Positions 1 through 35,478 of a stretch of 35,478 bases of DNA are shown here, in pieces. The translations under genes and the position numbers were made by a program. Position 1 is the first letter of the stretch. Each line of letters starts with the position of its first letter. Source of the DNA: a virus; IMG/VR virus record IMGVR_UViG_3300042317_000317, positions 1 to 35,478 of that record. One strand, written 5' to 3'. The notes below the pieces were generated by a model, which was not told the DNA's origin, did no database searches, and saw only the letters and a program-made list of their open reading frames with translations.

Positions 1-127
1 TTTTAATGCGATGGAAGGTGTGGAAGGTCGCGTTAAAACATTCCAAGAGCGTTTATTAGATGTTCAGGCGCGTATTTATCGAGCGGCAGCAAATGCTCAA
101 TCGAAGTTTGGTGGTGAATTAGCTAAT
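1..127. repeat. Terminal direct repeat, left copy
   Basis: These 127 bases are identical to the last 127 bases of the window. The reading frame of the tape measure gene passes through the join without a shift, so the two copies represent one locus of a circular or circularly permuted genome. The length 127 equals a k-mer size commonly used by short-read assemblers, so the repeat is most simply an assembly overlap and not a biological terminal repeat. Confidence 0.95.
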
Positions 128-559
128 AGCACACAACAGTTATTTGGAGCGTTAGCAGATGCATCAAAGAAAAACGCAAAGATGCAAAAAGCGTTCGCGA
201 TTGTTCAGGCTACCATTAACACCTACCAAGCAGCAACAAAGGCGTTAGCTACATTACCACCTCCTGCTTCATACGTGGCAGCGGCAGCGGCACTTGTTTC
301 AGGTTTTGTTCAAGTTCGTAATATCCTTTCTCAAAATGTAGAAAACCCTTCATCATCAGCAGGTGGTGGTGGTGGCATGGGATTAGCTACGATTAACAGC
401 GCACCTGACGTTAACACGGCACAACAACCATCGACCCTAATCAACGAACAAGGTCAAGCAATGAACCAACAACAACAAGCACCGGTATACGTTGCGGTAA
501 CCGAAATACGGGAAGTAAGTAACAACGTGAACGTGGTGGAGAACCTTGCACGATTCTAA
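2..559 (+). CDS. Tail tape measure protein, C-terminal part (gene continues from the window end)
   Basis: This is the end of the tape measure gene that begins at 34282 and crosses the circular join. Joined, the gene is 1,629 bases and encodes 542 residues. This part holds a helical stretch followed by a hydrophobic, Ala-rich segment (IVQATINTYQAATKALA, then AAAALVSGFVQVRNI). That arrangement is usual near the C-terminus of tape measure proteins of Bacteroidota phages. A Gly-rich and then Gln-rich tail follows. In the virion the protein sets tail length and is ejected with the DNA. The first in-frame ATG at 11 is internal and is not the true start. By the usual 1.5 angstrom per residue, 542 residues suggests a tail of roughly 80 nm, which is an inference. 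Confidence 0.85.
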   Translation, partial: FNAMEGVEGRVKTFQERLLDVQARIYRAAANAQSKFGGELANSTQQLFGALADASKKNAKMQKAFAIVQATINTYQAATKALATLPPPASYVAAAAALVSGFVQVRNILSQNVENPSSSAGGGGGMGLATINSAPDVNTAQQPSTLINEQGQAMNQQQQAPVYVAVTEIREVSNNVNVVENLARF

Positions 560-585
560 ACGAAGATATCAACACGTAATTTTAT
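557..585 (+). promoter_or_regulatory. Phage late promoter, copy 1 (TAAAC-N15-TAATTTTAT)
   Basis: TAAAC at 557-561 and TAATTTTAT at 577-585 are separated by 15 bases, and ATG of the prohead protease gene follows after 4 bases. The same bipartite motif with the same 4-base gap precedes three other late genes. TAATTTTA resembles the Bacteroidota -7 box TAnnTTTG. The first three bases of TAAAC are the stop codon of the tape measure gene. Confidence 0.65.
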
Positions 586-589
586 TAGT

Positions 590-1186
590 ATGCCTAAAAA
601 GAAAAAGTTACCGATTTACGAAATGACTGTAGATCAGAATTCAGAGTCAGGTGTTGAGATGACCGCACTTGTCGACAATCCTGCAGTCGAGATGGACTTT
701 TTGGTATTTGACGAACAAAAGCCGATGCAGTTCAAATACGATGACAAAGAATGGATTGTAACAGGCGTGGCAATGAGAGCGGACTATCCTATCTATCGTA
801 ACGATTCACGCGGTGAGTACTATGTTACATTCAGCAAGGAAACAATAAAGACGATCATCAAAAAGTGGGCAAAGGAAAACCGATTCAACGCGGTTAACAA
901 GATGCACAATGCCGAAGATGTAGCTAACGGTGTTTATCTTATTGAGTCAATCTTTGTAGATAAGAATCGTGGAGTTAACGCACCGGAAGGATTAGACGTA
1001 GAGGATGGCTCGTGGATTCATTCTTATTACGTTGAGAATCCTGAAATACGCGCTAAGATCGAAGCAGGTGAGTTCAAAGGTTTCAGCGTCGAAGGTATGT
1101 TCGGGATGGAATTCGGATCGCATCCTATTGATGACGTAATGAAAGACCTTAACGATACTATTGACCAATTTCTAAACAATTTATAG
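590..1186 (+). CDS. Prohead protease, XkdF / peptidase S78_2 type
   Basis: This 198-residue protein looks like the XkdF-type serine protease that trims scaffold and capsid proteins during head maturation. Visible support is a His in KMHN (H106), a strand-rich segment ending at GSWIHSYYV (140-147), then GEFKGFSVEG with the candidate nucleophile S166. The spacing and the GFS motif match the family. It lies directly before a scaffold-like and a capsid-like gene, which is the standard order protease, scaffold, capsid. The ATG start is fixed by the promoter-like box only 4 bases upstream. The N-terminus is Lys-rich (PKKKKLP). The third catalytic residue cannot be assigned by eye. Confidence 0.8.
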   Translation: MPKKKKLPIYEMTVDQNSESGVEMTALVDNPAVEMDFLVFDEQKPMQFKYDDKEWIVTGVAMRADYPIYRNDSRGEYYVTFSKETIKTIIKKWAKENRFNAVNKMHNAEDVANGVYLIESIFVDKNRGVNAPEGLDVEDGSWIHSYYVENPEIRAKIEAGEFKGFSVEGMFGMEFGSHPIDDVMKDLNDTIDQFLNNL

Positions 1187-1201
1187 CTAACGTAATTTTA
1201 T
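1173..1201 (+). promoter_or_regulatory. Phage late promoter, copy 2 (TAAAC-N15-TAATTTTAT)
   Basis: TAAAC at 1173-1177, TAATTTTAT at 1193-1201 with 15 bases between them, then 4 bases to the scaffold ATG at 1206. TAAAC here lies inside the last codons of the protease gene and is not its stop codon. The motif is therefore not just a by-product of a stop codon. Confidence 0.65.
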
Positions 1202-1205
1202 AAAC

Positions 1206-1865
1206 ATGAACATCAACGCTGAATCATTAAAGACTTTCACGGCAAAACTCAAAGAGGCATTTGCTGCGTTCAAACCTGAAGAGGTTGCAACTGAACAAAC
1301 ATTCGGAATGGCTACTTTGCCTGATGGCTCTATCCTTAAGTGGGATGGTGAACCTGCGGTAGGTACGGCTGTTATGGTTGAAACCGCAGAAGGTGATGTA
1401 CCTGCCGTTGACGGTGAATACACATTAGAGGATATGACTACTATCGTAATTGTTGGCGGTGTTATCGCTGAAATTAAGAAAGTAGAGTCAGAGGTTGAAG
1501 TTGAAACACCTGAAGCGGTTGCACCCGTTGCACCTGTTGCACCTGCTGAAATGCCAATGGCAAAAGAGGTAATCGAGCGTGTTGAAAAAGTGCAAAAGTT
1601 TGCAGAAGATGAATTGGCTGCTATTAAAAGCAACATCACCGCAATGAGCGAACAGGTATCTGTAATGGTTGCACAAAACGAAGAGATTAAAAAATTCAAA
1701 GAGCAATTCAGCGCGTTTCAGTCAAGCGTTACAAAGGCTATCGACGAACTTGGTGATGCACCACAGAATTCAGAGCCAGTACGCAACGAATTCCGCAATG
1801 AAGAGAACCAACAAAGCGTAGAAGAGCGTATTGCAGCTACACGCGCTAAGTTGTTTAACCGATAA
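1206..1865 (+). CDS. Capsid scaffolding protein
   Basis: The protein has 219 residues and sits between the prohead protease and the major capsid gene, the usual place for a scaffold. Its N-terminal half contains a small strand-rich segment (about residues 35-92) around DGEYTLEDMTTIVIVGGVI, a pattern I recall from scaffold proteins of Bacteroidota phages. A Val-Ala-Pro repeat (VAPVAPVAPAE) forms a linker. The rest, about residues 118-180, is charged and coiled-coil-like, followed by a short basic end (ATRAKLFNR). Scaffolds are typically helical, acidic and end in a basic capsid-binding helix, which fits. The role is inferred from position and composition, not from a signature motif. Confidence 0.7.
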   Translation: MNINAESLKTFTAKLKEAFAAFKPEEVATEQTFGMATLPDGSILKWDGEPAVGTAVMVETAEGDVPAVDGEYTLEDMTTIVIVGGVIAEIKKVESEVEVETPEAVAPVAPVAPAEMPMAKEVIERVEKVQKFAEDELAAIKSNITAMSEQVSVMVAQNEEIKKFKEQFSAFQSSVTKAIDELGDAPQNSEPVRNEFRNEENQQSVEERIAATRAKLFNR

Positions 1866-1900
1866 TCAAAATAATTACTAACTAATAAAAATTACACAAA

Positions 1901-2887
1901 ATGGCATTTGATTTAACAGGGATGACCAATCACGTAACCGACGAAGCGGCAGACCTTCGCTCGATTGCGATTTATTCACCCGTAACAGTTCCACTTGTTA
2001 CCGTTGTAGAAGGTATCAAGTATTCCGAGCGTTTGACATACTTCGATGTTGATCCTCAATTCCAAGCAGACAGCACTTGTGCTACTGTTAACCCTTCAGG
2101 AGATTCTGGTAACTTCGATCAGATCACTTTGACAGTTGATAACTTCAAAGTTGAGTTGGATTGGTGTTTCAAAGATCTTGACGCAAAATCTCTTCGTCGT
2201 TACTTACGCGCTGGTGCTAAGTTGGACGAGAATTCTGCGCCACAGTTAGTATCTGCTATTATGGCGCGTACCGCTGAGAAGATCGCTGCAAACCTTGAGT
2301 CTGCTTACTGGCAGTCATCTAAAACACAAGGTGCTGCAACAACTAACCTAAAGCAGTTTAACGGTTTCATTCAGACTATTGAAACTATCGGTGGTTATGT
2401 TAACTCTAACACAACTAACGAAACTTCAATCACTACTCAGAACGTAATCACTATCTTCGACAACCACTGGTTGTCAGTTCCTGCTGCTATGAAGCGCAAA
2501 GAAGATTTGATCACTTGTTGCGGTGATGATACTTTTGATAAGTTGGTTATCAAAGTGAAAGATTCTAACTTCTTCCACTATTCTGCATCTGCTGCAGACA
2601 TCGCTGCTCGTCGTATCACTTTACCGGGTACAAACATGGTGATCCAAGCCGTACCGGGATTAAACAGCGACAACACTGGATTAAGCGGTATGCCTTCATT
2701 GTTTAAGAACCGTATCTTCACTTTCTATAAGTCTAATTTGATCATCGCTACTGACCAAGAGTCTGACAGCACCGATTGGATGACTTGGTACGAGAAGAAG
2801 GATGACAAGTTGTATGCACGTGTTCGCATGAAGTTTACAACTGGTGTGTTCTTCCCTCAGCACGTAGTATCTTTCAAGACTGCATAA
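1901..2887 (+). CDS. Major capsid protein, HK97-fold type
   Basis: The protein has 328 residues. It follows the protease and scaffold genes, and its own terminator ends the unit. It begins near MAFDLTGMTNHVTDEAADLRS and has the mixed helix and strand texture of major capsid proteins from Bacteroidota siphoviruses. The segment EKIAANLESAYW resembles the long spine helix of HK97-fold capsids, and ARVRMKFTTGVFFPQHVVSF at the end resembles the P-domain strands. It carries several Cys (STCAT, DWCF, TCCGDD), more than its neighbours. The fold is inferred from position and texture. The leader is A-rich with no Shine-Dalgarno site. Confidence 0.8.
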   Translation: MAFDLTGMTNHVTDEAADLRSIAIYSPVTVPLVTVVEGIKYSERLTYFDVDPQFQADSTCATVNPSGDSGNFDQITLTVDNFKVELDWCFKDLDAKSLRRYLRAGAKLDENSAPQLVSAIMARTAEKIAANLESAYWQSSKTQGAATTNLKQFNGFIQTIETIGGYVNSNTTNETSITTQNVITIFDNHWLSVPAAMKRKEDLITCCGDDTFDKLVIKVKDSNFFHYSASAADIAARRITLPGTNMVIQAVPGLNSDNTGLSGMPSLFKNRIFTFYKSNLIIATDQESDSTDWMTWYEKKDDKLYARVRMKFTTGVFFPQHVVSFKTA

Positions 2888-2901
2888 TTTATAACCTGAA
2901 T

Positions 2902-2933
2902 GGTAGTAGCCCCGTAAGGCTACTGCCTTTCTT
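2902..2933 (+). terminator. Hairpin terminator after the capsid gene
   Basis: A 10-pair stem, GGTAGTAGCC at 2902-2911 with GGCTACTGCC at 2918-2927 (one G-U pair), closes a 6-base loop and is followed by TTTCTT. It lies 15 bases after the capsid stop codon and before the tail tube gene. This would end or weaken transcripts of the head unit. Confidence 0.8.
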
Positions 2934-2946
2934 AATAATATAACAA

Positions 2947-3459
2947 ATGGCTTGTAACATTAATCAATCTTTTGTCTTAGACTGCCGCGATAACGTAGGT
3001 GGTATTAAGGAAGTAAAGATCAAAACATATTCGAGTGCCTTAATTGGCATTGCGGTTACATCAGGTCAAGCCACATTAAGCGGTCAAGGCTTGACGGGTT
3101 GGTATAAGTTGGAATGCGAAGAGGCTACGGCTACAGCATCTGATAACGGTACTACATCACGTGAGAATGGCACTACCATGTATGCTCCGACAGTTAACTA
3201 CGTGTACAACGGCAAAACGGCTGCATTCTTAAATGAATTGCAGAAATATCACGGTGGTACATTCGAAGTTGCTGTTAAGTATAACAACGGTGCTATCCGC
3301 TTATTTGGTTATGAGAACGGGTTGTTCTGCAGCGCATCTGTTGATGAGTCAGGAACAACTTACGGTGATCGTAACGGCTACACAGTTACCTTTACAGGAA
3401 TGGAAAAGGTAAAAGCACCGCACATCACTAATAACTGGGACGTTTTAGTTTCCGCATAA
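2947..3459 (+). CDS. Major tail tube protein (probable)
   Basis: The protein has 170 residues and is strand-rich throughout. The opening MACNINQSFVLDCRDNVGGI, the central PTVNYVYNG, and the closing GDRNGYTVTFTGMEK resemble a family of tail tube or major structural proteins next to the capsid gene in Bacteroidota phages. The DRNGYTVTFTG strand is like the final strand of tail tube folds. The gene is isolated between two terminators, which fits a protein made in large, separately set amounts. No -33/-7 promoter stands out in the short gap before it, so it may depend on readthrough of the upstream hairpin. The alternative is a head decoration protein. Confidence 0.6.
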   Translation: MACNINQSFVLDCRDNVGGIKEVKIKTYSSALIGIAVTSGQATLSGQGLTGWYKLECEEATATASDNGTTSRENGTTMYAPTVNYVYNGKTAAFLNELQKYHGGTFEVAVKYNNGAIRLFGYENGLFCSASVDESGTTYGDRNGYTVTFTGMEKVKAPHITNNWDVLVSA

Positions 3460-3499
3460 ATTCTGCTCGGGGTTTTGGTTTTCCCCTTGTTTTGGTTTG

Positions 3500-3529
3500 C
3501 CCCGTGAAAGCTCTTCACGGGGTTTTTTT
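3500..3529 (+). terminator. Strong intrinsic terminator after the tail tube gene
   Basis: CCCCGTGAA at 3500-3508 pairs perfectly with TTCACGGGG at 3514-3522 around a 5-base loop, followed at once by seven T. This is a textbook rho-independent terminator. It separates the tail tube gene from the next promoter at 3538. Confidence 0.92.
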
Positions 3530-3537
3530 ATTATTAT

Positions 3538-3565
3538 TAAACGAAACGTGATTACGTAATTTTAT
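3538..3565 (+). promoter_or_regulatory. Phage late promoter, copy 3 (TAAAC-N14-TAATTTTAT)
   Basis: TAAAC at 3538-3542 and TAATTTTAT at 3557-3565 are separated by 14 bases, with 4 bases to ATG at 3570. It comes directly after the strong terminator, so a new transcript must begin here for the portal and connector genes. This is the best contextual support that the motif is a promoter. Confidence 0.75.
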
Positions 3566-3569
3566 TAAT

Positions 3570-3929
3570 ATGATTCAGGTTACCAAAGGCATCAGTCAAA
3601 CATTGGTATTTACGTTAAAGGAAAAGACTACGTTAACGAGTCCTTACTATTTGTTTTACTGCGTTGGTCAGGGCAAGAACAACGTAGTAACGTGGATTGC
3701 ACAACCTACGTCAAGTGATGATCGTAAAGATCAATTTACATTTATTGAAGGCACAACGGCATCGTTAAGTGAGCAGATATACAACTACTTTGTGTACGAA
3801 CAGACAAGCGCGGTTAATACAAATCCAAGCCTTGCGACATCATTAGTAGAGCGCGGACAGATGAAAGTTAACGATGTTAACGAACAGGAATATCAGTTGC
3901 CTAATAGCACAACACAATATCACTTCTAA
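3570..3929 (+). CDS. Unknown structural-type phage protein
   Basis: A 119-residue strand-rich protein that opens the transcription unit after the terminator at 3500-3529. Features such as KGISQTLVFTLKEKTTLTSPYYLFY and a later YNYFVYEQ resemble small proteins found beside structural genes in Bacteroidota phages. I cannot give it a function. It may be a small capsid or tail beta-sandwich protein. Its stop codon overlaps the ATG of the portal gene by one base (TAATG), so the two are translationally coupled. The start is set by the promoter box 4 bases upstream. Confidence 0.75.
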   Translation: MIQVTKGISQTLVFTLKEKTTLTSPYYLFYCVGQGKNNVVTWIAQPTSSDDRKDQFTFIEGTTASLSEQIYNYFVYEQTSAVNTNPSLATSLVERGQMKVNDVNEQEYQLPNSTTQYHF

Positions 3930-5824
3930 TGGAGGAAAATAAAAACATACTTCCCGTAATTAAATGGAATGCTTTTAACAATAGAAAGCGTCCTGAATTC
4001 GTGGAAATTAAAAATACGGATATAATTAAGAGCGGTGAGAAAAACGACTTCCCGTATTACTTGACCGATTTATATCGTCGTAGCGCATTACATTCGGCTA
4101 TCATCAACGCGAAGGTGAATTACATCGCAGGTCGTGGATGGACTTTTGAGCGTAGCGCATACATGAGCGTGGCGCAGCGTTCGTTAGCTGAAAATCTAAT
4201 TAAGCAGCCATTTGCGGACATGGATTTGACCGAGTCGACGTTACGATGGACGCGCGACTTTGAAATTCACAATATGTTCGCGGTGTTGGTGAAGTGGAGC
4301 AAGAATAAGCGCACGGCTACGTTAGAACACATCGACGTTGCTAACTTACGCACGAATGAAGATACTACCGAGTTTTATTACACGAGAAAGTGGTATGTAA
4401 TGAAAAACGGTAAGCGGATCGAGAATAAAAACTTCGCAGAAGAGAAGGATTATAAGGTTTATCCTGCCTACGATCCTAACGACCGTAATGGTGATCAGAT
4501 ATTTTTCTATTCAGTGTTCCATCCTGATCAGTACGTGTATTCATTGCCTGTCTATTATGGCGGTGTAACTTGGATCGAGAATCACATTGCCTATTCTGAT
4601 TTTCAATATCAAAATATCACCGCGTCATTCTCACCAATGATGCAGGTTAAGATCTACGGGAATATCCCTGACGAACAAAAGCAGGACGAAATAACGGACG
4701 GCATTACAAAGAATTTCACAAGTCCGGAAGGTAAGCGAATGATTGTAGGCTTTTATCAAAGCCGTGATAGTTCAACGGACGTGGAGGCTATTAATGTTCC
4801 GGATCAGTCAACGCTTTATAAAGAAGTTGCAGAACAGTCGGAGTTAAATATATGTTCAGCACATGAATTCCCGAAACTGTTATTAGGCATTACCACTGCA
4901 GGTGCGTTAGGGCAGCGTAATGAGTTGGTTGTGATGGAAGAGTCTTTCTACAATCGTTACGTGGTTAGCCGTCAGCGTTGCATTGAGTATGTGTTCAACA
5001 CAATCGCACATGATTTGGGGTTACCTATCAATCTTAAGTTACAGCGCGTTAAATCAGTTGATTGGATGCCGAGCGATACAGCTATCGAGAACGCTTTAGG
5101 TGTTGATGGATTGCGTAAGTACGTGTTATCACGCTTGGGCATGGAGGATTCGCAATACATGAAGTATAGCAACGTGAAGCCTAACGCAAATTTGCAGCTG
5201 TTCACAAAGTACGGTGTTGATGCAGCGAAATATGAGGTGGTGAAGTTTCGCGATTTGGAAACCGAGAACGCGGACGAAGTAGAGGTAAGCGAATCGGATT
5301 TTATGACATTCGCAAAGGCTGAAATAAAGTCATTAGATCGTGTGGTATTGGATTTATTAAACAAGGACGCGTTTATGCCATCAGAGGAAATCGCAAAGGT
5401 GGCAAAGGTTTCTATCGGTGATGTGAAAGACACGATTGATCGTTTGCGTGAAGCAGGACGCATCAAATACAGCCCTGAAAAGATCGCAGGTGATAAGGTT
5501 GGCGCGTATGAGTTGACCGAGAAAGGTTTGCAGACGCTCGAAGAGAATCCCGCACGAACAGAGCCGTTAAAGGTTATGTACCGTTATGAATTAGGAGCAA
5601 ACGCACCTAAGTTAGTTGCAGGTGGTAAGTCGCGTCCGTTTTGCGTAGAATTGATGGATATGAAGCGACTTTATAGCCGTGAGGATATAAACGCGATGAG
5701 CGTAGAGGAAGGTCGCAATGTGTGGAGTCTACGCGGTGGTTGGTACACGAATCCAAATACAGGTGTAGCGCGTCCGCAATGCAGACACACTTGGCAGCAA
5801 GTAATCGTTAAAGAAAGACAGTAA
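3929..5824 (+). CDS. Portal protein fused to a winged helix and a Cys/His C-terminal domain
   Basis: The 631-residue product is longer than most portals. Residues 1 to about 440 look like a portal: early KVNYIAGRGWTFE, the central long helices, and an EFPKLLLGITTAGALGQRNE segment typical of the clip and stem. Residues about 468-540 look like a winged helix (helices RVVLDLLNKD, PSEEIAKVAKV and DVKDTIDRLREAGRI, then a wing and GAYELTEKGLQTLEE). The last 85 residues contain SRPFC (568-572), LYSREDI, RGGWYTNPNTG and PQCRH (616-620). This tail resembles a domain found at the ends of phage head proteins and may be MuF-like. The portal forms the dodecameric DNA gate at the capsid vertex. The portal call is firm by texture and place; the two appended domains are inferred. 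It overlaps the previous gene by one base. Confidence 0.8.
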   Translation: MEENKNILPVIKWNAFNNRKRPEFVEIKNTDIIKSGEKNDFPYYLTDLYRRSALHSAIINAKVNYIAGRGWTFERSAYMSVAQRSLAENLIKQPFADMDLTESTLRWTRDFEIHNMFAVLVKWSKNKRTATLEHIDVANLRTNEDTTEFYYTRKWYVMKNGKRIENKNFAEEKDYKVYPAYDPNDRNGDQIFFYSVFHPDQYVYSLPVYYGGVTWIENHIAYSDFQYQNITASFSPMMQVKIYGNIPDEQKQDEITDGITKNFTSPEGKRMIVGFYQSRDSSTDVEAINVPDQSTLYKEVAEQSELNICSAHEFPKLLLGITTAGALGQRNELVVMEESFYNRYVVSRQRCIEYVFNTIAHDLGLPINLKLQRVKSVDWMPSDTAIENALGVDGLRKYVLSRLGMEDSQYMKYSNVKPNANLQLFTKYGVDAAKYEVVKFRDLETENADEVEVSESDFMTFAKAEIKSLDRVVLDLLNKDAFMPSEEIAKVAKVSIGDVKDTIDRLREAGRIKYSPEKIAGDKVGAYELTEKGLQTLEENPARTEPLKVMYRYELGANAPKLVAGGKSRPFCVELMDMKRLYSREDINAMSVEEGRNVWSLRGGWYTNPNTGVARPQCRHTWQQVIVKERQ

Positions 5825-5825
5825 G

Positions 5826-6401
5826 ATGAGTACAATTAATAAACCGTTAATGCTGAAGCCTAATGACGAAGGCTTGTTGGCATACGTAGAATCAACATAC
5901 GATCAGAATCAATTGTGCGAAATCATTTGGGATACGCAGCGTCAACACATTAGACCGATATTAGGTAGTGCGTTGTACGATGAGATTTTATCGCAGATTC
6001 AGAATAACAACTTGACGCAATTGAACACGACATTGCTGAACCTATACATCAACCCGGTGATGAAGTTCTACGTGTTGGCTAATGGGTTGTATGTGTTCAA
6101 TTATAAGATCCGTCAAAAGGGAATGGTTACCATGAATAGTGATAATTCTAATCCTGCGAGTATTTCGGAGTTGGATCGGATGTATAAGTACTTTGACGAT
6201 AAGGGACAAACGGATGCAGATATGCTTATGCGTTACCTTGTCGAGAATGACGATAATTACCCACTATACAAAGATGCTGGAGATGGATTTGATACTATTC
6301 ATCCAACAGGTCAACAATACAATGTAGGCTTTTATATGGGTAGCTATCGCAACGGATATAACCCATGTGGTACAGGAGATGAAAACACAATTGACTTCTA
6401 A
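5826..6401 (+). CDS. Head-tail connector protein
   Basis: The protein has 191 residues and starts one base after the portal stop codon. The segment TQRQHIRPILGSALYDEILSQ, followed by helices and then KYFDDKGQTDADMLMRYLVEN, matches what I recall of the helical head-completion or adaptor proteins of Bacteroidota phages. These bind the portal and extend the neck. The C-terminal 50 residues are Gly, Tyr and Asn rich and probably disordered or strand-like. Position between the portal and a tail completion-like gene agrees. The subfamily cannot be fixed by eye. Confidence 0.65.
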   Translation: MSTINKPLMLKPNDEGLLAYVESTYDQNQLCEIIWDTQRQHIRPILGSALYDEILSQIQNNNLTQLNTTLLNLYINPVMKFYVLANGLYVFNYKIRQKGMVTMNSDNSNPASISELDRMYKYFDDKGQTDADMLMRYLVENDDNYPLYKDAGDGFDTIHPTGQQYNVGFYMGSYRNGYNPCGTGDENTIDF

Positions 6402-6442
6402 AAATGCTAAGAAGATATTAAAATTCTTAGCCGACAAACAGG

Positions 6443-7114
6443 ATGACAAGTTACAGTCAAATAACAACGCTGAATCAACTGATCGCAAACGTTCAGGAGA
6501 TAGCAACGCAGCACCGACAAATAAATGACTTCAAGTACGGTAATACTTGGGAGCATTATTCGTCAGGGACTACAAACACGCCTGAACTATGGTGTAATGT
6601 AGAAAGCGCAACGCGTAACATTAACAGCACCATTTACACTATCCGATTCTGGGTAGTTGACAATGTTATACGCGGTGAACTTGACGAGTTAGAGCGTCAT
6701 AGCGACCTTGTATTGATTGCTGAAGATATTATTGCACAACTTCGCAACCCTGCTTATAAGTGGCTTGTAAGTCGTACGCAGTCGATCAATATCGATTTGC
6801 TTGTCGAGTATTCGCCAAAGAATTTTGCAGGTGCATCTTTTAGTATAGACGTAGAAATAAGTAAAGCGGATGAGCGTTGCAACATCCCATTTATTGCGCC
6901 TCCTATTAGTGGTGGTGGTGGTAGTGGTGGCGGTGGCGATTGCGATGATGCGAACGTGAGAAACAGCAATGCAAGTTATACGCAAACGGTAGCCAGTGGA
7001 GCAACATTAACATTACCGGATACAACGGTTAACGTGTACGTGAATAACGTGTTGGAAGATACGGTTACAATAGTAACATTAGGAAATGAAACAATAAACA
7101 TAGTATGGCAGTAA
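6443..7114 (+). CDS. Tail completion-like protein with glycine linker and small C-terminal domain
   Basis: The protein has 223 residues. Residues 1 to about 150 resemble minor tail or tail-terminator proteins of Bacteroidota phages (NDFKYGNTWEHYSSGTTNTP, then TIYTIRFWVVD and a helix around DLVLIAEDIIAQLRNP). A linker SGGGGSGGGGD at about 156-166 joins a small strand-rich domain of about 55 residues, rich in Thr and Val (TLTLPDTTVNVYVNN). The small domain may decorate the tail or bind a partner. Its last 10 bases overlap the start of the fibre gene. Function is inferred from order: portal, connector, this, fibre. Confidence 0.6.
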   Translation: MTSYSQITTLNQLIANVQEIATQHRQINDFKYGNTWEHYSSGTTNTPELWCNVESATRNINSTIYTIRFWVVDNVIRGELDELERHSDLVLIAEDIIAQLRNPAYKWLVSRTQSINIDLLVEYSPKNFAGASFSIDVEISKADERCNIPFIAPPISGGGGSGGGGDCDDANVRNSNASYTQTVASGATLTLPDTTVNVYVNNVLEDTVTIVTLGNETINIVWQ

Positions 7115-8382
7115 CGGTAAATATAGATAGTCAGATAGTCGTAAAAACGGCGGCGCAATGGGCAGCGGATAGTACCGTGTACTCATCGCAGCGTATATTG
7201 GTTACGTCTGATGTAACTTACACTAATTCTGATCAGCGTAAATTTAAGATCGCTGACGGTGTGCAGACGTGGTCTAACTTGGATTATATGCCTATCGCGC
7301 AAACATTAGCGCAGGTATTAGCGAATGACAACGACACGAACAACTTAGACATAGTAAGTCCAAACGGCAAGTCTATTGTTGCGGTTCATAATCAATACAT
7401 CCGCTTATTGCACGACGATGGCAATGACTCGGAGTTGTATCTTCATTCAGCTGACGCTACATTAAAAACGGCTACGGGTGGGTTTTACGTTAATGAAACA
7501 GCGTTAACAGACACGAAGCACATTCAAATCAAAAGCGCGTCAACAACTATACAGCACGACACAACGGTAAGCATAAATACGCCTAATGTTAATTTGCCAC
7601 AAGAGACGGCTTCACGTATTGCTATTTTTGATGCGAGTAAAAACGTTAAGGCAGCAAATACAACTACCTATCCTGACCTTACCGAATTAAGTTACATTAA
7701 GGGTGTCACATCAGCGATACAAACGCAATTAAACGGCAAACAAGCTACGCTTACAAACCCTGTAACGGGAACAGGCACTAACAATGAAATAGCTGCGTTC
7801 AATTCCACAGGTAGCACGATCACTTCGTTAACTACCGCTACGTACCCATCACTTACTGAATTGTCGTATGTTAAGGGTGTTACATCTGCAATACAAACGC
7901 AGATAAACAATGGTGTTCGTTCAATTTATCAGGACTTTACCGTAAGTTCTGCTTTAACAGGCACAACATCAATTACTTTGATTAATAGTGCTTTAATTCC
8001 TGCTAATACGGTTACTGTCGGAAAAAGAATAGAAATATTGGTAAGGGCTTTACGAAGTACGACATCAGGAAATGGGAGTAATTATTTGTATTTCAACACA
8101 TCCGCAAGTTTATCAGGCGCAACTCAGATCGGAATACAAACGGTCGCTGCTCGTATGTACTCAATGCAACGTCAGTTGTGGGTACGATCATCTACCGAAT
8201 CGGAGACAATAAACTCATCAACATCAGTATCAGCATCAGATCCAGCAGCATCAACGGCAAACGTAGCATGGACTATATTAAATATAGACTGGACGGCTAA
8301 CGTATATATAATTCAAGCATTTGCAAATGCTGCAAATGGCGATAGCACTACATCACGAGGTATGGTAATTACAATAATTTAA
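7105..8382 (+). CDS. Tail fibre or receptor-binding protein
   Basis: The protein has 425 residues. The N-terminal region (TAAQWAADSTVYSSQRILV, then KFKIADGVQTWSNLDY) resembles the attachment domain found at the start of many phage fibres, including Mtd-like proteins. The middle has two copies of a 22-residue repeat, YPDLTELSYIKGVTSAIQTQ at 189-210 and YPSLTELSYVKGVTSAIQTQ at 247-268, typical of trimeric fibre shafts. The C-terminal 150 residues are strand-rich, Ser/Thr-rich and Cys-free, like a jelly-roll tip. No reverse transcriptase or template repeat was seen, so it is not shown to be a diversity-generating target. It starts 10 bases inside the previous gene. Confidence 0.7.
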   Translation: MAVTVNIDSQIVVKTAAQWAADSTVYSSQRILVTSDVTYTNSDQRKFKIADGVQTWSNLDYMPIAQTLAQVLANDNDTNNLDIVSPNGKSIVAVHNQYIRLLHDDGNDSELYLHSADATLKTATGGFYVNETALTDTKHIQIKSASTTIQHDTTVSINTPNVNLPQETASRIAIFDASKNVKAANTTTYPDLTELSYIKGVTSAIQTQLNGKQATLTNPVTGTGTNNEIAAFNSTGSTITSLTTATYPSLTELSYVKGVTSAIQTQINNGVRSIYQDFTVSSALTGTTSITLINSALIPANTVTVGKRIEILVRALRSTTSGNGSNYLYFNTSASLSGATQIGIQTVAARMYSMQRQLWVRSSTESETINSSTSVSASDPAASTANVAWTILNIDWTANVYIIQAFANAANGDSTTSRGMVITII

Positions 8383-8384
8383 TT

Positions 8385-8585
8385 ATGGAACATATAATCA
8401 AAAATGACTTAGAAGTTAATTGGAGAAATAATCAATTAACATTCGTGTCAACTACTAAAATCGACGATAATATCGCACAAGTAGAATTTGAATCATGCGT
8501 GGTTTTATTTGTTGCAAATGATACAACTATAAATAATATATTGTGCAAAAGTGCTGACGAAATAGTTACAGCATTTAACAAATAA
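8385..8585 (+). CDS. Unknown small protein after the fibre gene
   Basis: A 66-residue protein starting 2 bases after the fibre stop codon. It has alternating strand-like segments (NQLTFVSTTKI, AQVEFESCVVLFV) and a short helix at the end (SADEIVTAFNK), no membrane segment and no recognised motif. Being in the fibre transcript and just before the holin, it could be a fibre chaperone or a small virion protein, but nothing in the sequence decides this. Confidence 0.55.
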   Translation: MEHIIKNDLEVNWRNNQLTFVSTTKIDDNIAQVEFESCVVLFVANDTTINNILCKSADEIVTAFNK

Positions 8586-8591
8586 CACCGC

Positions 8592-8990
8592 ATGAAATTC
8601 GTGAGAAAATTAATTGAACATTTAACACATTTGCCTGAGTTGGCAATCGTGTACTTTTCACCTGCAGCAGGTCAGATCCTTTGGGTGATACTTGCAATAC
8701 TAACCGATACAGCAACTGGCGTTTGGGCTGCAAAGAAAGCAGGTGAAAAGATTAACAGTCGTAGGTTAGCGGACATCGCACCGAAGATGCTTGTGTACAT
8801 ATTAGGCTTGTTATTAGCACACGCTTCGGACGTTACTTTTGATTTACCAAACAAGTTCGGCATTTCCGCGCTATCTGTTGTATCTTTGGCATTTGCAGGT
8901 ATTGAACTTAAATCGATCGATGAAAACTTTGAAAAGGCTACCGGACACGGGGTATTTAAAAAAGTCATCAACGCGATAAAGAGAAAGTAA
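8592..8990 (+). CDS. Holin, phage_holin_4 type
   Basis: The protein has 132 residues and three hydrophobic segments, roughly 14-36, 66-80 and 90-105. Between the first two is TDTATGVWAAKKAGEKINSR, the conserved D-x-x-T-G-x-x-A-A loop of this holin family, and a basic tail ends the protein (KKVINAIKRK). Holins build the inner-membrane hole that starts lysis and releases the endolysin. The next genes include an amidase and a spanin-like protein, forming a lysis region. I am confident of the family and less so of the exact topology. Confidence 0.85.
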   Translation: MKFVRKLIEHLTHLPELAIVYFSPAAGQILWVILAILTDTATGVWAAKKAGEKINSRRLADIAPKMLVYILGLLLAHASDVTFDLPNKFGISALSVVSLAFAGIELKSIDENFEKATGHGVFKKVINAIKRK

Positions 8991-9006
8991 ACCAAAACAA
9001 AAAAAC

Positions 9007-9993
9007 ATGGGAGAACTAAAACTGCAGGGAAGGATCGTGTTAGAGTATATGCTCAAGAACCCTGATATACCGGCATTAACGGCAGCAAGGGCGATCTATA
9101 AAAAGAATCCTGAAGTTTATACATCGGTTGAAGCCGTGCGCTCTCTCATTAGAGCGTTAGTTGGTAGCAACGGAAAAAAAAGTTACCCGGACAAAAGAAT
9201 AGCACGACCAAAACGCAATCAGTCGTCGCACTTATTACCATTGTCTGAAGCGGGAAGCCGTGAGGATTTTATTATACCAAAGGGTATAATACGCTTAGGT
9301 ATATTATCAGATATTCATTTGCCTTATCACGATGAACAAGCGTTAACGGCTGCTATTCAGAAACTAAAAGAGGAAAAGGTTAACGGTGTGTTACTCAACG
9401 GTGATACGATCGACTTTTATCAGTTGTCGTTTCATGAGAAAGATCCGCGTGTACGTTCGTTTGCTTATGAAATCGAGGTGTTTTATAAGTTCTTAGAGTA
9501 TTTGAAACAAGAGTTGGACTGTCCTATTTATTTCAAAATTGGAAACCATGAGGATAGATACAATAGGTATATGCGACTTAAAGCACCTGAATTATTGGAC
9601 ATACCAAACTTTAATTTAGCGGAGGTGTTGCAGTTCGGAAAATATGGCGTGATTAAGATTGACAGCCTACAACGCATCAAAGCGGGGAAGTTTACGATCT
9701 ATCACGGTCATGAGTTTAAAGGTAGCGGAGGCGTTTACCCTGCGCGTTGGTTGGCGTTAAAAAGCAAAATCAGTTCAGCGGTTGGACATTTTCACAAAGA
9801 CAGCGAGTACCACTTTACAGATAGTGATGGCAAAGATTACGTGTGCCATTCGTTTGGATGCTTGTGTGATTTATCCCCTGATTACTTACCAGAGAATGAC
9901 TGGACGCATAGTTGCTCAATTATTACAATAGACCATAAAACGGGAAATTATGTCATCAGAAAGCACCGAATCGTCGGAGGCAAAATCTACTAA
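9007..9993 (+). CDS. Calcineurin-like metallophosphoesterase with N-terminal helical domain
   Basis: The protein has 328 residues. The catalytic part starts near residue 96 and has every family motif in order: SDIH (D102, H104), NGDTID (D133), GNHE (N180, H181), HGH (H233, H235) and GHFH (H261, H263). These residues hold two metals and cleave phosphoesters. The first 60 residues form helices (TAARAIYKKNP, SVEAVRSLIRAL) resembling a helix-turn-helix, followed by a basic linker (KRIARPKRNQ), so nucleic acid binding is possible. The gene lies between the holin and the amidase, an odd place for a nucleotide or DNA enzyme. The substrate is unknown. The leader is A-rich with ACCAAAAC. Confidence 0.85.
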   Translation: MGELKLQGRIVLEYMLKNPDIPALTAARAIYKKNPEVYTSVEAVRSLIRALVGSNGKKSYPDKRIARPKRNQSSHLLPLSEAGSREDFIIPKGIIRLGILSDIHLPYHDEQALTAAIQKLKEEKVNGVLLNGDTIDFYQLSFHEKDPRVRSFAYEIEVFYKFLEYLKQELDCPIYFKIGNHEDRYNRYMRLKAPELLDIPNFNLAEVLQFGKYGVIKIDSLQRIKAGKFTIYHGHEFKGSGGVYPARWLALKSKISSAVGHFHKDSEYHFTDSDGKDYVCHSFGCLCDLSPDYLPENDWTHSCSIITIDHKTGNYVIRKHRIVGGKIY

Positions 9994-10267
9994 TTACACG
10001 CTGCCTGAAGGCTACCCGATGCTCAAGTTTCCTATTGTCAGCTACAATGAGGAACAAGAGTTATATTACAAGCGTAATTTCACAATCAACTACGAAGCGG
10101 ACTATGTGTTGCACTTTCACGCTGACAAGGTAAACGGAGAAAGTTGTACGCGTGTGATATTAGCTTCGGGATATGAGTATATTTGCGCGATGACTGAAAG
10201 TAAGTTTACTCAGTTAATTGAGCCTTATTTCTTTTTCCAATTCATTCAAAATAATTCCAATGGGTAA
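9950..10267 (+). CDS. Unknown protein between phosphoesterase and amidase
   Basis: A frame of 105 residues that starts inside the last 44 bases of the phosphoesterase gene and overlaps the amidase start by 8 bases. Residues 1-15 are Ser/Glu-rich, which partly reflects the overlap. A second possible start is the Met at residue 24, at base 10019. The core is strand-rich (ADYVLHFHADKVNG, TRVILASGYEYIC), a little like small sensor or DNA-binding beta domains, but I recognise no family. No signal peptide is seen. It fills a gap of 266 bases between two certain genes, which favours it being real. Confidence 0.6.
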   Translation: MSSESTESSEAKSTNYTLPEGYPMLKFPIVSYNEEQELYYKRNFTINYEADYVLHFHADKVNGESCTRVILASGYEYICAMTESKFTQLIEPYFFFQFIQNNSNG

Positions 10268-10733
10268 GTTAACGTACTTGGTGCTGCATTGCACCGCAAC
10301 GCCTGAAGGTCGTGCTGTAACAGCTGATCAGATAAGATCGTGGCACACATCACCTCCGCCACAGGGCAGGGGATGGAAACAGGTTGGCTATTCGGCGATG
10401 ATTCACTTAGACGGTAAGGTCGAGATTTTAACACCATTCGACGAAGATGACGATGTAGAAAAGTGGGAGGTAACAAACGGTGTAGCGGGTATTAATTCAA
10501 TTAGCCGTCATATTGTGTACGTTGGCGGTACTGATAAGAATGGACGGGCAAAGGACACACGTACACAGGCGCAACGGATTGCGATAGATAATTTTGTAAA
10601 ACAAACTATCGCAGCGCATCCGAGTATTAAAGTAGCAGGACACAATCAGTTCGCACCTAAGGCGTGTCCGTGCTTTGACGTTCCGACATACTTGCGCTCT
10701 ATCGGTGTTGATGAAACAAACATCCACAGATGA
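10260..10733 (+). CDS. N-acetylmuramoyl-L-alanine amidase, T7 lysozyme-like endolysin
   Basis: The protein has 157 residues, near the 151 of T7 lysozyme. Zinc ligands are visible as H10 in LVLHCTAT, H128 in AGHNQ and C136 in KACPCFD; the catalytic Lys of that motif is K134 and the catalytic Tyr is Y44 in VGYSAMIH. It cuts the amide bond between N-acetylmuramic acid and L-Ala in peptidoglycan. No signal peptide is present, so it needs the holin two genes upstream. I chose ATG at 10260 because MGKLTYLVLHCT is the usual family start; the frame opens earlier at 10218. It overlaps the next gene by 4 bases. Confidence 0.93.
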   Translation: MGKLTYLVLHCTATPEGRAVTADQIRSWHTSPPPQGRGWKQVGYSAMIHLDGKVEILTPFDEDDDVEKWEVTNGVAGINSISRHIVYVGGTDKNGRAKDTRTQAQRIAIDNFVKQTIAAHPSIKVAGHNQFAPKACPCFDVPTYLRSIGVDETNIHR

Positions 10734-11191
10734 AACGCTTTGACATTTATTTCGTAGGTGTGTTGGTTGTGCTTTGCGTGTGGTTTATTCGCACGTGTGA
10801 AAAGCATCCAAGCGTTGACATGAAACCATTGGAGCAGCAAATCGACAGCCTACGTGATGCGATTAATAAGCGCGACACGTTGATTGTGCATCGTGATACT
10901 GTAATAAAGCAAACAAGCCGAATTAAAGAGTTGACACGGGAGTATATTACGCACGTTGACACCGTGTTAAAGTTGCAGATATGCGACACGTTAGCGGTTG
11001 CCTGTGATAGCCTTGCGGATCGTTACCGTGAGCAGGATAGCGTTTTTAGGGCGCAAATCTTCGATTACAGGCAATTAGTAAGCAAACAGGATAGTTCTAT
11101 TCAGTTGTTAAAAAAGCAGCGCACACGACGATTTATCGCAGGATTTGGAGTAGGTTTTGCAACTGGTGTTATAGTTCCGCGAATTCGCTGA
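10730..11191 (+). CDS. Spanin-like membrane protein with coiled coil
   Basis: The protein has 153 residues. An N-terminal membrane segment (about 5-22, IYFVGVLVVLCVWFI) is followed by a long charged coiled-coil region (about 28-130), a basic patch (KKQRTRR) and a hydrophobic C-terminal stretch (FIAGFGVGFATGVIV). One inner-membrane anchor, a periplasmic coiled coil and a second hydrophobic end suit a spanin that links inner and outer membranes at the last step of lysis. It overlaps the amidase by 4 bases, which supports a lysis role. The family is not certain; such membrane coiled-coil proteins are common after endolysins in Bacteroidota phages. The 3' end overlaps the opposing nuclease gene by 23 bases. 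Confidence 0.6.
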   Translation: MKRFDIYFVGVLVVLCVWFIRTCEKHPSVDMKPLEQQIDSLRDAINKRDTLIVHRDTVIKQTSRIKELTREYITHVDTVLKLQICDTLAVACDSLADRYREQDSVFRAQIFDYRQLVSKQDSSIQLLKKQRTRRFIAGFGVGFATGVIVPRIR

Positions 11192-11462
11192 TCTTACGAA
11201 GTACATTGGTAGCATCTGCAACTGATCGCACTATAAACAACAGACCACCGTTCCAGTTATCAAAGAATTCTTTTTGATCGTCAGTTAACTTACCCTTTGG
11301 CATCTTTACCTCAACAAGTGCTGTAATGCCGCGATAACCTACGATAAGGTCGGGTACACCTTTACCGGATAGCTGATGCACGGACGCGCCGAATGATCTG
11401 AATTCCTCTATTATTTCCCGTTCGTTTTGGTCGCGTTTGGCTGCCTGTCTGTTGATGCTCAT
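11169..11462 (-). CDS. VRR-NUC nuclease (PD-(D/E)xK fold)
   Basis: The protein has 97 residues and is the only minus-strand gene of the genome. It has the small VRR-NUC form: an early acidic helix (NEREIIEEFRSFG), then GVPDLIVGYRG and ALVEVKMPKGKLTDDQ. The catalytic residues are D38, E51 and K53. Such enzymes cut branched DNA, so a role as a junction resolvase before packaging is likely. The frame opens at a TTG at 11468, but ATG at 11462 fits the family and lies 3 bases after a -7 box. It converges on the spanin gene with a 23-base overlap and diverges from the early operon. Confidence 0.88.
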   Translation of the reverse strand: MSINRQAAKRDQNEREIIEEFRSFGASVHQLSGKGVPDLIVGYRGITALVEVKMPKGKLTDDQKEFFDNWNGGLLFIVRSVADATNVLRKISEFAEL

Positions 11463-11464
11463 GC

Positions 11465-11473
11465 CCAAAATTA
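11465..11473 (-). promoter_or_regulatory. -7 box of the minus-strand nuclease gene
   Basis: On the minus strand TAATTTTG (11473-11466) is a perfect TAnnTTTG box lying 3 bases before the ATG. Flanking bases CGTAATTTT match the late-promoter boxes elsewhere. No convincing TAAAC or TTTG lies at the right distance upstream. A transcript starting 4-6 bases after the box would begin at or just inside the start codon. Confidence 0.5.
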
Positions 11474-11506
11474 CGCGGAATTGCGTACTTTCTTAGGTTA
11501 TTAACT

Positions 11507-11560
11507 AAAAATAATTGTATTGATTATCAAGCAGTTACGAAAATTTAACAAAAATAATTG
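11507..11560. repeat. Direct repeat AAAAATAATTG pair in the divergent control region
   Basis: AAAAATAATTG occurs at 11507-11517 and 11550-11560. The copies are 43 bases apart, about four helical turns, so they face the same side of DNA. They lie between the minus-strand nuclease gene and the early promoter. GTTAC (11534-11538) and TAAC (11546-11549) half-sites lie between them. They could be regulator binding sites; chance is possible in such A/T-rich DNA. Confidence 0.4.
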
Positions 11561-11568
11561 CATAAATG

Positions 11569-11599
11569 TTTGCAGGTAACAAAAGTGTTACTACCTTTG
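11569..11599 (+). promoter_or_regulatory. Early promoter with Bacteroidota -33 and -7 boxes
   Basis: TTTG at 11569-11572, a 19-base spacer, and TACCTTTG at 11592-11599 match the Bacteroidota housekeeping promoter exactly. The first early gene begins at 11625, giving a leader of about 20 bases. It is the first promoter of the long rightward early region. Confidence 0.88.
11576..11591. promoter_or_regulatory. Operator-like palindrome inside the early promoter
   Basis: GTAACA at 11576-11581 and TGTTAC at 11586-11591 form a perfect 6-base inverted repeat around AAAG. It fills most of the spacer between the -33 and -7 boxes, where a bound protein would block RNA polymerase. The phage's own small HTH (13469) or ribbon-helix-helix-like (17317) protein is a candidate ligand. 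This link is inference. Confidence 0.6.
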
Positions 11600-11624
11600 A
11601 TCCATCAAACTAAAACAATAAGCC

Positions 11625-11792
11625 ATGAATAAATTTATATCTATCCTACAAAAATACGGGCGTGTAAAAGTTACTGTATATTATAATCGCGATTACAGTA
11701 AGCCGTATTCTTTTATATCAAAAGATATTAGCGATATTCATCCTATAATGGAATCTACTTCCGATGATGTACACTTTGCAATACCTGATTAA
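11625..11792 (+). CDS. First early protein, unknown, 55 residues
   Basis: This short gene directly follows the early promoter, so it should be the first product made after infection. It starts MNKFISILQKYGRVKVTVYY and ends in an acidic segment (ESTSDDVHFAIPD). No membrane segment or known motif is seen. First early genes of phages often block host functions, but nothing here identifies a target. The ATG follows an A-rich leader, and the frame is closed by TAA with no overlap. Then 75 non-coding bases follow, with no clear hairpin and an AACCAAACCAAAA tract before the next gene. Confidence 0.65.
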   Translation: MNKFISILQKYGRVKVTVYYNRDYSKPYSFISKDISDIHPIMESTSDDVHFAIPD

Positions 11793-11867
11793 AAACTAAA
11801 ACTAACACCAACGGGGCGCAGCATCCTACACTGCATTAACTTAAAACCAAACCAAAATTACACGACC

Positions 11868-12068
11868 ATGAACAACAGTAAATTTTTATCAATCAACTGG
11901 AAAGACGCTAAGCAATTAATCGATGACGGTAAATTAATCGCAACACATCGCAATTACGGGCAAATCCACAATCAAGGCGAATACACAATAAGTGCAGACG
12001 GCAATCGACTTTACAAGCGCAGCCTTTCTTCGCCTAAATCTCAATATTATTTAATCGCAACAGTTTAA
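11868..12068 (+). CDS. Unknown early protein, 66 residues
   Basis: A small protein with KFLSINWKDAKQLIDDGKLI at the start, then strand-like segments ending SQYYLIATV. It is basic overall with no membrane segment. I do not recognise it. The leader contains AAACCAAACCAAAA. It sits second in the early operon, and its codon use resembles the flanking genes. Confidence 0.65.
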   Translation: MNNSKFLSINWKDAKQLIDDGKLIATHRNYGQIHNQGEYTISADGNRLYKRSLSSPKSQYYLIATV

Positions 12069-12091
12069 TCACACTTAAAACCAAAACCAAA

Positions 12092-12373
12092 ATGAAACAA
12101 GAAATCAAAGCAGCAGCATTCGGTCTATTATTCATCGTGCTATTTGTTTGGATGTACGAACGAGCAATGACCGACCATGAGGAAAAAACATTGTTACACC
12201 GCCAAGAGGTCGAAGGCAAAACAGCGGATAGCAGTTACATCCGGTGTATGGATTGCATCGAGCGTTGGAATCACAAACGCGCTACAATGCCTGAACATCG
12301 CAACTTAAAAGACAGCGCAATAATCGGTGCTTGTCGAGGGTTGTGGCTAAGAAAGGAGGTGAAAGGTGAGTAG
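12092..12373 (+). CDS. Small early membrane protein, 93 residues
   Basis: The N-terminus has a short basic start and one clear membrane segment (about residues 7-23, AAAFGLLFIVLFVWMY). The rest is charged and contains CMDC (about 52-55) and a later Cys. The arrangement suggests a protein anchored in the inner membrane with a soluble tail. The Cys could bind metal or form a disulfide. No family is recognised. The leader is a clear AAAACCAAAACCAAA directly before ATG. It overlaps the next gene by 8 bases, so the two are coupled. Confidence 0.65.
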   Translation: MKQEIKAAAFGLLFIVLFVWMYERAMTDHEEKTLLHRQEVEGKTADSSYIRCMDCIERWNHKRATMPEHRNLKDSAIIGACRGLWLRKEVKGE

Positions 12374-12599
12374 ATTAATCAGCATTTACCTATACGTAAG
12401 TATCGACGGGGATAGGCACGAAATTGAAATCATCCGCGATACGGAAGGGTCAGCGCATCAGCACATTGACGAAGGCGATAGATGGACAGCACCATGCGCT
12501 ATGGACATTGTTGACCTTGACAAGTACGACGAAGCAATTAGCGAGACAGTTGCAGAAATGCGCGAATTGTTAATCAATAAACTAATCGAAACCAATTAA
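12366..12599 (+). CDS. Unknown acidic early protein with a Shine-Dalgarno site
   Basis: The 77-residue product starts at GTG. It is acidic, with a strand-rich first half (RLISIYLYVSIDGDRHEIEI), then a helix (DEAISETVAEMRELLINKLI). I recognise no family. The GTG start is supported by AAGGAGGTGA at 12353-12362, which matches the ribosomal anti-Shine-Dalgarno sequence and lies 6 bases upstream. Such a site is rare in this genome and in Bacteroidota generally. The site lies within the last codons of the preceding gene, so the start may depend on coupled translation. Confidence 0.65.
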   Translation: MSRLISIYLYVSIDGDRHEIEIIRDTEGSAHQHIDEGDRWTAPCAMDIVDLDKYDEAISETVAEMRELLINKLIETN

Positions 12600-12610
12600 A
12601 ACCAAATATT

Positions 12611-12862
12611 ATGAAGTACTACAAAACACCACTACAAGACCTATTCTGCGTCAACGAAGTCGGACGCGGCACGTACATCGAAACGGACGGATTAACGCAC
12701 ATCAGCATCCGGTTATTCACTCACGCTGAATTAACCAAAGAAGGCAACAACTTAATGATCACGGCTGCGGACTATACCGACCGCGATGTCGTGGAAATTG
12801 ACTTGGATACGTTCAAGGCTATTCTCGGACGATTCTCATTAACAGCATACCTGCACATATGA
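12611..12862 (+). CDS. Unknown early protein, 83 residues
   Basis: The protein has a mixed strand and helix pattern: KYYKTPLQDLFCVNEVGRG, then THISIRLFTHAEL and ENDs in DLDTFKAILGRFSLTAYLHI. There is no membrane segment and no motif I recognise. The leader contains AAAACCAAA. Its TGA stop overlaps the ATG of the next tiny gene (ATGA), so translation probably continues into it. Confidence 0.6.
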   Translation: MKYYKTPLQDLFCVNEVGRGTYIETDGLTHISIRLFTHAELTKEGNNLMITAADYTDRDVVEIDLDTFKAILGRFSLTAYLHI

Positions 12863-12942
12863 CTTGGCGTACCTTAATAATAGCAACGCTGTTATTACTT
12901 GCGATCAGCGTAATTATTGACGTAATAATAAATAAATTATGA
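12859..12942 (+). CDS. 27-residue membrane microprotein
   Basis: The product is 27 residues, nearly all one membrane helix (TLIIATLLLLAISVIIDVII). Its ATG overlaps the previous stop (ATGA at 12859-12862) and its TGA overlaps the next ATG (ATGA at 12939-12942). Such a double overlap is strong sign of translation by coupling, because the frame exactly bridges two genes. It is too short for most gene callers. It could regulate a membrane protein or act as a small holin-like peptide made early; the sequence does not decide. Confidence 0.6.
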   Translation: MTWRTLIIATLLLLAISVIIDVIINKL

Positions 12943-13451
12943 TACACAAAATAATAACCACAAAAAACTATCTACTTGTTGTAGATGAATCAGAGATTAA
13001 AGAAGGTGATTGGTGTTTAGCAGATATACCTAATGGATATTTTTATGGGATTGTAAAATATAATGGAGCATTTGCTAAACATTACTATAAAAAAATCATA
13101 GCACATCTTCCAATCAACAACTCACCAATACTTGAAGGTGTAGACTTACTACCACCATATTCCCGACATCAAGAAGATGGTCTTGAGGAATTAGCTGAAG
13201 AATGGGAAAATAAAGGAGATTTTACAAGTGGATATTCATTCAAGGCAGGATACAACAAAGCCCGTGAGAAGTATAAGTACACAGAGGAGGATATTCTTGA
13301 TGCTTGGGAATTAGGAGCTTCAGAAGGACTACCATTAACGATGGAAAAAAAGAATAATTTAATTAAGCACCTACAACAACCAAAGATGCCTGTTGGGTTT
13401 TTAGAAAAGGGTTCATATAACGGTACTTGGGTAGGAGAATATATTTATTAA
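12939..13451 (+). CDS. Conserved phage protein of unknown function (KYKYTEED type)
   Basis: The protein has 170 residues. Segments KIIAHLPINNSPILEGVDLLPP, GYNKAREKYKYTEEDI and a Pro-rich end (QQPKMPVGF) recur in proteins that I recall across Bacteroidota phages and prophages, usually without function. It likely has an N-terminal beta domain and a C-terminal helical part. The gene is more A/T-rich than its neighbours and uses AGA and ATA codons more, suggesting it was acquired separately. It is coupled to the microprotein before it by ATGA. Confidence 0.75.
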   Translation: MIHKIITTKNYLLVVDESEIKEGDWCLADIPNGYFYGIVKYNGAFAKHYYKKIIAHLPINNSPILEGVDLLPPYSRHQEDGLEELAEEWENKGDFTSGYSFKAGYNKAREKYKYTEEDILDAWELGASEGLPLTMEKKNNLIKHLQQPKMPVGFLEKGSYNGTWVGEYIY

Positions 13452-13468
13452 ACAAATTAAGCTAAATC

Positions 13469-13639
13469 ATGACTTATTCACAACGAGTAACACAAAGACA
13501 AAAAGCATTAGGCGTGTCATCCACAGCCATAGCAAGAAACCTAAACATCAGCCGTAAAACGCTTTACGAACGATTCACAAAGCACAACTGGAAAGACGGC
13601 GAAAGAATTATTTTGCGAAAGTTGTATGGAATTGAGTAA
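13469..13639 (+). CDS. Small helix-turn-helix DNA-binding protein, 56 residues
   Basis: The product is 56 residues and basic. ALGVSSTAIARNLNISRKTL forms a helix-turn-helix (helix, turn at NIS, recognition helix), followed by YERFTKHNW. It resembles small Cro-like or Fis-like repressors. It lies just before the RecT promoter and could bind there or at the early operator (11576-11591). It is too short for a usual 60-codon cut-off. The first codons include TTATTCACA, which matches a DnaA box. Start choice: first ATG after the previous stop, A-rich leader. Confidence 0.7.
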   Translation: MTYSQRVTQRQKALGVSSTAIARNLNISRKTLYERFTKHNWKDGERIILRKLYGIE

Positions 13640-13655
13640 CAATTTTGTATCTTTG
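13622..13655 (+). promoter_or_regulatory. Promoter of the RecT/exonuclease unit
   Basis: TATCTTTG at 13648-13655 is a perfect -7 box. The best -33 candidate is TTG at 13622-13624, 23 bases upstream, slightly longer than ideal. The leader of 22 bases carries ACCAAAAACCAAA before ATG at 13678. Confidence 0.65.
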
Positions 13656-13677
13656 TCGAAACCAAAAACCAAATAAC

Positions 13678-14400
13678 ATGAAAACCAAAAAAGAAGATGG
13701 GGTGGAATACCCTGATGGATTCTTTGAAGAATCAACAACGACCGAACAAACCGAGCAGCCTACGACCGAAGTAGTGCCGGTAGAACAAGAGCAACCTACG
13801 GAAGTCGCACAACTACAACCGCGACAGGTTAACCTATCGAACGTGTCCGTGTTCAGCAATGCAGAATCGTTCGAACTTGCACAACGTCAGGCGAAGGTGT
13901 TATCCGCATCGCAGTTAGTGCCTAAGACTTATCAGGGTAACATCGCTGACTGCATCATCGCAATTGAAACCGCGTCACGCATTGGAGCATCGCCTTTGAT
14001 GGTTATGCAGAACTTGTACATCGTACACGGCAAACCTGCATGGAGCAGCAACTTTCTTATCGCAACGCTTAACGCTTCACCTAACTGGGGTGCTATCGGT
14101 TACGAGGAAAATACAGACAACGGTGGATCATGCCGAGCCTATTCCGAAGATAAGCGCACGAGTGAATTGAAGTACGGCATCTGGGTAAGTATGGTGATGG
14201 CTAAGGCTGAAGGGTGGAGCGAGAAGTCAGGTAGTAAGTGGAAGACAATGCCACAGTTAATGCTCAGATACCGGGCAGCGGCATTCTTTGTACGTCAGTT
14301 TGCGCCTGAAATTAGTATGGGTATCCACACCTATGAGGAAGTGATCGACGTGCAATCAAAGCCGTATGTTGAACCTAATAAGTCGAAGTGGCATGAGTAA
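13678..14400 (+). CDS. recT: RecT-family single-strand annealing protein
   Basis: The protein has 240 residues. After a Thr/Glu/Gln-rich disordered N-terminus (about 1-50) the family core begins: FELAQRQAKVLSASQLVPKTYQG, IETASRIGASPLMVMQNLYIVHGKPAW, then AKAEGWSEKSGSKWKTMPQLMLRYRAAAFFVRQFAPE. These are hallmarks of RecT/Redβ-like proteins, which anneal complementary single strands during recombination. The gene overlaps a YqaJ exonuclease gene by 8 bases, the classic exonuclease plus annealase pair. I set the start at 13678 behind the ACCAAAAACC leader; the frame extends a little upstream, into the promoter. Confidence 0.92.
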   Translation: MKTKKEDGVEYPDGFFEESTTTEQTEQPTTEVVPVEQEQPTEVAQLQPRQVNLSNVSVFSNAESFELAQRQAKVLSASQLVPKTYQGNIADCIIAIETASRIGASPLMVMQNLYIVHGKPAWSSNFLIATLNASPNWGAIGYEENTDNGGSCRAYSEDKRTSELKYGIWVSMVMAKAEGWSEKSGSKWKTMPQLMLRYRAAAFFVRQFAPEISMGIHTYEEVIDVQSKPYVEPNKSKWHE

Positions 14401-15037
14401 TCTAATCGAAAGTTACACGCCAGAATGGTACGAGCAACGTGTTGGGAGGTTTACAGCCTCCCGACTATCGGAACTGTTAACTAAGCCACGTGGTAAGTAT
14501 CATCCTATTGTGTTGGAGAAGGTCGGTGAAATCCTTACAGGTCAATCAGCGGACAACACGTTCATGAGCGAGGAAATGCAGCGCGGTTTGGAGTTAGAAC
14601 CGTTGGCTATTAAATGGGCAGAGCGTAACACCGGGTTAAAGATGGAAGCGGAGTCATACTTTAAAACGTGGGATGAGTGCGACGCCTTCGGTGCTACGTG
14701 TGATCGTGTAGGTATGACCGATGACGGGCATAAGGTGATCGTTGAGGTTAAATGCCCTAAAACAAAGACGCACATCGAGTATTGCTGCCTTATTGAATCA
14801 GCGGAAGATTTAAAAGCAGTTAACAAGGATTACTACTGGCAGATCGTTGCAGGTGCAATAGTTCACGATGCGCGGCACGGACTGTTCGTTTCATTTGACG
14901 ATCGCATTAACGAAGATTGTGGGCTATTCCTGTTATTCTTTGAAATACCTGAAGATGACATCGAGACTGGCAAGGCTGCCATATTAAAAGCCGTAGAACA
15001 ACGTAATTACTTAGTAAGTACACTTAAAAACAACTAA
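14393..15037 (+). CDS. YqaJ / lambda-type exonuclease
   Basis: The protein has 214 residues. WYEQRVGRFTASRLSELL opens the fold, MQRGLELEPLA (63-72) is the family signature, and the PD-(D/E)xK site is D104 (TCDRVG), E118 and K120 (VEVKCP). Q150 in YYWQIVAG is the later conserved Gln. It digests 5' strands of duplex ends to make single strands for the RecT protein encoded just upstream. The ATG at 14393 lies inside the end of recT, giving an 8-base overlap and coupled synthesis. The segment CDAFGATCDR is typical of the family. Confidence 0.9.
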   Translation: MSNLIESYTPEWYEQRVGRFTASRLSELLTKPRGKYHPIVLEKVGEILTGQSADNTFMSEEMQRGLELEPLAIKWAERNTGLKMEAESYFKTWDECDAFGATCDRVGMTDDGHKVIVEVKCPKTKTHIEYCCLIESAEDLKAVNKDYYWQIVAGAIVHDARHGLFVSFDDRINEDCGLFLLFFEIPEDDIETGKAAILKAVEQRNYLVSTLKNN

Positions 15038-15039
15038 CA

Positions 15040-15300
15040 ATGAAAACTCAAAGACAAGCATTGATCACAGCATTTATTCAAGAACGCAATTTAACGACCA
15101 TTACAGCGTTTAAACTAACCGGAAGTATGAAACTACCATCACGTGTAGCAGAGTTCGAGGAAATGGGGTTAAAGTTCAAAAAAGAGCCATCCGTGTTTAA
15201 GACGCGATACGGAACAAGTGGCAGGTTCACTACCTACACGCTTGTTAATAAGTCCGACGCAAAAAAATTGCTCAAAGGTATGCAGAAAAGTAAAAAGTAG
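15040..15300 (+). CDS. Helix-turn-helix protein, HTH_39 type
   Basis: The protein has 86 residues and is basic. The pattern LTTITAFKLTGSMKLPSRVAEFEEMGLKFKKEP followed by GRFTTYTLV is that of the short winged-helix HTH_39 family (LTPLEAL-x-x-x-G-x-x-R-L-A-x-R-I-x-x-L-x-x-x-G). These occur in many phages and are thought to bind DNA, though roles are not known in detail. It starts 2 bases after the exonuclease gene and shares its transcript. The gene ends exactly where the structured leader of the HNH gene begins. Confidence 0.8.
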   Translation: MKTQRQALITAFIQERNLTTITAFKLTGSMKLPSRVAEFEEMGLKFKKEPSVFKTRYGTSGRFTTYTLVNKSDAKKLLKGMQKSKK

Positions 15301-15415
15301 TATATTTGTTCATCGTTGCGGTCTCACCTTATTAGCAACTAACAACTTAAATGCCCATTGGCAGAAAGCAGACGTGAGACCCTGTGAGTATGTTGATGGG
15401 CATATTTATTTTACA
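15301..15415 (+). ncRNA. Structured, pseudoknot-capable leader of the HNH gene
   Basis: TATATTTG at 15301-15308 matches a -7 box, with no clear -33 box. Three inverted repeats follow. GTTGC (15315-15319) pairs with GCAAC (15335-15339). GGTCTCAC (15320-15327), in its loop, pairs with GTGAGACC (15374-15381). ATGCCCAT (15351-15358) pairs with ATGGGCAT (15396-15403) and can extend by G-U and Watson-Crick pairs to 15363 and 15391. The order of the two 8-base stems is A, B, A', B', which is a pseudoknot. No named RNA class matches by eye. It may control the HNH gene; hairpins that hide starts are known before phage homing endonuclease genes. Confidence 0.5.
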
Positions 15416-15958
15416 ATGGCTAAGAAAAAAATTCCGCAATTTGAACATTATTCAGTAGATGAATATGGAGTAGTTATCAATGAAAAAACAGGAAGAATAA
15501 GAAAGAAAGGTAAGAACAAAAAGGGTTATGAATTAGTAATGCTAAGTAATAATGGCATAACAAAAAGCTTTGTAGTTCACCGCCTTGTTTATGAATGTTT
15601 TGTTGGTGAGATTCCGGACAAATTAGAAATTAATCACATTGACGCTAATAAATCAAATAATCATATTAGCAACTTAGAATTAGTTACTCATACAGAAAAC
15701 ATTCAGAAAGCTGTTGAGATGGGTTTATTTCGTTCAGGAGCAACACATAAACTATCAAAAAAGATAGTAGCAATGGATCGAAATTTTGAGCATTATAATT
15801 TTGATTCTATTGGTCAAGCATGTAAGGCGTTAAAATTAAGACATACTGATATTTGGCGTGTATTGACAAGAAAGTGCAAGACTGCTAAAGGTTATGAATT
15901 TTATTATTGGGAGGATTTTTATGGAACGGAAGAAGAAAGACTTCGCTGTCCTTTTTAA
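15416..15958 (+). CDS. HNH homing endonuclease with NUMOD DNA-binding motifs
   Basis: The protein has 180 residues. The N-terminal part YSVDEYGVVINEKTGRIRKKGKNKKGY resembles NUMOD4. The HNH centre is VVHRLVYECF (H55) and INHIDANKSNNHISNLELVTH (H74, D76, N86 and nearby). A C-terminal NUMOD1-like repeat at about 116-165 (IVAMDRNFEHYNFDSIGQACKAL) should bind DNA. Free-standing HNH genes copy themselves into related genomes lacking them. The start MAKKKIP at 15416 follows the structured leader; the frame is open further upstream but that part overlaps another gene. It is A/T-rich. The last 38 bases overlap the initiator gene, so it appears inserted just before that gene's start. Confidence 0.9.
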   Translation: MAKKKIPQFEHYSVDEYGVVINEKTGRIRKKGKNKKGYELVMLSNNGITKSFVVHRLVYECFVGEIPDKLEINHIDANKSNNHISNLELVTHTENIQKAVEMGLFRSGATHKLSKKIVAMDRNFEHYNFDSIGQACKALKLRHTDIWRVLTRKCKTAKGYEFYYWEDFYGTEEERLRCPF

Positions 15959-16739
15959 TATCGACAAGTGGCTTAAAGCTACTGCCGGAATGGATGCAGA
16001 TGCGAGGGGGTGGTATGTAAATTTACTGCTTCATCAGTACGACAAAAATGGATTGCCAAATAATTTGGAGGATTTGGCTTTACTTGCGGGTGTGAGATTT
16101 TCCGAGTTCGGAAGATTTGAACATGTGTTCCAACATGTGTTGAAACAAAAGTTTCCTGTTTGCGAAGATGATAAATTAAGAAATCCTATTATGAATGAGA
16201 TCATGATGGAACGAAATAATTTTCAAGACAAAAGAATTAAAGCAGGAAAAGTAAGTATAGCACTAAAGAAATATAGGTGTTCAGAGAGTTACAATGAGGA
16301 TTGTGAATCATATTTTAAGTCATTAATTGATGAAAATACTGATATCAATAATGAACAAGTGTTCCAACACATGTTAGAAATGTGTTCCCAACACCTTATA
16401 AGTAGAAGTAGAAATATAGAATTAATAAATAATAAGATAGGGGGTGTGGGGGAAAGACCTAACTACACACCATCATTATACAACCAACACGTCGAAGTTG
16501 ATCAGTTAAAACCGATCCTAATGCAGCGAACATCATGGCGCGACATTCAGCAACGCAACGGCAAGTACACGGATGAACAATTCGAGATAACGGTGAACGC
16601 TTTTATTTTACATTTGAAGGAGAAAGGCGAACTAACCAAGACTCCAAAGGACGCGCGATTCCATTACAATAATTTTGCTAAGTTAAAGCGATCAGAAAAG
16701 ACAGTTGTAAAAGCACCGGCATACAGAAAATTAGACTAA
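15921..16739 (+). CDS. Replication initiator-like protein (DUF1376/DnaD-like)
   Basis: The protein has 272 residues. The start MERKKKDFAVLFNIDKWLKA followed by DARGWYVNLLLHQYDKNGLPNN resembles the winged-helix N-terminal domain of phage DUF1376 and related initiator proteins. A low-complexity middle (about 105-185) is A/T-rich at the DNA level. The end (TDEQFEITVNAFILHLKEKGE, then DARFHYNNFAKLK) is like the DnaD-like tail domain of Bacteroidota phage replication proteins. It probably loads the DnaB helicase encoded at 17580. I chose ATG at 15921 from homology of MERKKKDF; it sits inside the end of the HNH gene. Confidence 0.7.
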   Translation: MERKKKDFAVLFNIDKWLKATAGMDADARGWYVNLLLHQYDKNGLPNNLEDLALLAGVRFSEFGRFEHVFQHVLKQKFPVCEDDKLRNPIMNEIMMERNNFQDKRIKAGKVSIALKKYRCSESYNEDCESYFKSLIDENTDINNEQVFQHMLEMCSQHLISRSRNIELINNKIGGVGERPNYTPSLYNQHVEVDQLKPILMQRTSWRDIQQRNGKYTDEQFEITVNAFILHLKEKGELTKTPKDARFHYNNFAKLKRSEKTVVKAPAYRKLD

Positions 16740-16753
16740 CTAAAAAAACCAAC

Positions 16754-16930
16754 ATGAAATATTTAGTAACATACTCTGAAAACGGAATACAGAAAGCGTT
16801 TTATACAAATTGGTTTGACATTGAAAATAACTTTAATTCAGAAGTAGGAATGGTTGTTTTTGATTTGGTAAATCATAAGTATATGGTAAATAGTTTAGGA
16901 TGGACAGATATTCAAGTAGACCATCTCTAA
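16754..16930 (+). CDS. Unknown 58-residue protein
   Basis: A small strand-rich protein (MKYLVTYSENGIQKAFYTNW, then GMVVFDLVNHKYM and a final WTDIQVDHL). No membrane segment and no recognised family. The gene is clearly A/T-rich like the next two small genes. ACCAAC precedes the ATG. Its stop lies 8 bases before a large imperfect palindrome, so gene and element may have moved together. Confidence 0.6.
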   Translation: MKYLVTYSENGIQKAFYTNWFDIENNFNSEVGMVVFDLVNHKYMVNSLGWTDIQVDHL

Positions 16931-16938
16931 GCCTTACC

Positions 16939-17021
16939 GCTAACGTTTGGCAGATAAGCGAAGGCACAAATAGCGTTGGCTTGTGCGGTTGGATTTGGGC
17001 TTTTGCTTATGTGCTGTTAGC
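16939..17021. repeat. Imperfect palindromic element, 83 bases
   Basis: GCTAAC (16939-16944) pairs with GTTAGC (17016-17021). After a small bulge, GCA (16950-16952) pairs with TGC (17012-17014), and ATAAGCGAAGGC (16954-16965) pairs with GCTTTTGCTTAT (16999-17010) with two G-U pairs. Within the loop CACAA (16965-16969) faces TTGTG (16981-16985). The layout resembles intergenic palindromes I recall from Bacteroidota genomes and, more loosely, integron attC sites. Its outer 7-mers do not fit the attC consensus exactly. Confidence 0.65.
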
Positions 17022-17086
17022 TACTGTTTTTATTCTCTTTGATTATCAGCACTTTAGAAAATAATTTAAAAATATCTTTGAAAAAG

Positions 17087-17116
17087 TTTGCACAATCAAA
17101 ATAAGCGTTATATTTG
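17087..17116 (+). promoter_or_regulatory. Promoter of the small-gene pair before dnaB
   Basis: TTTG at 17087-17090, an 18-base spacer and TATATTTG at 17109-17116 form a near-perfect Bacteroidota promoter. Only 4 bases separate the -7 box from the ATG at 17121, so the mRNA should be leaderless. A second -7 box, TATCTTTG, lies at 17073-17080. The 17022-17086 stretch is otherwise A/T-rich with nothing else seen. Confidence 0.82.
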
Positions 17117-17120
17117 CATT

Positions 17121-17357
17121 ATGAAAATTCAATTAGAACAGATCAAAGGAACATTAAGAGATAGAGTTGATGCTGCTATTTCTCAATTAGAAAATGAAAA
17201 ATGTGAAGTAATTGCATTTTTTAAATTTAACGATATTGACCATCAATATTCTTGGAGAAGCAAAGGAACTTATGTAGCGATAAGATATATAGCACCACAT
17301 CACGGATTTCAACAATATGCAGACAAAAGAATATACTTTGAAAAAGTTAAAAAATAA
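17121..17357 (+). CDS. Unknown protein, 78 residues, with predicted leaderless start
   Basis: The protein starts MKIQLEQIKGTLRDRVDAAI, a helix, followed by strands (CEVIAFFKF, GTYVAIRYIAP) and a Lys-rich end. No recognised family. I chose ATG at 17121 because it lies 4 bases after the -7 box; an earlier in-frame ATG at 17088 would lie in the promoter itself. The gene is A/T-rich and overlaps the start of the next gene by 41 bases. Confidence 0.7.
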   Translation: MKIQLEQIKGTLRDRVDAAISQLENEKCEVIAFFKFNDIDHQYSWRSKGTYVAIRYIAPHHGFQQYADKRIYFEKVKK

Positions 17358-17502
17358 ACGTGGAGGCACTCGGCAAGGTTCGGGTGCTAAACCTAAATAC
17401 AACGAGCAAACTAAAACAGTTGCTTTTCGCTGCCCATTGTCAAAAGTTGATGAACTAAAATTAATTATCAAGTCTAAACTTTCGGAGTGGTCAGTAAAAT
17501 AG
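17317..17502 (+). CDS. Ribbon-helix-helix-like DNA-binding protein, 61 residues
   Basis: The product has a basic flexible arm, LKNKRGGTRQGSGAKPKYNE, then a strand-like TKTVAFRCPLS and two helices (KVDELKLIIKSKLSEW). The GGxRxGxGxKPK arm followed by a short strand is typical of small ribbon-helix-helix repressors that bind palindromic operators as dimers. It could bind the palindrome at 11576-11591 or its own promoter. Its start at 17317 lies within the previous gene; the exact start is uncertain because the arm is flexible. After it, 77 non-coding bases lead to dnaB, with a weak box TATATTAG and an AAAACCAAACCAA leader. Confidence 0.6.
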   Translation: MQTKEYTLKKLKNKRGGTRQGSGAKPKYNEQTKTVAFRCPLSKVDELKLIIKSKLSEWSVK

Positions 17503-17579
17503 CAGCTAACTTGTAAATACACGCAACTGCATTCGCACATCCCGAAAATCATTATATTAGCAAATCAAAACCAAACCAA

Positions 17580-18983
17580 ATGGAGCAGAATAAAACCATA
17601 TCCGCTAATGAGTTAGAGCGTATTGTCATTGGCACGTTGCTTATCGACGTTAACGCTACCAAAGCAGCGTTAGACATAATCGACGAGCGTTGTTTTTACG
17701 ACAATAAGAACGCACGTGTATTTGCAGCCATTGAACGGCTATTCCGTAGACATGAGGCGGTTGATCTTGTAACCGTTACGCAAGAATTAAAGTCGAGCAA
17801 TGAATTAGAGGTTATTGGCGGCATGGCTGTATTAAGCGATTACGCGATGCGTGTTGCATCTTCGCTACACCTTGAAGGACATTGCAGGTTATTGTTGGAG
17901 TATAAGATTAAGCGCGAGATTCTGCATAAATCCGAAAAACTGTTTACCAAGTCGCAGAACGAAAGCAGCGACGTGTTCGACTTACGCGATCAGGTAAAGG
18001 AGTTGTATGACTTTATGCTTCAGGAAACGACCAAAGGCAAACAAATAGTCCATGTCGCGGAGGTAGTAAATACTGAGCGTGAGAATTACAATTTGAAGGC
18101 TGAGAATTACGCGAAAGGGTTACCAACGGGAGTTCGCACCGGGTTAACAGGATTGGATCGAATCTTGGGTGGCTTTCAGAATAGCGACCTTGTTATTTTA
18201 GCCGCACGTCCTGCGATGGGTAAGACGGCTTTGGTGTTAACCTTTGCAAAGAACTGCAACGTGCCTTCGGTGTTTTTTTCACTTGAAATGTCATCCCTAC
18301 AATTAACGCAACGTCTAATAATGCAACACGCGCAAGTTGACGCGGAGCGATATAAGAACGGAATGTTGTCGCAGGTTGAATTGTTGGAAGTAGAGAAAGC
18401 ACGTGGTAAGGTCGAGCGGATGCAGCTATTTATTGAAGACAAAGCAGGTATTGACTGGCAGGAATTACGATCAAAAGCGTTAAAGGAAGTAGAACGTGGA
18501 GCGAAGATTATATTTGTTGACTACCTTCAACTTGTAAATGTGCCAAGTGCAAAGAACCGCAACCGTGAAGCTGTAATATCTGAGATTAGCCGTGAGTTGA
18601 AAAAGGTTGCTAAGGATTGCAATGTGCCGGTAATAGCCTTATCGCAGTTGAGCCGTGCGGTTGAGGGTAGGGGGGATAAGATCCCACAGCTATCTGACCT
18701 ACGCGAATCAGGAGCAATCGAGCAGGACGCGGACGTTGTTATGTTTATTCACCGTCCAGAATACTACGGAATTATGCAGGACGAAGGCGGTAATTCAACG
18801 CAAGGCAAAGCGGAGGTAATAATTGCTAAGCATCGCAACGGAGCGGTTGGAACGATCACGACTAACTTCATATCTTCGTGTACGTTATTTACCGACGACG
18901 AAGTAAGTCAACTACAAATGCAACCGATGTACAATCCAAACACGGATGCGATAAAGAAATATCACGACGAAAATCCATTTTAA
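17580..18983 (+). CDS. dnaB: Replicative DNA helicase, DnaB family
   Basis: The protein has 467 residues, the full family length. Residues 1-110 are the N-terminal helical domain (ELERIVIGTLLID). The RecA-like domain has Walker A ARPAMGKT (209-216), FFSLEMS with the catalytic Glu (235-239), Walker B IIFVDYLQL (about 310-318), the DLRESGAIEQDADVV segment (373-387) and the KHRNG arginine finger (about 417-421). It unwinds the fork as a hexamer. Together with the initiator at 15921 and the DnaA-like protein at 19933, it points to replication largely set up by the phage. The leader has the ACCAAACCAA motif. Confidence 0.97.
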   Translation: MEQNKTISANELERIVIGTLLIDVNATKAALDIIDERCFYDNKNARVFAAIERLFRRHEAVDLVTVTQELKSSNELEVIGGMAVLSDYAMRVASSLHLEGHCRLLLEYKIKREILHKSEKLFTKSQNESSDVFDLRDQVKELYDFMLQETTKGKQIVHVAEVVNTERENYNLKAENYAKGLPTGVRTGLTGLDRILGGFQNSDLVILAARPAMGKTALVLTFAKNCNVPSVFFSLEMSSLQLTQRLIMQHAQVDAERYKNGMLSQVELLEVEKARGKVERMQLFIEDKAGIDWQELRSKALKEVERGAKIIFVDYLQLVNVPSAKNRNREAVISEISRELKKVAKDCNVPVIALSQLSRAVEGRGDKIPQLSDLRESGAIEQDADVVMFIHRPEYYGIMQDEGGNSTQGKAEVIIAKHRNGAVGTITTNFISSCTLFTDDEVSQLQMQPMYNPNTDAIKKYHDENPF

Positions 18984-19020
18984 CTAAATAACAATCAAAT
19001 AAACCAAAAATTAAATTAAC

Positions 19021-19209
19021 ATGAATGCAAAAATGTATGAAGATTTTTACAGCGGTAAAAATGAAGTAGATTTGACAGATGAACTGATTGAGCAAATTGT
19101 AAACGACAATAAATGGGGTGATGTGGAATCACTTAAAGAATTGGCAGACATGGGAGCAAAATGGAACATAGTCAGAAACTCGGTTGTATTTCCTGCAGAC
19201 TTTTTTTAA
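19021..19209 (+). CDS. Unknown acidic protein, 62 residues
   Basis: The product is acidic and mostly helical (VDLTDELIEQIVNDNKWGDVESLKELADMG, with an ankyrin-like look in GDVESLKELADMGAKWN). A single ankyrin-like unit is too short to be certain. The gene is A/T-rich like its downstream neighbour and has an AAACCAAAAA leader. No function can be given. Confidence 0.6.
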   Translation: MNAKMYEDFYSGKNEVDLTDELIEQIVNDNKWGDVESLKELADMGAKWNIVRNSVVFPADFF

Positions 19210-19231
19210 CTAAAACCAAAAACCAAAACCA

Positions 19232-19909
19232 ATGGAGCGTAATAATATAAGAATTTTAGTAGCCTGTGAAGAAAGTGATGAGGTAAGAGGTAGGTTTGAT
19301 CAAATGGGGTTTGATGCGTGGAGTTGTGATTTACAAGAAAATAGAAACCCTAACGCGAAGCATTATAAACGAAGTGTTTTCGACATTATTGATGATAACT
19401 GGGATGCAATGATAGCCTTCCCCCCTTGCACACATTTAGCTGTAAGCGGTGCAGCTTGGTTTGAACAGAAACGCAAAGACGGAAGGCAGCAACAAGGGAT
19501 AGACTTTTTTTTAGCAATAGCAAACGCAAATATTAAGCATATCGCAATAGAAAACCCTGTTGGAATAATGAGTAAACATTTTAGAAAACCTGATCAAATA
19601 ATACAACCATATTACTTTGGAAATGATACAAGAAAAACAACTTGTTTATGGTTAAAGAACTTGCCATTATTATATCATAATGAAGCAGCTAATTTATTTG
19701 ATAATAATATAACTCATGTAAAACCATTGTTAATTGAATATGCAAGTAAAAAAAGTAAGACAGGTAAAAGGACGTATTCTGGAGCAGCTGCTAAATGGTT
19801 TGCAACAAAAGAAGAAAGAAGTAAGGTAAGATCAAAAACGTTTCCCGGTATAGCACAAGCAATGGCTGAGCAATGGGGAAACTATTTAATTAATCAATAC
19901 AAAAAATAA
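19232..19909 (+). CDS. DNA cytosine methyltransferase-like protein
   Basis: The protein has 225 residues. RILVACEESDEVRGRF is motif I-like, CDL (32-34) the acidic motif II position, FPPCTHLAVSGAAWF has the PPC of the catalytic motif (64-66), and IENPVG has an ENP (107-109) similar to the ENV of C5 methyltransferases. Short proteins of this kind are common in phages and are usually annotated as DNA methylases. It lacks a clear target-recognition domain and no restriction gene is nearby, so it may protect phage DNA or have lost activity. The gene is A/T-rich and carries an AACCAAAAACCAAAACCA leader. Confidence 0.75.
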   Translation: MERNNIRILVACEESDEVRGRFDQMGFDAWSCDLQENRNPNAKHYKRSVFDIIDDNWDAMIAFPPCTHLAVSGAAWFEQKRKDGRQQQGIDFFLAIANANIKHIAIENPVGIMSKHFRKPDQIIQPYYFGNDTRKTTCLWLKNLPLLYHNEAANLFDNNITHVKPLLIEYASKKSKTGKRTYSGAAAKWFATKEERSKVRSKTFPGIAQAMAEQWGNYLINQYKK

Positions 19910-19932
19910 ACCAAAACCAAAAACCAAAACCA

Positions 19933-20433
19933 ATGAAAATTCCGGCAGAAAAATTCAAACACGAACTTTTTAATTCAGTTCAGGAAGTATTTGACGTAAA
20001 CTACTTACAGTTAGCAAGTGCATCGAGACTTGGATATTTAACGCTTGTCCGACACCTTTGCATGAACTTAATGCGTGAATACACAACGCTAACCACACCA
20101 ATGATAGCAGCTACATTTAACCGCGACCATGCTACGGTAATTCACGCTGCTAAGCGACATCTGTTAAAAGACAATCCAAGAGCGGATAAGAATTACCATG
20201 ATGCATACATCAACCTAATGAAGTCCTTATCGCCTAAGTTGATGCTGTTATTGACGGGCAACGTGCCGGTGTTAAATTTAACGATCATGGGTTACGACCT
20301 GCAAAAGTTAATCAACCTTCGCAATTTCTTCAGCGACATCGGAGATAAGAATAACGTTAGCATGATGAACATCTACATCGAACAATTCAGAAACATAGAG
20401 CGCGAAGCTTTAGCATTGGAGTATGTCAACTAA
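19933..20433 (+). CDS. Stand-alone DnaA domain IV-like protein
   Basis: The 166-residue protein carries the DnaA signature RDHATVIHAAK (64-74), preceded by TTPMIAATFN, as in domain IV, the part of DnaA that binds DnaA boxes. There is no AAA+ ATPase domain. The C-terminal 90 residues are helical with no recognised motif. It may mark a phage origin, compete with host DnaA or act as a regulator. The gene lies after dnaB and has one of the best ACCAAAACC leaders (19907-19932). A 52-base gap with a promoter separates it from the sigma-like gene. Confidence 0.82.
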   Translation: MKIPAEKFKHELFNSVQEVFDVNYLQLASASRLGYLTLVRHLCMNLMREYTTLTTPMIAATFNRDHATVIHAAKRHLLKDNPRADKNYHDAYINLMKSLSPKLMLLLTGNVPVLNLTIMGYDLQKLINLRNFFSDIGDKNNVSMMNIYIEQFRNIEREALALEYVN

Positions 20434-20451
20434 AAGTAAATAAGTGCCAAA

Positions 20452-20480
20452 TAAACACGTTTATTAATAACGTAAGTTTG
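20452..20480 (+). promoter_or_regulatory. Promoter of the sigma-like gene (TAAAC-N16-TAAGTTTG)
   Basis: TAAAC at 20452-20456 lies 16 bases before TAAGTTTG at 20473-20480, a perfect -7 box, and GTG follows after 5 bases (4 bases after the 9-base unit). The layout equals that of the late promoters, but the -7 box keeps the host TTTG form. This is what would be expected of a promoter readable by host polymerase and then by the phage factor. Confidence 0.6.
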
Positions 20481-20485
20481 ACAGC

Positions 20486-21037
20486 GTGAATCGAGATCAG
20501 ATTATCGCAGAATTGTATACTCACAAAGAACTTAAACGTGCTTTGCGAAAGTATGCGATTAGCGCGGAAACACGCGACGATCTTTGGCACTATGTTATTG
20601 AGGCAGTTTGCAAGTTACCTGAAGAAAGTTTGTTGCAGTTACATTCATCAGGACGATTAAAGCACTACGCGTTTATTACTTTGCGGAATTTAGCAGGTAA
20701 CACGCGTAGTGTTTACTTCAAAGAGTGCGGCTTGAATGAGTTTAAGTTGACAATGGACGAAGTGGATGTGATAGCGGATGAAGAGGACGTGGATCAGTTG
20801 CCAGTTATCGAAATGGATCAATTCAAAGCGTTCTTAGATTATGCAGCGCGTGAACGTACTGATATTACGATGGAGGCTATTGTTACGCGTGAATATATTA
20901 ATTACACACCTATTAAGCGTAGAAGCTATCGGGACTTTCAAATAGTAACCGGAATACATTATAGCAGCGTTTGCGTGTACGTTAAACGAATGGTAAAAGA
21001 ATTTAACCAAAACCAAAACCAATGCGTATCTCATTAG
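20486..21037 (+). CDS. Sigma factor-like protein, probable late gene activator
   Basis: The protein has 183 residues, ECF-sigma sized. The first half, TRDDLWHYVIEAVCKLPEESLLQL, then GRLKHYAFITLRNLAGNTRSVY, resembles sigma region 2 as found in Bacteroidota phage sigma-like proteins. An acidic linker follows (DEVDVIADEEDVDQLP). The end, RRSYRDFQIVTGIHYSSVCVYVKRM, resembles the region 4 helix-turn-helix. It could direct host RNA polymerase to the TAAAC/TAATTTTAT promoters. The start is GTG, 5 bases after a -7 box. Its C-terminal NQNQNQ comes from the ACCAAAACCAAAACC leader of the next gene. Assignment is by pattern only. Confidence 0.6.
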   Translation: MNRDQIIAELYTHKELKRALRKYAISAETRDDLWHYVIEAVCKLPEESLLQLHSSGRLKHYAFITLRNLAGNTRSVYFKECGLNEFKLTMDEVDVIADEEDVDQLPVIEMDQFKAFLDYAARERTDITMEAIVTREYINYTPIKRRSYRDFQIVTGIHYSSVCVYVKRMVKEFNQNQNQCVSH

Positions 21038-22179
21038 TAATGACAGGCACACCGGATCATCCCATCAGAAACGGGATGGACTTGTATCGTCTGTATATGC
21101 CGTATAGTAAGGTCGAAGGCGTTACGATCAACCTTAAGCACGATCTTATCGGTGCAAAGTTGGACGCGGACGTATACGTCATTAATCGCGCTTATCCTGT
21201 TGAGTTATTTCGATATATTAAGGATCGAGGTAAAAAGATCATTCTCGACCTTGACGATCACTGGGACATTCCTACGTGGCATCGTCTGCACCCGAAGCGA
21301 TTAGAAGCAAACATTCAACACGCTAAGTCGTTGAAGTTAGATAACGAGGCGCAAATGTTACAGCGTCAATTGGACGAGGTGGTAAGTTGGAAGCATCAAC
21401 TAAATGAGGTTGTTAAAATTGTGGACGCGGTTACCGTGTCGACACCCATGTTATCTGCTTACTATGTTAAGCAATTTGGCATACTTCCTACAATTATACC
21501 AAACACGATTGCACCTGAAATAACACGCTTTACTACAAAGAAGCAACCATCACGATTTACTCGCTTTGGGTTTATCGCAGGAACATTCCGGGAGCGTGAT
21601 GCAGCATTAATGCACAAAGGCATTCAGCGTTCGTTTAAGGATCAGGAATTGAAGGGAAGGTGGCAGTTGATCCAGACATTCAACGCGCACGGTAGCTATG
21701 CTGAGCAAGAGCGCAACTTTACCAACAACTACACGAACGTATCGGAGTGGTATCGGGATTACCTTAAAAAGTTTATCGAGCAAGGCAACCATGTTGCGAA
21801 TCAGCAATGGTACAAACGCGTGTGGGCTATGGATGCTGTTAACTACGGTAAGATGTACGAAGAAGTTGATGTGGCACTTATTCCTATGCAGCACGGTGTA
21901 TTTAATTCCTGCAAATCAGAGTTGAAGTTGATCGAGGCAGGTTTTACTGGATGCGCTGCAATAGTATCGGATGTCATGCCGTATGCACCTTATTTGGAAA
22001 GCAACGTCAACTGCATAGCTACTAACGAAGATCAGGGGTGGTATCGCGGAATCCGTGAACTGACTTTGAACAAAGAATTACGTCATAAGTTAGCTTGGAA
22101 TCTTCAAGAGACAATGTTTGAACACTTTAACCATAACCGCGCAGATGCAGCGGTACACACACTACTTAACACATTATGA
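21022..22179 (+). CDS. Glycosyltransferase, GT-B fold (GT4/GT1-like)
   Basis: The protein has 385 residues. The N-terminal half has ISLVMTGTPDHP, DADVYVINRAYP, KIILDLDDHWDIP and AVTVSTPMLSAYY, followed by ILPTIIPNTIAPE, as in GT-B enzymes working on sugars. The C-terminal half has FGFIAGTF and VDVALIPMQHGVFNSCKSELKLIEAGFTGCAAIVSDV, where the Glu in KLIEAG is the usual nucleotide-sugar contact. It should move a sugar from a nucleotide donor to a glycan or protein. It is the first of seven tightly packed genes, starting inside the sigma-like gene. Confidence 0.85.
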   Translation: MRISLVMTGTPDHPIRNGMDLYRLYMPYSKVEGVTINLKHDLIGAKLDADVYVINRAYPVELFRYIKDRGKKIILDLDDHWDIPTWHRLHPKRLEANIQHAKSLKLDNEAQMLQRQLDEVVSWKHQLNEVVKIVDAVTVSTPMLSAYYVKQFGILPTIIPNTIAPEITRFTTKKQPSRFTRFGFIAGTFRERDAALMHKGIQRSFKDQELKGRWQLIQTFNAHGSYAEQERNFTNNYTNVSEWYRDYLKKFIEQGNHVANQQWYKRVWAMDAVNYGKMYEEVDVALIPMQHGVFNSCKSELKLIEAGFTGCAAIVSDVMPYAPYLESNVNCIATNEDQGWYRGIRELTLNKELRHKLAWNLQETMFEHFNHNRADAAVHTLLNTL

Positions 22180-22850
22180 AGATCGGTATAGGGGTAACAG
22201 GATGCACACGTCCTGAACACGTACAGACGTGCGTGGATGAGATTAAAAAGCACACGCAATTGGATCACAAGTTAGTCGTAATGATTGACGAGAAAAAGAA
22301 AGGCGTTGCATGGAATAAAAACCAATGCCTTGAGGCTTTAAAGGATTGCGACTATGTATTTTTATTTGATGACGATTGCTTTCCACGTGCAAAAGGATGG
22401 GAAACATTCTTTATTGAACATTCCAAGCGTACAGGTAATCAACACTTCATATATCAACACGAAACATTGCAGGTTACGCAGATTAAATGCGTGGATGACA
22501 TTGCTCATTACAACAATTGTAATGGCTGCATGATGTTCTTTACCCGTGCTTGTTTAGATTGCATTGGTAGCTTTGACGAGTCATTCGGGGTATATGGCTT
22601 TGAACACGCTGACATGAGCGTACGTGCTAACTTATCAGGGTTTACACAAGCGGACTTCGTTTGTCCTATCGGAGCAAGTCAGTACGTTTATTCTTTAGAC
22701 TTAGATAACTACATCGAATATCCTATTGAACACCGTCCGTCTTTATTTCCTGACGAAATCGCACAGGCTGTAAAGGTTAGCCGTGAACGATGGGTTAATA
22801 AACTGAATAACGAATTAAAACCAAAGCAAGATGAAAAAGATTCTAATTAA
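22176..22850 (+). CDS. Glycosyltransferase, GT-A fold (GT2-like)
   Basis: The protein has 224 residues. KIGIGVTGCTRPEHVQTCV begins the nucleotide-binding fold, YVFLFDDDCFPRAKGW has the metal-binding acid cluster D65-D67, and GVYGFEHADMSVRAN has E143 and D146 in the place of the catalytic base. No membrane segment is present, so it works in the cytoplasm on a soluble or virion acceptor. It overlaps the preceding gene by 4 bases and the next by 20. The overlap with the next gene contains an AAAACCAAAGCAAG leader. Confidence 0.83.
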   Translation: MKIGIGVTGCTRPEHVQTCVDEIKKHTQLDHKLVVMIDEKKKGVAWNKNQCLEALKDCDYVFLFDDDCFPRAKGWETFFIEHSKRTGNQHFIYQHETLQVTQIKCVDDIAHYNNCNGCMMFFTRACLDCIGSFDESFGVYGFEHADMSVRANLSGFTQADFVCPIGASQYVYSLDLDNYIEYPIEHRPSLFPDEIAQAVKVSRERWVNKLNNELKPKQDEKDSN

Positions 22851-23499
22851 GTACGCATCCCGTCAACGTCCGGATAAGTTTGCGCGTGGTATGGATAGCA
22901 TCATGAAGGCGACGAACAAAAGTCGCATAACGGTGTTGGTATCATTAGACAAAGACGATCCCGAATTACTGCAATATCACCGCGTAATGGAACACAACCC
23001 AGATTTGCGCGTTATTTGTTTAATTGGTACATCCTACGGTAAGATAGATGCTATTAACCGTGATATGCACACTTTACAAGATTGGGATATATTGGTCAAT
23101 TTTTCCGACGACATGGTGTTTACTGTCGATGGGTGGGATGACATAATCGAGCAACAATTTACTGACGAACCTTTGTTCCTGCATTTACCTGACGGACATC
23201 AGAATGAGAACATCAGCACGATGTCTATTATGAATAAAGCGTACTACAATCAGGACGGCTACATCTACCATCCATCCTATAAGTCATTATGGTGCGACGT
23301 TGAAGCAACGGAGGTGGCAAAGTTACGCGGTCAGCACAAATACGTAGGCGTTCGCATTTTCGACCACTTGCACGTAGCATGGGGTAAGGCTGAATGGGAT
23401 GCTTTGTACGTTAAGAATGAGAACCGTGAACTTTGGAATCATGACGAACAAGTTTACCACACACGCAAAGCAAACAATTATGAACTACAGCCAAAATAA
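22831..23499 (+). CDS. Glycosyltransferase-like protein, GT-A fold
   Basis: The protein has 222 residues. ILIKYASRQRPDKFARGMDS, ITVLVSLDKDDPE and DILVNFSDDMVFTVDGWDD follow the GT-A plan, with SDD at 92-94 as the metal site. WCDVEATEVAKLRG and a final HARLY-type His pair (LHVAWGK region) fit the acceptor half. The acceptor and donor are unknown. It is embedded in the glycan cluster and overlaps both neighbours. Confidence 0.75.
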   Translation: MKKILIKYASRQRPDKFARGMDSIMKATNKSRITVLVSLDKDDPELLQYHRVMEHNPDLRVICLIGTSYGKIDAINRDMHTLQDWDILVNFSDDMVFTVDGWDDIIEQQFTDEPLFLHLPDGHQNENISTMSIMNKAYYNQDGYIYHPSYKSLWCDVEATEVAKLRGQHKYVGVRIFDHLHVAWGKAEWDALYVKNENRELWNHDEQVYHTRKANNYELQPK

Positions 23500-24082
23500 C
23501 GAGCAGGAAATAATCCTGAATTACTTTGCTGGTAAGACTGGCAGGTTATTGGACATCGGAGCAAATGACGGTAAGACGTTCAGCAATAGCTACGCACTTA
23601 TTGAGCAGGGGTGGGGTGGTATCTTGGTTGAGCCATTGCCATCGTGCGTTAAAAAGTTAAAAAAGTTGCACGGTGAAAATAACAAAGTAACAATCATTGA
23701 TGCTGCTATTGTTTCCGTACCTACGGACGAAAAGATAAAGTTTTACGTTAATGATCCGCACATTCCTAACGATGACGGGTTATTAAGTACGGCTGTCGTG
23801 TCCGAGAAAGATCGTTGGAAGGGATTAAACTTTAACGAAATCGAAGTTGACGCATACACCTACACTGACTTATTTGACGGTGAGAAATTCGACTTTATAA
23901 GCATCGATGCTGAAGGTATGGATTACGCGATACTTCGTCAGATCGACTTAACTAAGACGGAGTGCAAGTTATTGTGCGTAGAGTTTAATGGTGTCAACCC
24001 ACAAGTATACCTTGACTATTGCGTGAAACACGGAATGCAAGAAATTCACCGGAATAATGAAAATCTAATCTTTGCAAAATGA
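23480..24082 (+). CDS. FkbM-family methyltransferase
   Basis: The protein has 200 residues. RLLDIGANDGKTFSNSYAL is the AdoMet-binding motif I (DIGAND at 25-30), ILVEPLP has the acidic ribose contact (E51), and FDFISIDAEGMDYAIL (D143, E145, D148) is the FkbM signature. Family members O-methylate sugars or polyketides. Its setting among glycosyltransferases suggests methylation of a hydroxyl on the glycan. I chose the Met at 23480 (MNYSQNNEQEI); the frame extends upstream inside the previous gene. Confidence 0.9.
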   Translation: MNYSQNNEQEIILNYFAGKTGRLLDIGANDGKTFSNSYALIEQGWGGILVEPLPSCVKKLKKLHGENNKVTIIDAAIVSVPTDEKIKFYVNDPHIPNDDGLLSTAVVSEKDRWKGLNFNEIEVDAYTYTDLFDGEKFDFISIDAEGMDYAILRQIDLTKTECKLLCVEFNGVNPQVYLDYCVKHGMQEIHRNNENLIFAK

Positions 24083-24741
24083 AAACTATCGAACAATACA
24101 TAGCTGAAATTATTGACGAGAAGGACGAATTATTATTTTTTGAGTTTGGAATGTACGATGCTTATCACACGTATATTATGCTCGACATGATTCCGAGTAG
24201 CAAGAAATTTGAGTATCATGGCTTTGAAATGATCGACTGGCTATACAATCAAATAGTTGATAAGAAAAAAACATACGCAAACGGTCAGATGCATTTGGTT
24301 AACAAAGCAATATCCGATAAAACAGGGATTAAGAAGTTTTACAAATCGGGAGGCAAACGTGATGAAAATGGACAACTAAAAGAACATTATTATGGCAGTA
24401 GTTCAATAGTTAAGCCCGTAGAAGTTACAAACGTATTTCCGGCAATGAACTTTACTGAGTCGCAAGTGGAGTGCATAAAATTAGACGATTACGTGAATGA
24501 GTCAGGGTTAACTGGCAAAGTGATTGATTTTATTTGGGCAGACATTCAAGGAGCGGAACATCTGTTAATTAAAGGCGGAGTTAATACCTTCAAAAATGTA
24601 AGATACTTCTACACGGAATACTGCGGTAAAGAATGGTATAAAGGCAATAAAGATGCGAAAGGAATACAAAGAATGCTACCATATTTTGAAGTCGTGCAAG
24701 ACTTTGGCGGTGATGTGTTACTGAAAAATAAAAACCTATGA
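24079..24741 (+). CDS. FkbM-like methyltransferase, divergent
   Basis: The protein has 220 residues. LLFFEFGMYDAYHTYIML replaces the usual glycine-rich motif I, FEYHGFEMIDW holds the acidic contact, and IDFIWADIQGAEHLLIKGG is a close FkbM end motif (D-x-Q-G-x-E). The weakened motif I, FGMYDA, means AdoMet binding is not certain. It may act on another position of the same glycan or have become an accessory protein. It overlaps the previous methyltransferase by 4 bases and the next gene by 4 bases. Confidence 0.72.
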   Translation: MKTIEQYIAEIIDEKDELLFFEFGMYDAYHTYIMLDMIPSSKKFEYHGFEMIDWLYNQIVDKKKTYANGQMHLVNKAISDKTGIKKFYKSGGKRDENGQLKEHYYGSSSIVKPVEVTNVFPAMNFTESQVECIKLDDYVNESGLTGKVIDFIWADIQGAEHLLIKGGVNTFKNVRYFYTEYCGKEWYKGNKDAKGIQRMLPYFEVVQDFGGDVLLKNKNL

Positions 24742-25319
24742 TGTTATCAATTTTAATTCCTACCGTACCACAAAGATCGCGGTTGCTTATTCAGCTATTA
24801 GATGAGTTGAATAAACAGATACAGGACTGCAGCGCGTTCGATGTTGTGGAAATAATAACCGACGATGCGCCTGTTGGAAGTAAAAGTACCGGGCAAAAAA
24901 GAAATGATTTGCTCGACAAGGCTAATAACAAATACGTATGGTTTATTGACGATGACGATATGGTGATGAAAAACGCAATTCGCAACATATTGACGGCGTT
25001 GGATCAAAACCCTGACGCTTTGGGAATAAATGGCATCATTACTACGGATGGAGTCAACCCGAAAAAGTGGTACATCAGCAAAGATTTAGAGTATATGGCA
25101 GACACGATAAATGGCAACGAAGTGTACCTAAGACCAACAAATCACATAACGCCTGTAAAAAAAGAGATTGCACAGGCTATAAGATTTGAACACAAAAGCA
25201 ACTTCGAGGACTACGAATACTGCATGAAGTTGAAAAATGCAGGGCTGATAAAGACTGAGGTTAAAATTGACGAGCCCGTTTATCATTATAAGTATTTGTC
25301 AACAAATAAACTATACTAA
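24738..25319 (+). CDS. Glycosyltransferase, GT2-like
   Basis: The protein has 193 residues, short for a GT2. MLSILIPTVPQRSRLLIQLL is a classic start, and GQKRNDLLDKANNKYVWFIDDDDMV gives the RN segment and the acid cluster D71-D74. FEDYEYCMKLKNAG is the catalytic-base region and VKIDEPVYHYKY ends the domain. It transfers a sugar using a metal ion. It continues the overlapping gene chain (4 bases before, 1 base after). Confidence 0.85.
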   Translation: MMLSILIPTVPQRSRLLIQLLDELNKQIQDCSAFDVVEIITDDAPVGSKSTGQKRNDLLDKANNKYVWFIDDDDMVMKNAIRNILTALDQNPDALGINGIITTDGVNPKKWYISKDLEYMADTINGNEVYLRPTNHITPVKKEIAQAIRFEHKSNFEDYEYCMKLKNAGLIKTEVKIDEPVYHYKYLSTNKLY

Positions 25320-26020
25320 TGAAAGTAGCTGTTTGTTCATACGCGAGTGCGTGTCATAAGTTCGGACGCGATAAAAGCCAAAGATACTTTAAGTATGCTG
25401 AACGGTTAAGGGATGGGTTGACGGGTGTAGACTTTTATCTATTTACTGAAAATAACCTCGACCATCCTAACCATAGCGAAGTGCCGTATGCCTTCAAACC
25501 ATACGCTATTGACAAACTGCGAAAGGAATACGATATTGTCATCTGGGCAGATAGTTGCGTGTACGCAATAAAACCGATAGACAAGTTTATCGAATACATC
25601 AAGATAAACGGGTTTGCATTCTTTGATAACATCGGATTCAAAATTGGCGATTACACTTCGGACGAATGCTTAAACAACTTAGGCATGAGTAGAGATGAAT
25701 CATTTAATCACCCGATGATTATGGCTTGTTTAATGGGCTTCAATTTCACAAATGACAAAGCAGTAAAATTATTTGATGCATATTACCAAGCCACAAAAAT
25801 TAAAGGTTGTTACGAAGGTGATTGGTCTAATCAATTTAACCAAGTAAGTCAAGACAATCGAGTGAAGGGACACAGGCACGATCAGTCGGTGATGAGTGTC
25901 TTATTAGCCAAAGAAAAAATAAAGCCTTTGCATCCTCATTCTACATTTTTTGCCTATTATGGCAACGCTGGTCATTTACCACACGCTCAGACCGTTTGTT
26001 TACTTTCTCAAGGATTTTAA
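25319..26020 (+). CDS. Glycosyltransferase-like protein with WAD motif
   Basis: The protein has 233 residues. VAVCSYASACHKFG, DFYLFTEN and YDIVIWADSCVYAIKP suggest a GT-A-like enzyme in which WAD (D78) takes the DxD place. GHRHDQSVMSVLL near residue 195 resembles the His-Asp-Gln segment of several glycosyltransferase families. No membrane segment is present. The exact family is not known to me. It closes the seven-gene cluster; the following gene starts 1 base later. Confidence 0.68.
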   Translation: MKVAVCSYASACHKFGRDKSQRYFKYAERLRDGLTGVDFYLFTENNLDHPNHSEVPYAFKPYAIDKLRKEYDIVIWADSCVYAIKPIDKFIEYIKINGFAFFDNIGFKIGDYTSDECLNNLGMSRDESFNHPMIMACLMGFNFTNDKAVKLFDAYYQATKIKGCYEGDWSNQFNQVSQDNRVKGHRHDQSVMSVLLAKEKIKPLHPHSTFFAYYGNAGHLPHAQTVCLLSQGF

Positions 26021-26021
26021 T

Positions 26022-26264
26022 ATGATTAACTACGAACTAATAAAGTCAGCTACAGGAGAAATCGTTCAGATAGGATGCGAGGATATTGCCAAGCATACCG
26101 AACTAATGAACTTTTGCCGTCGACATCGCAAACGATTAATAACATACTGCCTAACCGAAAGCGACAAAGAAAACAGCAACTATCATGGGACGTACCACAT
26201 TCAAAGGGTGTGGGATGCTTCAGTAGACCTTAGTAAATTCTCATACGTAATAGAAAACAAATAA
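26022..26264 (+). CDS. Unknown protein, 80 residues
   Basis: The protein begins MINYELIKSATGEIVQIGCED and contains a basic helix (LMNFCRRHRKRLITYC), then a strand-like end (GTYHIQRVWDAS). No recognised family. The Met at 26022 follows the previous stop by one base and gives the best start. It comes after the glycan genes and before the terminase region, so it could belong to either. Confidence 0.6.
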   Translation: MINYELIKSATGEIVQIGCEDIAKHTELMNFCRRHRKRLITYCLTESDKENSNYHGTYHIQRVWDASVDLSKFSYVIENK

Positions 26265-26266
26265 AC

Positions 26267-26551
26267 ATGGAACAGTTATTAATTTCAGCATTGATCGGAA
26301 TCGCATCGTATTGGTTTGTAGGTATGACGTTAATACCGTCTCAAATCCTGCTCAAATATACCGGCAAAGTACACATGAAGCCGTTTACCTGCGAGTTGTG
26401 CATGGCGTGGTGGGTAGCCTTAGCCGTTAACATTACGCTATTCTGTAATTTTAGTGATATGAAGTCCATTCTACTAACAATACTCATGAGCGCGTTGGCT
26501 TCGTTTGTTGCCGTATTGGGAATGGAGTTCCATAAAAAGCTACAGCGATGA
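26267..26551 (+). CDS. Small membrane protein with CxxC motif
   Basis: The protein has 94 residues and three likely membrane segments (about 4-27, 41-60 and 64-86). Between the first two lies KPFTCELCMAWWVALA, with Cys-x-x-Cys followed by Trp. This FxCExCxxWW pattern is found in small phage and bacterial inner-membrane proteins of unknown role. It overlaps the next gene by 4 bases. A metal or disulfide function at the CxxC is possible but not shown. Confidence 0.7.
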   Translation: MEQLLISALIGIASYWFVGMTLIPSQILLKYTGKVHMKPFTCELCMAWWVALAVNITLFCNFSDMKSILLTILMSALASFVAVLGMEFHKKLQR

Positions 26552-26766
26552 CCGAGCAGCAATACAACTTTTTAGCACCGCACATGGACGCTATTAAGCG
26601 ATTCAAGTCAGTAGGGCAGGAGGTTAGCACCGCACCGCGTGAACCGATGCGACAAGTGTATATGGAAATATACAAGGAGTTGTTATCGCTATCTTGTTCA
26701 TCCTGCATCAGACATTTATACGAACGAATTAACGAACACATAGAAGAATATGAGCGAAACAGGTAG
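26548..26766 (+). CDS. Unknown small protein before terminase, 72 residues
   Basis: The protein is mostly helical (NFLAPHMDAIKRFKSVGQEV, MRQVYMEIYKELLSL) with a Cys pair, SCSSCIRHLYERIN. It resembles small conserved proteins in front of terminase genes in Bacteroidota phages. It could be an accessory to the small terminase subunit. It overlaps the genes on both sides (4 and 17 bases). Confidence 0.65.
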   Translation: MTEQQYNFLAPHMDAIKRFKSVGQEVSTAPREPMRQVYMEIYKELLSLSCSSCIRHLYERINEHIEEYERNR

Positions 26767-27205
26767 AGACGAAAAGGGAAGATTTACAGAACGTAACATT
26801 TGGTCGCTAATCAAAAAAAATGTAGGCAGACCGCGTTTGTGGGAAACACCCGAGGAACTTTTGACGGCAGGTTTATCTTATTTTGAATGGGCAGATGACG
26901 TTTACAAGGGTAAATATGCCGAGGCAGATATGCGTTTGTACTTAGGATTTCATAACCGCACATCGTGGCATGACTACAAACATAATCCCGAATTTGCGAA
27001 CGTTATATACATATTAGAATCGATCATGGAAGGCGACACGGAAAAGAAATTAATGTGGGCAGCATCCACTCAAGGCGCGATATTTAAATTGAAAAACAAA
27101 TTCGGTTGGAAGGACGAAGTAACCCAAAACCAAAACATAACTAATGTCCAAGCATCTTTCGGTGAAGTTGTACCGTCCGCATCAGAATCAGCAAAAGATT
27201 CATGA
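26750..27205 (+). CDS. terS: Terminase small subunit
   Basis: The protein has 151 residues. GRPRLWETPEELLTAGLSYF is a typical start of the DNA-binding region, then MRLYLGFHNRTSWHDYKHN, and IMEGDTEKKLMWAASTQGAIFKLKNKFGWKDE is the strongly conserved end helix. It recognises phage DNA and regulates the large subunit. The last 62 bases overlap the large subunit gene. The codons for TQNQN in its C-terminus are also the AACCAAAACATAA leader of that gene. Confidence 0.88.
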   Translation: MSETGRDEKGRFTERNIWSLIKKNVGRPRLWETPEELLTAGLSYFEWADDVYKGKYAEADMRLYLGFHNRTSWHDYKHNPEFANVIYILESIMEGDTEKKLMWAASTQGAIFKLKNKFGWKDEVTQNQNITNVQASFGEVVPSASESAKDS

Positions 27206-28346
27206 TTCGATAAACGGTAGTAACTACAAATACTACGTGCTTAACATTGGTCGTCAATTCGGTAAAACGATGTTGGCGATGAATCAACTATTTTATTGGA
27301 TGTTCAACAATAGCGGATGTAAGTGCGCGTGGATTTCACCCGTTTACAAGCAGTCCAAGAAAGTATTTGAGGAAATGGTGTTGGCATTTGAGGGGACGGG
27401 ACTAATCGAAAAAAATGCAACGGAGTTAACTATTAAGATCGGCAAATCTTCGCTTCAATTCTTCAGCGCGGAACGTTACGACAACATACGAGGCTTTACA
27501 TTCGATTACCTTGTATGCGATGAGTTTGCGTTTATGGACGAAGCAGCATGGACGGAGGTGCTACGTGCTACTGTCCTTGTCAAAGGTCGCAAGGTGTTAT
27601 TGATTAGTACACCAAAGGGAAAAAACCACTTTTATAACCTGTATAACTTGTCAGGGGTTAACGATCAGTACAAATCGTTCCGGATGAGTTCGTACGATAA
27701 CCCGTTAATCAATCCACAAGAAATAGACGATGCGCGGTTGACATTACCCGACCATGTATTCAGGCAGGAATACTTAGCGGAGTTTATCGACGGTGGTGCG
27801 GGAATATTTGCGCCAAAGTGGGAAGATGCTGCAGGTGGGACACGTTTCTTTGCAGGTGTTGACTTAGGTAGGGCGGATGACTATTCGGTACTGTCGATTT
27901 TTAACGAGCAAGGCAAACAGGTGTACATTAATCGCTGGAGACATAACACGTGGGCAAATATCACACGGGAAATAACTACCGTAATTAATCAATTTAACGC
28001 ACGTGCATTTGTCGAGGTTAACAGTATCGGTGATGCGTTAATAGATCAAATAAAGCAGCAATGCCGTAACCCGCAAAACATAGAGCCGTTCGTAACAACA
28101 AGCAAGTCAAAGAATGACGCGATTGAGCAGTTGGCGGTTGCTACACAAAATGGTGAGGTAACATTCTTACCTATTGACTGGTTGCAAAAGGAGTTCGATG
28201 TGTTTACCTTTGAGTACAACGCTAAGTCAAGGACGATCAAATACGGTGCGCCATACGGATTCCACGATGACGGTGTAATGGCTACGGCAATAGCGTATAA
28301 TTGCTTTAAAGAAAGTAAAGGACATCAATTCTCAATCAGATATTAA
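27144..28346 (+). CDS. terL: Terminase large subunit
   Basis: The protein has 400 residues. The ATPase part has NIGRQFGKT (34-42) as Walker A, DYLVCDEFAFMDE (121-133) with Walker B and the catalytic Glu, and LISTPKGKN as the coupling motif. The nuclease part has FAGVDLGRADDYSV with D240, FVEVNSIGDAL, and HDDGVMATAIAY as the third acidic site. It pumps DNA into the prohead and cuts it. The genome maps as circular, which fits headful packaging, but termini cannot be decided here. ATG at 27144 lies inside the small subunit gene. Confidence 0.95.
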   Translation: MSKHLSVKLYRPHQNQQKIHDSINGSNYKYYVLNIGRQFGKTMLAMNQLFYWMFNNSGCKCAWISPVYKQSKKVFEEMVLAFEGTGLIEKNATELTIKIGKSSLQFFSAERYDNIRGFTFDYLVCDEFAFMDEAAWTEVLRATVLVKGRKVLLISTPKGKNHFYNLYNLSGVNDQYKSFRMSSYDNPLINPQEIDDARLTLPDHVFRQEYLAEFIDGGAGIFAPKWEDAAGGTRFFAGVDLGRADDYSVLSIFNEQGKQVYINRWRHNTWANITREITTVINQFNARAFVEVNSIGDALIDQIKQQCRNPQNIEPFVTTSKSKNDAIEQLAVATQNGEVTFLPIDWLQKEFDVFTFEYNAKSRTIKYGAPYGFHDDGVMATAIAYNCFKESKGHQFSIRY

Positions 28347-28347
28347 C

Positions 28348-28947
28348 ATGAACTATCAAAAATTAAAGGCAGGTCAATTAGGCGACTTTTTCCGCATTGC
28401 AGCCGTACAACCTAAGGACGAAATAGAGCAATTAGATAAGGATGTTGCATTGCTATCCATGATTCACGGAAAGCCTGACAACTACTTCACAAACCTATCC
28501 TTTAAAGACTTTAACGAATACCGGAAACAGTTGTATGCGTTGTTATCCGTAGAGCCGTCAGCGCGTTACATTCCGGCATTTAAGGTTAACGGGTATAAAT
28601 TCACTTGCTTACCTAACGTTAACACAATCAAAGTGCATCACGAGCAAGATGTAAAGATGCTGCGATTAAATGCAGATAACCTATACGATAAGTTGCCTTA
28701 CATCGTCGCTATCTTTTCCGAGCAACGTAAGCAGCTATTTAAAAAGCAACTATCATTTGTTGATAAGTGCGAACTATTCAAAAAACATCTACCTGCAGAC
28801 GTAGCAATCGGTATCGCGCTTTTTTTTTGCGCGGCATCAAAGAAACTCGAACCGCTTATCGCAACCTATTTGGAGGAACTAACCGACAAACTGGAGGCGG
28901 AGGTGAACAAGGCGTTAGCATCCATGAACATTGGGGATGGCAACTAA
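28348..28947 (+). CDS. Tail assembly chaperone, short form
   Basis: The protein has 199 residues. LGDFFRIAAVQPKDEIEQLDKDVALLSMIHGKPDNYFTNLSF and the helical end FFCAASKKLEPLIATYLEEL resemble the chaperones that coat the tape measure protein in Bacteroidota siphoviruses. Such genes usually make a second, longer product by a ribosomal frameshift. An open -1 frame overlaps its last 180 bases and extends it to 29105. Here the gene lies six genes before the tape measure gene, farther than the usual adjacent position. It starts one base after the terminase stop codon. Confidence 0.7.
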   Translation: MNYQKLKAGQLGDFFRIAAVQPKDEIEQLDKDVALLSMIHGKPDNYFTNLSFKDFNEYRKQLYALLSVEPSARYIPAFKVNGYKFTCLPNVNTIKVHHEQDVKMLRLNADNLYDKLPYIVAIFSEQRKQLFKKQLSFVDKCELFKKHLPADVAIGIALFFCAASKKLEPLIATYLEELTDKLEAEVNKALASMNIGDGN

Positions 28948-29105
28948 ATATCTACGAGATCACGAACGGGGATAAGACCAAAGAGGATGCGTATTGGAAT
29001 ATGACGCTGATTGAGTGGTACAACCGCTTGGCACTTATGAAAGACGTGCAGGATGACCACAAAGAGCGTATGGAGGCAATAAAGCAGAAGATGCAGGTAC
29101 GCTAA
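28767..29105 (+). CDS. -1 frame extension of the tail chaperone (fusion product)
   Basis: This frame is open from 28767 to 29105 and is the -1 frame relative to the chaperone gene. Its second half, GWQLNIYEITNGDKTKEDAYW then IEWYNRLALMKD, looks like the domain added to tail chaperones by frameshifting; it has no good start of its own. The best slippery site is T9 at 28820-28828. The zero-frame helix after T9 also looks real (FFCAASKKLEPLI), so the shift could instead fall near 28930 (IGDG followed by WQLNIYE), where no strong slip heptamer is seen. A shift at T9 gives 252 residues. Confidence 0.6.
   Translation: MRTIQKTSTCRRSNRYRAFFLRGIKETRTAYRNLFGGTNRQTGGGGEQGVSIHEHWGWQLNIYEITNGDKTKEDAYWNMTLIEWYNRLALMKDVQDDHKERMEAIKQKMQVR
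28815..28833 (+). promoter_or_regulatory. Slippery T9 flanked by CGCGC and GCGCG
   Basis: CGCGC at 28815-28819 and GCGCG at 28829-28833 bracket nine T at 28820-28828. The zero-frame reading is CTT TTT TTT TGC, so T-TTT-TTT is a perfect -1 slip heptamer. The two GC arms could form a hairpin with the T run as its loop. Slippage by RNA polymerase on the T9 run is another possibility. Confidence 0.55.
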
Positions 29106-29131
29106 ACGTTAACCCGTTCATGTAATTTTAT
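29103..29131 (+). promoter_or_regulatory. Phage late promoter, copy 4 (TAAAC-N15-TAATTTTAT)
   Basis: TAAAC at 29103-29107, whose TAA is the stop codon of the chaperone extension, lies 15 bases before TAATTTTAT at 29123-29131. ATG follows after 4 bases. It should begin the transcript for tail completion, distal tail and fibre proteins and the tape measure. Confidence 0.68.
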
Positions 29132-29135
29132 AGGC

Positions 29136-29684
29136 ATGGCGGTAACAGGCGGCAATCCCGATGACTTTGTATTCGACACCCTTACAACATGGGCGCAAAA
29201 TGTCGTTAATGAAATCCGGAACAACCTTACAAAGAAAGATCCATTTTTAGGTGATTCCGATTTAGCACAGTCCATCACGCCACAGGTAGAGCGTACAGAT
29301 GATGGCTACGTGTTGACAATAACCATGAACGACTATTGGAAGTATGTCGATCAGGGACGTAAACCAACAAGAGGAAGTGGTGATGGATCAGTACGTAAGA
29401 ATCTATTGTTGTGGATCAGTAAACGTGGAATTGCACCACAACTAAGCCAAAAAGTATACAACAAAAAGACGGGCAAATACTACAACCGCACTTTCAAAAG
29501 TTCTTTAGAATGGCGCGATTCTTTGTCCTATGCTATTGCGTCAAAGATTCACAAGAAAGGATTTGTTAGCAGAGGCAAAGGATTTTTTAGCGAAGTGTGG
29601 CAAGAGGAAAACATAAATGAATTGCTGCAAACATTACTAAGCGAAAGCGGTGAGGTGTTTGTGGCTCAAATACTTGAAGATTAA
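29136..29684 (+). CDS. Tail completion protein, HK97 gp10-like
   Basis: The protein has 182 residues. A helical N-terminus is followed by YVLTITMNDYWKYVDQGRKPTRGSG, the GR-x-P motif seen in gp10-like head-tail joining or tail terminator proteins, and a helical, basic C-terminal half (SYAIASKIHKKGFVSRGKGFF). Position after the chaperone and before large tail proteins fits. It likely closes the tail tube at the head end. The stop codon overlaps the start of the next gene by one base. Confidence 0.65.
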   Translation: MAVTGGNPDDFVFDTLTTWAQNVVNEIRNNLTKKDPFLGDSDLAQSITPQVERTDDGYVLTITMNDYWKYVDQGRKPTRGSGDGSVRKNLLLWISKRGIAPQLSQKVYNKKTGKYYNRTFKSSLEWRDSLSYAIASKIHKKGFVSRGKGFFSEVWQEENINELLQTLLSESGEVFVAQILED

Positions 29685-30901
29685 TGGCTATTAACATTAC
29701 AGATCAACCAGAAGACTGGACACCCGTATACAATGATATGCGGTTCGTAATTGCATCTACTAACACAACACAACCTAATTTCCGTTACGTTGCTGACGTG
29801 TACGTGTCGGGTGTTGCAGGTTCTACACGATTAACCTTTGATGCTAATCCTATTACAGGATACGGTGTTGTGGATATATCCGCTATCATTAAGTCCTACA
29901 TCAGTTCCGACTTCAACACATCGGTGTACGGCTTTCAGCGTTGCACAAATAGCTACAAGGCGTATGAGGTTGAGTTTGGTGAGCAATACGGCACAACGGT
30001 AACGACTTATCCAAATGTAACGTCAACTGGTGTTAAGTACGCTTGGAATGCGTCATTAAGCGCGGAGTTGTTGCAAAGCTATACATCATCGACATACTTG
30101 GTGAGCAGCGGTGTGCTATTAACAAATCAACCGGAACGGCAAAAGTTCACAAGCGATGAGGAACAAAGATGGCTATATTTTATAAACGACACATCAGGTA
30201 GCGCATACTATTTAAAGTGTACTACATTCGATTCAGCAGGTAGCGCGATAGGTACTTATCTGATCGAGAATCCATACCAAGCAAGTACGTCTATTAATTT
30301 AGATAAATTATTGCGTGTTGGTGTTGGTGTTTTTGACTTAAACAATTCAACTTTAGCGAGTGGATCGCAGCCCGTAATTAATAGCAGCGTGGAATCTTAC
30401 GAAGTGCAACTAATCAATTATGCTCAGGATAATGGAACGGCATCGTATTTCTTTGACAGGGAATGCCAAGCAAGGGGACAAGAGCCTATTAACGTTTACT
30501 TCCTGAATGAATTAGGCGGATATGATATGCACCCATTTAAGTATCGCAGGTCGTTGAGCAATAACATCGAGCGCACATTTATCGAACAGAATCATGGTAA
30601 GTTAACTAGCAGCCTGTGGAATCAGAACACAACAAATAGAGGAAAAAAACAGATTTATACAAGCATTACAAACACGCTTAATGTAACATCTGACTGGATT
30701 AACGTTTACGAGACGGCAAAGTGGATAGGTGAGTTGGTTGCGTCGCCTGACGTGTACTATAATGAGTATACGACTGGTTCTTACATTCCTTTGATATGCA
30801 CGGTTAACAACTACGAGTCTAAATATCAAAACTGGGATGGAATGTGGGAGTTGAAGTTGACTTTTGAATACGCAAATAAAAAAGTAAGGCAAAACGGATG
30901 A
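29684..30901 (+). CDS. Distal or minor tail protein
   Basis: The protein has 405 residues and is strand-rich. It begins ITDQPEDWTPVYNDMRFVIAST, and includes GYGVVDISAIIKSYISSD, a pattern I recall in minor tail proteins of Bacteroidota phages. Later segments hold EPINVYFLNELGGYDMHPFKYRR and the end ELKLTFEYANKKV. It lies between the tail completion gene and the 906-residue protein, matching the place of distal-tail proteins. The last 4 bases overlap the next gene. No enzymatic motif is visible. Confidence 0.62.
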   Translation: MAINITDQPEDWTPVYNDMRFVIASTNTTQPNFRYVADVYVSGVAGSTRLTFDANPITGYGVVDISAIIKSYISSDFNTSVYGFQRCTNSYKAYEVEFGEQYGTTVTTYPNVTSTGVKYAWNASLSAELLQSYTSSTYLVSSGVLLTNQPERQKFTSDEEQRWLYFINDTSGSAYYLKCTTFDSAGSAIGTYLIENPYQASTSINLDKLLRVGVGVFDLNNSTLASGSQPVINSSVESYEVQLINYAQDNGTASYFFDRECQARGQEPINVYFLNELGGYDMHPFKYRRSLSNNIERTFIEQNHGKLTSSLWNQNTTNRGKKQIYTSITNTLNVTSDWINVYETAKWIGELVASPDVYYNEYTTGSYIPLICTVNNYESKYQNWDGMWELKLTFEYANKKVRQNG

Positions 30902-33618
30902 AAACCGAACTATACATAAACGGCACACGTGTTAACTTATCGCAAGAGGTTAATGCATCGCTTAACTACGCCATTGCGGACATTCGTGAACCTGAAAAGC
31001 GTAACGGTGCTTTTTCGCGTTCTGTTAAGTTATACTGTGATAGTGTGCTAAGTCAAGTATTGGACGCGATCTTTGAGATCGGCTATAACACGCAAACGTC
31101 GGGCATCGTTAACTTTATGCCTGACTTTAATCCTAACTTAAAAGCACCGTTCGTACTTTACGCGGATGGCATGGAGCAGCTACGCGGTTATATGCGTTTA
31201 CGTTCTATTGACAGGGACGAACAAGGATTGCAGCGGATGTATTACAACGTAGAGTTGTACGGGATGTTGGCTAATATCTTCACGGACTTAGGCGATAAGA
31301 AGATGGGTGAGTTGGATTATTCGTCTGACAATCACATTTACAACCGTACAAACCAACAGGCAACATGGACTAACGTGGATGCGGATGATGGCAACTACGT
31401 TTACCCGATGATTAACTACGGTACTGTTCCGAGTGAGAATACGTGGAAGGTTACTGACTTTTTCCCTTCGATTAGTTTAAAGTCATTAGTAGATAAGATA
31501 GTAACGGGTGTGGGCTATCAATATGATTCGACATTCTTTGATTCGGCATACTTCAAAAAGCAGTACATCACATTCACGGGTGATAAGTTAACATTATCCG
31601 CTTCTGGTGTTGCAAATAGCTTGTTCAGCGCACGTACTAATGTGGCGTTGAGCGGTAGTGCTACTTTTGGTAATGCTTTTCCATTTAACGTCGAGGTTAC
31701 CGATCCAAGCAACCAATACGATCCTGTTACTTACACGTTTACGGCTGCGGAATCTGGATGGCACGAATTTGTAATTACAGGAAACGTTGGACTTATTAAT
31801 ACAGGAGCAAACACCGCTAATCCAGATGCAAATATACTTTGGACTTGTATAGTAAATACCAATGCTGCTTTTATAAACACAACACAAACAGGACTTATAG
31901 ATTATGGAGCTATACCGTCATGGGGAATAGCAACAAACAACTACACGTTCACATCACCTTCAATTTTATTAAACGTTGGTGATACTGTTACATTTAGAAT
32001 TGGGGGATCGATATTTACGTATAGTACAACAGCAACCGTAAGTTTTTATGTAGCATCTGGTTTAACCGTAAAGAACACACGCAACAATCCTGCGGTGGTT
32101 GAAAACAGCACTGTGAACATGAATGCAGCGTTACCTGTTGACGTTCGACAAGCGGATTTTTTAAAGTGGTTAATCTTGCGTTACAATTTAATGGTTGAGC
32201 CTGACAAGACCAACGACAAAAAGATTTACGTTGAAACGGCTAACGACTTCTACGGAAGTGGAACGCCTGTTGATTGGACTACAAAAGTTGACGTGTCAAA
32301 GCCTGTCACCATTACACCGATGGGATTATTGGATGCTATCCGGTACGTTGTCAAAGATGCTGACGATAACGACTACCGTAATAAGTTTTATAAAGACAAG
32401 TGGGGTAAGACATACGGGCAAAAAGAGTTGGACGTAACAAACGACTTCATCAAGAACACGAAAGTTATTGAGACGGGATTCGCACCTGCAGTGCTTGTTG
32501 GTAGCACCGCTCATGATCGCATCATTCCGCACATTTATCAGTCAGATAGCAATGGAGTGCGTACACCGATGAAGTCAAAGATGCGCATCGTGTATTGGTC
32601 AGGTACTTTTAACACTTCGTCTGCATGGACTTATCAAACGGTATCGGGTAACTTTACAGAAACAACTTACCCGTATGCCGGACACGTCGACAATCCGTAT
32701 ACGCCTACATTAGACGTTAACGTATTTTTCCCTCGTGAGATTTATTACACTAATCCACAAGGCGCAACCCAATACACCGATAACAACGTTTATAATGCGT
32801 ATCACAAATTGTACATGGACGAAATAACCAACGCTAATAGTAAGTTAGTTACTTTGTACGCTTGGTTACGTCCTATTGACATTTTGCAGTTATCATTCAA
32901 GAACATTGTACACATCGACGGGCATAATTACCGATTACACAAAGTGGTCGATTTCGACCCCTTACAGGAAAAGTCCACAAAGATCGAATTACTCAAGTTG
33001 ATAACAGGCATACCATTTACACCTGAGACAAAATCAATAGACTTTACATACGGTGGTCAGTTGGGTGGTTTACCTGCACCTTCATTCAATTGGAATGGCG
33101 ATGTAGGTGGCACGGCTGTTGTGTCAAATGCTACAAATACGGGACGCGGTAATTACGTTGCAGAAGATAGCACCGGAACAACCGTAGGTGGTGAAGGCAA
33201 TAGAGTTGGAGCAGGAACGTCGAACATTACGATATTAGGTAGTGATAACGTAACGGTTGCGTCAGGATTGACAAATGTAACGGTGATTAATTCGGATAAC
33301 TTAAACATTACCGAATCTGATGTTATTTACATTGACGGAGTAAAGCAACAAGCACCGACAACAACTACATTAACTGGAGATACGACAATAACAGAGGCAG
33401 GTTATTATTTAGCCAATGGAACGTTCACCATTACGTTATCACCGTCCGACTATCCAGCAGGAACAAGAATTGATATTAAGGACATCACATCGGGAGCGCA
33501 TACGATCACGATAAGCGGTGGCGGTGTTAACATAGACGGATCGGCAACGTATAGCATGACGGTTCAATACGAAAGCGTTACCATATTTTATAACGGCACA
33601 CAATTTTACATCATATGA
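30898..33618 (+). CDS. Large tail tip / baseplate protein
   Basis: With 906 residues this is the largest product. It opens MKTELYINGTRVNLSQEVNA, then DIREPEKRNGAFSRSVKLY, a start typical of the large tail tip proteins in Bacteroidota siphoviruses. Residues about 270-390 form a Thr/Ser-rich beta domain that may be inserted. The C-terminus has a run of short hydrophobic repeats (NITILGSDNVTVASGLTNVT), suggesting a small beta-helix, then a beta-rich end (TITISGGGVNIDGSATYSM). It should form the tail tip that holds the fibre. Its 4-base overlaps on both sides show tight coupling. Confidence 0.65.
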   Translation: MKTELYINGTRVNLSQEVNASLNYAIADIREPEKRNGAFSRSVKLYCDSVLSQVLDAIFEIGYNTQTSGIVNFMPDFNPNLKAPFVLYADGMEQLRGYMRLRSIDRDEQGLQRMYYNVELYGMLANIFTDLGDKKMGELDYSSDNHIYNRTNQQATWTNVDADDGNYVYPMINYGTVPSENTWKVTDFFPSISLKSLVDKIVTGVGYQYDSTFFDSAYFKKQYITFTGDKLTLSASGVANSLFSARTNVALSGSATFGNAFPFNVEVTDPSNQYDPVTYTFTAAESGWHEFVITGNVGLINTGANTANPDANILWTCIVNTNAAFINTTQTGLIDYGAIPSWGIATNNYTFTSPSILLNVGDTVTFRIGGSIFTYSTTATVSFYVASGLTVKNTRNNPAVVENSTVNMNAALPVDVRQADFLKWLILRYNLMVEPDKTNDKKIYVETANDFYGSGTPVDWTTKVDVSKPVTITPMGLLDAIRYVVKDADDNDYRNKFYKDKWGKTYGQKELDVTNDFIKNTKVIETGFAPAVLVGSTAHDRIIPHIYQSDSNGVRTPMKSKMRIVYWSGTFNTSSAWTYQTVSGNFTETTYPYAGHVDNPYTPTLDVNVFFPREIYYTNPQGATQYTDNNVYNAYHKLYMDEITNANSKLVTLYAWLRPIDILQLSFKNIVHIDGHNYRLHKVVDFDPLQEKSTKIELLKLITGIPFTPETKSIDFTYGGQLGGLPAPSFNWNGDVGGTAVVSNATNTGRGNYVAEDSTGTTVGGEGNRVGAGTSNITILGSDNVTVASGLTNVTVINSDNLNITESDVIYIDGVKQQAPTTTTLTGDTTITEAGYYLANGTFTITLSPSDYPAGTRIDIKDITSGAHTITISGGGVNIDGSATYSMTVQYESVTIFYNGTQFYII

Positions 33619-34277
33619 GTTATAGACCAAACACGGGTGGCGGTAGTGGTGATATGCTTAAATCCGTTTACGATACAAACGATGACGGAGTGGTTAACGT
33701 TGCAGCATCAGCTAACGCGGTGGCATGGGAAAATGTCAGCCGTAAACCTGAATTTTTTACACCAAACGTACACACACACGGCATTGAGGATGTAACGGAT
33801 TTACAGACAGCCTTAGACGGTAAATTGTCAAGCGCATTTAATGCGATACTGACATTACCATCAGATGTAGCAACGGCAGCAAACACAACACCCGTTACGC
33901 TGACCGATCTTGTATTTGACTTTGAAGCGGAAACAACTTATCTTATCAAAGCAATAGGGCGCGTGAAACCTGCGGCTGCAACAACTGGGTGTGGGTTTCA
34001 ATTTGACGTTAGCGCGTCAGTAACATCAATTGATGTATCATTCTATCATCAGTTAGCGAATACAGGAACACTTAGCGGTGGTCATAGTATAGCGGATAAC
34101 GCATCGGTAGGTGTGTCATCAGGAATGCCCGGTACGTCAACCTATCCCGTAATTTTAGACGGCATGATTGTTACGGGAGCAAACGCAGGAACAGCGCAAT
34201 TAATGTTCCGATCAGAAACGACAGCCGTTACAACGTGTATGTCAGGATTTACTTTAATCGTTCAAAAATTAGCATAA
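33615..34277 (+). CDS. Tail fibre-like protein
   Basis: The protein has 220 residues. The N-terminus is Gly/Asp-rich with DTNDDGVVNVAASANAV, then PNVHTHGIEDVTDLQTALDGK, a motif very common in phage fibre shafts. The C-terminal 140 residues form a strand-rich, Thr-rich tip (ATTGCGFQFDVSASVT). It overlaps the tail tip gene by 4 bases, so it is likely carried on the tip. It could bind a receptor or act as a side fibre along with the protein at 7105. Confidence 0.65.
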   Translation: MSYRPNTGGGSGDMLKSVYDTNDDGVVNVAASANAVAWENVSRKPEFFTPNVHTHGIEDVTDLQTALDGKLSSAFNAILTLPSDVATAANTTPVTLTDLVFDFEAETTYLIKAIGRVKPAAATTGCGFQFDVSASVTSIDVSFYHQLANTGTLSGGHSIADNASVGVSSGMPGTSTYPVILDGMIVTGANAGTAQLMFRSETTAVTTCMSGFTLIVQKLA

Positions 34278-34281
34278 TAAC

Positions 34282-35478
34282 ATGGCAACAAGAGAGGAAG
34301 TAGTAAAACTCACCATCGAATCAGCGGAGGCTGCAAAATCTGTTAAAGAGGTACGCGAATCGCTGAAGGCTATTCGTGATCAGATGATGGCAGTTGGTGA
34401 TGACTCAAAAGAGTTTCATCAATTAGCGGCGGCTGCGGCTGAATTGAAAGACCGTGTCAATGACGCTAACGAGGCAATAGCTGCGATGCACCCTGATGGG
34501 TTTCAAGCCGTTACCAACTTCGCATCAAAAGCGGCAGGGGCTATTCAAGGTGTAACAGGTGCAATGGCTTTATTCGGTGGTGAATCAGAGGCGGTTGAGC
34601 AAACAATGATGAAGCTACAGGCGGCAATGGCTTTGACGCAAGGATTACAAGCGGTTAAAGACTTAGGTAAGGCATGGACGGATGTTAACGCTACAATTCG
34701 TACTAATCCTGTTGCGGCTATCGTTACGGCTGTTATAGCGTTAGGTGCAGCGGTTAAGGAGGTAGTGGATTATTTTAACCCATTAAACACAGAAGCGCGA
34801 AGATTACAAGCAATAAGCGAAAGGACTACAAAAGAAGTAGAATTACGTGCAGGTTATTTAGACAATGAAATAAAGTTAGCACAAGCACGTGGAGCGACCG
34901 AAGGGGAAATATACGAATTACAACAAAAGCAAGTTCAGGAAAAGATTAAAGGAGCAAAGGCTGCATTAGCTGCAGCGGAGGCTACATTAAAGCAGCAACA
35001 AGCCGAAAAGGGTGTATTGGATTACATCGGTGAGGCATATATTATGATGCTTAAGTTGACCGGTCAAACTGAAATGGCTAACGTCCAAGAACAAGCACAG
35101 GCAGCACGGAGAAAGGAGAATTTACAAGAATATGTTGACGCGGTTAATGAGGCTAAGTTGACATTAGATGGATTGATTACTGAACAGCAAATAGTAGAGG
35201 CAAACCACACTAACTTCCTCAAAGATCAATACAAAGAACGGGCAAAGGCACAACAAGAGGCAATACAACAAACGCATGAGGTGTTTATGCCTATCATGCA
35301 GCAACAAGTTGCGGTACAACAACAAGCAACAGCCGAATTGCAGGTTGGAACTTTTAATGCGATGGAAGGTGTGGAAGGTCGCGTTAAAACATTCCAAGAG
35401 CGTTTATTAGATGTTCAGGCGCGTATTTATCGAGCGGCAGCAAATGCTCAATCGAAGTTTGGTGGTGAATTAGCTAAT
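34282..35478 (+). CDS. Tail tape measure protein, N-terminal part (gene continues at window start)
   Basis: The frame is open from ATG at 34282 to the last base and continues in frame at base 2 of the window, giving 542 residues in all. It starts MATREEVVKLTIESAEAAKS with SVKEVRESLKAIRDQMMAVG, a form usual in Bacteroidota tape measure proteins. A hydrophobic segment (NPVAAIVTAVIALGAAV) and long coiled coil (about 190-360) follow. A simple gene scan of the linear window misses it because no stop lies before the end. It follows the fibre gene by 4 bases. Confidence 0.88.
   Translation, partial: MATREEVVKLTIESAEAAKSVKEVRESLKAIRDQMMAVGDDSKEFHQLAAAAAELKDRVNDANEAIAAMHPDGFQAVTNFASKAAGAIQGVTGAMALFGGESEAVEQTMMKLQAAMALTQGLQAVKDLGKAWTDVNATIRTNPVAAIVTAVIALGAAVKEVVDYFNPLNTEARRLQAISERTTKEVELRAGYLDNEIKLAQARGATEGEIYELQQKQVQEKIKGAKAALAAAEATLKQQQAEKGVLDYIGEAYIMMLKLTGQTEMANVQEQAQAARRKENLQEYVDAVNEAKLTLDGLITEQQIVEANHTNFLKDQYKERAKAQQEAIQQTHEVFMPIMQQQVAVQQQATAELQVGTFNAMEGVEGRVKTFQERLLDVQARIYRAAANAQSKFGGELAN
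35352..35478. repeat. Terminal direct repeat, right copy
   Basis: These last 127 bases equal bases 1-127. Removing one copy gives a circular sequence of 35,351 bases with an intact tape measure gene. Confidence 0.95.

Follow-up and report, generated by a model that had tools for sequence, protein, structure and literature searches.

The locus described here raises the question of whether two overlapping reading frames of a phage are joined at a homopolymeric run and, if so, whether it is the ribosome or RNA polymerase that changes frame there. The window, by which we mean the whole stretch of DNA analysed (35,478 bases), derives from a circular phage genome that is 35,351 bases long, an identical 127-nt repeat being present at both ends of the window (positions 1-127 and 35352-35478). 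ORF A (28348-28947, plus strand, like the run, segment B, the terminase gene, the gene at 29136-29684 and the candidate tape measure gene described below) lies directly downstream of the terminase large subunit gene (TerL, 27144-28346) and encodes, in the 0 frame, a short product of 199 amino acids, the AlphaFold2 model of which has a mean pLDDT of 88.2. It contains nine consecutive T's (28820-28828), bracketed by CGCGC (28815-28819) and GCGCG (28829-28833). The codons at the run are GCG CTT TTT TTT TGC, which puts the heptamer T_TTT_TTT (28821-28827) into X_XXY_YYZ phase; such a heptamer is contained in any T9. The -1 frame is open from 28767 to 29105. Its segment B (28827-29105) comprises 92 amino acids after the run, followed by a stop codon, and joining it to A would produce a long A-B form of about 252 amino acids. 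The coordinates and codons agree with a preliminary description of the locus, which had reported a correctly phased slip heptamer held between two GC arms, and the open -1 frame that it had noted up to 29105 represents a real coding domain conserved in relatives. The T9 is the sole T or A run of at least nine bases in the window and is kept in 17/17 near-identical IMG/VR loci. No Rfam match was found within 28300-29200.

We located the frame switch by comparison with related loci. The -1 frames of relatives align from the run onward as FF[LF]...Y..LFG...WGW...D.TK...FLN.L.Y.KDK, with Y..LFG placed within about 16 residues of the run and a variable linker preceding WGW. In the window, these conserved -1 frame motifs are located at 28857-28874 (Y..LFG) and 28932-28940 (WGW). 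The switch must thus occur upstream of 28857, which excludes a shift near 28930, as had initially been suspected. Of 80 loci found with TerL, 60 were examined; the nearly identical L019-L033 (15 loci) and 5 short loci were set aside. A is overlapped by a -1 frame ORF with T_TTT_TTT in phase in 57 of these 60; in the other three, the pair is found further downstream (L047), the locus ends too early (L081), or A and B form a single-frame fusion (L066). In one clade, the run is shifted upstream by one codon when measured against the A alignment, and the -1 frame is one residue longer.

The pattern of variation among 9 distinct close sequences (16 compared; the short loci L011 and L016 were left out) is consistent with dual coding. 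Third positions of the 0 frame vary at 67 of 157 sites upstream of the run, at 8/23 in 28829-28896 and at 1/16 in 28897-28944. From 28948 onward, third positions of the -1 frame account for 22 of the 30 variable sites. It follows that the 0 frame is coding up to its stop and that the -1 frame imposes further constraint, which is clearest beginning with 28897. In the stretch from the run to 28896, changes are tolerated in the -1 frame, mostly within the linker, and this tolerance may have been the source of the earlier suspicion of 28930.

Several relatives (L066 and loci among L167-L186) encode A and B in one frame and have no T run. The C-terminal part of these natural fusions corresponds to the -1 segments (hhalign, 98.1%, E 1.2e-13) and their N-terminal part to A (profile comparison, 96.2%, E 2.5e-9); the alignments A2 (26 rows) and A4 (23 rows) consist of the window and a selection of 37 representatives. 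In the sister lineage L167, L170-L186, only the single-frame A-B fusion is present, without the long 0-frame tail of A. In our AlphaFold2 model of A, a helix (residues 150-193) passes through the Phe-Phe encoded by T9, and the model of the natural fusion L170 (mean pLDDT 86.5) has a helix (130-150) at the equivalent place. The run is thus predicted to lie inside a helix that is continued differently by each frame. Together, the -1 alignment from the run onward and the natural single-frame fusions support T9 as the frame-switch site, and the sequence comparisons indicate that it is the join between A and the -1 frame.

We analyzed how the run itself has been maintained, using diverged relatives gathered by TerL scans. 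An iterated profile detected A in 285 loci. A run of T9 or T10 is carried by 266 of these; the 15 that lack a run encode A and B as an in-frame fusion, and the remaining 4 are truncated ahead of the site. Collapsing loci that are identical over 220 nt surrounding the run reduces the 266 run-bearing loci to 138 distinct sequences, one of which is shared by the window and L001-L003. T9 is found in 130 of these and T10 in 8. The comparison of the T run in related phages, which had been proposed as a check, thus returned T9 or T10 at every run-bearing locus and never a shorter run, T8 included. In 4/138, the -1 ORF is cut off or, by our criterion, fails to extend beyond the end of A, and the run is still T9. 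The site has nine or more T's in 37/37 representative relatives; their 251 kb contain no other coding-strand T run of at least nine bases and two A9 runs.

The position of the run relative to the codons is not constant. Across the 138 sequences, the T's are distributed over the codons as 1+6+2 in 77, as 2+6+1 in 53 and as 2+6+2 in 8. A small or polar residue before Phe-Phe (Ser, Gly, Ala, Thr, Asn or Tyr), which supplies one T on the left, is always combined with TTG or TTA as the next codon, and this supplies two T's on the right. With Val or Leu in this position (two left T's), the next codon provides one T in 53 of 61 cases and two in 8. The left/right compensation is significant when sequences are clustered at 50% identity (24 clusters, 14/8/2, Fisher p 6e-5) or at 70-80% identity (37 clusters, Fisher p 1e-8), with clusters taken as independent. 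On a TerL tree of 49 rows (L127, which has no TerL hit, was left out), the left T count changed at least five times while the run stayed at nine or more. A phylogeny-aware pair test yielded two supported independent pairs (five on all branches), a number at which significance is unreachable. The total length of the run is conserved, and its codon register is not. T10 with the 2+6+2 distribution is found in the L061/L080 clade and in L222 and may be an intermediate between both T9 registers.

We consider programmed transcriptional slippage at T9, in a gene with two products, to be the best and a probable reading of these data. According to this model, A and the -1 segment B would constitute one gene that specifies a short A (199 amino acids) and a long A-B (about 252 amino acids). 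RNA polymerase copying T9 would insert an extra U into some of the transcripts, and ordinary translation of such a U10 transcript would enter the -1 frame and generate the A-B fusion. The preliminary description had mentioned polymerase slippage as a possible contributor; it is now the mechanism favoured by the comparative data, in which run length is kept and register varies. From the conservation of run length we infer both that the polymerase rather than the ribosome would slip and that U10 transcripts would make up a share of the message. The T's on the left and right of the run are interchangeable, which is hard to reconcile with tRNA pairing and natural for an RNA polymerase blind to frame.

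Bacterial RNA polymerase is described as slipping efficiently on nine A's or T's in a passage of PMC5009743, and a section of PMC6260861 states that the Escherichia coli enzyme prefers poly(T), with insertion at 5 and 10% for T7/T8. IS elements use nine-base runs, as mentioned in PMC1088944. In Thermus dnaX, in Shigella type III secretion genes and in IS elements, an uninterrupted run of about nine A's or T's is located in the overlap of two ORFs and the second product comes from the shifted frame only, as in our locus; here, the gene belongs to a phage, its layout is chaperone-like and slippage is predicted. In agreement with this class of T9/A9 slippage sites, our run of about nine bases lies in the overlap of two ORFs, and its length is kept irrespective of register. 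Our searches among open-licence PubMed Central papers turned up no tail assembly chaperone gene for which transcriptional slippage is described; for an Acinetobacter prophage, slippage is mentioned for the tape measure and topoisomerase genes in a passage of PMC6095929.

A tentative alternative, which we regard as possible and distinctly less probable than not, is programmed -1 ribosomal frameshifting on U_UUU_UUU, with tRNA-Phe in both sites slipping back by one base and the extra T's either helping or following from the hydrophobic residues in both frames. The heptamer is indeed in phase in every run-bearing locus, though this is unavoidable in any T9, and lambda-type chaperone switches are known to be ribosomal, according to a passage of PMC5009743. 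As to the Shine-Dalgarno-like stimulator that a canonical ribosomal cassette carries upstream, Bacteroidia hosts would rarely use Shine-Dalgarno sequences, according to PMC8710568. Seven T's would suffice for the ribosome, whereas the run is never shorter than nine in 138 sequences, and the exchange of left for right T's again speaks against it. A ribosomal site should also accept TTTTTTC. In 50/53 of the 2+6+1 sequences, turning the second Phe codon from TTT into TTC would be silent in both frames and leave U_UUU_UUC, yet TTTTTTC is absent from the site in 138/138 distinct run-bearing sequences. TTC accounts for 35% of Phe codons in the long ORFs of these loci, and by a hand estimate about 15% would be expected per lineage once the codon preferences of both frames are counted, so that its absence is a modest argument for the polymerase. 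Every run-bearing sequence has a T immediately after its second Phe codon. A need for hydrophobic residues in both frames may account for some of the T richness, which counts against slippage by the polymerase; likewise, the register TTT TTT TTT, which a purely frame-blind constraint would allow, is absent in all 138.

RNA structure bears on the same choice. By pseudoknot-free folding of 38 sites, we detected no local structure upstream or downstream of the run (mean z -0.11, 0.11 and 0.12; the first two values are for the downstream side, where 1 and 0 of 38 sites fall below -2). This may count against a ribosomal switch, and it fits slippage by the polymerase, for which a pure run needs no structure. 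The loop-embedded design between complementary GC arms, put forward initially, is not supported: in 27/38 sites, the bases next to the run form no pair (19 sites) or a single pair (8 sites), and a hairpin presenting T9 in its loop was rejected as a stimulator, with six-pair arms occurring in 3 of the 38. The CGCGC and GCGCG arms (28815-28833) are limited to the closest clade; L035 has TTGCGC/GCAGGG and L085 TCTGTG/GCAAAG. The arms appear to be incidental and look like a by-product of Ala-Leu and Cys-Ala codons. We consider it improbable that polymerase and ribosomal slippage act together at the same run to set the product ratio: both signals coexist in any T9, but nothing in the sequence demands both, and the conserved length suggests that a single constraint dominates. 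Still more improbable, to the point that we give it very little weight, is the absence of any programmed fusion, be it that A and B are separate proteins with B made from its own start, that the run is phase-variable at the DNA level, or that it is an assembly error. GTG at 28767 and TTG at 28827 are available as starts in the -1 frame, and the database record of one isolated phage (see below) gives A and B as separate genes. Against separate proteins, the -1 frame is conserved all the way from the run, and it shows homology to the continuous helix of the natural fusions. Against phase variation or error, there is no T8, T11 or in-frame T10 among the 266 run-bearing loci, and two cultured phages carry T9.

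These are the Nonlabens phages P12024S and P12024L (Inhavirus), in both of which the gene that follows terL has a T9 and is accompanied by a WSW/WGW domain that is out of frame. In P12024S, the codons at the run are CTT TTT TTT TAT, and its record lists A and B as two separate hypothetical proteins (phrog_32199 and phrog_38404). Both phages are very divergent from the window and were linked to it via the fold of A (BFVD rank 20, E 4.8e-7). The presence of T9 in these isolates removes the objection of a metagenome-assembly artefact, and the homopolymer error considered in the preliminary description is contradicted by the recurrence of T9 or T10 in 138 distinct sequences as well as in P12024S and P12024L. 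Searches with A and B by blastn and tblastn against the phage collection returned nothing, and TerL retrieved distant phages only; the named relatives were reached by the fold search and then through P12024S/L. A contig from a metagenome-assembled genome named Chitinophagaceae (L237) encodes a TerL 88% identical to that of L069, the first row of the query alignment, a match in line with a Bacteroidota host. In one further record, Shigella phage Henu10 (H56, OQ791282.1), the TerL match has the same coordinates and identity as in Riemerella phage vB_RanS_PT15, and its host label may be wrong.

Flavobacterium phage 6H provided an A-like fold match (E 2e-3), with a presumed gene that has no T9 and no simple -1 pair. 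On the minus strand of this phage (L313), at about 10047-10927, an A-like gene precedes an unannotated stretch, whose open frames lie in other registers and whose T run is only a T6. This stretch represents either another kind of switch or sequence errors, and phage 6H counts against T9 being universal beyond the lineage. By scripted scan, Riemerella phage RAP44, Olleya phage Harreka_1 and Bacteroides phage BS-TP2, which have another gene order, contain no T-run pair of the chaperone type; the scan did report a single A8 pair in 6H and another in RAP44, both located in other genes.

We next consider what the two products may do. A role as tail assembly chaperone is likely, as judged from the two nested products, their place in a packaging and tail gene block and scattered weak matches to chaperone families. 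The block order is TerL, A/B, a weakly HK97-gp10-like gene (29136-29684, E 0.03, below cut-off), tail genes and a candidate tape measure gene that crosses the circle junction (34282-35478 and on to 559), tape-measure-like by eye and with an unnamed PHROG match only. By eye, glycosyltransferase-like and FkbM-type methyltransferase-like genes are found upstream of the terminase genes (21022-26020). The gene at 3929-5824 encodes a portal-sized protein of 631 amino acids with a winged-helix match (HTH_24, E 0.001, below cut-off) and a C-terminal stretch that, by eye, recalls MuF-type fusions. For A/B, weak matches were obtained with Pfam Phage_TAC_7 (1/26 members, E 0.009), with the PHROG tail assembly chaperone family phrog_3140 (1/26 members, E 0.096) and with the folds of BFVD entries named tail assembly chaperone (E 0.12-0.13). 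Foldseek against the PDB gave no match at E 0.001 or better for the model of A or of the natural fusion, VIA-align against the PDB reached at best Z 2.6 (natural fusion) and 2.3 (A), and a profile search of PDB sequences with the A3 alignment returned nothing credible. The chaperone-like domain that had been proposed is therefore plausible, not proven: layout and two products fit, and the profile and fold matches are weak only.

The closest functional parallel is lambda gpG/gpGT, which like A/B consists of two overlapping ORFs in a -1 relation, with a shared N-terminal part, in a morphogenesis gene block. As in gpG/gpGT, a short and a long product from overlapping ORFs with a frame switch are predicted from the sequence. 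There is, however, no significant sequence or fold match between the two systems, and the lambda switch is ribosomal. Chaperones of the lambda type bind the tape measure and tail tube proteins and are not part of the virion. A/B follows terL directly and is not placed directly upstream of the tape measure, four genes separating its end (29105) from the candidate tape measure start (34282); we thus do not file it as a lambda-type member, though it would work like one. In the E/E' chaperone of phage P2, a ribosomal -1 frameshift takes place on a T-rich heptamer; this site is not known to have a T9.

Frame switching in tail chaperones is a textbook case of programmed ribosomal frameshifting. On balance, we are inclined to think that a large phage lineage, probably of Bacteroidota, sets the ratio of short to long chaperone by polymerase slippage on a frame-blind T9, and we lean to the same degree towards a history in which the run was kept across codon registers and the run-less lineages have both parts fused in frame. 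Annotation can split genes of this kind into two hypothetical proteins with no stated relation, as seen for P12024S, and P12024S and P12024L represent a cultured system in which the mechanism can be tested. Asking whether total run length or codon register stays constant provides a comparative test that may distinguish polymerase from ribosomal slippage by sequence. If our reading is true, the same pair of products would be reached via transcription, placing the ratio of short to long form under the control of RNA polymerase, and selection would act on the presence of two products rather than on the mechanism that makes them.
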